Assembly: GCA_014762625.1 (NCBI GenBank)
Contig: JABURQ010000031.1
Location: 1-48,260, forward strand
DNA length: 48,260 nucleotides
Direction: 5' to 3'
DNA from: Planctomycetaceae bacterium
GTDB lineage: Bacteria > Planctomycetota > Planctomycetia > Planctomycetales > Planctomycetaceae
Shown here in pieces: positions 1 to 48,260 of the stretch. The position numbers were made by a program, and so were the translations under genes. Position 1 is the first letter of the stretch. Each line of letters begins with the position of its first letter. Below the pieces are notes generated by a model. That model saw only the letters and a program-made list of their open reading frames with translations. It had not been told where the DNA came from and ran no database searches.

Positions 1-705
1 TATCTCCTCGGTCGTGGACTCGTGGAGCCGGTGGACGACATGCGAGCCACGAACCCGCCCACCAACGTCGCCCTGATGGAAGCGCTCACCGATCACTTCA
101 TCGAGAGCGGATTTGATATCAAACAATTGATTCGGACCATCATGACGAGTCGGCTCTATCAACTCAGTTCCCAACCGACTCCGGAAAACCTCGCCGACAC
201 CAAGTTCTACAGCCACTATCTCGTCAAACGCATTCCCGCCGAGCCGTTGCTGGATGCAATCGACCAGGTGACCGGCGATCCGACCAAATTCCGCAATCTT
301 CCCCCTGGAACGAGGGCGATCGATTTGCCGGATGCCGAATATCCCAACTACTTCTTGAATACGTTCGCCAAACCGCGCCGGGTTTCGGTCTGCGAATGCG
401 AACGGATGCCCGATGAAAACCTGTCTCAGGCTTTGCACACACTCAACGGGGATATCCTCACGAGTAAAATTGCTTCCGGCAAAGGTCGCGTCGCCGAACT
501 TCTGAAAGAGAAAGCCGAAAACGATGAAATGGGAAATGACCAGATAATCGAGAAGATTTATCTGGCGGCGCTGAACCGCTATCCGACTTCCGAGGAACAA
601 TCCGCCGTCCAGGAATTTCTGAAAACCTATCCGAGTGAAAAAGAATGCTTTGAAGATTTGCTCTGGGCGTTAATCAATTCCAAAGACTTCCTGTTCGTAC
701 ATTGA
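1..705 (+). CDS. DUF1553 (PSD1-type) protein, 3' part only
   Basis: This is the C-terminal end of a planctomycete DUF1549/DUF1553 protein cut by the left edge of the window. The reading frame is open from base 1 and reads YLLGRGLVEPVDDMRATNPP, the usual entry to the last part of DUF1553, so the ATG at 40 and the GTG at 22 are internal codons. Further family features follow: a segment around LIRTIMTSRLYQLSS, and an end with a block of the type LWALINSKDFLFVH. These proteins are thought to be exported and usually sit beside DUF1501 and PPC-domain genes. Here the next gene is a PPC protein 47 bases downstream, so the two are probably co-transcribed. Biochemical function is unknown. The related gene at 31858-33774 shows what the missing N-terminal part should look like. 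Confidence 0.9.
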   Translation, partial: YLLGRGLVEPVDDMRATNPPTNVALMEALTDHFIESGFDIKQLIRTIMTSRLYQLSSQPTPENLADTKFYSHYLVKRIPAEPLLDAIDQVTGDPTKFRNLPPGTRAIDLPDAEYPNYFLNTFAKPRRVSVCECERMPDENLSQALHTLNGDILTSKIASGKGRVAELLKEKAENDEMGNDQIIEKIYLAALNRYPTSEEQSAVQEFLKTYPSEKECFEDLLWALINSKDFLFVH

Positions 706-752
706 TCCTGTCGCAACCGCGTCCGATCTGATCATGTGACGGAGAATTACCG

Positions 753-2834
753 ATGAATCGCTATCTCATTCTGCTGTTGACCGTGAGTTGTGGGCTGCTG
801 ATCCGTACGGAATCAACCGACGCACAGACCAGTTACCCGATGATCATGTCCCTCTCGCCGAACTCCGCGCAAATCGGGCAAACCTCCGAACTGACCATTC
901 AGTCGCGCTACGATCTCTCGGGAACGCGCCGCATCTGGATCTCGGGAGAGGGAGTCACCGCCGAGCCGATTCATCCGGAAGTCAAAGAAGGCGAGAAACC
1001 GAAATCGACAACCTCCCTGAAAATCAAAGTGACGGTCGCTCCCGACGCTCAAACGGGCGTCCGGGAATTTCGGCTCTCTACGGTGAACGGTGCCTCCACG
1101 ATCGGTCAAATGGTCGTCGTCCGGGATCCGGTGGTCGTCGAAACGAAAGACAACAACACTCGCGAAACCGCCTCAGTCGCCACCTTACCGGCCACGATGT
1201 GTGGGGCGATCGAACGCAACGAGGATCTCGACTTTTTCAAATTCACCGCCGAAGCAGGCCAAACCGCCTGCTTCCACGTCAGATCGCAACGACTCCAGGA
1301 CAAAATCCACGACCTCCAACAGCATATCGATCCCATTTTGTTTCTGCGGAACTCGTCCGGCTCTACGATCGCCTCTTCCGATAACCATTTCTTCGGCGAT
1401 CCGTTTATCTGCCACACGTTCAAGCAAGCGGGAGACTATTACCTCGAAATTCGCGACGTGCGGTACACCGGCAACAAATATTGGGAGTACTGCATCGAGT
1501 CGAATAGTCGTCCGTTCGTCAGCAACGTCCACCCGCTCGGAGTTCCGGCAGGTCAGGAAACAACCTTGGAACTGATCGGATTTAATCTCCCCGATCAAAC
1601 ACAAGTCACCTGGACGGCTCCCGCAGACGCGAAAGGCGCGATGCAAGTCGAACTGCCGCTCGCGGAGGGCGTGACGAACCCGGCCCCCGTGTACGTCACC
1701 TCGTTGCCGACCGTTCTGGAAGCCGCCCCCGAACAACAGGTCTCACTGCCGGCCGCGGTGAGCGGTCGTATCGCCGCAGAAAAGGAAATCGATCGCTATC
1801 GATTCACCGCAAAGAAGGGAGATAAATGGACGTTCGAGGTGAAAGCGCGACGCCACGGCTCAGCGCTCGACCCGATCATTCGGATTCTCGATGCCGACGG
1901 CAAACCGCGCGGCGAAAATGATGACTTCAGTCTCTATAAACGGACCTATGCCGACTCGCGTCTGGAAAACTGGACGGCTCCCGCCGACGGGGAGTACGTC
2001 ATCGAGATTCGCGACCTGCATTTACGAGGCGGTGAAGATTACGTCTACCTGATCGAAGCCACCCAACCCGAACCTTATTTTGAGCTCTATCTCGATACCG
2101 ACAAAACACAAATCACGCCGGGTGGATGGGGTGTGTTGTTCGCGAATGTCGTGCGGAAGAATGGATTTACCGGAGGCGTACAATTGCACGTAGACGGCCT
2201 TCCGGAAGGTGTGACCGCTTCCGCAGGACGTGTCTTGCCCGGAAAACCGACCGCCGGCTGTATCGTTTTCCACGCCCCCAAAGACATTCAAGTCGATATG
2301 TGGAATATCGATGTCTGGGGAACGGCGGAAGTTCCGATGGGCGACGATCAGCAACCGATCGAACTGGTTTCCACCGCCACTACCTATCAGGAAATCTATC
2401 AGCCGGGTGGGGGCCGCGGTCACTGGCCCGTCCTGACACACACCATCGCCACTACCGAACCGGGCGATATTCTATCGCTCTCGATCGATACGAACGAAGT
2501 CGTGCTGAAACCGGGCGAGTCGAAAAAGATTGAAGTGACGATCGAGCGTGCCGAAGGATTCGACAAGAACGTTACGTTAGACATTCTGTTTCAGCATCTG
2601 GCTCGACCGTTTGCCGACACGCTTCCTCCGGGGGTCGCGATGGACAAAAAGAACAGTAAGATTGTTTTGGCAGGAAAAGACTTAACAGGTCACATCACTC
2701 TCAAAGCCGACGACAACGCCACGCCCGCCGAGAATCAACAGGCGGCGATCATGGCGAATATCGCTCTCAACTTCGTGATGAAATGGACCTACAGCAGCGA
2801 ACCGATCTCCGTCACCGTGCTCCCGAAAGAATAG
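753..2834 (+). CDS. Secreted PPC-domain protein
   Basis: A 693-residue exported protein. Residues 1-24 form a signal peptide ending near TDAQ. An Ig-like/IPT-type segment follows (about 28-125), beginning with the planctomycete pattern YPMIMSLSPNSAQIGQ. Two bacterial pre-peptidase C-terminal (PPC) beta-sandwich domains are visible. One lies at about 140-250 and ends in AGDYYLEIRDVRYTG; the other lies at about 335-430 and ends in DGEYVIEIRDLHLRGGEDY. The C-terminal third is beta-rich, without a recognised catalytic motif. PPC domains normally accompany secreted enzymes or act as binding modules, so this is more likely a surface or periplasmic binding protein than an enzyme. It follows the DUF1553 gene closely, the usual planctomycete arrangement. 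Confidence 0.85.
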   Translation: MNRYLILLLTVSCGLLIRTESTDAQTSYPMIMSLSPNSAQIGQTSELTIQSRYDLSGTRRIWISGEGVTAEPIHPEVKEGEKPKSTTSLKIKVTVAPDAQTGVREFRLSTVNGASTIGQMVVVRDPVVVETKDNNTRETASVATLPATMCGAIERNEDLDFFKFTAEAGQTACFHVRSQRLQDKIHDLQQHIDPILFLRNSSGSTIASSDNHFFGDPFICHTFKQAGDYYLEIRDVRYTGNKYWEYCIESNSRPFVSNVHPLGVPAGQETTLELIGFNLPDQTQVTWTAPADAKGAMQVELPLAEGVTNPAPVYVTSLPTVLEAAPEQQVSLPAAVSGRIAAEKEIDRYRFTAKKGDKWTFEVKARRHGSALDPIIRILDADGKPRGENDDFSLYKRTYADSRLENWTAPADGEYVIEIRDLHLRGGEDYVYLIEATQPEPYFELYLDTDKTQITPGGWGVLFANVVRKNGFTGGVQLHVDGLPEGVTASAGRVLPGKPTAGCIVFHAPKDIQVDMWNIDVWGTAEVPMGDDQQPIELVSTATTYQEIYQPGGGRGHWPVLTHTIATTEPGDILSLSIDTNEVVLKPGESKKIEVTIERAEGFDKNVTLDILFQHLARPFADTLPPGVAMDKKNSKIVLAGKDLTGHITLKADDNATPAENQQAAIMANIALNFVMKWTYSSEPISVTVLPKE

Positions 2835-2871
2835 CAGGAATCTATCCCGCGATCCTTCATCGTCGGGAATC

Positions 2872-4263
2872 CTACTTGTCGAGCGGGATTTCCAACTGGT
2901 TCACGACCGGCTTGACGGTTTTCTGGTGCTCGGCGACCAGTTTCCGAATTTCTTCGATCACTTCGGGATGCTCGTCGGCGATGTTGTATTTCTCCGACGG
3001 ATCGTGCAGCAGGTGATAGAGCTCGGGAACCTCATGTACTTCCCGCGCGGGTGGACCGTAGGCTCCCTGCGTGATGAAGTGCGCTTTCCACGGTCCCATA
3101 CGAGCGGCGTAGACCTGTTCCCCGCGATAATAAATCAGCGATTCTCGGGGGGACGGGCCCGTTCCGAAGAGAGCCGGACGCAAGTCGAGTCCGTCCACCA
3201 CGCGATCTTTCGGCAGCTCGGCTCCACCCAGCAGCAAACAGGTCGAATACAAATCGAGTGTGGAAGCGAGTTCGGTCGAAACCTGACCGGCGGGAATTTT
3301 GCCCGGCCACCAGCCGATCCCCGGTTCTCTCATCCCGCCTTCCCAGGTGGATCCTTTCCCCTCTCGCAGTAACCCGGCGGAACCGCCGTGAGTCTTGAAC
3401 GGCAACCAGGGACCGTTATCGCTGGTGAAGAAAACGAAGGTGTTCTCGTCGAGATCGAGGTCGCGGAGCGTGTTCATAATCTCTCCGACCGTGTCATCGA
3501 TTTCCTCGACCACATCGCCGTAAAGACCTCGTTTGCTGTGTCCTTGGAATTCCTTCGATCGAAAGAGCGGCACGTGAGGCAGATTGTGCGGGAGATAGAT
3601 GAAGAAGGGTTGTTCCTGATTCTGTTTGATGAAATCGACCGCGTGCTGACCGTAACGTTTGGTAATGGTGGTTTGGTTGGCGGGTTGTTCGACGACTTTC
3701 TTGTCCTTCATCAGCGGGACATTCCAGTATTCCACTTTCGGATCCCAAAAGGAATTTCGACCTTTCGGGGCACTCGGAACGCGATCCATGTCATTGGAAT
3801 AGGGAATGCCAAAATAGGTGTCGAAGCCGTTACTCGTCGGTAGGAACTGGGGTAAGTGCCCCAGATGCCATTTCCCGAAGCACGCGGTCGCATATCCCTG
3901 TGCTTTGAGAGCTTCCGCCAACGTTACTTCGGACGCCGGTATCCCTCCCCCCGAATTGGGGAACAGCACGCGTCGCTTGTCGCTGCACATGCCGCTGCGG
4001 ATCGGATAACGCCCCGTCATCAATCCTGCGCGACTGGGAGTACAGACGCTCGCCGCCACATAAAATTGAGTGAAGCGAATCCCCTCGCTCGCCATCCGAT
4101 CGAGGTTTGGCGTCTTGATGGTGGGATGTCCGTAGCAACCGAGATCGCCGTACCCCAGATCGTCCGCGAAGATGATCACGATATTCGGAGGAGTATCCGC
4201 CGCCTGCGAACGATTTGTCAAAAGTACAACAGCAGCCAGCAAACAGAGGATTCGAGCACACAT
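2872..4263 (-). CDS. Secreted sulfatase (arylsulfatase A-like)
   Basis: A 463-residue sulfatase of the alkaline-phosphatase superfamily, exported to the periplasm by a signal peptide (residues 1-22, [15 protein letters not shown] then QAAD). Residues 34-35 (DD of [13 protein letters not shown]) are calcium ligands. C74 of CTPSR (74-78) is the cysteine expected to be converted to formylglycine, and GLMTGRYP follows as in the family. FFTSDNGPW supplies the later metal ligands. It should cleave sulfate esters from polysaccharides or other organosulfates; substrate is not readable from sequence. I chose the ATG at 4263 over the upstream TTG at 4281 because a GAGG Shine-Dalgarno lies 9 bases before it and the signal peptide starts there. 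Its 3' end faces the PPC gene, 37 bases away. Confidence 0.93.
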
Positions 4264-4571
4264 AAAAGGGGACCTCACCAAAGGGAACGACAGCAGTTTA
4301 ATAAGTGGTGTCGTTTGAGTTTAGGGAAATTCAAGTCGGGGAATCCAGCCTGAATTCACCAGTTTTTTGCGGAACTGCCTGTGGCGCAAACCATTTCCAC
4401 GCTGATGTTCTGATTGTGAAGAAAATGCTTCAGGCGCGGAGCGTCAACAACCGATGAATCTTTTGTACGAAGGTTTCGTGAAGAGACCTGTGGAGACAAT
4501 CAGACACTACGAATGTGATGGGATGTCGATCGGGGCTCGCGCTGAAGCTCTCGTTCGGTCATTAAGACATC
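4264..4571. other. Intergenic region between divergent sulfatase and MarR genes
   Basis: About 308 bases containing the start regions of both neighbouring genes. I see no convincing gene, no strong hairpin and no clear sigma-70 promoter. If the MarR protein regulates itself or the efflux operon, its operator is most likely here or at 5241-5333. Confidence 0.5.
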
Positions 4572-5240
4572 ATGGGGCAGAAAGGCGACTTCATGTCGGG
4601 CAACGATTCTCCTTCGGGGCAGTTTTGGCGTGCCGATCAACCTTCTCATCCGCTGGGAATCGATCGTCCTCAAGAGATCTCCTCGGACTCCGGTCCTTCT
4701 CAGGGTGACTACACGATTCCAGCGGGAGAGTTGATCGATCAGATTCAGAGAACTGCCCTGCTGCTGAAAACCCGTTTGGCCGATCATTTCCAAAGCTTCG
4801 GCCTGAATGAAATTCGCTACACCGTGATGAAAATGGTCCACGACTCGGCCCCTCACGGTTGCTCGCAAACCGACCTGGCGGACGCTCTCAATCAGTCTGA
4901 ATCGAGTATCAGTACGCTGGTCGAGCGGATGAGAACCGACAACCTGATCTATCGTCTGCGCTCGAAACTCGATCGCCGCAAACGCGTTCTGATTCTGACC
5001 GAAAGCGGTCAATCGATCCTCTCGCAAATTGAAACCTGCCACGCTCAACGTCTCGAAGAAATGATGAGAAACTTCGGGCCCGAACAACGACGACAACTGA
5101 GCGAGATGCTGAATCAATTGATGCAACATATCGAAGCCAAATCACCGGGCATTCCCACCGACGCGGGACACGAGTTGAAGGCGCCTCACCTGTCTCAAAA
5201 TCGGTCCGGAATCAACAATCCTTCCTCGAAGCCTCGTTAA
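4572..5240 (+). CDS. MarR-family transcriptional regulator
   Basis: A 222-residue MarR-type winged-helix regulator. The helix-turn-helix lies at about 97-122 (CSQTDLADALNQSESSISTL). The wing follows with the family's DRR signature at 134-136 and the strand VLILTESG. The domain is preceded by about 45 unusual N-terminal residues rich in Ser, Pro and Asp, and followed by a roughly 30-residue disordered tail; classical MarR proteins are about 140-150 residues. The start could be 4572 or the in-frame ATG at 4593, which has AAGGCG about 7 bases upstream. It lies directly upstream of, and codirectional with, a TolC-HlyD-ABC efflux operon, the usual position of a MarR repressor released by a small-molecule substrate of the pump. 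That role is inferred. Confidence 0.88.
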   Translation: MGQKGDFMSGNDSPSGQFWRADQPSHPLGIDRPQEISSDSGPSQGDYTIPAGELIDQIQRTALLLKTRLADHFQSFGLNEIRYTVMKMVHDSAPHGCSQTDLADALNQSESSISTLVERMRTDNLIYRLRSKLDRRKRVLILTESGQSILSQIETCHAQRLEEMMRNFGPEQRRQLSEMLNQLMQHIEAKSPGIPTDAGHELKAPHLSQNRSGINNPSSKPR

Positions 5241-5268
5241 CTGCCGACTTCCGACTCTGATCGTTTTC

Positions 5269-5295
5269 CCGAGTCCCTCTCTCCCGAGAACTCGG
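5269..5295 (+). promoter_or_regulatory. Inverted repeat upstream of the efflux operon
   Basis: CCGAGT (5269-5274) and ACTCGG (5290-5295) form a 6-base inverted repeat, with 15 bases between the arms, in the 93-base gap between the MarR gene and the TolC-like gene. There is no downstream T-run, so an intrinsic terminator is unlikely. It could be a MarR operator or a leader hairpin; six bases could also arise by chance. Confidence 0.25.
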
Positions 5296-5333
5296 CCCTG
5301 TTCCAAACCAAATTCTGTCAGACTGAACTCCTG

Positions 5334-8180
5334 ATGAATCAACACTCTCAACAACTTCGACTCGCCGCGAGCCTGCTGGGAACGCTCTGTCTGTTGGTGG
5401 TGATGTCGGGATGTTCCCGAAAATTCTGGCGGGAACAGGCCGATCACGATTCGTACGAACTGATCGCAGAAAAGATGAGCGATCCCGATTGGGAAGTGCC
5501 GCGGATGGATATCACTCCCGACCCGCGCAGCCGGTTCTACGACCCCTTCGACCCCGACCATGCTCCGCTCCCTCCCGACGACGCCGCCGCGAATGAATTC
5601 CTGCACGAAGTGGGAGGCTGGAAAGGGTATAAGAGCTGGCATAAGTTCGGTCGCGCCTTCAGCGTGGAAAACCCCCACTGGCTCGAGAATCTCGCCGGGG
5701 GCAATGAAGAAAACAAAATTCTGCAAACCTCGGCGGAAGGGACCGTCAGTCGGCAAGCGGAACTTTCCGACCTCAATCTGGGAGAGTTGATTGAACTCTC
5801 TTACATCCACAACAGAGATTACCAGACGGAAGTGGAGAACGTGTATCTCCAGGCTCTCGACGTCAGCGAAGAACGTTTTGCATTTAATGTCCGCTACCTC
5901 CGCACCCCCGGTGCCAGCGGTTCCACTCCCAGTTACAGCCTCAATGGAGAGACGGTCCCCGAAGGTCGAAACTCGCTGGGCTTCGGCTCAGGACTCGGCA
6001 TCTCTCAGGTGCTGCCCACCGGAGCTCAATGGGCGCTGGAAATGACGAACAACACGCTGTGGGTCTTTTCGGGAGGCTCCGGCTCCTCCGCTAGCGCGAT
6101 CTCCTACTCGCTCGTCCAGCCGCTAATGCGAAACGCGGGACGCAAAGTGGGACTGGAAAACCTCACGCTCAGCGAACGCCAACTGCTGTATGCGGTGCGG
6201 GATCTGGCACGGTTTCGCAAAGTCTTTTTCGGCAATGTGGCCGGAAGTCGAGGTTACCTCGGCCTGTTACAACAGCAACAAGAAATCTCCAACCAGAGAG
6301 ACAACATTCAACGCCTGGAACGTCGCGTGGAGGAATTAACGATCCTCGCTTCCAAGGGACGTGAGGGACAAGGAGAAGTATTCGACCTCAACATCGCCCA
6401 GCTGGCCTCACGGTTGACCAGCCAACGCAACAGATTGCGACAATCGGAAATTCAACTCCAGGACCGTTACGACAGTTTCAAGATCTCGCTGGGCCTCCCG
6501 CCCGACCTGACCTTTTCGATCGACTCCACGCCGCTCAAAAGGTTTGAATTGATCGATCCACAGGTCCTGGAAATGGAACTGCGAGTTTATCGATTTAAAG
6601 GCTTGAACTGGGGCGATTTGGATCCTCCCGAACCCGCAGATCCCGATGCCGAGAATCTGCTCCCGAATCGGGAAGAAGAAAACGAGCCGCTCGAACCACG
6701 CGTGGAACTGCCGGACGAAGAGTATCATCGCCGAGCCAAGTTGCTTCGCAAGCTATACGATGATGTCATCGAAATTGTGATTGGAAACATCCAGAAGGAC
6801 TTCGATGAACTGGATCGCATCAGCGAACAACGCATGGCCGATATGACTCCCGAGGAAGTCCAACGGTTCCAGGAAGATATCCAGCGCGACAAGCAACAAT
6901 TCAATGATGCCCAGGAGAAGCTCAACGACCTGCTGGAAGTGGATCCCAAGGATCCGGAAAAAGGGGCCTTCGAACAGATTGAGATCCTGCTCGATTCCCC
7001 CGAATTGACCACGGAAGACAAAAAAGCGATCTACGACCTCGGGTCGCACATTTACGATGAACTTTATAAGACCATTCAGAATCTGGAAGTGATTCAGGTC
7101 AATCAGCGCGTGGAAACGATTCTCCTCGAACCCTTCGATCTCTCCCTGGAAGAAGCGATTCAAATCTCACTCGAAAACCGACTCGATTTGAAAAACAGTC
7201 TCGCTATTCTGAACGACAGTCGACGAGCCGTAGAAATCGCCGCCAACAATCTGGAAGCGGGATTGAACGTTCGCGTCGAGGGAGACGTGCGAACTCCGAA
7301 CGGCAGCAATAATCCGGTCGACTTCCGCGGATCCGCCAGCAGTTATCGAGCGGGGATCGAATTCGATACGCCACTCGATCAACTTCAAGAGCGGAATGCT
7401 TACCGCTCCGCTCAAATCCGGTATCAACGAGCTCGTCGCGCCTATATGGCGGCGGAAGATGCCATCAAACAGGACGTTCGCCAGGCCTGGCGACAACTCC
7501 AGGTGCTCAAACTCAACTTCGAGACGGCTCGGCGATCGATCCGACTGGCGGCGATTCAGCTCGATGCGGCCGTGGAATCGTCCAGAGATCCGCGTCAGGC
7601 CGGAGGATCGGGCGGACAGGGACTTAATTTGCTAAATGCATTGAATTCTGTGCTAGATGCCCAGAACCAATTCATAGGTATCTGGGTTCAATACCAAGAT
7701 AATCGTATCAACATTTACCGGGATATGGGTATAATGGAGATCGACGACCGGGGATTATGGGACGATCGGTTCTATCAGGAGCTGGCAAATCCCGGCGTTG
7801 AACCCCCAAAAATCACTCCAGACAGTACTGAACCTAAGCCATTTCCCGATTCCGCCATGGAATGGGGGAAGGAAGTGGATACGAGTTCGCTCTCTGACCG
7901 ATCAGAAGCGAAGTCGATGTCTGCCTTGAGTTTACCCCCCTTGCCCGGGCCTCCACAGCCTGTCTGGATTCGAGAGGCGGAGCCTCTCTTTAAGACACCC
8001 AAAACAACACAAACCCGTCCGAGAAAAGGACTTCCCGACGGATCATCCTCCCAACACACAGCCCGTCATCCCGTGACGAACGTCGAGGAACTCCGTAATG
8101 CTCAAACATCACCGCCAGATTCCGACGCACTCGAAATTCAGATCGACTCTGCAGAGTGGAAGCTCCCCATCGTTCGATAA
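5334..8180 (+). CDS. TolC-like outer-membrane efflux lipoprotein (double size)
   Basis: An outer-membrane efflux (OEP) family protein of 948 residues, about twice the usual TolC length. The N-terminus is a lipoprotein signal, VVMSGC, with the lipid-carrying Cys at 27. Two OEP-type helical/beta segments can be seen. The first (about 150-400) includes GSGLGISQVLPTGAQWALEM and a long coiled coil. The second (about 605-810) includes LSLEEAIQISLENRLDLKN and the coiled-coil run IKQDVRQAWRQLQVLKLN. Between them, at about 420-600, lies a very acidic, helical insertion (EEENEPLEPRVELPDEE, then MADMTPEEVQRFQEDIQ). A proline-rich tail ends the protein. It should form the outer-membrane duct of the pump encoded downstream. 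Its last 83 bases overlap the adaptor gene in another frame. Confidence 0.88.
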   Translation: MNQHSQQLRLAASLLGTLCLLVVMSGCSRKFWREQADHDSYELIAEKMSDPDWEVPRMDITPDPRSRFYDPFDPDHAPLPPDDAAANEFLHEVGGWKGYKSWHKFGRAFSVENPHWLENLAGGNEENKILQTSAEGTVSRQAELSDLNLGELIELSYIHNRDYQTEVENVYLQALDVSEERFAFNVRYLRTPGASGSTPSYSLNGETVPEGRNSLGFGSGLGISQVLPTGAQWALEMTNNTLWVFSGGSGSSASAISYSLVQPLMRNAGRKVGLENLTLSERQLLYAVRDLARFRKVFFGNVAGSRGYLGLLQQQQEISNQRDNIQRLERRVEELTILASKGREGQGEVFDLNIAQLASRLTSQRNRLRQSEIQLQDRYDSFKISLGLPPDLTFSIDSTPLKRFELIDPQVLEMELRVYRFKGLNWGDLDPPEPADPDAENLLPNREEENEPLEPRVELPDEEYHRRAKLLRKLYDDVIEIVIGNIQKDFDELDRISEQRMADMTPEEVQRFQEDIQRDKQQFNDAQEKLNDLLEVDPKDPEKGAFEQIEILLDSPELTTEDKKAIYDLGSHIYDELYKTIQNLEVIQVNQRVETILLEPFDLSLEEAIQISLENRLDLKNSLAILNDSRRAVEIAANNLEAGLNVRVEGDVRTPNGSNNPVDFRGSASSYRAGIEFDTPLDQLQERNAYRSAQIRYQRARRAYMAAEDAIKQDVRQAWRQLQVLKLNFETARRSIRLAAIQLDAAVESSRDPRQAGGSGGQGLNLLNALNSVLDAQNQFIGIWVQYQDNRINIYRDMGIMEIDDRGLWDDRFYQELANPGVEPPKITPDSTEPKPFPDSAMEWGKEVDTSSLSDRSEAKSMSALSLPPLPGPPQPVWIREAEPLFKTPKTTQTRPRKGLPDGSSSQHTARHPVTNVEELRNAQTSPPDSDALEIQIDSAEWKLPIVR

Positions 8181-10335
8181 GTCCTTTTCTGTAAAAGGTT
8201 TATCATCTCGTAGCGGTGTTGCTTACGTGAAAATTATCGTCGCTCTGCTCGTCGTCTCAAGCGTGATCGGCGGCATTGTGGTCATGCAAAACGAAGAACT
8301 GTCACAGAAGTTCTTCCCTGAAGAAGTCGATCTTTCGCAATTCGCTACCAAAGAAGTCGAAAAAGCGTCGTTCAAAATCACGGTGGAAGCGGCCGGGACT
8401 GTAGATAGTAGCCGGAATGCAACTTTATCGAGTGAAGTCGAAGGAACGACGACCATCATCTCGATCGTGTCGGCGGGAACGATGGTCGAAGAACCGCTTC
8501 GTGCGAAGACATCAACCGATCCCGAGGTGCAAACAATTGTCCACGAAATCAAAAACATGAGTTCCGGGACACCGACGATCGTATTAAAAGAGTATCAGGT
8601 CGAGATGCAGAAAAATGAGCTGACTGGGGAAATGGAGGAGGCTGGGCGGACCTTTCTCCGGGATATCGAGCTCAATTACCAACTCACCGATCTCTCCGAA
8701 GTGGTCGTCAAAAAGGGGGACGAGGTGGAAGACGGTGATATTCTCATTGGAGATTTGGTCTGCGAACTTGATTCCGCCACGTTAGTGGACAACGAAAAAC
8801 AACAGCAGATTTCCGTCACGCAAGCCGAAGCCGACCTCGAAAAAGGCATCAAAAACGTTGAAATTCAGATCGCCCAGAATGAAAGCGATATCGCTTCCGC
8901 TTCACTGGCTATGAAGCTGGCGAAACTGGACCTCGTGAAGTATCAGGAAGGGGAATACGTCCAGGAAACCGAGCGGATCCAGGGAGAAATCCAGCAGGCC
9001 CGCGAAGAACTGGCGCGTGCGAAAGAGCAATATCAGTTTACCAAACGGGTTGCCCGGAAAGGTTACAAAAGCCAGGACGACGTGAAAGCAGACGAACTCG
9101 CCGTTCTGAAAGCGGAATTGCAACTCAAAGTGAAGCTCAAGGAACAGGACGTCCTCCAGGATTTCACCAAAGAGCGAACGGTCGCCGAACTGCTGGAAAT
9201 GAAGGATGAATCCGCGCGACAACTCGAACGTGTCAAACTCGCGGGAGAAGCGGCGTTGGACCAGTACAAAGCGGAAGTCGCGTCGCGAAAACTCTCCTAC
9301 AACGTTCAGCTCGCTCAGTTGGAACGACTTCGCGAGCAGATCAAAGCCTGTCAAATGATTGCTCCCCAGGCAGGCCAGGTGGTCTACGCGATGGAAGCCT
9401 CCCGACGTAGCGAACCGAGTATCGTCGAAGAGGGGATGACAGTTCGGGAACGACAGAAACTGATCACGCTTCCCGATATGTCGGCGATGAAAGTCGATGC
9501 CAAAATCCACGAATCGAAAATCAGTGACGTGAAAGTCGGATTACCTGTCGTCATTCGCATCAATGCGATCCCCGGCTATGAATACGAAGGAGTTCTGGAT
9601 TCCGTCTCCTCCGTTCCGTTGCCCGGAAGCTGGCCGAACTACGATCTCAAACAATACGAAGCGGTCGTGAAGATTGTGGAAGACGGCCCGATGCTGAACC
9701 AACTGAAACCGGGGATGTCGGCCAACATCGAAATCATCGTCGAAGAATCGAGCGAAGAACTCCTTCAGATTCCTGTCCAGGCGGTCGTCGATGTCGGGCA
9801 AGTCTATTACGCCTGGGTGCTGACTGAAAAAGGCCCGGAACCGCGCGAAATTAACCTGGGACGTTCGAACGATGTGAAATTTGTTGTTGAGAACGGATTG
9901 GAAGCAGGGGAGGAAGTCATTACCAACCCGCGAACCCACTTTGCGGAACAAATCGTCAAACTCGAAGCGAAATATGCCAAGAAGAACGCTCGCGATCGAG
10001 AACGATCCGAATCGGAAGATTCTGGAAACAAACAAGCCAAGTCCGGCAAACCGGCTCCGGGTTCCCCCCCCAACGGAGAGAAAACCGCCTCCAACCAAGG
10101 ATCGGGAGGCTTCGATCCCGCCGCCATTTTCGCCAGACAGGATAAGGACAAAAACGGCGTTCTCGAAGGGGACGAAATCTCCGGTCGGATGCGTGAAAAC
10201 CTTTCACGAATCGATGCTAACTCCGATGGCAAAGTCACCAAAGCCGAGTTTACACAGACGGCACGACGCGCAGCCAACGGAGGACAACGTCCCGGAGGGC
10301 CGAACGGCGGCTCTCAGGGAGCGGCGGAAGAATGA
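8098..10335 (+). CDS. HlyD/MacA-like periplasmic adaptor with C-terminal EF-hand pair
   Basis: A 745-residue membrane-fusion (adaptor) protein linking an inner-membrane ABC transporter to the TolC-like duct. A membrane helix lies at about 45-63 (KIIVALLVVSSVIGGIVVM). Lipoyl/barrel strands surround a long coiled-coil hairpin (about 230-420, including QAREELARAKEQYQFTKRVA). A beta-barrel follows, with APQAGQVVYAMEA and LKPGMSANIEIIV. After a low-complexity Ser/Pro/Gly linker come two perfect EF-hand calcium loops, DKDKNGVLEGDE (682-693) and DANSDGKVTKAE (706-717), which are not part of standard HlyD or MacA proteins. I keep the ATG at 8098 because GAGGA lies 8 bases upstream, although this makes an 83-base overlap with the TolC gene; a GTG at 8227 is the alternative. 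An ATGA overlap joins it to the ATPase gene. Confidence 0.87.
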   Translation: MLKHHRQIPTHSKFRSTLQSGSSPSFDKSFSVKGLSSRSGVAYVKIIVALLVVSSVIGGIVVMQNEELSQKFFPEEVDLSQFATKEVEKASFKITVEAAGTVDSSRNATLSSEVEGTTTIISIVSAGTMVEEPLRAKTSTDPEVQTIVHEIKNMSSGTPTIVLKEYQVEMQKNELTGEMEEAGRTFLRDIELNYQLTDLSEVVVKKGDEVEDGDILIGDLVCELDSATLVDNEKQQQISVTQAEADLEKGIKNVEIQIAQNESDIASASLAMKLAKLDLVKYQEGEYVQETERIQGEIQQAREELARAKEQYQFTKRVARKGYKSQDDVKADELAVLKAELQLKVKLKEQDVLQDFTKERTVAELLEMKDESARQLERVKLAGEAALDQYKAEVASRKLSYNVQLAQLERLREQIKACQMIAPQAGQVVYAMEASRRSEPSIVEEGMTVRERQKLITLPDMSAMKVDAKIHESKISDVKVGLPVVIRINAIPGYEYEGVLDSVSSVPLPGSWPNYDLKQYEAVVKIVEDGPMLNQLKPGMSANIEIIVEESSEELLQIPVQAVVDVGQVYYAWVLTEKGPEPREINLGRSNDVKFVVENGLEAGEEVITNPRTHFAEQIVKLEAKYAKKNARDRERSESEDSGNKQAKSGKPAPGSPPNGEKTASNQGSGGFDPAAIFARQDKDKNGVLEGDEISGRMRENLSRIDANSDGKVTKAEFTQTARRAANGGQRPGGPNGGSQGAAEE

Positions 10336-11051
10336 GCAAAATAGCCGAGTCGGTCGAATTTGCCGCTCAGGTGATCGACCTACATAAACACTACTATCTG
10401 GGTGAGATCACCGTGCATGCCCTCCGCGGCGTGAACCTGAATTTTCCGCGCGGAGATTTCGTCGCCATCATGGGTTCCTCCGGAAGCGGCAAAAGTACGC
10501 TGTTGAATCTCCTCGGAGCGTTGGATCGCCCGACGGGAGGACAATACATTCTCGGCGGTCACGACGTCTCAAAAATGACCGACAACCAACTTTCCGACAT
10601 TCGGAATCGTCTGATCGGCTTTATCTTCCAATCGTACAACCTCATCCCGCAATACACCGTTCTCGAAAATATTGAAGTCCCACTGCATTACCGGGCGTCG
10701 CGTCGAGCCATCGACAGCGAGGATCGGGACCGTTGCGAGCATCTGGGTAAACTGGTCGGTCTCGACGGTCGGCTCGATCATAAACCGTTCCAACTTTCCG
10801 GGGGACAACAACAGCGCGTCGCCATCGCCCGCTCGCTGGTTAATAACCCTGAAATCATTCTGGCCGACGAACCGACCGGGAACCTCGACTCCAAAACCGA
10901 GGAAGAGATCATGCAAATTCTGCTCGATCTGAATGCGGAAGGGCGAACCATCATCATGGTGACCCACGAGGATAACGTCGCGGAACTCGCCAAACGTCAA
11001 ATCCATATGAAGGACGGAACCGTCGCCGGAGAAGGTATCTTCCGAGGCTGA
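10332..11051 (+). CDS. MacB/LolD-type ABC transporter ATP-binding protein
   Basis: A complete 239-residue ABC ATPase of the MacB/LolD/FtsE group. Walker A is GSSGSGKST (48-56), the Q-loop is in FIFQSYNLIP, the signature is LSGGQQQRVAIARS, Walker B is IILADEPTGNLD, and the switch His is in IIMVTHE. It overlaps the adaptor gene by four bases (ATGA) and is followed 46 bases later by the permease, so ATPase and permease are separate proteins, unlike the fused MacB of enterobacteria. It should dimerise and drive the mechanotransmission-type pump formed with the MacB-like permease, the adaptor and the TolC-like protein. Substrate is not readable; macrolides, peptides, lipids or lipoproteins are all known for the family. 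Confidence 0.95.
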   Translation: MSKIAESVEFAAQVIDLHKHYYLGEITVHALRGVNLNFPRGDFVAIMGSSGSGKSTLLNLLGALDRPTGGQYILGGHDVSKMTDNQLSDIRNRLIGFIFQSYNLIPQYTVLENIEVPLHYRASRRAIDSEDRDRCEHLGKLVGLDGRLDHKPFQLSGGQQQRVAIARSLVNNPEIILADEPTGNLDSKTEEEIMQILLDLNAEGRTIIMVTHEDNVAELAKRQIHMKDGTVAGEGIFRG

Positions 11052-11097
11052 TAGACACTCACTGACCTAGACTTATTCACTCGATCTCAAATCCGAT

Positions 11098-12465
11098 ATG
11101 TTTCGACTGTTCAGAACCATCAATCTGGCAATCAAAAGCCTGCTGCTGCATAAGCTGCGGTCCGCGCTGACGATGTTGGGAATTGTGTTCGGCGTGTTCT
11201 CCGTGATCGCCATGTTGGCCATCGGTGAAGGAGCCTCCAAACAGGCCCAGGATCAGGTTCTCGAACTGGGGGCGACCAACATCATCGTCCGCAGCGTCAA
11301 ACCGCCGCAGCAAACTTCCTCGAACTCATCCGGCAACAGCTCTTTTATTTTGCGATACGGCCTCCTTCGCGACGACTTGAAACTCCTTTCCAAAGAGAAC
11401 ATTCCCGCCATCAAGCGATCCGTTCCCATCCGCGAGGTCAATTCGGAAGTCCGTTATCGCCATCGAGAAATGAATTGCCGAATCGTCGGCTGCACCGCCG
11501 GTTACTACGAAACCAACAACCTGAATCTACGCGACGGTCGGTTCATCACCGAACACGATCAGGATAAAATCGATACGGTAGCGGTCATTGCTTCCGAAGT
11601 TGCCGAAACGTTATTTCCCGGAGAAGACCCCATCGGCAAATCGATCCAGGTCAAAGGGGAATACTACGAAGTCCGGGGCGTGACGCGGACTCGCGGAGCG
11701 ACCGCCGCCATCGGCGGTTCACTCGCCGGGCAAGACTACAACAAAGACGTCTACATCCCCCTCCGCACGATGCAGGTTCGGATGGGAGATGACAACATCC
11801 AACGTCAACAAGGCTCTTTCAGTGCCGAGTCAGTCCAACTCCATCAAATCACCCTGCAGTTGGAGGGGGATGAGAAGAAAGAAGCCGAAGACATCGTGAT
11901 CCCGGTCTCGGAAGTGGTTCGCGAAACGATGCGTATCAATCACAAAGACACCGACGACTGGGCGATTATCGTCCCCATGGAACTCCTCGAACAAGCCAAA
12001 CAGATTCAGTTGATCTTTAATCTGGTGCTCGGTTCGATCGCCGCGATCTCTCTGGTCGTCGGCGGGATCGGCATCATGAACATCATGCTGGCGACCGTGA
12101 CGGAGCGGACGCGGGAAATCGGTGTGCGTCGTGCTCTCGGTGCTCGCCAACGCGATATCATCGAGCAGTTTCTCGTCGAAACGATTGTGCTTTCGGGAGT
12201 CGGCGGAGCGATCGGTATGCTGCTCGGCTGGCTGACTCCGCAAATCTTTTCCGTCACTCAAACGGTCTTCGATATGTTCTCCTCCGAAGCGGTCGAAATC
12301 GACTCCGGCTTCAATAACATGTTCGCCGACCTCACTCCCGACGTCCAACCCTGGACCTTAGGTCTCGCATTCGGGATTTCCGTCGGTATCGGGATTATCT
12401 TTGGTGTTTATCCCGCGATGGCCGCCGCTCGACTCGACCCGATCGAAGCACTCCGCCACGAATAA
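11098..12465 (+). CDS. MacB-type ABC transporter permease (FtsX fold)
   Basis: A 455-residue MacB-like permease with the expected topology of four helices. Helix 1 is at about 19-42 ([20 protein letters not shown]). A large periplasmic MacB_PCD-type domain follows (about 45-290), then three C-terminal helices beginning near 302. The conserved cytoplasmic loop [20 protein letters not shown] follows helix 2, and the end reads [21 protein letters not shown], a hallmark of MacB. It lies immediately after its ATPase partner in the efflux operon. By analogy with MacAB-TolC it would not transport across the inner membrane but push substrates from the periplasm through the adaptor and duct. The last operon member that is clearly part of the pump. 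Confidence 0.94.
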
Positions 12466-12539
12466 CTTTCCCCTTTTCAGGTCTCCGTCGAACTTCTACA
12501 CTTCCCGGACCAAAACGGTTACGGATGAAGGATCGACTC

Positions 12540-13748
12540 ATGCATTGCGATGCAGTGATTTTCGGCGGAGGAATCGCCGGTCTCTGGTTACTCGACGAAT
12601 TACGACGCGGCGGATACTCGGCGATTCTGCTCGAAAGCCGTGCGCTGGGAAGCGGTCAAACCGTCGCCTCGCAGGGGATCATTCACGGCGGTCTCAAATA
12701 TACCCTGTCGGGAATGTTAACTCGTTCCGCGTCCAACATCAGCGAGATGCCCCTCATCTGGCGCGACTGTTTCGCGGGAACGTCGCAACCCGATCTCTCA
12801 GACACCATACTACGCTCCCAGTACTGTTATCTCTGGAGGACGCAATCGCTCACTTCCCGACTGGGAATGATTGGAGCGAAAGTCGGCCTGCGGGTGGCTC
12901 CGGAAAACCTGGCGGAAACTGAAACCCCTCCCGTCCTGCAAGGCTGTCCGGGGACTGTCGCCAAACTCCCCGAACAGGTGATGTCTCCCCCCTCTCTGAT
13001 CAACAATCTCTATTCCCGAAATCGTAACCGGATTCTGAAGTACGATGCGGAGTCCGGTTGCGTATTCAAATTCGAGAAGCCGGGACGAATCCAACAGATC
13101 CACCTGATTCAATCCGATTCAGAAACTCTGAAGCTCACACCCGACAACGTCATTTTTACCGCCGGGAAAGGGAACGCCGCGCTGCGGGAAAGAGCCGGAC
13201 TTACCTCTTCCGCGATGCAACTCCGTCCGCTTCATATGGTCATGGTGCGCGGGAACCTACCCGAATTTAACGGCCACTGCGTGGACGGCTCCAAGACGCG
13301 CGTCACCATCACCACCGATCGTAATATTCGAGGTGAAACCGTCTGGCAAATCGGAGGACAGGTGTCCGAAGTGGGCGTCGAGATGGAGCCGGAAGAGCTC
13401 ATCAACCACACACAACAGGAACTAGCTGAAGTCCTCCCCGCCCTATCACAGGACGGGCTCCAGTGGGGCACGTATCGCGTCGATCGAGCCGAACAAAAAA
13501 CATCGGGCGGAAAACGCCCTGAATCGTTCGGCATCAAGAAAGATGGAAACACACTGACCGTCTGGCCGACCAAGCTCGTGTTAGCTCCGGTGGTTGCGGA
13601 AACCATTCTTCCGAAGATCACCCACACTGCCGACTGGTCGGACGCCGAACAGGAACGTCTGGCAAATTGGTCGAAGCCGGCGGTTGCTCTACCGCCGTGG
13701 GAAATCCCCGGCAATTGGCTTACCCCCGCGCTGCGTCGTTCGGCCTGA
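12540..13748 (+). CDS. FAD-dependent oxidoreductase (DAO/GlpD-like fold)
   Basis: A 402-residue flavoprotein. The N-terminus carries the dinucleotide-binding motif GGGIAGLWLL followed by an acidic strand end (LLES), then GSGQTVASQGIIHGGLKY, which resembles the FAD-contacting segment of the glycine oxidase/glycerol-3-phosphate dehydrogenase family. FTAGKGNAALRERAG is the middle Rossmann element. Substrate is not identifiable. I prefer the ATG at 12540 to the one at 12525 because AAGGA sits 7 bases before it. It follows the permease by 74 bases on the same strand, so it may be read with the efflux operon, but nothing in the sequence ties it to transport. Its 3' end faces the next gene only 12 bases away. 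Confidence 0.85.
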   Translation: MHCDAVIFGGGIAGLWLLDELRRGGYSAILLESRALGSGQTVASQGIIHGGLKYTLSGMLTRSASNISEMPLIWRDCFAGTSQPDLSDTILRSQYCYLWRTQSLTSRLGMIGAKVGLRVAPENLAETETPPVLQGCPGTVAKLPEQVMSPPSLINNLYSRNRNRILKYDAESGCVFKFEKPGRIQQIHLIQSDSETLKLTPDNVIFTAGKGNAALRERAGLTSSAMQLRPLHMVMVRGNLPEFNGHCVDGSKTRVTITTDRNIRGETVWQIGGQVSEVGVEMEPEELINHTQQELAEVLPALSQDGLQWGTYRVDRAEQKTSGGKRPESFGIKKDGNTLTVWPTKLVLAPVVAETILPKITHTADWSDAEQERLANWSKPAVALPPWEIPGNWLTPALRRSA

Positions 13749-13760
13749 GCTCACCGTTCG

Positions 13761-16700
13761 TCAGTTAATCGGTTGCGACCCGCGGAGATACGCAAACAGA
13801 TCGCGAATCTCCTGATCGGACATCTTCGAGAGCAACCCTTCAGGCATCAGCGATTTCTTTTGCGGCACCATCTCTTCGATTTCATCGCGTGAGACCGTGA
13901 TCGATTGCCCGTCCGCACTGCGAATCACCACCACTCGGTTGTCCTGATCGGCGAGAAAACCGTTCAAGACGCGACCGTCATCGGTGATGACCGAGACCGT
14001 CTCGAACCCTTCCCGAATCTCGGCGGATGGATTCACCACGTTGAGTAAAATCCGCAGCGTGTCGTCCCTTTTGTACGAGGTGAGATCGGGACCGATGCGG
14101 CCCCCTTCTCCGTACAGCAGATGACATTTGCCGCAACTGTTCGTAAACAGGACTTTTCCTTTGTACGGATCGCCGGAGTCTTCCGCGATGAGTGTCGAGA
14201 CTTTCTGAATCTGCTGCTGCATCTCGGCGGAGGAGGCTCCTTCGAGGCTCTCCCAGTGTTTCTTGATCAGGTTGCCGATTTGTAGGTCGTTGAAGATCGT
14301 CATTTTGCGGACGACATCCAGCGACACCGATTCCTTGTCGATCTGGCCGCGATCGATCGCTTCGAGCAGCAGTCGGCTCCAGGTTTTGCGACTTGAGAGA
14401 ACCGCTTGGGCGATCTCGCGTGCGTCATCGGAAAAGTCGGGATAACGTTCAACAATCGTGGTTCCAATTTCGGGAGCGGAATAATTCTGCAGCGCGGAGA
14501 GCGTCGCTCCGGTCAGTTCGGCATCGGTACTCGATTTCAGCAACTCCAGCAGTACCGGCAAGGCGGACTCCTGTTTCACTTCGCCGAAGGTCTTCACCAG
14601 TTCGACGCGATCTGCTCGAGAAGTTTTCGGATCGGCGACTTTCTTCAACCCGTCAGCAATCGCCTCGGGATTCCCCTGGCGAATCTGCAGGGCCAGAGAG
14701 CCTCCGCCCGCTTTCGTCAACGCGGCCGTCAGCTCCTGAGGCAAGCCGGAAAGAGAACGTCCCTTAAACGCTTCCTCAAAACCAGCCAGAAGTTTGTCGC
14801 GTGAAGAATCATTCGGGGCTAATTCCAGCAAGCGAGCCGCGAGAATCAATTCCTGGCGCGTGCCCGACAATGCGAAGCGTCGCATGAGACGCTCGGCGAT
14901 CGTTTCCGCCACGATCCGTTGGTTCCAGAAATCATCATTCTCAAACAGATCGACCACCTGTCGCCCCGCCTCGACCGATTTGTCTTCCAGCGCCCACCAC
15001 AACAAGAGCGGAAGATGGATGTCGTCGGCGTCTTCGTCGTGAGTCAGCAGGTTGGCAATGATCGGTAACGCCTGCTCCGCCGGCAGTCGCTTCGCCGAAC
15101 AGGCAAGCTGACTGCGGACTTCGATGTTTGGTTCCGTTCGCGCCAGATCGGCGAATTTATAGGCCAGCGTCGGTGTCACTTCTTTTTCATCCGCCAGCAG
15201 ACGCACCGTCCACAAGCGGACAAACGGATTCGCGTGTCCCAGTAACTCCGCCGCGTATTCGTCAGTCAGCCCTCCCAGTTGATAAACGGCCCAGAGAGAG
15301 TCGATGACGGATTGACCCGAGTGTTCGGCAATCGTCTCCTCGAGAGCCGGCAACGCTGAAGTATCCTGACGATCTCCCAACAGCCGCAACGCGGTCTGTC
15401 GGAACCACTTGTTGTCGGACTTCAGAACTTCGACCAGTTCCGCGGTACTTTTCTGACTCAGATCGAACGGCGAAAGGAACCCGGCGTCCTTGCCCTTCAA
15501 CCGGAAAACGCGACCGTTCGAACGATCGATCTGACCGGCGAAGTGTTCGCGGTGACTGATCTGCGGTTCGTAAAAGTCGGCGATGTAGATCGCCCCATCC
15601 GGCCCCATTTTGATATCGACCGGACGAAAACGACGATCGTCGGACAGCACCGGACGATTGATATCTTCCGTTTTGAAGGACGAACCTTCCGGCTCGAATT
15701 CCGACATTACCACCTGCCCCTGGAGCGGTTCGACGCCGAACAGTTTGCCTCGATACTTCTTGGGAAGATTCTCCCCTTCGTAGATGATGAAATTATGCGT
15801 GAATCGCGGGACGCTATGATGCGTCATGTGGGCGAAATAACCGAAGCTGTACGGGTTTGAGAGTGGACCGTGTTTGCCGAAGCCTTTGCGATAGTAGGCT
15901 CCCTGGACGTAATGGAAACCGCGGGTATCGCCGCCGTTGTGACCGGAAAAGGTCCGGCCTTTGGAATCGATTTCGACGCCGAACGTATTCCCGCCTCCCT
16001 CGGCGAAAATCTCGTAGATCTTCTTCTCGGGATGGTAGCGCCAGATCAACTGCCCCATGGAGTGAATCGCGTGCTTGTCGTCTCCCGGTTTGCGAATGTT
16101 CCCGGAGACGGTACTTCCCTGCCCCGCGTAGAGCCAACCGTCCGGCCCCCAGCGGAGTGAGTTCGCCACCGAGTGGGTATCTTCCATGCCGAAACCTTCC
16201 AGCAGCACTTCCGGATCACCGTCCGGCACGTCGTCGTTATCTTGATCGGGATAGAACAGCAGGTAAGGCGGATTAAGAACAAACACGCCTCCCCGTCCCT
16301 TCGCAAAGGAAGACGCGATACTCAAACCGTCGATGAACGTTTTGTGCTTGTCGTAGGTGCCGTCGCCATCGGTATCTTCGTGAATCGTAATGCGGTCCGC
16401 ACCCGGTGTGTGATTCGGAGGCGGTTCGGGAATTTTGTCGTACACCGAACGCCAGAAATCATCCCGGCTGACCATTTTGAGCCCCGCCGGATCGGGATAC
16501 TGTCGATAATTCATCACCCACATCCGCCCGCGTTCGTCGAAATTCATGAACAGCGGCTGTTGAACCTGCGGTTCGGCGAGGATCAGATCGAGTTCCAGAT
16601 CGTCGGGAACGGTAAACGTTTTGATCGCTTCTTCCGGCGGGAGCGGGGGATCGGTTCCCGCAGCATTCGCCAGCGCCTCTTCCCACGAGAAAACACGCCA

Positions 16701-17267
16701 GTATTCGGCGGCCGCCGTGACTTCGATCGGTCCCTTCGCCCAAGTGACGTCATCTCCCAACCGAAACTCCCAGCGTCCATCCAGATTGATGGCCCGGTCG
16801 CCGTTCCGCAGCACCGGAGCGATCGACTTGAAACCGCCTCGACCATCGTTGTCGTAAACGCGAATGGCGATGATATTGTCTTTCCCGCGATGTTTGGCCG
16901 CTTCGGGAATCTTGTAACTGTTTTCCTGAGCGAGGCCGCTCTCGTACTCGGGAGGAAATTTCCCCGCTCCACCGATCTTCACGCCGTTGAAATACGCTTC
17001 ATGAGCGTTGTCGATATGCGCCACGTATAATTCGACGTCCTCCCCCTTCTCCCATCCACCCGGCAGACGCAACGTACAGCGATACCAGGCGAAGCCGTCA
17101 TATTCCCGCAAATCGCCGCCCGAATGCTCGTCCCACGTTCCGGGAACTCGCATCAGAGACCATTCTTTGTAGGGATCTTCATTGGGAGGGGCGACGCTCG
17201 GATCCTGAGCCGAGAGCAGCAACGCGCAGGAGAGCACAACGGGAATCATCAACGAAAACAATCGCAT
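13761..17267 (-). CDS. PVC-type membrane-bound dehydrogenase with C-terminal cytochrome c domain
   Basis: A 1168-residue exported protein with four parts. A signal peptide (about 1-20) is followed by a jelly-roll, beta-galactosidase-like sugar-binding segment (about 35-185; DGFAWYRCTLRLPGGW, HIDNAHEAYFNGVKIGG). A beta-propeller of the PVC dehydrogenase type comes next (about 215-600; MNFDERGRMWVMNYRQYPDP, RWGPDGWLYAGQGS). HEAT-like repeats span about 615-1000. The C-terminal PVC-type haem domain has CGKCH at 1045-1049 and a likely axial Met in KKSLMPEGL. Such proteins are believed to oxidise sugars or related compounds in the periplasm; the substrate is unknown. It starts 10 bases after the isochorismatase-ThuA gene, so the two are almost certainly one operon. 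Confidence 0.92.
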   Translation of the reverse strand: MRLFSLMIPVVLSCALLLSAQDPSVAPPNEDPYKEWSLMRVPGTWDEHSGGDLREYDGFAWYRCTLRLPGGWEKGEDVELYVAHIDNAHEAYFNGVKIGGAGKFPPEYESGLAQENSYKIPEAAKHRGKDNIIAIRVYDNDGRGGFKSIAPVLRNGDRAINLDGRWEFRLGDDVTWAKGPIEVTAAAEYWRVFSWEEALANAAGTDPPLPPEEAIKTFTVPDDLELDLILAEPQVQQPLFMNFDERGRMWVMNYRQYPDPAGLKMVSRDDFWRSVYDKIPEPPPNHTPGADRITIHEDTDGDGTYDKHKTFIDGLSIASSFAKGRGGVFVLNPPYLLFYPDQDNDDVPDGDPEVLLEGFGMEDTHSVANSLRWGPDGWLYAGQGSTVSGNIRKPGDDKHAIHSMGQLIWRYHPEKKIYEIFAEGGGNTFGVEIDSKGRTFSGHNGGDTRGFHYVQGAYYRKGFGKHGPLSNPYSFGYFAHMTHHSVPRFTHNFIIYEGENLPKKYRGKLFGVEPLQGQVVMSEFEPEGSSFKTEDINRPVLSDDRRFRPVDIKMGPDGAIYIADFYEPQISHREHFAGQIDRSNGRVFRLKGKDAGFLSPFDLSQKSTAELVEVLKSDNKWFRQTALRLLGDRQDTSALPALEETIAEHSGQSVIDSLWAVYQLGGLTDEYAAELLGHANPFVRLWTVRLLADEKEVTPTLAYKFADLARTEPNIEVRSQLACSAKRLPAEQALPIIANLLTHDEDADDIHLPLLLWWALEDKSVEAGRQVVDLFENDDFWNQRIVAETIAERLMRRFALSGTRQELILAARLLELAPNDSSRDKLLAGFEEAFKGRSLSGLPQELTAALTKAGGGSLALQIRQGNPEAIADGLKKVADPKTSRADRVELVKTFGEVKQESALPVLLELLKSSTDAELTGATLSALQNYSAPEIGTTIVERYPDFSDDAREIAQAVLSSRKTWSRLLLEAIDRGQIDKESVSLDVVRKMTIFNDLQIGNLIKKHWESLEGASSAEMQQQIQKVSTLIAEDSGDPYKGKVLFTNSCGKCHLLYGEGGRIGPDLTSYKRDDTLRILLNVVNPSAEIREGFETVSVITDDGRVLNGFLADQDNRVVVIRSADGQSITVSRDEIEEMVPQKKSLMPEGLLSKMSDQEIRDLFAYLRGSQPIN

Positions 17268-17277
17268 GGCAGGTCTT

Positions 17278-18906
17278 TCACTCTTTCGTCGCGGAGGCGG
17301 GATCGTTCACGGGGGCGGGGGTCGGCAATCCAGCCGCCCAATGGACGGCGTTGGCCAGAAACTGAATGAACGCGGGTTGGTCGAAATTACCGATATGCCC
17401 GAGCGAGGTATAGAACGACTTGCCGCCGTTCTTGCGGGTAAAGGTCCAGGCACGCGGTTCCGACTCTTCACCGGGAATCGTTCCCATCAGAATCGGGATT
17501 GTTTTGTCGGCAAGCGGACGTACAACATACAACGAGCCTTTGCTGGTCATGGAATCGACATCAACCTCCTTCAGCATCGGATGGTCTTTCGCTCCTTCGG
17601 CGACCGAGACTTGGGTCACCGGGCCGTTGCCGTAATGGTTCGAGTAATTCCCGCCCCACACATCGGCGTCGAACGTCGGCCAGTCCGCCAGCCCCTCAGG
17701 AGCCGGCTTTTTGCGGAGATGGAAAGGATGCGACGCCGTCCGGATACCGATCATCGGTTTTCCGGAAGCTTCAAACTTTTTGAAGTGAGCCAGTTGTTCG
17801 GGAGGCAACGTCCGACGTCGAATCGACAGAAACAAGACGTCCGCATCGTCGATCAGATGCAGATTCGGGATATCGTTCCGCTCGGTTTTGCTGCCGTGCA
17901 GAATCGTCACTTTGAAATTCTTACCCAGGGTGTGTTTCGCAAACGGCGGCAAAGTTTCGTTGGTCCGGTATTCATCCTCGGCGATCACAATCGCCAGATG
18001 CGGACGTTTATCGTTCTTGTAGCGAAACTCAGTTCCTCCGATGATCATGGCGGAAGAGACCGTCGGGCAGACGAACTTCTCAATGTGCTCGACGATCAGA
18101 TCGGTCCCCGTGAAGTGCGACACATAGGGCCACGCGCCGGGATTGTACATCGTGTCGGTCATGTCTCTGACGAGCACGACGTTCTTGCCGTTCTTCGACA
18201 TCTGTCGCAGGCCGAACGGTCGCCCGAGCACACACATATTGGTATGCACGCCGAGCAGCATCACGTTCTGCAAACCGTTCCGTTCCAATATCGACCAGAT
18301 TTCCTCGCCGTTGTCGCTGATGTAATCGTGATGCTCGTTGATGTCGAGCATATCGGTCTGCCGCGTCCAGGGAGCACGCGGGTTAAGTCCTTTCGCTTCC
18401 AGAGACTTCGCCCACTTCGCATGCTGGACAGGGTCGTCGTCTTCTCCCCCGTCCGATTGATCGATCGGGTAGACGCCGCGTTCTTCGGCGGGAATCTGAT
18501 AGCACCACTTACCGATCTCCTCGGGAAGGTTCGCCACTTTCTCGACCGACTGAGCCCGTTTCCGGGCCGGATGATCTTCATAAAACGCCATGCATCCGCT
18601 GGGAGAATGAATAATGGTCGCTCCCATATCGCGGGCCTGCTTGAGCAGACGATTCATGCGGGGCGCCATTTCGGTTTCCCGCTGGACGGCGTTGTAGCAG
18701 TGATGCAAATCCCACATATCGCAAACGATGATCGCCGTCTGCTTCGGATTCCAATTCTGTTCGTCGAACTGGTAATGATACAGGCCGCTTTCGTCATCCG
18801 CAGGAACCTGGGAGCGAAGCGTCAACTGAAAGGCTTCATTCTCGGCAGCCGATAAAGAGGCGACAGAAACAAACAGGGTGATAGTAACGGCGATCCAACG
18901 CATCAT
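17278..18906 (-). CDS. Isochorismatase-like and ThuA-like fusion protein, secreted
   Basis: A 542-residue exported protein joining two domains. After a signal peptide (MMRWIAVTITLFVSVASLSAAE) comes an isochorismatase-like hydrolase domain (about 55-285), with the Asp of IIVCDMWDLHH at 63 and the expected nucleophile Cys at 225 in HTNMCVLGRP. The second domain (about 300-530) is ThuA-like, a glutamine-amidotransferase-type fold linked to trehalose and other sugar use (HLAIVIAEDEYRTNETLPPF, IGIRTASHPF, WGGNYSNHYG, PRAWTFTRKNGG, SLGHIGNF). I chose 18906 rather than 18951 because the signal peptide begins there and GGGAA lies upstream. It precedes the dehydrogenase/cytochrome gene by 10 bases; ThuA and PVC-dehydrogenase domains often travel together, which supports a common sugar pathway. 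The hydrolase substrate is unknown. Confidence 0.88.
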   Translation of the reverse strand: MMRWIAVTITLFVSVASLSAAENEAFQLTLRSQVPADDESGLYHYQFDEQNWNPKQTAIIVCDMWDLHHCYNAVQRETEMAPRMNRLLKQARDMGATIIHSPSGCMAFYEDHPARKRAQSVEKVANLPEEIGKWCYQIPAEERGVYPIDQSDGGEDDDPVQHAKWAKSLEAKGLNPRAPWTRQTDMLDINEHHDYISDNGEEIWSILERNGLQNVMLLGVHTNMCVLGRPFGLRQMSKNGKNVVLVRDMTDTMYNPGAWPYVSHFTGTDLIVEHIEKFVCPTVSSAMIIGGTEFRYKNDKRPHLAIVIAEDEYRTNETLPPFAKHTLGKNFKVTILHGSKTERNDIPNLHLIDDADVLFLSIRRRTLPPEQLAHFKKFEASGKPMIGIRTASHPFHLRKKPAPEGLADWPTFDADVWGGNYSNHYGNGPVTQVSVAEGAKDHPMLKEVDVDSMTSKGSLYVVRPLADKTIPILMGTIPGEESEPRAWTFTRKNGGKSFYTSLGHIGNFDQPAFIQFLANAVHWAAGLPTPAPVNDPASATKE

Positions 18907-19008
18907 GAGACATTCCCGGTGAGGATGGGAGAGGTGAGCAATTCCAATCACTCAATCATGCAGGGAATTTGATGCGATCTCAAGAGGCGGTTTGCAGATA
19001 TCGGCTCT

Positions 19009-19896
19009 CTACTGAAACTCTCCCGCCTCGTATTTCGCCCAGAATTGGGCCGGAGGCATCCGCGAATCGAAATCAGTCCCCAGTTCCTGTATCGAAGACT
19101 TGTTCCGAATCATCTCCAACCCCTGTTTGACGTTCGCAGGATAGAAAATCAGTCGGGTCAGCGGGAGATCCTCCAAAGGAGACAAATCGTCGATCTCACA
19201 ATCCTCCATGTTGAGTCGTTGCAGCGATTTCAATTCTCTCAATGGCTCCAGCGAGGTCACCTCCGAACGGGCAATATCGAGCGACAGCAAGTTTGTCCCC
19301 TGAAGGGGCGAAAGATCGGACACACTGGTGCCGGGAACCCAGAGCGTCTCCAACGGCATCTCTTCCACGCCTTCAATGGATGTGACGGGGGCATCCAGAA
19401 GATTTAACTGCGTGAGCGGTAAGCCGGTTAACGGTTTCATGGAAGTGACTTTGGTCTTACCCAGATAGAGAATCTTGAGCGGCATCCCCTTCAGGACCGC
19501 CAGATCCTCGTCGTCCACCTGCGTTTCCTCCAGATAGAGTTCCTCCAGTGGCATCCCTTCCAGCGGAGAAAGGTCTTCAACCGGGCAACGCGTCACATCG
19601 AGGAAAATCAAATCGAGTCCTTTGAGGGGCGACAAATCTCGAACGCCGGCCTGAAACAGACTCACCTTGCGGATCTTGCCGCCGATTTTCTGGGCCTGAC
19701 CCCGATCCCCCGCCCCCAATTGACGCATCAGCTCTTCCACGCTCGGTTCGCCGCTGGACGCCTTTGCGGGCGCTTCCATGACCGGAGGAAGTTCGTTTTC
19801 GCTGGCCTCGTTCTCAGAAGTCTCGGTGTCCGAACTCTCCGCACAACCGGAAAGGAACAGCAGGGACAACAAACAAAGGGAGATCGTGAATCGCAT
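19009..19896 (-). CDS. Leucine-rich-repeat lipoprotein
   Basis: A 295-residue lipoprotein (from ATG 19896), signal MRFTISLCLLSLLFLSGC with the lipid-modified Cys at 18. A Ser/Glu-rich spacer follows, then about eight short leucine-rich repeats of roughly 21 residues with the pattern PLxxLxLxxTxVxDLSPLxGM (for example LEELYLEETQVDDEDLAVLK and LQRLNMEDCEIDDLSPLEDL). The repeats should fold into a curved binding surface, so a protein-binding role in the periplasm or on the cell surface is likely; no enzyme motif is present. The open frame runs back to 20076, and an ATG at 19938 with AGG upstream would give a signal peptide with a longer basic N-terminus; I prefer 19896. It is divergent from the phosphatidate cytidylyltransferase gene. 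Confidence 0.82.
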   Translation of the reverse strand: MRFTISLCLLSLLFLSGCAESSDTETSENEASENELPPVMEAPAKASSGEPSVEELMRQLGAGDRGQAQKIGGKIRKVSLFQAGVRDLSPLKGLDLIFLDVTRCPVEDLSPLEGMPLEELYLEETQVDDEDLAVLKGMPLKILYLGKTKVTSMKPLTGLPLTQLNLLDAPVTSIEGVEEMPLETLWVPGTSVSDLSPLQGTNLLSLDIARSEVTSLEPLRELKSLQRLNMEDCEIDDLSPLEDLPLTRLIFYPANVKQGLEMIRNKSSIQELGTDFDSRMPPAQFWAKYEAGEFQ

Positions 19897-20055
19897 GGCC
19901 TGTCTCGTCTCGATGGAAATATGAGTTCTCTTCATCATGGGAAACCTGGCCTCCGAAATCCAGCGGGCAACCGATTCCCGTCCTCTACCGGCGACCATCC
20001 GGGTCAGTAACTCCCCCGTTGCATCAAGAATCCAGGGTGTCCACAATGAGAAATC

Positions 20056-21051
20056 ATGAACGCCTTCGCACAACAACTCGGAATCGATCAGAACGTCTTC
20101 CGGGTTCTGATCGGCCTGCTCGCTGCGATGGTGATCGGAACGATCGTTCGGCTGACCTTGCTGCGAGGCCGGGATGCCGAAACCCGACGCAAAAAGATCG
20201 GAAGCTTACTGGCATGGTGGGTGATGGTGCTCATTTTTTCCATCGCCTCTGTCGCAGGACCGACCGCCGGTGTGATCGTGATCGGAATCATCAGTTTTTT
20301 CGGCCTGCGCGAGTTTTTGGAGATTACCGAACCTCGTTTTCATGAAAAAGTTCTCCGACCGCTGGCGCTGATCGTCCTGCCAATCCATTTTCTCTTCATC
20401 TGGCAACAATGGCACGAACCGTTCTGGATGTTCATCCCGGCGATTGTCTTTCTATTGGTCCCCATCCGCCTGATTCTGGACGGCCATACCGAAGGATTTA
20501 TCGAAAAAGCCTCCAGTGTGACGTGGGGACTGTTTTTGATCGTTTACAATTTCTCACACGCGGCGTTGTTACTGACACTGTCGGATGAGGTCAATCCGTC
20601 CGGCGGAGTGGTGGGTTTGTTTCTATTTCTGGTGATTCTGACCGAGGTGAACGACATCGCGCAGGCGCTTTGGGGTCGGAAATTCGGACGTCATAAAGTC
20701 GTCCCCTCGATCTCTCCCAACAAAAGCTGGGAAGGGCTGCTACTGGGCTTCGCGACGACGGTTGTCATCGCCGTCCTGCTGGCGCCGCTGTTGACTCCCT
20801 TTTCAGGCAATCTGGAGCCGGGTTGGAACTGGCGAGGAGCGGGAGATGTTCTGTGGCCGGTGCTGGCGGGGTTACTGATTGCGGTGGGTGGCTTCTTTGG
20901 CGATTTGAATATGTCTGCGGTCAAACGGGATCTGGGGATCAAGGATGCGGGACGTCTGATTCCCGGACAGGGTGGAATACTGGACCGGATCGACAGCCTC
21001 ACCTTCACCGCCCCGCTCTTCTTTTATTTTGTGTTTTTCCTCTACCCATAA
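20056..21051 (+). CDS. cdsA: Phosphatidate cytidylyltransferase (CDP-diacylglycerol synthase) homologue
   Basis: A 331-residue polytopic membrane protein with about eight helices and the CTP-transferase family signature near its end, from Ser287: SAVKRDLGIKDAGRLIPG then GGILDRID. This enzyme class makes CDP-diacylglycerol from phosphatidic acid and CTP. The signature normally reads PGHGG; here it is PGQGG, with Gln at 305 in place of His. The conserved Asp residues of DRID (310-313) are intact, as is KD earlier. The gene lies 21 bases upstream of a CDP-alcohol phosphatidyltransferase gene, which would use its product. I am confident of the family, less so of exact substrate, because paralogues of CdsA are common. 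Confidence 0.9.
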   Translation: MNAFAQQLGIDQNVFRVLIGLLAAMVIGTIVRLTLLRGRDAETRRKKIGSLLAWWVMVLIFSIASVAGPTAGVIVIGIISFFGLREFLEITEPRFHEKVLRPLALIVLPIHFLFIWQQWHEPFWMFIPAIVFLLVPIRLILDGHTEGFIEKASSVTWGLFLIVYNFSHAALLLTLSDEVNPSGGVVGLFLFLVILTEVNDIAQALWGRKFGRHKVVPSISPNKSWEGLLLGFATTVVIAVLLAPLLTPFSGNLEPGWNWRGAGDVLWPVLAGLLIAVGGFFGDLNMSAVKRDLGIKDAGRLIPGQGGILDRIDSLTFTAPLFFYFVFFLYP

Positions 21052-21072
21052 GAATTTCGGGACAACGTTTGC

Positions 21073-21711
21073 GTGAATCATTCCTCCGACGAAGCACCTC
21101 CCGAGCACTCGAAATCGTTCTGGACGATCCCGAACACGTTATGCCTGATTCGTCTCTGCGGTTCGCCGATCCTGCTTCTGATCGCCTCTCGACAGCAATC
21201 GCAGATTTTTCTGTGGCTGTTTCTGTTTTTGCTGATGACCGACTGGATCGACGGCAAGCTCGCCATTCTGCTTAACCAGCGTTCGGTTTATGGAGCTCGG
21301 CTCGACAGTTTCGCAGACGCCTCGTTATACGGCTGCACGCTGTTGGGAGTCGGATGGCTGCGATGGGACTTCTTTGAGCAGCAGGCTGGGTGGTTATTCG
21401 TGATGCTAGGCAGCTATGTTTTGACCTCGACGGCGGGCCTGATCAAATTCGGACGAATCCCCAGTTATCACACCCGCGCCGCTAAAATCTGCTGGTTACT
21501 GGCGGGGCTGGCGACGGTCGGCCTGTTGCTGAATTGGTCGCCGTGGTTCTTTCGCATTACAATTCTGGGAGTGACGTACACCAACCTGGAAACGGTCGCC
21601 ATGACGGTAGTTTTACCGGAATGGACCAGCGACGTCCTCAATCTACGGGAGGCTATGAAAATAAAACGGGGCCAGGAAGCCGACGAGAGCCGCAACGAGG
21701 AAGAACGCTGA
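21073..21711 (+). CDS. CDP-alcohol phosphatidyltransferase family protein
   Basis: A 212-residue membrane protein that should transfer a phosphatidyl group from CDP-diacylglycerol to an alcohol. The family motif is at 57-82: D57-x2-D60-G61-x2-A64-I65-x8-G74-x3-D78-x3-D82. All four catalytic/metal-binding Asp residues are present, but the Arg that usually follows the Ala is Ile65. About five to six membrane helices are visible (ILLLIASR, IFLWLFLFLLMT, LFVMLGSYVLTSTAGLI, ICWLLAGLATVGLLL). The start is GTG at 21073, with GGGA upstream. It forms a tight pair with the CdsA-like gene. The alcohol acceptor (glycerol phosphate, serine, inositol or other) cannot be told from this. Confidence 0.86.
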   Translation: MNHSSDEAPPEHSKSFWTIPNTLCLIRLCGSPILLLIASRQQSQIFLWLFLFLLMTDWIDGKLAILLNQRSVYGARLDSFADASLYGCTLLGVGWLRWDFFEQQAGWLFVMLGSYVLTSTAGLIKFGRIPSYHTRAAKICWLLAGLATVGLLLNWSPWFFRITILGVTYTNLETVAMTVVLPEWTSDVLNLREAMKIKRGQEADESRNEEER

Positions 21712-21712
21712 T

Positions 21713-22420
21713 TTATAACTCTTCCGTCGGCAGAACTTCTTCAGGATGGGTTTTCCAGTAACGCTTCGACAGCCAGCGCACCACCAGCGGAAATATTCCC
21801 ATCAGCACCAACGCGAGAAACAGACGCGGCGAGAGAACTGCGGTGGCCCCCTGCTCGACAACTTCACGAAGAGTCGGAATCTGAGTTCCCGCAAACACGA
21901 ACACCATGGTGGACGGAATCAGTCCCAACTGGGTCGGCCACCAAAAGGAGAATGTTGACAACGACGTCGCGCCACAGGCGTAATTTGTCGCCGTGTAGGG
22001 GGAGTGCATCAGGCGTAGTGTCAGGAGATAAAACGCCCCGTCTTTCTGCAAATGTTCGTCCAGCTTTTGCATCACGATGGCGAAACGCGACTGCAACGCG
22101 TCCCGCATCAACCAGCGACTCACCAGAAACGTCACCACCGCCGCACCGGTCAATGCAACATCCGCGATCACCACAGCCTGCCAGAAACCGAACAACCATC
22201 CGAAAATCACCGATTTCCCCCCCGTTCCCGGAATCAGCGACAACAGAAAATAGCTCACCAAGCCGATGACAAAACCTCGCCAGGGGCTTTCCTGCAGAAA
22301 ATCTCGGATCTGAATCTCGTGGCGAATGAGATTGTCAAACAGCCCATAGTGGCGAGTGAGAAACCCTGCCGCCGCGATCAGCGCCAGCAGAAGCAAAAAG
22401 ATCACCAATTTACTTTTCAT
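21713..22420 (-). CDS. TVP38/TMEM64-type VTT-domain membrane protein
   Basis: A 235-residue polytopic protein of the VTT (DedA/TVP38) superfamily. Visible features are the N-terminal helix (LVIFLLLLALIAAAGFL), the domain core with PGTGGKSVIFGWLFGFW, the second helix pair AVVTFLVSRWLMRD, and LLTLRLMHSPYTATNYACGA, a family landmark equivalent to R-x-x-P in DedA proteins. Members are implicated in lipid scrambling or membrane homeostasis. It overlaps the metallophosphoesterase gene by four bases (start codon over stop), so the two are translationally coupled. Its 3' end nearly touches the convergent CDP-alcohol transferase gene, one base apart, placing it among lipid genes. Confidence 0.85.
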   Translation of the reverse strand: MKSKLVIFLLLLALIAAAGFLTRHYGLFDNLIRHEIQIRDFLQESPWRGFVIGLVSYFLLSLIPGTGGKSVIFGWLFGFWQAVVIADVALTGAAVVTFLVSRWLMRDALQSRFAIVMQKLDEHLQKDGAFYLLTLRLMHSPYTATNYACGATSLSTFSFWWPTQLGLIPSTMVFVFAGTQIPTLREVVEQGATAVLSPRLFLALVLMGIFPLVVRWLSKRYWKTHPEEVLPTEEL

Positions 22421-23253
22421 GATTCTTCGTGAAATCGTAATCCGGGACGTGGAAATGTGTGTCGGCTGACAGGTTCAAATCGATCTCGTTCATGAAAATA
22501 CATGTAATGTGTGACCTGAATCATGCGCGAATCGGCCCGCAGCACGTTGAGCGAATTTTTTTCCCGCTCGCGTCCGCGGCCCCGGTAAGAAGTCGTCGTC
22601 CCGCTTTGGACGATGATAATCCCCCGATTTCGATGTCGACCGGCGTAGACATCCAGAGTGTTACCGATGTACGCGCGATGCAAGTGCCCTCCCAGAATCA
22701 GATCGACATCCAGATTCACAAACTTGTCGATCGCCCGTTTGGCTTTCGGCATCGTGGAATCCCGCTCGTAATCGGGAGCCGGTGCGAAGTGATGGTGGGC
22801 AACGATGACTTTCAGGGTCTCGTCCGGAACTCCCGTCAGCGCCTGTTCGCAGAATTCGAGCTGCTCGGCATGAATGCGGCCATTCGAGATCGCCGACCGG
22901 GGAGCGGTCGAGTCCAGAGCCACGAAAATGGCCCCTTCGATTTCCACCACATAATTGAGTCGATCTTCAATGATCGTGCGATAATGTTTGAGCGGATCGG
23001 ACAGACGTTCAGCGACGCGATAGAGGGGAACATCGTGATTTCCGGGAACGACGATTTGGGGGACGTCGGGAAGTCGATCGAGAAACTCCCGCGCCTCCTG
23101 AAACTGTTCCGGTTTGGCGCGTTGAGTGAAATCGCCGCTCACCACAATCGCATCGAGTTTCAATTCCGCAGCCAGTCGCTGAACGGCCTCGCCGACGTTG
23201 GGCAGGTAGGGAGGGCCGAAATGCAAATCGGAACAATGGAGGAGGTGAATCAT
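22417..23253 (-). CDS. Calcineurin-like metallophosphoesterase
   Basis: A 278-residue cytoplasmic phosphoesterase with the full metal-binding set: D9-x-H11 (CSDLHFG), D41 (VVSGDFTQ), GNHD at 71-74, a histidine cluster in VIVAHHHFAP, and GGHLHRAY. The order and length fit the CpdA/Icc-like or 3',5'-cyclic nucleotide phosphodiesterase-like group, but similar proteins hydrolyse UDP-diacylglucosamine (LpxH/LpxI-like) or other phosphodiesters. The downstream VTT gene overlaps it by four bases, so both are probably made together; together with flanking lipid genes this hints at a lipid or envelope substrate, which is inference. Confidence 0.87.
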   Translation of the reverse strand: MIHLLHCSDLHFGPPYLPNVGEAVQRLAAELKLDAIVVSGDFTQRAKPEQFQEAREFLDRLPDVPQIVVPGNHDVPLYRVAERLSDPLKHYRTIIEDRLNYVVEIEGAIFVALDSTAPRSAISNGRIHAEQLEFCEQALTGVPDETLKVIVAHHHFAPAPDYERDSTMPKAKRAIDKFVNLDVDLILGGHLHRAYIGNTLDVYAGRHRNRGIIIVQSGTTTSYRGRGREREKNSLNVLRADSRMIQVTHYMYFHERDRFEPVSRHTFPRPGLRFHEES

Positions 23254-23396
23254 AGTTGGTTGAATTCTTCCTGTGGCGACAAATCGATCACGCGCTGATG
23301 GTGTTATTCTAGCAGAACGAATGTCCGACCAGTCGTCAAATCACGCTCGACTGGTCTCCTCCAAAGAACTGGGAGGTGAAGTTTTGACTTGATCGC

Positions 23397-23413
23397 GAGC
23401 ACGGCTCGTGCTC
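23397..23413. promoter_or_regulatory. Perfect 7-base palindromic hairpin upstream of acyltransferase gene
   Basis: GAGCACG-GCT-CGTGCTC is a perfect inverted repeat with a three-base loop in the 278-base divergent gap. It is followed by two related segments, ATCTGATTTTC (23419-23429) and AATCTGATTTC (23435-23445), and a weaker stem (GATTTT/AAAATC). It lies 119 bases before the acyltransferase start, so it could be an operator or a leader structure for that gene. Confidence 0.35.
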
Positions 23414-23531
23414 AGACATCTGATTTTCGGAAAAAATCTGATTTCAGACGTGAGATCTGGTCCGACAACGCGCCTGATGATGTATGGGCTGATCCTGAAC
23501 ACTTTGCTGGCAGGCAAGAAAGGGACACAAG

Positions 23532-24800
23532 ATGACATCCGTCGTTGTGACTGACTCCGATTACAAATTCGTCCCCCCGCATACCAATAAGCTTTGGCCA
23601 AAATTTCTGAGCTGGTTCGTGCCGGGAATTTTGCGTCGCAATTACGGCGTCACCGAACTGGAATACCGGGGGGCCGAAAAACTCAAGTCGCTGGTCGATG
23701 CGGGACACGGCGTATTAATGGCTCCGAATCACTCGCGCATGTGCGATGCCTTTGTCCTCGACGGTCTCTCCGCCGCAATTCGCCGACCGTCTTACGTGAT
23801 GGCGAGTTCTCACCTGTTTCGACAAAGTCGCTTTCAGTCATTTCTGTTACGTCGCCTGGGGGCGTTCAGCATTTATCGCGAGGGAGTCGATCGTAAAGCC
23901 GTGCAACAGGGAATCGACATTCTCGTCGAGGGAGATCGTCCGCTGGTGATTTTTCCGGAAGGTACCGTCAGCCAGGCGAACGAACGACTCAAGGCCCTGA
24001 TGGACGGCGTGTCGTTTATTGCCCGCTCGGCGGCCCGCAAAGTCGAGAGACAGGAAACCGATCAAAAAGTTTTCGTCGTCCCGATTGCCATCCGGTATCT
24101 GTTTCAGGGAGACATCGAAGAGACCGCCGGCAAAATTCTGACCGATATCGAACTTCGTCTCTCGTGGGCGCCGCAGCATCACCTGCCGCTGATCGAACGG
24201 ATCTACAAGGTCGGGTTTGCGTTATTGAGTCTGAAAGAAATGGAGTTTCTGGGAGCAACCCAAAAAGGAACACACCACCAACGACTCGAAAACCTGATCG
24301 ATCACCTGCTGCATCCCCTGGAGCGGGAGTGGCTGGGTGGCGAGCGTCGTGACTCGGTGATCGCCCGCGTGAAGGAATTACGGAAAGCGATCCTCCCCGA
24401 CATGGTGAATAAATCGCTCGATGACACTGAGCAGGAACGACGCTTCAAGCAACTCAAAGATATCGAGATGGCGCAGAAGCTGTGCCTCTACCCACCGAAC
24501 TATATCGCCGATAAACCGACCGCCGATCGCATTCTCGAAACCGTCGAACGGTTCTGGGAACACCTCTCGGGAGACGAATCGCCGCATCCGCCCTTGAAAG
24601 CAGTCATCGAAGTCTGCGATCCGATTGAGGTTCGCGGCAAGCGGGACAAATCCTCACCCGAAGATCCCGTCATGAAACAACTGGCCACCTCCCTGAACGA
24701 GAAAATCGCTGAACTCTCCACCGAAAGCCAACGTTACACCAGTGACGAACCGGATGTGATGACGGCATCGTCGATCCCTGGAGTGACCCATGTCGGATAA
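23532..24800 (+). CDS. PlsC-like 1-acylglycerol-phosphate acyltransferase with C-terminal extension
   Basis: A 422-residue acyltransferase. Motif I is NHSRMCD (N66, H67-x4-D72) and motif III is FPEGTVS from F141, both intact. The catalytic domain covers about 40-235. It is followed by about 185 residues not found in ordinary PlsC (about 240-260 residues), containing PLIERIYKVGFALLSLKEME and YPPNYIADKPTADRILETVE. The protein at 42368-43555 has the same architecture and matching C-terminal blocks, so the two are paralogues. It probably acylates lysophosphatidic acid or a similar lipid at the inner membrane. Its end overlaps the MFS transporter gene by 11 bases, implying coupled translation. Confidence 0.88.
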   Translation: MTSVVVTDSDYKFVPPHTNKLWPKFLSWFVPGILRRNYGVTELEYRGAEKLKSLVDAGHGVLMAPNHSRMCDAFVLDGLSAAIRRPSYVMASSHLFRQSRFQSFLLRRLGAFSIYREGVDRKAVQQGIDILVEGDRPLVIFPEGTVSQANERLKALMDGVSFIARSAARKVERQETDQKVFVVPIAIRYLFQGDIEETAGKILTDIELRLSWAPQHHLPLIERIYKVGFALLSLKEMEFLGATQKGTHHQRLENLIDHLLHPLEREWLGGERRDSVIARVKELRKAILPDMVNKSLDDTEQERRFKQLKDIEMAQKLCLYPPNYIADKPTADRILETVERFWEHLSGDESPHPPLKAVIEVCDPIEVRGKRDKSSPEDPVMKQLATSLNEKIAELSTESQRYTSDEPDVMTASSIPGVTHVG

Positions 24801-26088
24801 ATCTTTCCGCGGGCAACAGATTCTCGCCGTCGTTTCCATGTACTTCGGCTACGCCATGTTCATGGTGCTGCGGATGATCCCGGCGGTAGTGGGCGGCGCC
24901 ATGCGCCAGGATCCATCACTTCAGATCGATCTGGAACAGTTGGGGCAGATTTTCGCTCTGGGAACCTGCGGGGCGATTGTCGGGAAATTCATCGGAGGTT
25001 TTGCCGCCGACAAACTGGGAGGGAAGCTCACGTTCGCCGTCGGACTCGCGGCCTGCTCGGTCTTTGTCGGACTCTTTGCGACCTCGAATTCCCTGCTGAT
25101 GTTCCAACTCGCCTTTTTCTTCGCGCTGATGGCGAAATCGCTCGGCTGGCCGTCAATGACCAAAATTATCGGGCATTGGTTTCGTCCCAATGAGTACGGT
25201 CGCGTCTGGGGGATTATCTCGACCAGTTCACGCGTCGGCACCTTGATCGCGACGTTTGGATTCGGTGCGCTGCTGGCACTGATGCCGTGGAGAAGCATGC
25301 TTTTTCTCTGCTCGGGAGTGGGCCTGCTGATCGCGGTGGTATTTGCGTTGATCTTGAAAGAGAAACCTGCGGAAAGTGAATCCCCCGACAACACGAAAGA
25401 AACCGAGTCCCCCGACAGCGACATGCTCCATCACCCGCTCCGGGGGACGACCATCTGGCAGGCGCTCCCCAGGTTTGCAGCGAGTCTCCAATTCTGGTTG
25501 ATTACCGGCAGCCTGATGGCGTTGACGATCTTGTGGGACTTTCTGCTGCTGGTGCCGTCGTTTCTGCAAGACCGGCTCAGTTTGCCCGTCGAACAGGCTT
25601 CGATGGCATCGTCTGCCTTTCCGTTCGGAAGTCTGTTTTCGGTATTAGTGGGAGGATTCGTGTTCGACAAACTGAACCGCCACACGACCGCCTGGCTGAT
25701 GGGAGGCTTATTGCTGATTGCTTCCGGCTGCGTGGGTGTGTTTTTGATGATGCCACACCTCGACATGACACCGCAGGCATTGACCAACCTGTCGCTGGTG
25801 CTGTTGTTCCTGTTTGGATTGTGCATCTCGCCTTGCTACTACATCCCGATGAGCGTCTTTTCGATCGAATTCGGCGGCCCGCATTCGGGGATCCTGGTTT
25901 CCCTTCTCGATGCGCTCGCCTTCGGAGCCTGTGCGCTGTTCTACTACTTCGCCGGGGGACTGGCGGAAGCGAGCTGGGATCGGTTTTTGGTCGTCCTGCT
26001 CGCGGTGTCGCTGTCGTCAGTCATCACGACATTCTGTTTCATGAAACGTGAGGCGCGGCTGAAGAACTCGAAAACATTGGACATCTGA
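24790..26088 (+). CDS. Major facilitator superfamily transporter
   Basis: A 432-residue MFS transporter with twelve predicted helices. The loop after helix 2 carries a motif-A-like GKFIGGFAADKLGGKLTF, and the second half repeats the pattern (VGGFVFDKLNR). A hydrophilic central loop (EKPAESESPDNTKETESPDS) separates the halves. The N-terminus (YFGYAMFMVLRMIPAVV) recalls organophosphate antiporters of the GlpT/UhpT/SLC37 group, but this is weak. Its start lies inside the last codons of the acyltransferase gene (11-base overlap). The coupling suggests transport of a lipid precursor, lysophospholipid or organophosphate, as in LplT-Aas pairs of enterobacteria; this is inference. Confidence 0.88.
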   Translation: MSDKSFRGQQILAVVSMYFGYAMFMVLRMIPAVVGGAMRQDPSLQIDLEQLGQIFALGTCGAIVGKFIGGFAADKLGGKLTFAVGLAACSVFVGLFATSNSLLMFQLAFFFALMAKSLGWPSMTKIIGHWFRPNEYGRVWGIISTSSRVGTLIATFGFGALLALMPWRSMLFLCSGVGLLIAVVFALILKEKPAESESPDNTKETESPDSDMLHHPLRGTTIWQALPRFAASLQFWLITGSLMALTILWDFLLLVPSFLQDRLSLPVEQASMASSAFPFGSLFSVLVGGFVFDKLNRHTTAWLMGGLLLIASGCVGVFLMMPHLDMTPQALTNLSLVLLFLFGLCISPCYYIPMSVFSIEFGGPHSGILVSLLDALAFGACALFYYFAGGLAEASWDRFLVVLLAVSLSSVITTFCFMKREARLKNSKTLDI

Positions 26089-26140
26089 AGACGAAAGGCG
26101 GACCATTGCAGGAGAGAGAGCGACTCGTGTAAGACATGCT

Positions 26141-26677
26141 ATGAACGATTCCAGTAAACCTGAAGTGAGCAATGTGCCGACACACTCGGCCAAACGCCAC
26201 ATCCTCTCTGCGCTCGGTGTCTCTGTTATTCTGATTCTGTTCGCGATGGGCGGATTGGTGACATGGCAAATTCTCAAATTCCACCAACATCGGCAGGCCA
26301 CACGCCGGATGGAGATCGCCATCACCCGCCTGGCCTTTCACCGCCCAGAAAATCTCACCGACGATCAGTGGGCGTACTGCATTTTGTTAACCTGGAATCT
26401 GCAAACTGGTTATGCGCATCCATCGTATATACCGACCGAAGAGATTGAACGAATCTGTGCAGAACTTGAGGTCAGGATCGATGCAGGGCCAGATTTAGCA
26501 ACGATTGACTGGTTTTGGGACGAATATTACAGAGTATATCCTCCTACTCAGAGCAACGAATGGATGAGACCGACGACTGCCGACAATCGCGAACAGTTCG
26601 AAGCCGGCGCGCACGGCGGTCATCCGCTCTCGTATTGGCAAACGAAGTTCAAGAGACTGTCGAAGTCCGTGAATTGA
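26141..26677 (+). CDS. Hypothetical single-pass membrane protein
   Basis: A 178-residue protein I do not recognise. A basic residue pair precedes one clear transmembrane helix (about 22-44, ILSALGVSVILILFAMGGLV). The remaining 130 residues are hydrophilic and rich in aromatic residues, with DWFWDEYYRVYPPTQ and a Trp-containing end (SYWQTKFKRLS). The topology suggests a small cytoplasmic tail and a periplasmic domain. It starts 52 bases after the MFS gene on the same strand and may be part of that transcript. Base composition becomes more AT-rich from here. Confidence 0.65.
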   Translation: MNDSSKPEVSNVPTHSAKRHILSALGVSVILILFAMGGLVTWQILKFHQHRQATRRMEIAITRLAFHRPENLTDDQWAYCILLTWNLQTGYAHPSYIPTEEIERICAELEVRIDAGPDLATIDWFWDEYYRVYPPTQSNEWMRPTTADNREQFEAGAHGGHPLSYWQTKFKRLSKSVN

Positions 26678-26779
26678 TAGAGCATTCCAACTGGAAAGAG
26701 GTGATATGAAATCACATATTGTCCTCGTTGAGGAACCCGCTTAAACTGGAGAATCGCGTTCTTTGTTTGAAAGTTCAAG

Positions 26780-26977
26780 ATGGATCAATCAACCGCCAAA
26801 AATGCCAAGTCTTCCGCTCGCGAAGCCATTGAATCTTTACCCGATGATTCGACGTGGGATGATGTCCTCCGACAAATCTATGTCCACCAGAAAATTGAAG
26901 AAGGCCTCGCGGATGCTGAAGCAGGCCGATTCGTCGAGGAACAGGAACTGCGCAAGCATTTGAGAATGGATCTGTGA
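26780..26977 (+). CDS. Small antitoxin-like protein (addiction-module component type), orphan
   Basis: A 65-residue acidic protein with the layout of the short antitoxin-like family that pairs with RelE/ParE toxins: an N-terminal polar stretch, then SLPDDSTWDDVLRQIYVHQ, KIEEGLADAEAGRFV and a C-terminal basic/hydrophobic end ELRKHL. The family usually has a toxin gene immediately downstream. Here the next gene (26987-28072) starts on the opposite strand and no RelE/ParE-like frame is visible, so it looks like an orphan. No strong ribosome-binding site precedes the ATG. An overlapping frame (26763-26963) was judged a shadow. Confidence 0.6.
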   Translation: MDQSTAKNAKSSAREAIESLPDDSTWDDVLRQIYVHQKIEEGLADAEAGRFVEEQELRKHLRMDL

Positions 26978-26986
26978 AGCGAATCG

Positions 26987-28072
26987 TTAATTGTCTTCTG
27001 TTTTCGCCATGGCCGAAGGATCGTAATCGACTTTAAGTAGGCATTCCGCGCTGTTATTACGGTCAAAATTCGTCACGCTGAGCGTCCAGTGGGCATCTCC
27101 AATCTGTTCCAAATCTTTCTCAGTAATTTGAACAGTGATTGTCAATGGCACCCCTTTTTTGGCGTCTCGACGTGTCAAATGCAATTGATCTTTCTCGCCC
27201 GTGAAGAATAACATCACGCTGTTCGAACCGTTGTGAGTGACTTGCGCCGAAAATTTGGTCGGCTTTTTGAAGCAAAAATAAAGTTCTCGAGAAGACAAAC
27301 CTTCTTTCTGGAATGCTTTATCGAGGGAGAGTTGAAATTCACCGGGAGGGGTAGCTTGCCGTCTCAATGATCCGAACGGTACTGATTTGCTTTGAAGTAA
27401 AGTGAACGCTATAGATTGAAAAAGTTTGTGATAGTCATCGCTCCATGTTTTGGGATGGCATGAAAGACCACTGAGAACGTAATTCCCCTGACGAATCAGA
27501 GGGGTATAAGCAGGATCATTTTCCAATCGAGCGATCACATCCGTTGCGTAGGCCAAATTACTTTTTTCTGGCGCGTAGACGCCGAAGTTATCGCCCGGAG
27601 ATGGATTTGCATACGGCGTAATAGCTGGTTGACCTGAATCAACTTTCAAAAACTGGTTCTGATTCATGACGATATTAATGGCTTGATTACCAAAGTGCGC
27701 ACATGCACCATCTTTAATCTCAAGCCCAAGATGCTCAAATAATTGAGCGGCACCATAATCGATGGCGATCACCTTCTTATGCTTCAATGCGTCCAGCAGG
27801 TCCTCGCTATATTTCTCTCCTCGTCGCGGCATCGCGATCACCAAGACATCAGCCTCGGATTGAGTGGCAGTCTCCAAACTATCAAACAGCACGACCGGAA
27901 TGTCGTCGGAGATTTCTTTCAAACTAGCAATCAAAGCCGTTGCATAGGTTTTATCTACGTAACTGGAATAGACTCCGAAGGACTGTTGATCTTTTTTCTG
28001 TTGTCCCTGTACGTCTTGAAAAGGTACACACAACAATAGGAGTGATGTAACTGAGAGAGCGTGGAGTTTCAT
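26987..28072 (-). CDS. Secreted protein of unknown function
   Basis: A 361-residue exported protein (signal peptide about 1-23, ending DVQGQ). The first half has an alternating alpha/beta pattern (FGVYSSYVDKTYATALIASL, EADVLVIAMPRRGEKYSED, KVIAIDYGAAQLFEHLGLEI) that recalls ThuA/glutamine-amidotransferase-like folds without their motifs. The second half is beta-rich and ends with an Ig-like stretch (AQVTHNGSNSVMLFFTGEKD). I cannot assign a function. Base composition is lower in G+C than the flanking planctomycete core genes, and codon choice is more AT-rich, so recent acquisition is possible. It lies between the antitoxin-like gene and a DUF1080 gene. Confidence 0.7.
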   Translation of the reverse strand: MKLHALSVTSLLLLCVPFQDVQGQQKKDQQSFGVYSSYVDKTYATALIASLKEISDDIPVVLFDSLETATQSEADVLVIAMPRRGEKYSEDLLDALKHKKVIAIDYGAAQLFEHLGLEIKDGACAHFGNQAINIVMNQNQFLKVDSGQPAITPYANPSPGDNFGVYAPEKSNLAYATDVIARLENDPAYTPLIRQGNYVLSGLSCHPKTWSDDYHKLFQSIAFTLLQSKSVPFGSLRRQATPPGEFQLSLDKAFQKEGLSSRELYFCFKKPTKFSAQVTHNGSNSVMLFFTGEKDQLHLTRRDAKKGVPLTITVQITEKDLEQIGDAHWTLSVTNFDRNNSAECLLKVDYDPSAMAKTEDN

Positions 28073-28105
28073 GGTGATATTTCTCTCTTTTTCGTGAGTT
28101 ATTTA

Positions 28106-28759
28106 CTACTCCAACACCTTCAGCTTCAAGTCTTTGAACTCCACCTTCAGCGGACCGCCGGAGTGGACCTGTAACGCGATCACGCCCGAGGTTTCCCCTT
28201 CCGGATCGTTCAGATCGACGCACAGATTCCCGTTGAGATACGTCTGGATGTGATGTCCCTTCGCGACGATGCGATAGTCGTTCCACTCTTCCTGCTTGAC
28301 GAATTGCGTCGCGTCTTTATCCCACAATAGTTTCCGTCCGTGTTCGTGATACAGTTTCCCCCACCAGTTCTGACCGATGTCGGCCTGATAGCCGCGGGCG
28401 AGTCCGTCCGGCAGGACTTCGCTGCGAAACTGCACGCCGCTGTTGGCATTCGCGGGAGTCAGCCGCACTTTCAGACTCAGTTCAAAATCCTCGACGATCA
28501 GGTCGCTGTAGAGAAACGAATTCTTCTTGATGCCGGTTTTGGTTTCTCCGATGATCGTGCCGTCCTCGACACGCCACAGCGTCATGTCTCCTGCCCAGCC
28601 TTTCAGGTTTTTGCCGTTAAAGAAGTTCTTCGTATTGTCGGCGGTCGCGGGCACCCGTTTGCGGGAAGCGAGGGAGGATTCCTGATTCCCTTTCTCTTCC
28701 GCCTGCAGCGAGATCGTGAACGACAGAGCCAGACAAAGCGACAGAACGAGAGATTTCAT
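28106..28759 (-). CDS. DUF1080 (3-keto-disaccharide hydrolase family) secreted protein
   Basis: A 217-residue protein with a signal peptide (MKSLVLSLCLALSFTISLQAEE, first 19 cleaved) and one DUF1080 domain of concanavalin/glucanase-like fold. Signatures are FFNGKNLKGWAGD, LWRVEDGTIIGET, LKVRLTPANANSGVQFRSE, GYQADIGQNWWGKLYHE, WNDYRIVAKGHHIQTYLNG and GVIALQVHSGGPLKVEFKDL. Some members hydrolyse 3-ketosugar glycosides, so this protein may act on oxidised disaccharides or simply bind sugar. AAGGA lies 9 bases before the ATG. The neighbouring Gfo/Idh/MocA oxidoreductase could supply or use ketosugars, a pairing common in planctomycetes. Confidence 0.88.
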   Translation of the reverse strand: MKSLVLSLCLALSFTISLQAEEKGNQESSLASRKRVPATADNTKNFFNGKNLKGWAGDMTLWRVEDGTIIGETKTGIKKNSFLYSDLIVEDFELSLKVRLTPANANSGVQFRSEVLPDGLARGYQADIGQNWWGKLYHEHGRKLLWDKDATQFVKQEEWNDYRIVAKGHHIQTYLNGNLCVDLNDPEGETSGVIALQVHSGGPLKVEFKDLKLKVLE

Positions 28760-28868
28760 AGCGGGAATCCTTCAAATATGAGCGACCTGAAATGCGGAAC
28801 GGTTCGATTGTAATTCAATCGCCCGCCGAAAACACACAGAATTCTCGGAGCTTCTCTGCGCAAAGAAA

Positions 28869-28897
28869 ACGGAGAGAAGAAAGACTCTCCTCTCCGT
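28869..28897 (-). terminator. Likely rho-independent terminator of the Gfo/Idh/MocA gene
   Basis: On the minus strand ACGGAGAG and CTCTCCGT (plus-strand 28869-28876 and 28890-28897) form a perfect 8-base stem with a 13-base loop, followed by TTTTCTTTG. It lies 24 bases past the stop codon of the oxidoreductase gene at 28922, the expected place for its terminator. Confidence 0.6.
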
Positions 28898-28921
28898 GAA
28901 ACTTCAATATCTATAGAAGAT

Positions 28922-30040
28922 TTACTGCAACGTGAACTCCGGCAGCTTCACAAGCTCGCCACCTTTGGTCGTCGATTCGTGAGCACACAACCCCACGCAG
29001 GTCCAGTTCGCCGATTGCACCGCGTTCGGCCACGGATCGCGATCTTCGGTGATCGCCGACAGAAACTCGTTCACCAGATGCGGGTGAGAACCGCCGTGCC
29101 CGCCACCCTGGACGAAGGAAAGATGCTCGGCATCGTGAATTTCCTGCGGCTGCGTGAATTTCTGAATTTCTTCCGGCAACAGGTGTGCGTAATCGGGCAC
29201 GGTCACCAGTTCCGGAATTTCCGGCTCCGGTTTCTTGGCGGTGTGAATAACGTGCTTTTCATCCTCGATCAACGTCCACTCGAAACTCTTCTTCGTGCCG
29301 TAGACGTCGAAGCTTTCCCGATACTGACGTGCGACGTCATACAGGAACCGCCAGATTTGGGCGGCGACGTCCGAGTCCTTGATCTTGATATGACAGGTCT
29401 CGACCGCCGAACTGTTTCCCGACTTCTGGGCGATATCGTCCCGCACGGTCCCCGATCCGAAACAGGAGACGTACTCGGCCACATTATCCATCAGACCCAG
29501 CACGGGGCTCACGACGTGCGTCGCGTAGTGCATCGGGATCATCTCTTCCCAGTAACTGGGCCAGCCGTCCATGTCCTGCGGGTGAGACGCTTTCATGAAC
29601 TGAATCTTGCCTAGTTCGCCTTTCTCATACAATTCCTTGATGTAGAGAAACTCGCGACTGTAGACGACGGTTTCCGCCATCATGTATTTCAGTCCCGTCT
29701 CCTTAACCTTTTCGACGATCTGGCGACATTCCTCGATGGTGGTCGCCATCGGGACGGTACACATCACATGCTTGCCCGCGTCGAGTGCCTTGAGCGACAT
29801 CCAGGCGTGATCGGGAATCGGCGAGTTGATGTGGACGTAATCGATATCCGGGTCCGCGAGGACCTCGTCGTAACTGGTGTAGCGTTTTTCGATGCCGAAC
29901 TGATCGCCGGTTTTCTGCAGTTCCTCTTCGTTCCGTCGGCATATCGCCGCCACATTGGCGCGTTTGTCGGCTTGATAGATGGGAATGAACTCGGCTCCGA
30001 AGCCGAGACCGATCATGGCTACGTTAATTTGATCGCTCAT
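28922..30040 (-). CDS. Gfo/Idh/MocA-family oxidoreductase
   Basis: A 372-residue NAD(P)-binding oxidoreductase. The Rossmann motif is IGLGFGAEFIP near residue 10, and residues 69-100 hold the family's second conserved block (YVHINSPIPDHAWMSLKALD then AGKHVMCTVPMAT). In most members this block reads EKP, with the Lys positioned for catalysis or binding; here positions 95-97 are TVP, so the Lys is missing. The C-terminal alpha/beta domain continues with MKASHPQDMDGWPSYWEEMI. No signal peptide is present, so it is cytoplasmic. GAGGAG lies 6 bases upstream of the ATG, the strongest ribosome-binding site in this region. It probably acts on sugars or cyclitols; substrate unknown. Confidence 0.9.
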   Translation of the reverse strand: MSDQINVAMIGLGFGAEFIPIYQADKRANVAAICRRNEEELQKTGDQFGIEKRYTSYDEVLADPDIDYVHINSPIPDHAWMSLKALDAGKHVMCTVPMATTIEECRQIVEKVKETGLKYMMAETVVYSREFLYIKELYEKGELGKIQFMKASHPQDMDGWPSYWEEMIPMHYATHVVSPVLGLMDNVAEYVSCFGSGTVRDDIAQKSGNSSAVETCHIKIKDSDVAAQIWRFLYDVARQYRESFDVYGTKKSFEWTLIEDEKHVIHTAKKPEPEIPELVTVPDYAHLLPEEIQKFTQPQEIHDAEHLSFVQGGGHGGSHPHLVNEFLSAITEDRDPWPNAVQSANWTCVGLCAHESTTKGGELVKLPEFTLQ

Positions 30041-30351
30041 GGTGTCTCCTCGTGTTGCCTGGGTGTTTGACGGTGTGTGACTGATTGGAGTATGGAAAAC
30101 CAGCCTCTACGGTACACGGCGAGCATCGCGAAGCAATGAGAAATTGCGTTGGAGACCCATACTTTTTCACAAGACGGATCGCAACGACTGGGCCACAACT
30201 CGACTGATTATTTATTCGTTTGATTCGTGGTTGTATTGAAGCTCAAACAGAAAGGAAAAACCACGAATAGTTCGAATGACACGAATAAAACAAGGATCTT
30301 CAGCATCAGGCCATGTATGCTTACGTGCGCATTCTACAAAGAGGCTGAGTC
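30041..30351. other. Intergenic region holding hairpin repeat copy A
   Basis: About 311 bases between the oxidoreductase and GxxExxY genes. Apart from repeat copy A (30212-30287) I see no gene. The sequence is AT-rich compared with the flanking core genes. Confidence 0.6.
30212..30287. repeat. Long hairpin repeat, copy A
   Basis: Inner arms ATTCGTGGTT (30223-30232) and AACCACGAAT (30259-30268) are perfect complements around a 26-base loop. Outer TATTCGT (30213-30219) pairs with ACGAATA (30281-30287). It shares the unit TTATTCGTTTGATTCGTGG and the loop core AGCTCAA-CAGAAAG with copies B and C, and lies 64 bases upstream of the GxxExxY start. Confidence 0.85.
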
Positions 30352-30729
30352 ATGGCTGAGATCGTGTTCAAAGAAGAATCATTCCAAATCATGGGAGCTT
30401 GCTTCGAGGCCTATAACGAAATGGGTTACGGATTTCTGGAATGCGTCTATCAGGAATGTCTCTGCTTGGAGTTTGTCGATCGACGAATACCCTTTGCATC
30501 GCAGGTTGAACTTGATTTGAGATACAAACAAACGCCACTCTCTCAGAAATACATCCCTGATTTTATCTGTTTCGACTCGATCATCATTGAATTGAAATCA
30601 GCGCGTGAACTCTCGAATGCTCACCGCGCACAAATTCATAATTATCTGAAAGCCACGGGATACAAATTGGGACTTCTCGTGAACTTCGGCAGCCATCCCA
30701 AGCTCGAATACGAACGAATTGTGCTCTGA
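30352..30729 (+). CDS. GxxExxY family protein (PD-(D/E)xK nuclease-like)
   Basis: A 125-residue single-domain protein. The name-giving motif is G27-F-L-E30-C-V-Y33. A PD-(D/E)xK-type core follows: P69-D70, then E80-x-K82 (IIIELKSA) and Gln94 in the following helix (AHRAQIHNYLKATG), the usual constellation of the nuclease fold. The end reads LGLLVNFGSHPKLEYERIV, typical of the family. It has no signal peptide. Biological function is not established; the fold suggests nucleic-acid cleavage or binding. The gene is bracketed by direct-orientation copies of the same hairpin repeat, one ending 64 bases before the ATG and one starting two bases after the stop, which makes gene plus repeats look like a unit. 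Confidence 0.88.
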   Translation: MAEIVFKEESFQIMGACFEAYNEMGYGFLECVYQECLCLEFVDRRIPFASQVELDLRYKQTPLSQKYIPDFICFDSIIIELKSARELSNAHRAQIHNYLKATGYKLGLLVNFGSHPKLEYERIVL

Positions 30730-30731
30730 TA

Positions 30732-30808
30732 ATATTCGTGTTATTCGTTTGATTCGTGGTTGTCTCAAAGCTCAACCAGAAAGTAATCAAACCACGAATA
30801 ACTCGAAT
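30732..30808. repeat. Long hairpin repeat, copy B
   Basis: Starts two bases after the GxxExxY stop codon. Inner arms ATTCGTGGTT (30752-30761) and AACCACGAAT (30790-30799) flank a 28-base loop. It is nearly identical to copy C over about 75 bases and clearly related to copy A. It could also act as a transcript-end structure for the GxxExxY gene, although no T-run follows directly. Confidence 0.87.
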
Positions 30809-30920
30809 CTGAGCGGCGTTGGGAAGCGCTGAAGACACTTTGTATATCTTGTTTGTTTGATCGTGTTGTAACGTCATTTGAGGTGTGAGCGACGGAAATT
30901 GTACAAACACAAATTGATCA

Positions 30921-31508
30921 CTAATGCTCGAACCGAAGTAAATGAGTGCCTGCTTCCAGAGATTGACCATTTTTCAGATCGACCAGTTCGTCATTTTTAA
31001 AGATCTTTATATCTACGCCAGGATCTTTGGTGACAGGTATGGCGAGTGTATTTTCTAAAAGCATAAGACCATCACCTGATTTGGCTTGAAGGATTTCCAT
31101 GCTTGCAAATGACTTCGAGAAGTTTTCGTCATCGTAGATAATTTTGGCAGACAGGGTTGCAACGAGAGGTAAGCCCGCGATTCTTTTATCAGCAGAGTGT
31201 GTCTCAAAGCTTTTTAGAATGGGATCATCAAATTGTGTCCTCTTTTGCTTATTCTTCCATTCTGTGACGAGGCTAATTCTGCTGTCCAGCTGGTTATTTT
31301 CAGAGCTTTTCTTGTTGATGTGTATTTTGAACGTTACCCCTTCTGGTAACTCGGTTGGTGTTGCAGCATCATCAGCTGAGGAGGATGCACTCTTCTCAGT
31401 CGGCGAAGGAGAAGCTTGAGAAGCCGAGCAAGATGGCGCTGTGTTGAGCAATGCGCATGAGAGGGTTGCAAGAGATACAAACAGTAATAATTTCGATGCC
31501 GACTTCAT
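30921..31508 (-). CDS. Secreted hypothetical protein between hairpin repeats
   Basis: A 195-residue exported protein with a signal peptide (about 1-30, a hydrophobic core LLLFVSLATLSCALL; the Cys residues do not sit in a good lipobox). A Ser/Ala/Thr-rich linker (about 30-55) precedes a compact domain of about 140 residues that is beta-rich and ends LEAGTHLLRFEH. I do not recognise the family. The gene is AT-rich, lies between hairpin repeat copies B and C, and runs opposite to the GxxExxY gene. It may have arrived with the repeats. Confidence 0.65.
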   Translation of the reverse strand: MKSASKLLLFVSLATLSCALLNTAPSCSASQASPSPTEKSASSSADDAATPTELPEGVTFKIHINKKSSENNQLDSRISLVTEWKNKQKRTQFDDPILKSFETHSADKRIAGLPLVATLSAKIIYDDENFSKSFASMEILQAKSGDGLMLLENTLAIPVTKDPGVDIKIFKNDELVDLKNGQSLEAGTHLLRFEH

Positions 31509-31857
31509 AATTTCTACCCTGTTTCAGTAGATGCCGACAAGGCAAGTAATTGGTATCTTGAACAGTTCGTTCATATGTAATTATATTCAGGTAGTGAAGG
31601 CCGTAAGTCAAGAATATTTCATTTTCGAAGTCCATCGCGGGTATCTGTGACACGAATCGCCGCCAACTAAACTCTCATCAATTCGTGTTCTTCGTTTGAT
31701 TCGTGGTTGTCTCAAAGTTCAACCAGAAAGTAAACAAACCACGAATCACTCGAATATTGATTAAGTTGCGATCCCTTCGGAGCAGGCGGAAGGCCGATTG
31801 AGGAATGGTGTTCGTCGATTGAAACTCTTTCCAGTTTCGAATTGCTCACTTCTAACC
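31509..31857. other. Intergenic region holding hairpin repeat copy C
   Basis: About 349 bases upstream of the secreted hypothetical gene and downstream of the DUF1549/DUF1553 gene. It contains repeat copy C and, at 31648-31656, a short TGACACGAAT-like fragment that resembles the right end of copy A. I see no gene in it. Confidence 0.55.
31680..31755. repeat. Long hairpin repeat, copy C
   Basis: Inner arms ATTCGTGGTT (31699-31708) and AACCACGAAT (31737-31746) flank a 28-base loop that differs from copy B at only two positions. Same orientation as A and B; 948 bases from copy B. Confidence 0.87.
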
Positions 31858-33774
31858 TCAATCCACATACACGAACTCGTTCAAATTGAACAACGCGTGG
31901 CAGAGGTTGAGCCAGGCAGTTTGTTCGTTCTCTTCCGCTGCCAGTAAATCCCGGCAGGCTTGCTCTTCGTCGGGCGTGGGTTTTCTGCCGAGGGCGATTT
32001 GGTAGGCATTCTCGATTCGCTCGTTCGTCTGGTCCGAAGATTTGATGATTCGTGCCGCGAACGAACGGGCTCGCTCGCGAGTGAATTCCGAGTTCAGCAG
32101 GTGCAGCGCCTGCGGAGCGATGGTGGTTTGCGATCGACGAGGGCAACTCAGGTTCTTGTCCGGTTTGTCGAACACTTTGAGCATCGGCATTTGCAGATTT
32201 CGGCGGGCGAAGAGATAAACAGTGCGTCGCGCATGTTCGGATTCGTCTTTCGTCACCGGCCATTGATTCTTCAGCAATGTTGAAGTGACCGCGGCCGGCA
32301 ACGGTGGACGAACGCCCGGACCGCCCGCCTGACGATTCAGTTCTCCCGACGCGGCGAGCAGCGTATCGCGAATCGCTTCCGCCGGGAGACGCCGACGGTT
32401 CATGCGACCGAGCAGACGATTGTCGGGGTCGGAATCTCTCAGATCGTTCCAGTTTTGACGTTCGTTTTCAGAAAGATTATCAGACGGATAACTGGCCTGC
32501 TGATAGGTGGCGGAATTCAGGATGAGGCGATGAATGTGTTTGAGGCTCCAGCCCGAGTCCATGAACTCCGCCGCCAGCCAGTCGAGAAGATCGGGATGAG
32601 ACGCCCCTTCCCCCATCCAGCCGAAATCGCTCGTCGTGGGGATGATGCCGACGCCGAAATGCTGCTGCCAGACGCGATTCACCATCACCCGCGCTGTGAG
32701 GGGATGTTCGCGAGTCGTCAGCCACTCCGCCAGCGCGCGTCGGCGGCCGTTGACAAGATGCACCGGCGCTGGCGATACATCACCAGCGCTTCCCGTCAGC
32801 ACGCGCGGAAACCGAGGTTCGAGTTCCGGACCTTGTCGACGAAAGTCCCCTCGGATCCACAAGTAGCTGACCGGTTCGGTTTTGGTTTTGTTTCGCGTGA
32901 CGCGAGCTTTGATATCGTTTGATTCAGGAAGCTGAGAATCCTTGAACAGATCGATGGTTTCGAAAAATGCCCGCAGGCGATAGAAGTCGTGCTGCGAAAT
33001 CGGATCGGTTCGATGATGATGACATTGGGCGCATCCGAATCGTAAGCCGAGGATCACTTCGCCGACGTTGGCGGTCATCGAGTTCAGAAAATTGTGCCGA
33101 CGCTCCGCCTGTAAATTGATATCAGGCATATCGGGACCGGCCAGCAGAAAACCGGTCGCGATGAGGGCGTCGTTCGACTCGGGGGCAAGTTCATCGCCGG
33201 CAATCTGCAACTGCAGAAACTGGTCGTAAGGCAGATCCCGATTGAGGGCATCGATCACCCAGTCCCGATACCGCCACGCTTCCGGGCGGACTTTGTCGTG
33301 TTCGAAGCCGTCCGTCTCGGCGAATCGCACCAGATCGAGCCAGTGTTGTCCCCAGTGCTCTCCGTAGCCGCGATCGTCGAGGAGTCGATTGACCTGTTGG
33401 GAGTAGGCGTCTTGACGATCGTCGGTTGGGAACTGTTCGATCTCCTGGGGAGTCGGCGGGAGGCCGGTCAGATCGTAGGTGATTCGCCGGAGTAATGTGA
33501 GTCGGTCGGCTCGTTCGACCGGCTGCAATGACTTCTCTTTCAACCGGGCGAGAATAAACTTGTCGATCGGGTTCCGTGACCAGGAATCGTTGGCGAGCTC
33601 GGGGACTTCCGGACGTTGCACCGGCTGATAGGCCCAGTAATCGTAATCTGATGGGTCGATGGATGGTTCGGTGAGCGAAGTGGGGCTCTCCTCTTCTTCC
33701 GCGCGGAGCGATGGCCAGCCGTGACAGACGGTGAAAAGCAGACACCAGGCTAATAATGTTCTTTGGAGACTCAT
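31858..33774 (-). CDS. DUF1549/DUF1553 (PSD1-type) secreted protein
   Basis: A 638-residue exported protein with a signal peptide (about 1-25). DUF1549 covers about 65-275 and contains PIDKFILARL, RITYDLTGLPPTPQEIEQF, EHWGQHWLDLVRFAETDGFE and the possible haem site C248-A-Q-C251-H252 followed by HHRTDPISQHDFY. DUF1553 covers about 360-630 and ends in LCHALFNLNEFVYVD. Many relatives carry an extra N-terminal cytochrome c domain; this one does not, being shorter than the usual 750-1000 residues. Its start overlaps the DUF1501 gene by four bases (ATGA), so the pair is translationally coupled, the standard planctomycete arrangement. Role is unknown, probably periplasmic breakdown of complex substrates. 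Confidence 0.93.
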   Translation of the reverse strand: MSLQRTLLAWCLLFTVCHGWPSLRAEEEESPTSLTEPSIDPSDYDYWAYQPVQRPEVPELANDSWSRNPIDKFILARLKEKSLQPVERADRLTLLRRITYDLTGLPPTPQEIEQFPTDDRQDAYSQQVNRLLDDRGYGEHWGQHWLDLVRFAETDGFEHDKVRPEAWRYRDWVIDALNRDLPYDQFLQLQIAGDELAPESNDALIATGFLLAGPDMPDINLQAERRHNFLNSMTANVGEVILGLRFGCAQCHHHRTDPISQHDFYRLRAFFETIDLFKDSQLPESNDIKARVTRNKTKTEPVSYLWIRGDFRRQGPELEPRFPRVLTGSAGDVSPAPVHLVNGRRRALAEWLTTREHPLTARVMVNRVWQQHFGVGIIPTTSDFGWMGEGASHPDLLDWLAAEFMDSGWSLKHIHRLILNSATYQQASYPSDNLSENERQNWNDLRDSDPDNRLLGRMNRRRLPAEAIRDTLLAASGELNRQAGGPGVRPPLPAAVTSTLLKNQWPVTKDESEHARRTVYLFARRNLQMPMLKVFDKPDKNLSCPRRSQTTIAPQALHLLNSEFTRERARSFAARIIKSSDQTNERIENAYQIALGRKPTPDEEQACRDLLAAEENEQTAWLNLCHALFNLNEFVYVD

Positions 33775-35255
33775 GCCAGAATCTCCTTGACGACATGCCC
33801 GGCGACGTCGGTCAGTCGTTCTTCGCGTCCGTTGTGGAAGTAGGTGAGCAGTTCGTGATCGAGTCCGAGCAAATGTAAAATCGTGGCGTGCAAATCGTGA
33901 ACGTGGACTTTGTTTTCAGCCGCCCGGAGTCCCACATCGTCGGTCGCACCATAAACCATGCCCGGTTTGACGCCGCCTCCCGCCATCCAGACAGTGTAAC
34001 CCCACGGATTATGGTCGCGTCCTTTCCCCTGTTCGCTCATCGGCATGCGGCCGAATTCCCCGCCCCAGATGACGAGCGTGTCGTCGAGTAAGCCGCGTTG
34101 TTTGAGATCTTTCAGAAGTCCGGCGACAGGCTTGTCGGTCGCTTTACAGTAGTGCGAGTGATTGTCGAGGACATCCTTGTGGGCGTCCCAACCGTTTGTG
34201 TCCCCCGAGTAGAGTTGAACGAAGCGGACGCCCCGTTCGACCATGCGACGCGCCAGCAAACAGCGGGTGCCGAATTCGGAAGTTTCGTTTTCATCGAGTC
34301 CGTACATTCGGTGCGTCTGTTCGCTCTCGCGGCTGATATCGACCACTTCGGGAGCGGCGGACTGCATCCGGTAGGCGAGTTCGTAGGAGTCGATGCGCGC
34401 GGAGAGCTCGTTATCGTGCAGACGCTCTGCCAGATGTTTTTCGTTCTGCTGTTTGAGGAAGTCCAGCAATCGCCGTTGTTGCGATTCATTCATGTCGGCG
34501 GGACGATTCAAATGCAGAATCGGCGTCTTGCCCGCGCGGACGGTCGTTCCCTGATAGGTGGCGGGAAGAAAACCGCTCCCCCAGGCGGGCGGCCCCCCTT
34601 TAATGCCGGCTCCTCGATCGAGCATCACGACGAACGACGGCAGGTTCTGGTTTTCGGAACCGAGACCGTACGAGACCCAGCTTCCGAGACTCGGTTTCCC
34701 CATCAGGATGCTGCCGGTATTCATCTGATAAACCGACTGCGGGTGATTGACGCTGTCGCCGTGACAACTGCGGAGCACGCAGAGTTCGTCCGCCATCTCG
34801 GCAATGTGCGGTAGGAACTCGCTCACTTCGATTCCCGATTCGCCTCGTTGGTGAAACGGCTTGATGGGAGGCAGCAGCGGATTGGCGGCGACTTTCCGTC
34901 GCGTCATCACCTGGCCGAAACTTTCGGGCAGCGGTTGCCCCGCGTATTTTTTCAACGCCGGCTTGGGGTCGAACAGGTCAACATGACTCGGCCCGCCGTG
35001 CATGAAAAGATAGATCACATTTTTCGCGCGAGGGGGGAAATGAGTCTCGGGAAGTTTGCGCGGTTCCGCGACGGCATTCTGTTGAAACATCGCCGAGCAG
35101 GCCAACGCTCCAAAACCTCCGCCCGCCTGTGCGAGAAAACGGCGACGCGTCGAATCATCGAACTGTAAATATGGAACATTCAAGGCGAGGCTCTCGATCG
35201 CTGAAGAAGTTTGCTGAGAGCCTTCATCGTACGTGATCGACTCCCCGGCGATCAA
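33771..35255 (-). CDS. DUF1501 Tat-exported protein
   Basis: A DUF1501 family protein, up to 494 residues. The twin-arginine signal STRRRFLAQAGGGFGALA directs export of a folded protein. The domain is alkaline-phosphatase-like: KNVIYLFMHGGPSHVDLFDP at the start, a region with WVSYGLGSENQNLPSFVVM, and the ending WGGEFGRMPMSEQGKGRDHN. Start is uncertain: the frame opens at a TTG (35255) with a poor ribosome site, giving 44 residues ahead of the Tat motif. A second TTG at 35183, with GAGAG 8 bases upstream, would give a more typical N-terminus. No ATG precedes the motif. The downstream partner is DUF1549/DUF1553; the two act together in an unknown exported pathway. Confidence 0.92.
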   Translation of the reverse strand: MIAGESITYDEGSQQTSSAIESLALNVPYLQFDDSTRRRFLAQAGGGFGALACSAMFQQNAVAEPRKLPETHFPPRAKNVIYLFMHGGPSHVDLFDPKPALKKYAGQPLPESFGQVMTRRKVAANPLLPPIKPFHQRGESGIEVSEFLPHIAEMADELCVLRSCHGDSVNHPQSVYQMNTGSILMGKPSLGSWVSYGLGSENQNLPSFVVMLDRGAGIKGGPPAWGSGFLPATYQGTTVRAGKTPILHLNRPADMNESQQRRLLDFLKQQNEKHLAERLHDNELSARIDSYELAYRMQSAAPEVVDISRESEQTHRMYGLDENETSEFGTRCLLARRMVERGVRFVQLYSGDTNGWDAHKDVLDNHSHYCKATDKPVAGLLKDLKQRGLLDDTLVIWGGEFGRMPMSEQGKGRDHNPWGYTVWMAGGGVKPGMVYGATDDVGLRAAENKVHVHDLHATILHLLGLDHELLTYFHNGREERLTDVAGHVVKEILA

Positions 35256-35263
35256 TGTTTTCT

Positions 35264-35429
35264 TAACAGCCCGTTGAAAAACTCGATTTTGCTACGAATG
35301 GATTTTTGAGCTGAATCACATCGTCACAAATTCTCGCTGAATCATGGGATTCACCTGCGAATTTCTTCCTTGTGCTCATCTCAAAACTCTCATTCTCGCG
35401 GACAAATCCGTTTCTCAACACGCTGTTAG
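35264..35429. mobile_element. MITE-like element with imperfect terminal inverted repeats
   Basis: A 166-base segment with TAACAGCCCGTTGAAAAAC at the left (35264-35282) and GTTTCTCAACACGCTGTTAG at the right (35410-35429). The right arm reversed reads CTAACAGCGTGTTGAGAAAC, matching the left with three mismatches. It has no coding capacity and ends five bases from the stop of the zinc-ribbon gene. The left end recurs 11 kb away. It resembles the termini of IS-type elements and is most likely a non-autonomous or decayed copy. Confidence 0.6.
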
Positions 35430-35433
35430 CTCT

Positions 35434-35706
35434 TCAACCCAGCAGACTGATCAGACCGCTGAGAGTGAGCAGGACCGCCAGAATTCCCGCCATGCCGAGA
35501 AAAATGTACCACATCGGTTTCATATCGGAGCGAGTGACCAGAACCGGAGTCATAAATTGATCGCACTTAGGGCAAAGGTCGGCTTCTTCGTACACTTCGG
35601 CCCCGCAGAGAGGGCATTCATACCAGCCGTAAGGCTCGTCGTCGAAGCCCTCTTCGTCCTCGTAATAGTCGTCTTCGTAGTCCTCGTCCCAGTCGTCGGT
35701 CATCAT
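35434..35706 (-). CDS. Small acidic zinc-ribbon membrane protein
   Basis: A 90-residue protein with three parts: a very acidic N-terminus (residues 1-27, nearly all Asp, Glu and Tyr), a zinc ribbon with C-P-L-C...C-P-K-C ligands (CPLCGAEVYEEADLCPKC), and one C-terminal membrane helix (MWYIFLGMAGILAVLLTLSG). It would be anchored in the membrane with the zinc ribbon on the cytoplasmic side. Similar short proteins are common in planctomycetes, without known function. It starts three bases after the stop of the KAS III-like gene upstream on the minus strand, so they are co-transcribed. Confidence 0.8.
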   Translation of the reverse strand: MMTDDWDEDYEDDYYEDEEGFDDEPYGWYECPLCGAEVYEEADLCPKCDQFMTPVLVTRSDMKPMWYIFLGMAGILAVLLTLSGLISLLG

Positions 35707-35709
35707 GAC

Positions 35710-36651
<942 letters not shown>

Positions 36652-36787
36652 GCGTTCGTAAACTGGCGCAAGCTGAGCCTCGATCTCCTCCGACGTGATA
36701 ACGTGCGGAGGGACCGTACAAACGGCGGTTTCCAGGCAGACGCGACGATATCGCGAACCGGTATGCGAATTCGCTTGATGGATGGGA

Positions 36788-36994
36788 CTAGACTTTCGCG
36801 ACAGACTTTTTTTGCGACCCGCTCAAGCGAGCGATCAAATCTTCGACATCCTGCAAATCTTCATCACGTTGGCGGTTACTCTCGGGAGTCGGATCACACA
36901 CAGCCAAAGCGATCGAGCTGCGAACGTGTCTCAGTCCTCTCAAAAGAATATCGCGTTCCTGATGATCCAGATCCACTGAAATCGTTTCACTCAT
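36788..36994 (-). CDS. Small conserved hypothetical protein
   Basis: A 68-residue soluble protein from the ATG at 36994 (the frame extends to 37021, but the upstream 9 residues look non-coding). It begins MSETISVDLDHQERDILLRG and ends in a basic GSQKKSVAKV. The pattern is helical and amphipathic (RHVRSSIALAV, DLQDVEDLIARL), with a GGAG 11 bases upstream of the start. It lies directly upstream of the KAS III-like gene on the same strand. No function can be assigned; planctomycetes carry short proteins of this sort near such genes, from memory rather than search. Confidence 0.6.
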   Translation of the reverse strand: MSETISVDLDHQERDILLRGLRHVRSSIALAVCDPTPESNRQRDEDLQDVEDLIARLSGSQKKSVAKV

Positions 36995-37021
36995 AGCTAA
37001 CAGACTCCGTACAATTCTCAC

Positions 37022-37414
37022 CCTATGTGAGAATGACGTCCGTCACAGTGGCATCCTGCTGCTGCGCGACATATTGATTATCAGAACAATTCCAACCGTA
37101 CGACACACCCTCATCGTTGCGGAACTATCCGTACTCAGAGAGTTTCATCGGTTGTCCGATCCGTCACCTTTCAGATTCCCGTCCGCCAGCGCAATTCCGT
37201 TGCGACTGTTCCGGGAACCTTGACCGAAAGACTCCTTATGACCGGTCTTGTTTCACCGACCTCCGGTGAATTTGTATCAGTCGGGAAAACGTTGCACGCG
37301 GCGTGCCGAATGCGACGTTCTCCAATCCCTACAATGAGAGACTTCCTACAAATCATTGTGGTCATTGTGGTTGGGAAAAATCAACCGCAATCACCTCTCA
37401 CAACCCGACGACTT
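37022..37414. other. Intergenic region, no gene seen
   Basis: About 393 bases between two minus-strand genes. A perfect seven-base hairpin (TTCACCG 37252-37258, CGGTGAA 37264-37270) and a small tandem repeat (ATTGTGGTC then ATTGTGGTT near 37353) are the only structure noticed. Short frames here have no coding character. Confidence 0.5.
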
Positions 37415-38347
37415 TTATTTCGCCCGTAAATTACCAGCTCTGTAAGAATCGGCCATCGCGGTTGGAACTTCTGCCTCCGCGAGGATCACTTTCGCCCGGT
37501 TTTCCTCGGTCATCGCTTTGAACTCCTGTTCCTCGGCGACCGCTCGCGCCCGACGTTCCTCGGCCCGCGCCCGGGCGATTCGCATATCGGCCTCAGCCTG
37601 GTCGGCCTGCAAACGGGCCCCCACGTTGTCTCCCACATCGATATCGGCGATGTCGATCGAGACGATTTCATACGCGGTTTGTGAGTCGAGCCCTTTATTC
37701 AAGACCGCTTTGGCGATCAGCATCGGATTCGCCAGCACTTCTTTATGATTGGTGCTCGATCCGATCGCCGAGACAATCCCCTCCCCCACACGAGCGATGA
37801 TCGTGTCTTCGGTGGCTCCCCCGACGAGTTGTTGCAGGTTGGTGCGGACCGTCACGCGAGCGCGGGCTTTCAGTTGAATCCCGTCTTTGGCGACGCCGTC
37901 GAGCGTCCGACGGTTACTCGCACCGCGAGTCGGATCGGGGCAATCGATCACTTTCGGATCGACGCTCGTGCGGACCGCTTCGAGGACGTTTCGTCCCGCG
38001 AGATCGATCGCGGCCGCGGTGTCCCAGTCGAGTTCGATATTCGCTCGGTGCGAAGCAATCAACGCGCGGACCACGCGATCGATGTTTCCTCCCGCCAGAT
38101 AATGGGCTTCGAGCCCTTGTGTTGAAGTGACCAGCCCGGCCTGCACCGCCATAATTTTGGATTGCACGACGGCGGTCGGGTTGACTCCCTTCAACGACAT
38201 CAGCGGCAGAGAAAACGGTCCGATACCCGCTTTGGAGAAGACACATTGAATCCACAGCTTGAAATATTTTGCCATCAGAAAGAACGCAACAATCGCGACC
38301 AATCCGAAAAAACCAATCAGACCGTAGAACAGAATCTGGCCGAACAT
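37415..38347 (-). CDS. floA: FloA-type flotillin-like protein, short C-terminus
   Basis: A 310-residue flotillin-like (FloA/YqfA) membrane-raft protein. One N-terminal helix (about 1-28, [20 protein letters not shown]) precedes the PHB/SPFH domain: [56 protein letters not shown] and [19 protein letters not shown], then a helical [16 protein letters not shown] coiled coil. It ends at [10 protein letters not shown] and lacks the MDYY-type tail that the paralogue at 39277-40350 and other FloA proteins have. FloA proteins organise functional membrane microdomains together with NfeD-type proteins, and a NfeD gene lies 255 bases away on the other strand. Confidence 0.92.
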
Positions 38348-38602
38348 AAAATTTATTCCTCTAGGCAGTATCGTCCCGGATCAGGATAGGTTCCGGAAGA
38401 TTCTCTGTGATAGGATATTTTGAACTGAGGACGATTGTTGACGTCGATGATAACGAATCATCTTAATTGGTGGATCTACGGAATCCAAAAGAAAATCGAA
38501 ATCTCTTCTTTCTGAATGTTTATCGTGGAATGTTCCTTCCCACGGTATCAATCGACTATAATTCCCCACAAACAGACACTCCGAACTGGTAACTAACGTA
38601 CG

Positions 38603-39211
38603 ATGGATTACTCCAGCCTCGCAATCTGGATGGGCGTTCTGGCACTGGCGTTCATTATTGCGGAATTTTTTATTCCGTCCGGGGGAATTCTCACCATTTT
38701 CGCCGTCCTCAGCGGCGTGGTTTCGGTCTGGGCCGCTTATCAGGCGTGGTGGGACCGCCAGCCCGTGATTTGGTGGCTGTATCTGATTGTCTTTATGTCC
38801 TCAATTCCTACCGTGCTGGTGGGAACGGTGGTAATTTTGCCCAGAACCCGTTTCGGACGACGAATCATGCCCGATCCGCCATCCGCCGAGGCGAGTCGCC
38901 CCTATTTGAAGGAACGGGAAAAACTTTTGAAATTAGTGGGATCTGTCGGGACCACCGCCACGTTACATACTCCCGGAGGGATTACTCTCATCGACGGTCG
39001 ACGCTATCACAGTGAAAGCCGCGGATTGTTGATCGAACCTTCCACTCCGGTCAAAGTCATCGAGGTGGAGGGAACTCGTATCGTCGTCGAACAGATCGAT
39101 GACTCCGAGAGTATTGATCTCCCTGCGCCGGTGGAAATCGCTTCGCTGGAAGAGGACGAAGCCGGCGACTCGTCGGAAGAAGATCTTGACTTTCCATTTC
39201 CCGACAAGTAA
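38603..39211 (+). CDS. NfeD-like membrane protein
   Basis: A 202-residue NfeD-family protein. Three membrane helices cover about 7-85 ([38 protein letters not shown]), followed by a soluble OB-fold domain (about 105-170, [35 protein letters not shown]) and an acidic tail ([15 protein letters not shown]). NfeD proteins accompany flotillin/stomatin proteins and help build membrane microdomains or regulate partner proteases. It lies immediately upstream (65 bases) of the second flotillin and divergent from the first, giving a floA-nfeD-floA block. Confidence 0.9.
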
Positions 39212-39276
39212 CACAAACAGATAGGCACACTTCCTCAGGACGAATTTCTGTCCGCTTTTCCAGAAGATCCCGACCT

Positions 39277-40350
39277 ATGAATTTTATCACTCTCCCAGCG
39301 TTCCAGAACATGAGCGTGTTGGCGTTGGATACCGGGACGGCGGTCGTCATCGGGGCGATCACGTTTATTATCCTGCTGATCATCTTCGGGATGTTTGCCC
39401 GCTATCTGTCGTTGTGGATTCAATCGGTCTTCACCGGGGCCGGAATCGGACCGATTACATTGATCATGATGACGATCAAGAAGATCAATCCCGCCGTGAT
39501 TGTGAAAAGCAAGATCATCGCCGTCCAGGCCGGTCTGACCGACTATTATCCGATCTCGACCAACGCGCTCGAAGCCCACTATATGGCGGGCGGGAATGTG
39601 GAGCGGGTCGTCCGTTCGCTGGTCGCCGCTCATCGCGCGAAAATCGAACTCGACTGGGATACCGCCGCCGCGATCGACCTCGCGGGTCGCGATATCCTCG
39701 AAGCGGTCCGCACGAGCGTTTATCCCAAAGTGATCGATTGCCCCGATCCGTCGCAGACCGCCGGAACTCTCGACGCGGTTGCGGGTGACGGGATCCAACT
39801 CAAAGCCCGGGCTCGCGTGACCGTCCGAACCAACATCGCCCAACTGATCGGGGGAGCGACCGAAGAGACGGTCGTCGCACGCGTCGGTCAGGGGATCGTT
39901 CAGGCGATTGGTTCGACCGAATCGTACGCCACGGTGCTCGAAAATCCGGATAGTATTTCTCGCACCGTGCTGAACCTGGGTCTCGAAGCCCAGACCGCGT
40001 ACGAAATTGTTTCCATCGACATCGCCGATATCGATGTCGGAGAAAACATCGGCGCACGACTGCAAGCCGATCAGGCCGAAGCCGATATGCAGGTCGCCCA
40101 GGCGAAAGCGGAAGAACGCCGCGCGTCGGCGATGGCCCAGGAACAGGAAATGCGAGCCAAAATTCAGGCCAACCGGGCCAAAGTGGTCGATGCGGAAGCC
40201 TTGGTCCCGCAGGCGATCGCCGAATCGTTCCGCGGCGGTCAACTCGGTCTGCTCGATTATTACGAACTGAAGAACGTGCAGGCGGATACCGATATGCGGG
40301 CTGCGATCGCCGGAACCGGTAAAGTTACCTCCACTAAAGCGACCGATTAG
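39277..40350 (+). CDS. floA: FloA-type flotillin-like protein, full-length paralogue
   Basis: A 357-residue flotillin-like protein, paralogous to the one at 37415-38347. N-terminal residues 1-25 form a hydrophilic extension before the membrane helix (about 22-45, [19 protein letters not shown]). The PHB/SPFH core contains the same blocks ([58 protein letters not shown]), then a coiled coil. The C-terminal tail [18 protein letters not shown] is complete. It follows NfeD on the same strand. Having one long and one short flotillin flanking an NfeD suggests hetero-oligomers. An antisense frame over this gene (39235-40362) is an artefact of codon bias. Confidence 0.94.
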
Positions 40351-40399
40351 AGTGAGAATCACTTCATTCTCATGACTTGAGTCGCGGAATCAAATCACC

Positions 40400-41176
40400 A
40401 TGTCTTTCGACATTCCCATCCAACCTGTTCTGGCGAACGGCTTCAATGGCATGTTCGTCGTGTTGTTTGTGATCATTGCCATCTACGGCTTTATCAGCAA
40501 CCTGATTACGGAAGCCAAACAGGCCAAAAAGAAACAACAAAAACAGGGTCGTCGTCCGCAGGGAGATCGCGGCAACCTACAGGGAGAAATTGACGACTTC
40601 CTGAAAGAAGTTCTGGGAGGGAACGCTCCTCAAAAGCCGAAGCCGAGGCCTCAACAAAAGCCAAAACCCAAACCGAAGCCGAATCCCCAGCGTCAACGGG
40701 AATTGGATGCGGAAGAGGAAACTCGACGACGTCGCCGCTTCCAGGAAACCTCCGCTCACGTCGAACAGGAGCCGCCCCGTCGGCAACCCGAACGCCGTCC
40801 CCGTCCTCAACCGACTCCTCAAAAACGCCGACCGCCCAAACAACGACGCCCCCAGCCCCAGAAACCGGCGACACCAACCTTCGCGGACGAGGAGCCAAAG
40901 CGCAAGTCGTTGAAAGACAGACACATCAATTCCGGCGTTGACGATCACGTCAGCTCCTATATGCATGGAAAACCGGACAATGCGATCGATCTCGATGCTG
41001 GTCCCATTCCCGGCTCCATCGATGCGGCCGCCAGTCCCATTCTCGAGGGCAAACCCAAAGAGTCGGAGATTTCGGATGTCGCTCTGCAGATGGGCGAACT
41101 GCTTCGGACACCTGCCGGGCTGCAACAGGCGATCCTCGCCAACGAAATTCTTTCCAAGCCGAAGGCTCTGCGGTAA
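40400..41176 (+). CDS. Proline-rich membrane-anchored protein of the flotillin cluster
   Basis: A 258-residue protein with an N-terminal membrane helix (about 13-33, FNGMFVVLFVIIAIYGFISN) followed by basic KQAKKKQQKQGRRPQ and a long Pro/Lys/Arg/Gln-rich disordered stretch (about 75-165, runs such as KPKPKPNPQ). The C-terminal 60 residues are more ordered and end LLRTPAGLQQAILANEIL then SKPKALR, a block I have seen in planctomycete proteins of this layout. It follows the second flotillin by 49 bases on the same strand. Function unknown; a scaffold or membrane-microdomain partner is a guess from context. Confidence 0.75.
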   Translation: MSFDIPIQPVLANGFNGMFVVLFVIIAIYGFISNLITEAKQAKKKQQKQGRRPQGDRGNLQGEIDDFLKEVLGGNAPQKPKPRPQQKPKPKPKPNPQRQRELDAEEETRRRRRFQETSAHVEQEPPRRQPERRPRPQPTPQKRRPPKQRRPQPQKPATPTFADEEPKRKSLKDRHINSGVDDHVSSYMHGKPDNAIDLDAGPIPGSIDAAASPILEGKPKESEISDVALQMGELLRTPAGLQQAILANEILSKPKALR

Positions 41177-41224
41177 GATAAAGAAGCGTGCAGTCCTTCG
41201 ATCCAATCTCACGGCCGGAACCGT

Positions 41225-42343
41225 ATGTCTTCCGATGAACAACCGCTGATTCTGCTACTCGCCGGGGAACTCCGGATGCGCGGAGGGACGGCGTACACAC
41301 TGCGTCTCAAACGGGGACTCACCGATTACGGATTCCGAGTCTCCTTGATCGCGGAAGACACGTCGCAACTCTCTCGCGAAATTTGCGATAAACTGGAGGT
41401 TCGCGAAGTGACCCACATGACGACTCCTCTGTTGAGTCGAGTTGTCTTGAAGTTATTCGCTGCCGAATTTGAAGATCGCCCCCCTCCGAAGCTGATCCAC
41501 ATTCAGACGCGTCAAATGCTCAAACAGGGAATGCTGCTCGCGTCGGAATGGAACATCCCCTGTGTGGTGACGATGCACGATTACCTCGGGGACCGCGAAT
41601 TCCTCCGCATCAATCCGCATATCTGTCGCCGCGTGATTGCGGTGAGCGATTCCGTGCGTAACGACTTGCTCGCCAGAACCGGATTGAGCCCTGAAGTCGT
41701 CCAGGTCATTCGGAGTGGGGTCGATCTGGGAGAGATGACCGCCGGTCAGGAAATTCTACCCGATGACCGACCTCCCGTGATCGGGACCGCGGGCGCTCTC
41801 GAACAGATCAAGGGAGTTCATTTTTTCCTGGGGGCTGCCAAATGCGTTCTCGAAAAGTTCCCCGAGGCTCAGTTTCTGGTCTCAGGGTCCGGCCCGGAAG
41901 AACAACGACTCCGCGAACTGGTCCGCTCGCTCGATATCGAAAAATCGGTGACCTTCGTGCCCAGCCTGAACGATTTCTCCGCCGCCATCGAGGCGATGGA
42001 TATTTTCTGCCTCCCCTCGCTCAAACAGGGCCTCGGCTCGATCATGTTGGAAGCGATGGCCCGCGGACGCCCCGTCATCGCCACCAAGACCGGCGGTGTC
42101 TACAGCGTCGTCAAAGATCAGCAGAACGGCCTGATTGTTCCGCCCGGCGACGTCGAAATCCTGGCCCAGAGAATCATCGATCTCTTAACCCGTCCCGAAC
42201 GCGCTCGTGAATTAGGCGAAGCGGGGCGGGATCACGTCCGCAAAGAGTACAGCGTCACGCGGATGCTCGAACAGACCGCCAAACTTTACTGGGAACTGCT
42301 GGAGACCGCCGACAAGCCCCAAGCCAGTTCCGCCGCCGGCTGA
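41225..42343 (+). CDS. GT-B glycosyltransferase (family 4 type)
   Basis: A 372-residue glycosyltransferase of GT4/GT-B fold. The first half has an N-terminal Rossmann fold (LLLAGELRMRGGTAYTLRLK) and a substrate-binding loop; the second half starts near GTAGALEQIKGVHFFLGAAK and carries FLVSGSGPEEQRLREL. The nucleotide-sugar-binding block CLPSLKQGLGSIMLEAMARG is the EX7E motif, but the first acidic residue is Gln (QGLGSIMLE). The later Glu is intact. The protein likely transfers a sugar to lipid or polysaccharide; donor and acceptor unknown. Its end faces the acyltransferase gene, 24 bases apart, so these two are convergent and not one operon. Confidence 0.9.
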   Translation: MSSDEQPLILLLAGELRMRGGTAYTLRLKRGLTDYGFRVSLIAEDTSQLSREICDKLEVREVTHMTTPLLSRVVLKLFAAEFEDRPPPKLIHIQTRQMLKQGMLLASEWNIPCVVTMHDYLGDREFLRINPHICRRVIAVSDSVRNDLLARTGLSPEVVQVIRSGVDLGEMTAGQEILPDDRPPVIGTAGALEQIKGVHFFLGAAKCVLEKFPEAQFLVSGSGPEEQRLRELVRSLDIEKSVTFVPSLNDFSAAIEAMDIFCLPSLKQGLGSIMLEAMARGRPVIATKTGGVYSVVKDQQNGLIVPPGDVEILAQRIIDLLTRPERARELGEAGRDHVRKEYSVTRMLEQTAKLYWELLETADKPQASSAAG

Positions 42344-42367
42344 TCCGTTTTTCCGTCTTTCCGAAAA

Positions 42368-43555
42368 TCAATCTTTGCGTACGCTGTCCAATAACGCCTG
42401 CACGTCCTGTTCGAGTCGGTGCGCGAGATCCCTGGTCGCGGTTTTACTTTTGGGGATCGCCGTCACATCAATCGGCTCGCCGAACGAAACGACCGCCCGT
42501 CGTCGGCCTCGAATCCGGGCGGTTCTGTTCGAGAGAATGTCCTCCTCGAATTTATCGAGTGTCTCGGCCATCCGTTCGATGCTCGGACTCTCGGCGACGT
42601 AATCACCGGGATAACTAAACATCTGCGTGACGAGATACACATCGTCCAAATCCCGATAACAGGCCTCCCGTGCGGGCGTCGATTCAGTGAGTTTTTCCAG
42701 TTGTTCGATCGCTTTTTGACGCACCGCTTTGACCCGTTCGGGAATCCGATCGCTGGGATTCTCCACGCCGTACTTGGTTTCCAGCGGCTTGAGGATTTCA
42801 TCCGAGAGATCGAACACCCGCTCGGGAATGCGCCCTTTCCGAGCTTCCCCCAGATATTCGAGTTCCTTGAGCGAAAGGATCCCTTCCGCCAGTCGATAGA
42901 TCCGTTCCTGCAGCGGCACTTCGGGACGAGGCCTCCAGTGCATCGACTCTTCCAGTTGACTCATCAGTTCCAACAGTTCGTCGGTCGGGTCTTCCGTATA
43001 GAGATACCGCAGGCCGCACGGGATCGCGTAGATCTTTCGATCGGCGCGACGCGCGGCGGAGAGGGCGATCGCGGCCGCTCCCTCCCGAAACGGCGTCACC
43101 CGTTCGTTAATGTGGTACACCTCACCCTCGGGAAAGATGACCAGCGGATATTTTCCGGACTGCAGGATCTTGGTCGCCTGCTTGAAGGATCGCAGGTCGG
43201 TCCCTTCCCGATCGACGCTGAAACAACCGTGACTTCTCAGATACCAACTCCGCAACTTGCCGCACAATCCCAGCACCTGCCACGCCGTCATGAAGTAGAA
43301 ACAGGTCTGCGCCTCGTGTGCGGTGTGATACATCACAACGGCATCCGCGTGGGCCGAGTGATTGGGAGTAATCAGAATCCCGGCGTTTTCATCGAGCGCT
43401 TTCTGGAGATGTTCGAGACCGCGGATTTCAACGGTGTCCATCTTCTGAGTGTTGATGCGATAGTTGGTGTGCATAAAGCGGCAACAGCGCACCAGCCACG
43501 GTTGGAGCATCGGCGACCACCAGCGATCCGGTTTGCGAAATTGTGTGGGATCCAT
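42368..43555 (-). CDS. PlsC-like acyltransferase with C-terminal extension (paralogue)
   Basis: A 395-residue acyltransferase related to the one at 23532-24800. Motif I is NHSAHAD (N65, H66-x4-D71); FPEG lies at 141-144, exactly as in the paralogue, followed by EVYHIN. The roughly 160-residue C-terminal extension shares PLQERIYRLAEGILSLKELE and the YPGDYVAESPSIERMAETLD block with the paralogue. Signal peptide and membrane helices are absent or weak, so it is probably membrane-associated on the cytoplasmic face. It stands alone here, divergent from nothing close, and may use a different acyl donor or acceptor from its paralogue. Confidence 0.9.
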   Translation of the reverse strand: MDPTQFRKPDRWWSPMLQPWLVRCCRFMHTNYRINTQKMDTVEIRGLEHLQKALDENAGILITPNHSAHADAVVMYHTAHEAQTCFYFMTAWQVLGLCGKLRSWYLRSHGCFSVDREGTDLRSFKQATKILQSGKYPLVIFPEGEVYHINERVTPFREGAAAIALSAARRADRKIYAIPCGLRYLYTEDPTDELLELMSQLEESMHWRPRPEVPLQERIYRLAEGILSLKELEYLGEARKGRIPERVFDLSDEILKPLETKYGVENPSDRIPERVKAVRQKAIEQLEKLTESTPAREACYRDLDDVYLVTQMFSYPGDYVAESPSIERMAETLDKFEEDILSNRTARIRGRRRAVVSFGEPIDVTAIPKSKTATRDLAHRLEQDVQALLDSVRKD

Positions 43556-43633
43556 CGTTTCCGATCCTCAACGAAAAACAGGCCGATATCTCAGAGTCGG
43601 ATTCCTGGAGCAAATCTCACGCGGAAGTACAAC

Positions 43634-44545
43634 TTATTTTAACGGAGTCCCCGGCAACGGTTTGCCGTTGGTCGTCAATATCTGAAAATGATGCACGCGA
43701 TGGGGGCCGTCGTAACTCCAGACGATTTCCTTGTCGCGGGTCACCTCGAACAGTTTGATCCCCTTCTTCGCCGCGTAACTGGCGATCACCGTATGACCGT
43801 TCGGCAGTCGCTGGGCTCCACACGGATCGGCAAACGGCTGCCCTTCAAAATCGTCATTGGTCACTTTCCAGACGACCTTCCCGTCAGCGTCGAGTTCAAC
43901 CGTCTTATTGCCGTGCGTCAGATTCACCAGCGTGTTTCCATTGGCGAGACGGATGGCGGTGAAGGGCCAGTTCTCGGCGGGACGCCCGCCCAGTTCCGGC
44001 AGATCGGTCGCGAACTCTTTCACGACCCGGCCGTCGGGCGCGTATTCCTTTACCTTGAACGCCAGCAGATGCGGGACCAGATAGTTGCCGTTCTCTAACT
44101 TACGCGCCATGCGGGTTTGCATGTGGGCGTTGTCGGTTTCGGGTTGCAGCGGACAATCGACGGCGATCCTGCCCTCCGGCGTCACTTCCATCAGCCGCGG
44201 TTTCGCTCCCAATTCGGTAATCAGCGTGTTCCCGTTGGGCAGGCGCTGAACGGTTCCGATCTCCCTGTTGTCGGCGGATTTCACGTACTGAAAAACGACC
44301 TCGTGATCGCGGGTGAACTCTTTCACTTCGTTCCCCCAGGCGATCAGGACGTTGCCGTTGTCGAGGACGTAACCGTCCCGGGCCGCAGGACGCCCCGCGT
44401 TCCAGGCTTCTTTCCCCGCTTCATCGATGATGCCGGTGAACGAGGGACCGGCGACAAAAAAGGAATGCCGGATCGGCTCCTCGGCGTGAGATAGCGAAAC
44501 CGCGAGGAACGTACCAACGAGACAGAGGAGAGTGCGGCGAATCAT
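43634..44545 (-). CDS. Secreted beta-propeller protein (ASST/PQQ-like repeats)
   Basis: A 303-residue exported protein with a signal peptide (about 1-21, cleaved after SLSHA). The rest consists of beta-propeller blades with a recurring RLPNGNTLI-type element (RLPNGNTLITELG, KLENGNYLVPHL, RLANGNTLVNLT, RLPNGHTVIASY) and DHEVVFQYV/DGKVVWKV-type strands, typical of arylsulfotransferase-like or PQQ-like propellers. The known catalytic His residues of ASST are not obvious, so a binding or structural role is as likely as enzyme activity. It lies alone, with its promoter region in the 306-base gap shared with the thioredoxin gene. Confidence 0.82.
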   Translation of the reverse strand: MIRRTLLCLVGTFLAVSLSHAEEPIRHSFFVAGPSFTGIIDEAGKEAWNAGRPAARDGYVLDNGNVLIAWGNEVKEFTRDHEVVFQYVKSADNREIGTVQRLPNGNTLITELGAKPRLMEVTPEGRIAVDCPLQPETDNAHMQTRMARKLENGNYLVPHLLAFKVKEYAPDGRVVKEFATDLPELGGRPAENWPFTAIRLANGNTLVNLTHGNKTVELDADGKVVWKVTNDDFEGQPFADPCGAQRLPNGHTVIASYAAKKGIKLFEVTRDKEIVWSYDGPHRVHHFQILTTNGKPLPGTPLK

Positions 44546-44851
44546 GAGCGGCGCTTTCAGAAGGGATTCTGGAACAGATCGTCTGCCTCGATGCTACCCG
44601 GAAGCGGTTGGCAACGCACGAATTTTCGGCACGACCTGTCAGTGAAACGATCCGGCAAAACCACTCAGTGGGATCCAACAGGACGGGGTCCAGTGCGACG
44701 TCGTCAGGGAGATTTTCTTGCGATTCCTTGCGAGCCACTATACGCTATAACAGGTTGTGATTGGCTGACTTATATGAGACTTGAAATGTGCAGTCATTCT
44801 TAATCGCACTGCAGTCGTCGAACATTTATTAGCAGTTGTGAAAGGTGACCT
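44546..44851. other. Intergenic region between divergent propeller and thioredoxin genes
   Basis: About 306 bases, GC-rich at the left and AT-rich in its last 110 bases near the thioredoxin gene, where promoter activity would be expected. I see no gene, hairpin or repeat. Confidence 0.45.
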
Positions 44852-46129
44852 ATGAAGGTAGTACACGCTCTCCTATTTTCGTTGGCAACTCTATCAGCCT
44901 GTTTCTCACAAGAGAATGAGACCTCGTCTACGTTGACGCGAGCAGAACGCGAAGTAGTTTCAATCTGCCAGCAGATGCAATCCGCTTTTGACGACTACTA
45001 CACGCAAGCAGACAACCTGAAGGATGCTGCTGCTCGCAAAAAGTATTTGACTGAAAAGGACCCTTCTGCGGAATACGTCGATCAACTGAAAGAGTTTGCG
45101 CAGAAACATCAAGGTACGCACGCCGGACTGATGGCGTTGCGTCGCCTGGTTTTACTCGGCGCCGGTGGCGGTACGCGAGACAATCCCCGCGACCTTGGGA
45201 AGCGATTTGCGCTCACTCAGCTCATCGATTATGAGAGATCGCCGGAGCTGCCGGAGATCATGCGCTATCTAGCTTCTGGAAATACCGAACCGGCAGTCGA
45301 AGGATTTCTACGCGATCTCATTGGATCGAAAACAGCATCCGACGGGAACCGTGTATTTGCCCGTTATATGCTCGCACGATGGCAACTGGATCTCGTCGGT
45401 GCCCATGAATACTGGGAACGTCGACTGAAGGAACTGGATGATGGCGATAAATTGCGATACTCGAACGAACGGGAATACTTGCAGACATCGCTGTCGGGAG
45501 GGTTTTCATCGCAGAAACTAGCCAACATGGAACGCGAAGCGATTTCATCACTGGAATCGCTAACGAAGTCGTCCTCCAATGTGCGGCAACCTGCTGTCAA
45601 AGCGGTTGACGACAAATGGTTGGTCATCCGTGTGGCCCCGGAGAAAACTCAATCCATGCCGCTCGTCACGGACCTGGCCACCGGCTTATTGTTCGAACAA
45701 AAGCACCTCAAGCTCGGACGGCCCGCGCCCGACCTCGAAGTGTCCCTGGTCAACGGTGAACTTTGGTCATTGGCACAGCAACGAGGCAGGACGGTCATCA
45801 TTCAGTTCTCATTTAAAGGCTGCGGTCCGTGCGAAGAGATGTATCCCGATCTGAAAACACTCCAGGAAAAGTTCCCGGATTCTCTCTCGATTCTCAGTAT
45901 TATGGCTGACGAAGAGAAAAGTGATACAACCGAGGCAGTGCATTCGGGAAAGCTCACATGGAATGTGTGTTGGGACGGGTATCGCGGACCGATTGCTACG
46001 AAATGGGCAGTCAATGGATTCCCGACAGTCTATGTCGTTGGGCCGAATGGAAAGATTGCCGGACGTGGCCTACGTGGAGAAGCGTTAAAGTCGAAGGTCG
46101 CCCAACTCACAAAGCCTCTTCGAAAGTGA
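44852..46129 (+). CDS. Thioredoxin-like lipoprotein (TlpA/redoxin type)
   Basis: A 425-residue lipoprotein: signal FSLATLSAC with Cys17 in a good lipobox (LSAC). A large N-terminal region (about 25-270), helical and of unknown fold, precedes a C-terminal thioredoxin-like domain. That domain starts near GRPAPDLEVSLVNGELW and has CGPC at 324-327 and the cis-Pro of NGFPTV at about 391. It should reduce or isomerise disulfides at the outer face of a membrane. AAAGGTGA precedes the ATG by 4-6 bases. A CPBP protease gene follows 97 bases downstream. Planctomycetes have many such fusions of unknown N-terminal domains to redoxin. Confidence 0.88.
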   Translation: MKVVHALLFSLATLSACFSQENETSSTLTRAEREVVSICQQMQSAFDDYYTQADNLKDAAARKKYLTEKDPSAEYVDQLKEFAQKHQGTHAGLMALRRLVLLGAGGGTRDNPRDLGKRFALTQLIDYERSPELPEIMRYLASGNTEPAVEGFLRDLIGSKTASDGNRVFARYMLARWQLDLVGAHEYWERRLKELDDGDKLRYSNEREYLQTSLSGGFSSQKLANMEREAISSLESLTKSSSNVRQPAVKAVDDKWLVIRVAPEKTQSMPLVTDLATGLLFEQKHLKLGRPAPDLEVSLVNGELWSLAQQRGRTVIIQFSFKGCGPCEEMYPDLKTLQEKFPDSLSILSIMADEEKSDTTEAVHSGKLTWNVCWDGYRGPIATKWAVNGFPTVYVVGPNGKIAGRGLRGEALKSKVAQLTKPLRK

Positions 46130-46226
46130 TGTGCCAACCATTCGCTCAACCGACGCGGCGGTTGAACGCAAGATCTCAAAGCAAAGTCGTTCACCGCTGC
46201 CCGGTGAATCCTGTCGTTAATCAGCC

Positions 46227-46901
46227 ATGAGCGAGGTGACGGTGCGATCCGCAATTGGAGATCATTTCAAATCACAACGAGCCAGACGATGGGCGGTTGT
46301 GGTTGGACTGGCAAGTGTCGGCGTAGACATGGTGTTCGTCGTGTGTGGTATTGGTTACGATGCTCGCCTCGCTCTCGCGATGATGGTGTTCGCTCTGATC
46401 GTGTGCCTCGCAGATGGTGACCTATGTACGATTGGCCTTTGCTCAAATCCCCGGCAAGGATGGAAACCGTGGATTCGCCTCTCAGTCATCTTGGGCTTGA
46501 GCGTGGCTGTGTGCATTGTGCTTGGTTTGGGGATCTGGAAGTTAACAGGGCACGAGATACCAATCTACACGACCCCACCGACGCAAGTCTTCGGGAGAGT
46601 TCTACTGGCGTGCTTCATTGCCCCTGTGATGGAAGAGTCGGTCTATCGGCTCATTCTGTGTGTTTCACTTATGAGCGTTCTCGGTTGCTGGAAAACCATT
46701 GGAGTCAGTGGTCTCCTGTTTGGAAGCCTGCACTTCTTGTACGGCAACCCGAGCCCAGAGAATCTGGTTGGCGGTTTCATTCTCGCATGGGCCTATCTCA
46801 AAAGCGAAACGATCCTGCTTCCGGTCATCTTACACAGTCTTGGCAACTCATTCGTAATCGCCGCGCAAGTTATGGGGTGGTATGTCCTCAACAGTGGTTA
46901 A
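46227..46901 (+). CDS. CPBP-family intramembrane metalloprotease
   Basis: A 224-residue polytopic protein with the CPBP (CAAX protease and bacteriocin-processing) motifs in order: E136-E137-x3-R141 (APVMEESVYRLIL), F165-x3-H169 (LLFGSLHF) and H203-x3-N207 (LHSLGNSF). About six to seven helices surround them. CPBP proteins are glutamate-type intramembrane proteases that process prenylated proteins, bacteriocins or peptides; the substrate is unknown here. It follows the thioredoxin-like lipoprotein on the same strand. The downstream region holds a partial inverted repeat related to the element at 35264-35429. Confidence 0.88.
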   Translation: MSEVTVRSAIGDHFKSQRARRWAVVVGLASVGVDMVFVVCGIGYDARLALAMMVFALIVCLADGDLCTIGLCSNPRQGWKPWIRLSVILGLSVAVCIVLGLGIWKLTGHEIPIYTTPPTQVFGRVLLACFIAPVMEESVYRLILCVSLMSVLGCWKTIGVSGLLFGSLHFLYGNPSPENLVGGFILAWAYLKSETILLPVILHSLGNSFVIAAQVMGWYVLNSG

Positions 46902-46951
46902 CCAATCGGCTCAGCCAGTAGTGCCCAGCCATTTCGCAAACAACCAGATCG

Positions 46952-46990
46952 CCATTCGCAGCAATATTGAGTTTTTCAACCGTCTGTTAA
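46952..46990 (-). repeat. Element end related to the MITE-like repeat (inverted orientation)
   Basis: On the minus strand this reads TTAACAG-ACG-GTTGAAAAACTC and so on to CGAATGG. It matches the left end of the element at 35263-35301 in 34 of 39 positions. I see no matching second arm nearby, so it is a single end or decayed copy, lying 51 bases after the CPBP gene. Confidence 0.6.
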
Positions 46991-47029
46991 AATAAGTTTT
47001 CTCGATCCAGCGTAGAAAAGGGCCGCGAC

Positions 47030-47569
47030 GTGCATTCTCTCGCCACACTCGCCTGCGGTAACTGCGTGTACTACGCCATGTGGCATCGATTCCCTCCGAC
47101 CGCATCCTGGGTATTCATCATTCCCGGCTGGTTTCTCGTTCTATCGATCGTGCGTACCTGGTCTGACACGAAGCTGTCGCTCATTCCGAGGATCCCGATC
47201 GCGATAATGCTTGTTGTCGCTCTCTTTTTTTTCGCCCCCGGAATGATCGGTCCTCCTCTCGGTTTTTGGATTCCGGTCTGCTGTCTCGTCGGCACGTGGA
47301 CAGGACTCCGGAATCACTGGAAAACACCGCTCGCCAACAAGCTTGTCGCCGTGACGGTCTTCGTTGCTGCTTCGCTGGTGATATTCGGTGTGCGCGACTA
47401 TCGGCACTACAGCCAGATGCCGACTTCCGACAAAGAAAAATTTCGTCCCATCTGGGAACAGCGAGAGCCGCAAAACCAAACTGCCGGCTCAAATTTCACT
47501 CAACCGGAGCGACTGGGGGAGACAGAGCCGACAGCATCGCCGATCGTTGAATCTCAGCGCGATCAATGA
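47030..47569 (+). CDS. Hypothetical four-helix membrane protein
   Basis: A 179-residue protein with four predicted membrane helices (about 28-42, 52-70, 75-92 and 102-120; examples ASWVFIIPGWFLVLSI, IAIMLVVALFFFAPGM) and a hydrophilic C-terminal tail of about 55 residues. Start is GTG at 47030 with AAGGG eight bases upstream; no family is recognised. It lies downstream of the CPBP gene and the element end. Composition is less GC-rich than core genes. Confidence 0.6.
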   Translation: MHSLATLACGNCVYYAMWHRFPPTASWVFIIPGWFLVLSIVRTWSDTKLSLIPRIPIAIMLVVALFFFAPGMIGPPLGFWIPVCCLVGTWTGLRNHWKTPLANKLVAVTVFVAASLVIFGVRDYRHYSQMPTSDKEKFRPIWEQREPQNQTAGSNFTQPERLGETEPTASPIVESQRDQ

Positions 47570-47772
47570 TTCCGGAATCTCTCGGGGGCGTTCGCGGATG
47601 CAGGTCTTGGAATTCCCAGCGCGGTCATTCTCTGGCCCTCGCTCATCGCTTGGCGGATTCCCTTGCTCCCAGCCACCCAGTACAAGAAACTTCCTGTCTT
47701 CCTGCTTTCCTGATTCATAACTTGTCTTCCCAATGAGTGGCCTACTTGGTGGATCGGATGTTGTTGCCTCTT

Positions 47773-47805
47773 GTGCCTGCGGCACGCCGTTTGACGAGCA
47801 AACGG
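47773..47805. repeat. Tandem hairpins (REP-like)
   Basis: Two adjacent perfect inverted repeats separated by one base: GTGCC-TGC-GGCAC (47773-47785) and CCGTTTG-ACGAG-CAAACGG (47787-47805). Perfect tandem stems in non-coding DNA suggest a REP-like mobile repeat or a strong transcript structure. Confidence 0.5.
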
Positions 47806-48130
47806 GGCTCCCCATTTCATCTTTGTTCCTGGATCTCTTTGCGTTTGTCAGCGTCTCATTGACTTGGCGTCAAACAGAATGGTCCTCACAGCGGACCCTA
47901 CAAATCTGCTCTCATCCGCTCGATCGGCGTCATCGGCGTTCCCTTCAATTCAACATCATTCAAACACTGGCGAGACGTCAGCGGCACCCCAGGATTGGCC
48001 TTGCTGTTGCGTGCGTACCAGAGTTAGCGTTCGGGGTTATTCGATTTTGGAATCCGGCGATCCAAACATCGCGATCTTTGGCAAGTTGGTATTTTGTGAA
48101 TCGTCAGTGGTTCGTGGTCAGTTGCCAAGC

Positions 48131-48160
48131 AGAAACTAGAAACTGGCAATTAGCAACTAG
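48131..48160. repeat. Short AACTAG-type repeat cluster
   Basis: AGAAACTAG, AAACTGGCAA, TTAGCAACTAG appear as imperfect repeats of one unit, next to CAGTGGTTCGTGG (48109-48121). Such low-complexity repeat clusters occur between genes in other planctomycetes, from memory. Confidence 0.4.
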
Positions 48161-48260
48161 AAAAAGAGAAGGAGTTCACATCATTAAGATCTGTTTCCTG
48201 ATTCCGTTTCCCGACTCCTCGCGTCCCAAACAGTCGTTGTAGGTCGGGTTAGCCGAGCGC

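Follow-up and report, generated by a model that had tools for sequence, protein, structure and literature searches.

Genes for GxxExxY proteins, which have a PD-(D/E)xK nuclease fold, are flanked by arrays of a 7-base word far more often than control windows are, and the word that is iterated follows the protein encoded beside it. These observations are best read as a self-targeting nuclease and its cognate palindromes, which would work as the REP/RAYT system does but with an unrelated enzyme. This suggests an undescribed kind of mobile DNA, in which the enzyme would recognise its own address label.

We know of no established function for GxxExxY proteins. The present data give them a probable target, in the form of a predicted 7-base word for many members of the family. 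If the protein cuts its word, it would be a PD-(D/E)XK counterpart of REP/RAYT, the family would offer small nucleases that form a natural series, their graded specificity being readable from sequence, and many intergenic hairpins would have a single cause. Neither a report of GxxExxY genes with flanking repeats nor any of six literal array strings was found in the open-licence PMC literature, in which two papers name GxxExxY, each a single time, and the passage of PMC8934634 that names GxxExxY does so only in passing and does not carry the repeat association.

The window unit

The window is the whole stretch of DNA analysed, 48,260 nucleotides from a Planctomycetaceae bacterium, and its GxxExxY unit consists of a gene enclosed by two iteron palindromes, copies A and B, with a third palindrome, copy C, 0.9 kb further along (Table 1). 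The first-pass annotation had described A and B as repeats in the same orientation with exact 10-base arms around a 125-residue gene, and this description holds. The two copies are 89% and 90% identical over two ungapped pieces in the same orientation, and both contain the perfect arms ATTCGTGGTT / AACCACGAAT. In the whole window, ATTCGTGGTT occurs exactly at six sites, every one of them inside copies A, B and C, and with at most one mismatch at nine sites against 3.65 expected, a number that none of 100 shuffles reaches. The distances needed adjustment in part: copy A ends 62 to 64 nt before the ATG, depending on which end is taken (64 in the annotation), while copy B begins 3 nt after the stop codon rather than two. 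Copy C, as well as the 29-nt inverted repeat of 83% complementarity that the right arm of A and the left arm of B form directly around the gene, had been overlooked.

Table 1. Features of the GxxExxY unit in the window
Feature	Position	Strand	Description	Basis
GxxExxY gene	30352..30729	+	125 aa, PD-(D/E)xK nuclease fold	PF13366 and TIGR04256 matches
Copy A, iteron palindrome	30211..30289	.	left arm 30211-30232, right arm 30259-30289	
Copy B, iteron palindrome	30733..30808	.	left arm 30733-30761, right arm 30790-30808	
Copy C, third palindrome	31681..31755	.		95% identity to B
Gene-enclosing inverted repeat, left member (right arm of A)	30259..30287	+		83% complementary to 30733-30761
Gene-enclosing inverted repeat, right member (left arm of B)	30733..30761	+		pairs with 30259-30287
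195-aa ORF in the interval between arrays B and C	30921..31508	-		no Pfam family match

The arms are themselves tandem iterations of words of about 9 bases, which in copy B read ATTCGTGTT-ATTCGTTTG-ATTCGTGGTT. The 7-base word CACGAAT is exact in copy A at 30262 and 30280 and, reversed, at 30223. Copy A forms direct repeats with copy B, and inverted-repeat pairs were also found. Folded as single-stranded DNA, all three copies do better than shuffled sequences (z -4.3 for A, -6.6 for B and -2.6 for C).

A comparison of copy A with the 6.23-Mb genome returned the three copies of the window and, beyond them, just two partial matches. With three full copies, the idea that this particular repeat forms a dispersed family in its own genome is not supported. 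The same genome contains seven GxxExxY matches, one of them partial, and several of these genes have repeats close by on both sides, with a sequence different for each; at least one locus (L006) has no such repeats. These differing repeats at genes of one genome moved the question from a single repeat to a class. The first-pass annotation had named GxxExxY genes without the repeat in relatives as a point that would count against its proposal. Relatives with GxxExxY genes that lack the exact window repeat do exist, but most of them have a version of the repeat of their own.

In both sister species examined, the window gene is present at the same locus and copy B is matched at the same place, and neither offers an empty site. 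Compared with the orthologue of a sister species, the gene is under purifying selection (dN 0.10 and dS 1.17 by NG86; 0.11 and 0.67 by YN00). One sister has three further copies of B, each accompanied by 6 to 60 nt from the 3' end of the gene. In a sister species, the interval from B to C measures only about 190 nt, compared with the 195-aa ORF found there in the window, possibly an exchanged interior. At a contig break, a sister orthologue is apparently interrupted by insertion-sequence-like DNA (L163, 3706-4039; L164, 1-162).

The encoded protein

The window gene is a clear member of the GxxExxY / PDDEXK_3 family, matching both PF13366 and TIGR04256 with E 6e-40 and scoring 136 bits against cut-offs of 35 (TIGR04256) and 22 (PF13366). 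The active-site arrangement proposed at first sight was confirmed: D70, E80, K82 and Q94, together with G27 and E30, are invariant among 27 aligned sequences, the window's included, and Y33 is conserved in at least 90% of them. In the AlphaFold2 model (mean pLDDT 95), the best structural match is the Cas4 protein SSO0001 with Z 9.7, the sole match above Z 8 among the matches listed. Below this level, where chance is possible and some non-nucleases occur, follow the restriction enzymes R.SwaI (7.7), BglII (7.1) and BamHI (7.0) and the Holliday-junction resolvase Hjc.

Hjc and T7 endonuclease I are Holliday-junction nucleases of the PD-(D/E)XK fold to which GxxExxY may be compared, with a similar fold (Z 6.7 for Hjc, below the level that excludes chance) and with the point in common that the palindromic targets of GxxExxY could extrude junctions. 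At the level of sequence, the only PDB matches are two entries of T7 endonuclease I, and neither reaches significance (E 0.55 and 0.73); to our knowledge, neither Hjc nor T7 endonuclease I is tied to repeats of its own. The window protein matches no defence family in PADLOC-DB 2.0.0 and no PHROGs entry. No relative of it was found in phage records, and 8 of 72,556 plasmid records contain one, all 8 predicted to be non-mobilizable.

Flanking arrays as a class

The association of arrays with GxxExxY genes was evaluated on 159 distinct genes from several phyla, a set enlarged by loci from other phyla (36 loci, 28 genomes and further stretches) and by more loci of the window's taxonomic family. 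Domain matches covering 80% of the profile were retained, and the removal of repeated proteins and of loci with a flank shorter than 80 nt reduced 184 instances to 159; the loci are mostly best-scoring search matches or close relatives of the window protein rather than a random draw. Within 200 nt on either side, the top 7-base word of the form CRCNNAN has at least four exact copies at 99 of the 159 genes and in none of 336 control windows, for which those of these loci that were of sufficient length served as the source. With at least three exact copies, the counts are 119 of 159 genes and 10 of 336 control windows, leaving 40 genes without three exact words. A flank-to-flank repeat score of at least 16 is reached by 116 of the 159 genes, a score without a control of its own in this set. 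In an earlier set of 58 instances (57 distinct, since the window gene was counted twice), it was reached by 46, compared with 4 of 202 control ORFs, all four of which have direct repeats, and 7 of 284 swapped flank pairs. The arrays are thus associated with the genes.

Unbiased counts of the top 7-mer return mostly the same words in the CRCNNAN form, including CACGGAG, CACGAAT (the word of the window), CACGAAA, CACAGAG, CACCAAG and CGCAAAG, some of them read from reverse complements. Among spacings counted from 7 to 12 bases, words follow one another most often at 9 (271), 8 (197) and 10 (59), and far less at 11 (16) and 7 (5). The nearest arrays on the two sides of a gene are oriented (+,-) at 65 of 119 loci, (-,+) at 22, (+,+) at 17 and (-,-) at 13, with two loci having an array on one side only. 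Opposite orientations on the two sides, as found at 87 of the 119 loci, mean that cruciforms could form.

The word tracks the protein

The word that is iterated varies with the encoded protein. At the 119 loci with at least three exact words (the 40 others were left out), protein identity and the number of word mismatches are correlated with a Mantel r of -0.54, compared with a null standard deviation of 0.017 and a lowest value of -0.06 in 1000 shuffles, and an earlier set of 69 loci gave the same result. The same word is found in 22 of 25 pairs of proteins above 80% identity and in 6 of 1948 pairs below 35%. On a FastTree tree, at least 53 word changes are required, against 86 or more in each of 100 shuffles. 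Because word and protein are linked, part of this correlation is common descent. The nearest other protein below 75% identity predicts the whole word correctly in 39% of cases (7% by chance) and word position 7 in 91% (43% by chance); the rule that the neighbour must come from another genome was applied to L006-L062, and each remaining locus was treated as its own genome. CACGAAT itself recurs in four of the nearest relatives of the window protein, namely two Desulfobacterota, one Pirellulaceae MAG and a Stieleria.

Joint descent of linked DNA could by itself produce such tracking, but flanks with the words masked are no longer alike, so that conservation in the flanks resides in the words: among same-word pairs of 50-75% protein identity (up to 260 pairs drawn per class), 3 of 260 have similar flanks after masking, compared with 135 of 260 unmasked, the latter partly by construction. 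The genes might nevertheless be thought to lie in repeat-rich intergenic DNA by chance or hitch-hiking, with no functional link, given that the repeats are intergenic and that arrays of different kinds can be nested. The empty control count at the four-word cut, the restriction of flank similarity to the words, and the fact that the word follows the protein across phyla all speak against such an account, which is hardly credible.

By mutual information and identity-matched contrasts, word positions 4, 5, 7 and 2 vary together with residues 7, 10, 11, 14, 26, 48 and 65 of the protein; the contrasts draw attention to residue 26 and to four residues of the first helix (7, 10, 11 and 14; helix 7-24 in the model). 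A recognition code of single residues is no more than a lead, as none of seven contrasts was significant on the few phylogenetically independent pairs.

Gene-less arrays and change between close species

Arrays also occur away from GxxExxY genes. A pattern restricted to the CCAC..AG class, which cannot match the window's own word, found 1308 array places in 101 genomes (overlapping places, of which there are some, being counted apart) compared with 12 for the reversed pattern, and many of the places are facing pairs among the matches listed. GxxExxY genes, which occur in several bacterial phyla overall, are present in 69 of these 101 genomes of the window's taxonomic family, and array places are found in 45 of the 69 genomes with the gene and in 9 of the 32 without it (Fisher p 6e-4, a value that ignores kinship). 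As to whether the repeats are equally common elsewhere, which the first-pass annotation had named as a point against its proposal, the answer is divided: their density is far higher at the gene, yet in array-rich genomes most places lie far from any GxxExxY gene, a distribution also typical of REPs.

None of the nine array-bearing genomes without a TIGR04256 match passes the PF13366 cut-off either, and arrays in genomes without the gene include one complete genome with 37 places and another genome with 18. One genome scored as gene-less (G062) contains weak PDDEXK_3 fragments below the cut-off (L349, L355 and L357; E 0.01-0.7), two of them with stops; two of the fragments flank the one array listed for that genome, where perhaps the gene has decayed and left its array behind.

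In one genome, 15 units have inverted ends of about 47 nt in common, and 97 of 105 pairs of their interiors are unalike, the search pattern having fixed part of the ends. Another word is found at two of the five GxxExxY genes of that genome, the two that were examined. The window's order of palindrome, gene and palindrome recurs in one genome with a different word (L197). Ten units of one species, chosen for having both arms listed, were compared with a second, close species (about 93% identical over the compared stretch): three units occupy the same site in both, and seven are absent, truncated or replaced in the second. The polymorphism anticipated for such units is therefore present, in a form that includes no clean empty site. 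One shared site carries the gene between the arms in one species and no gene in the other, a short stretch after the stop codon and the right half being common to both; hairpins without a gene can thus derive from units that contain one. Three sites were aligned, none of them a clean empty site, and they showed neither a target-site duplication nor a clean insertion. By reading, the cleanest absence retains a piece of the right end, so that deletion fits better than insertion.

The arrays could also be operators or RNA hairpins for autoregulation, with the dispersed copies moved by something else or serving as other binding sites. This would likewise yield a fixed pairing of word and protein, and it accords with the frequent location of arrays at a distance of between a few and some 60 nt from the domain start and with the GGAGG-like ribosome site that some words contain by reading. 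It fits poorly with the flanking of the gene by arrays at either end, including one past the stop codon, with the invariance of the active-site residues, with gene-less arrays at up to 264 places in one genome that has a single GxxExxY gene, and with the seven of ten units that differ between two close species. Autoregulation is accordingly regarded as unlikely, although it deserves some weight.

Proposed mechanism

We consider it rather likely that GxxExxY acts as a nuclease on its own arrays, recognising and cutting them and thereby driving their spread and homogenisation; binding, cutting and copying are inferred. Several observations weigh against this reading: orphan arrays in genomes without the gene, the 40 of 159 genes without three exact words, the small number of full copies of the window's repeat in its genome, the other word at the two genes examined in the 15-unit genome, and the absence of a clean insertion at the aligned sites. 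With its PD-(D/E)xK fold, the protein would recognise the 7-base word C-R-C-N-N-A-N, here CACGAAT, in arrays at 8-10 base spacing, and would most likely nick or cut the arrays that flank its own gene. Repair by recombination from another array would then copy and homogenise arrays of the same word. Such repair may also spread gene-less hairpins, and may swap or delete whatever separates two arms.

Comparison with known systems

The REP/RAYT system, whose features were taken from the parts of PMC2817692 and PMC8266576 consulted, is the closest in its working. As there, a small nuclease gene lies between palindromic repeats, in the window and in most relatives, cognate repeats are dispersed without the gene, and repeat and enzyme co-vary. 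The enzyme is different: GxxExxY is a PD-(D/E)XK nuclease without an HUH-tyrosine domain, as PF13366 is the sole domain match of the window protein and no histidine-hydrophobic-histidine motif appears on reading. The repeats differ as well, being arrays of a 7-base word at 8-10 base spacing. REP repeats are tagged at their foot by the tetranucleotides GTAG or CGTC (the tags named in the title of PMC3733652), and neither tetranucleotide is present in copies A, B or C by reading. The first-pass proposal of a repeat-nuclease unit analogous to REP/RAYT with a different fold has gained from the flanking-array statistics, the co-variation of word and protein, the dispersed gene-less arrays and the site with and without the gene; as the unit works like REP/RAYT but lacks the enzyme that defines that family, it is rated as a new kind and not as a member of REP/RAYT.

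A related question is whether the arrays are REPs moved by Y1 (RAYT/IS200) transposases encoded elsewhere, with the GxxExxY gene as a passenger. Y1 transposase matches occur in 11 of 11 genomes checked, and, as a raw count, five such genes in two genomes lie 1.6-2.2 kb from an array. The Y1 transposases of array-bearing genomes have repeats of another sort, however. Of twenty matches examined, one lies so close to a contig end that its flanks are too short to test, and 18 of the 19 testable genes are flanked by repeats of their own within 350 nt; the test thus recovers a known repeat-enzyme pair. By reading, four printed stretches (L358, L359, L366 and L377) show Y1 genes with GC-rich flanking palindromes of their own and GTAG. 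None of the 20 genes has a three-word array within 1 kb. Since the identity of the word moreover tracks GxxExxY, the passenger account is very improbable. One Y1 transposase gene (L363, 3344-3688) has a (CAGGAGT)n heptamer array within its repeated flanks, which may be a further instance of nesting.

Miniature inverted-repeat elements (MITEs) and insertion sequences resemble GxxExxY units in that gene-bearing and gene-less forms have common ends. Unlike them, the GxxExxY unit has no transposase, and the interiors of most GxxExxY-type copies in one genome are unrelated; no target-site duplication was seen at the three sites mentioned above, none of them a clean empty site.

Four-helix-bundle S23 proteins (TIGR02436) provide a further parallel, as their small genes are likewise hugged by inverted tandem arrays and often occur in several copies per genome within the same taxonomic family. 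They belong to another protein family, and their arrays have a period of 7 rather than the 8-10 of GxxExxY. Genes of this kind are found in 45 of 61 genomes, and period-7 arrays flank 13 of 26 four-helix-bundle loci, compared with 1 of 284 controls; under the same strict cut, GxxExxY has 1 of 159 loci at period 7, 13 at period 8 and 26 at period 9. The words at four-helix-bundle loci of the same taxonomic family (L063-L092) include GGAGTTA, GGGTCAG and GAGGGGC. In one genome, GxxExxY-type hairpins contain period-7 arrays (TAGGCTG/TAGGCTT-like) in their loops (L290, L291, L292 and L299).

This parallel bears on the question of whether the GxxExxY unit is an element acting at the RNA level, like the intervening sequences of 23S rRNA, in which inverted arrays would pair in the transcript and be processed and the protein would act on RNA. 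The four-helix-bundle genes with their parallel period-7 structure belong to the 23S intervening-sequence family, tandem heptamers lie upstream of the S23 gene in the intervening sequence of Coxiella (in the part of PMC4990558 consulted), and RNA splicing endonucleases are among the Foldseek matches of the window protein, with E 0.03 and worse. The better structural matches are DNA nucleases, however, and the window unit lies between protein genes and not inside a 23S rRNA gene, the nearest recognised genes being GFO_IDH_MocA and PSCyt2/PSD1, one on each side. Furthermore, in 30 of 119 loci the nearest arrays have the same orientation and are unable to pair with each other, although farther arrays might. 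An RNA-level role is thus improbable, and a nuclease acting on its own DNA arrays is preferred.

Extending this preferred reading to both families gives a broader picture that is possible but held tentatively. GxxExxY nucleases would be the basis of a large class of palindromic mobile DNA in bacteria that is so far undescribed. Each lineage would have a private 7-base address, which the protein would read with its N-terminal helix and the residue just ahead of the GxxExxY motif (7, 10, 11, 14 and 26), and a change in the protein would be followed by a change of the address throughout the genome. The four-helix-bundle proteins with their period-7 arrays would form a second, unrelated class of the same logic, the arrays of the two nesting in each other. 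Such a parallel would carry the idea over to the S23 proteins of 23S intervening sequences.

Other repeats in the window

Two further sets of repeats lie in the window. A repeat of about 166 bases at 35263-35429 is matched elsewhere in the genome 27 times nearly in full and 8 times in part, at 89-99% identity, and is a separate high-copy family. Between 37433 and 40239 lie two inverted pairs, both long and imperfect (261 nt at 72% and 195 nt at 81%), perhaps two related genes facing each other.
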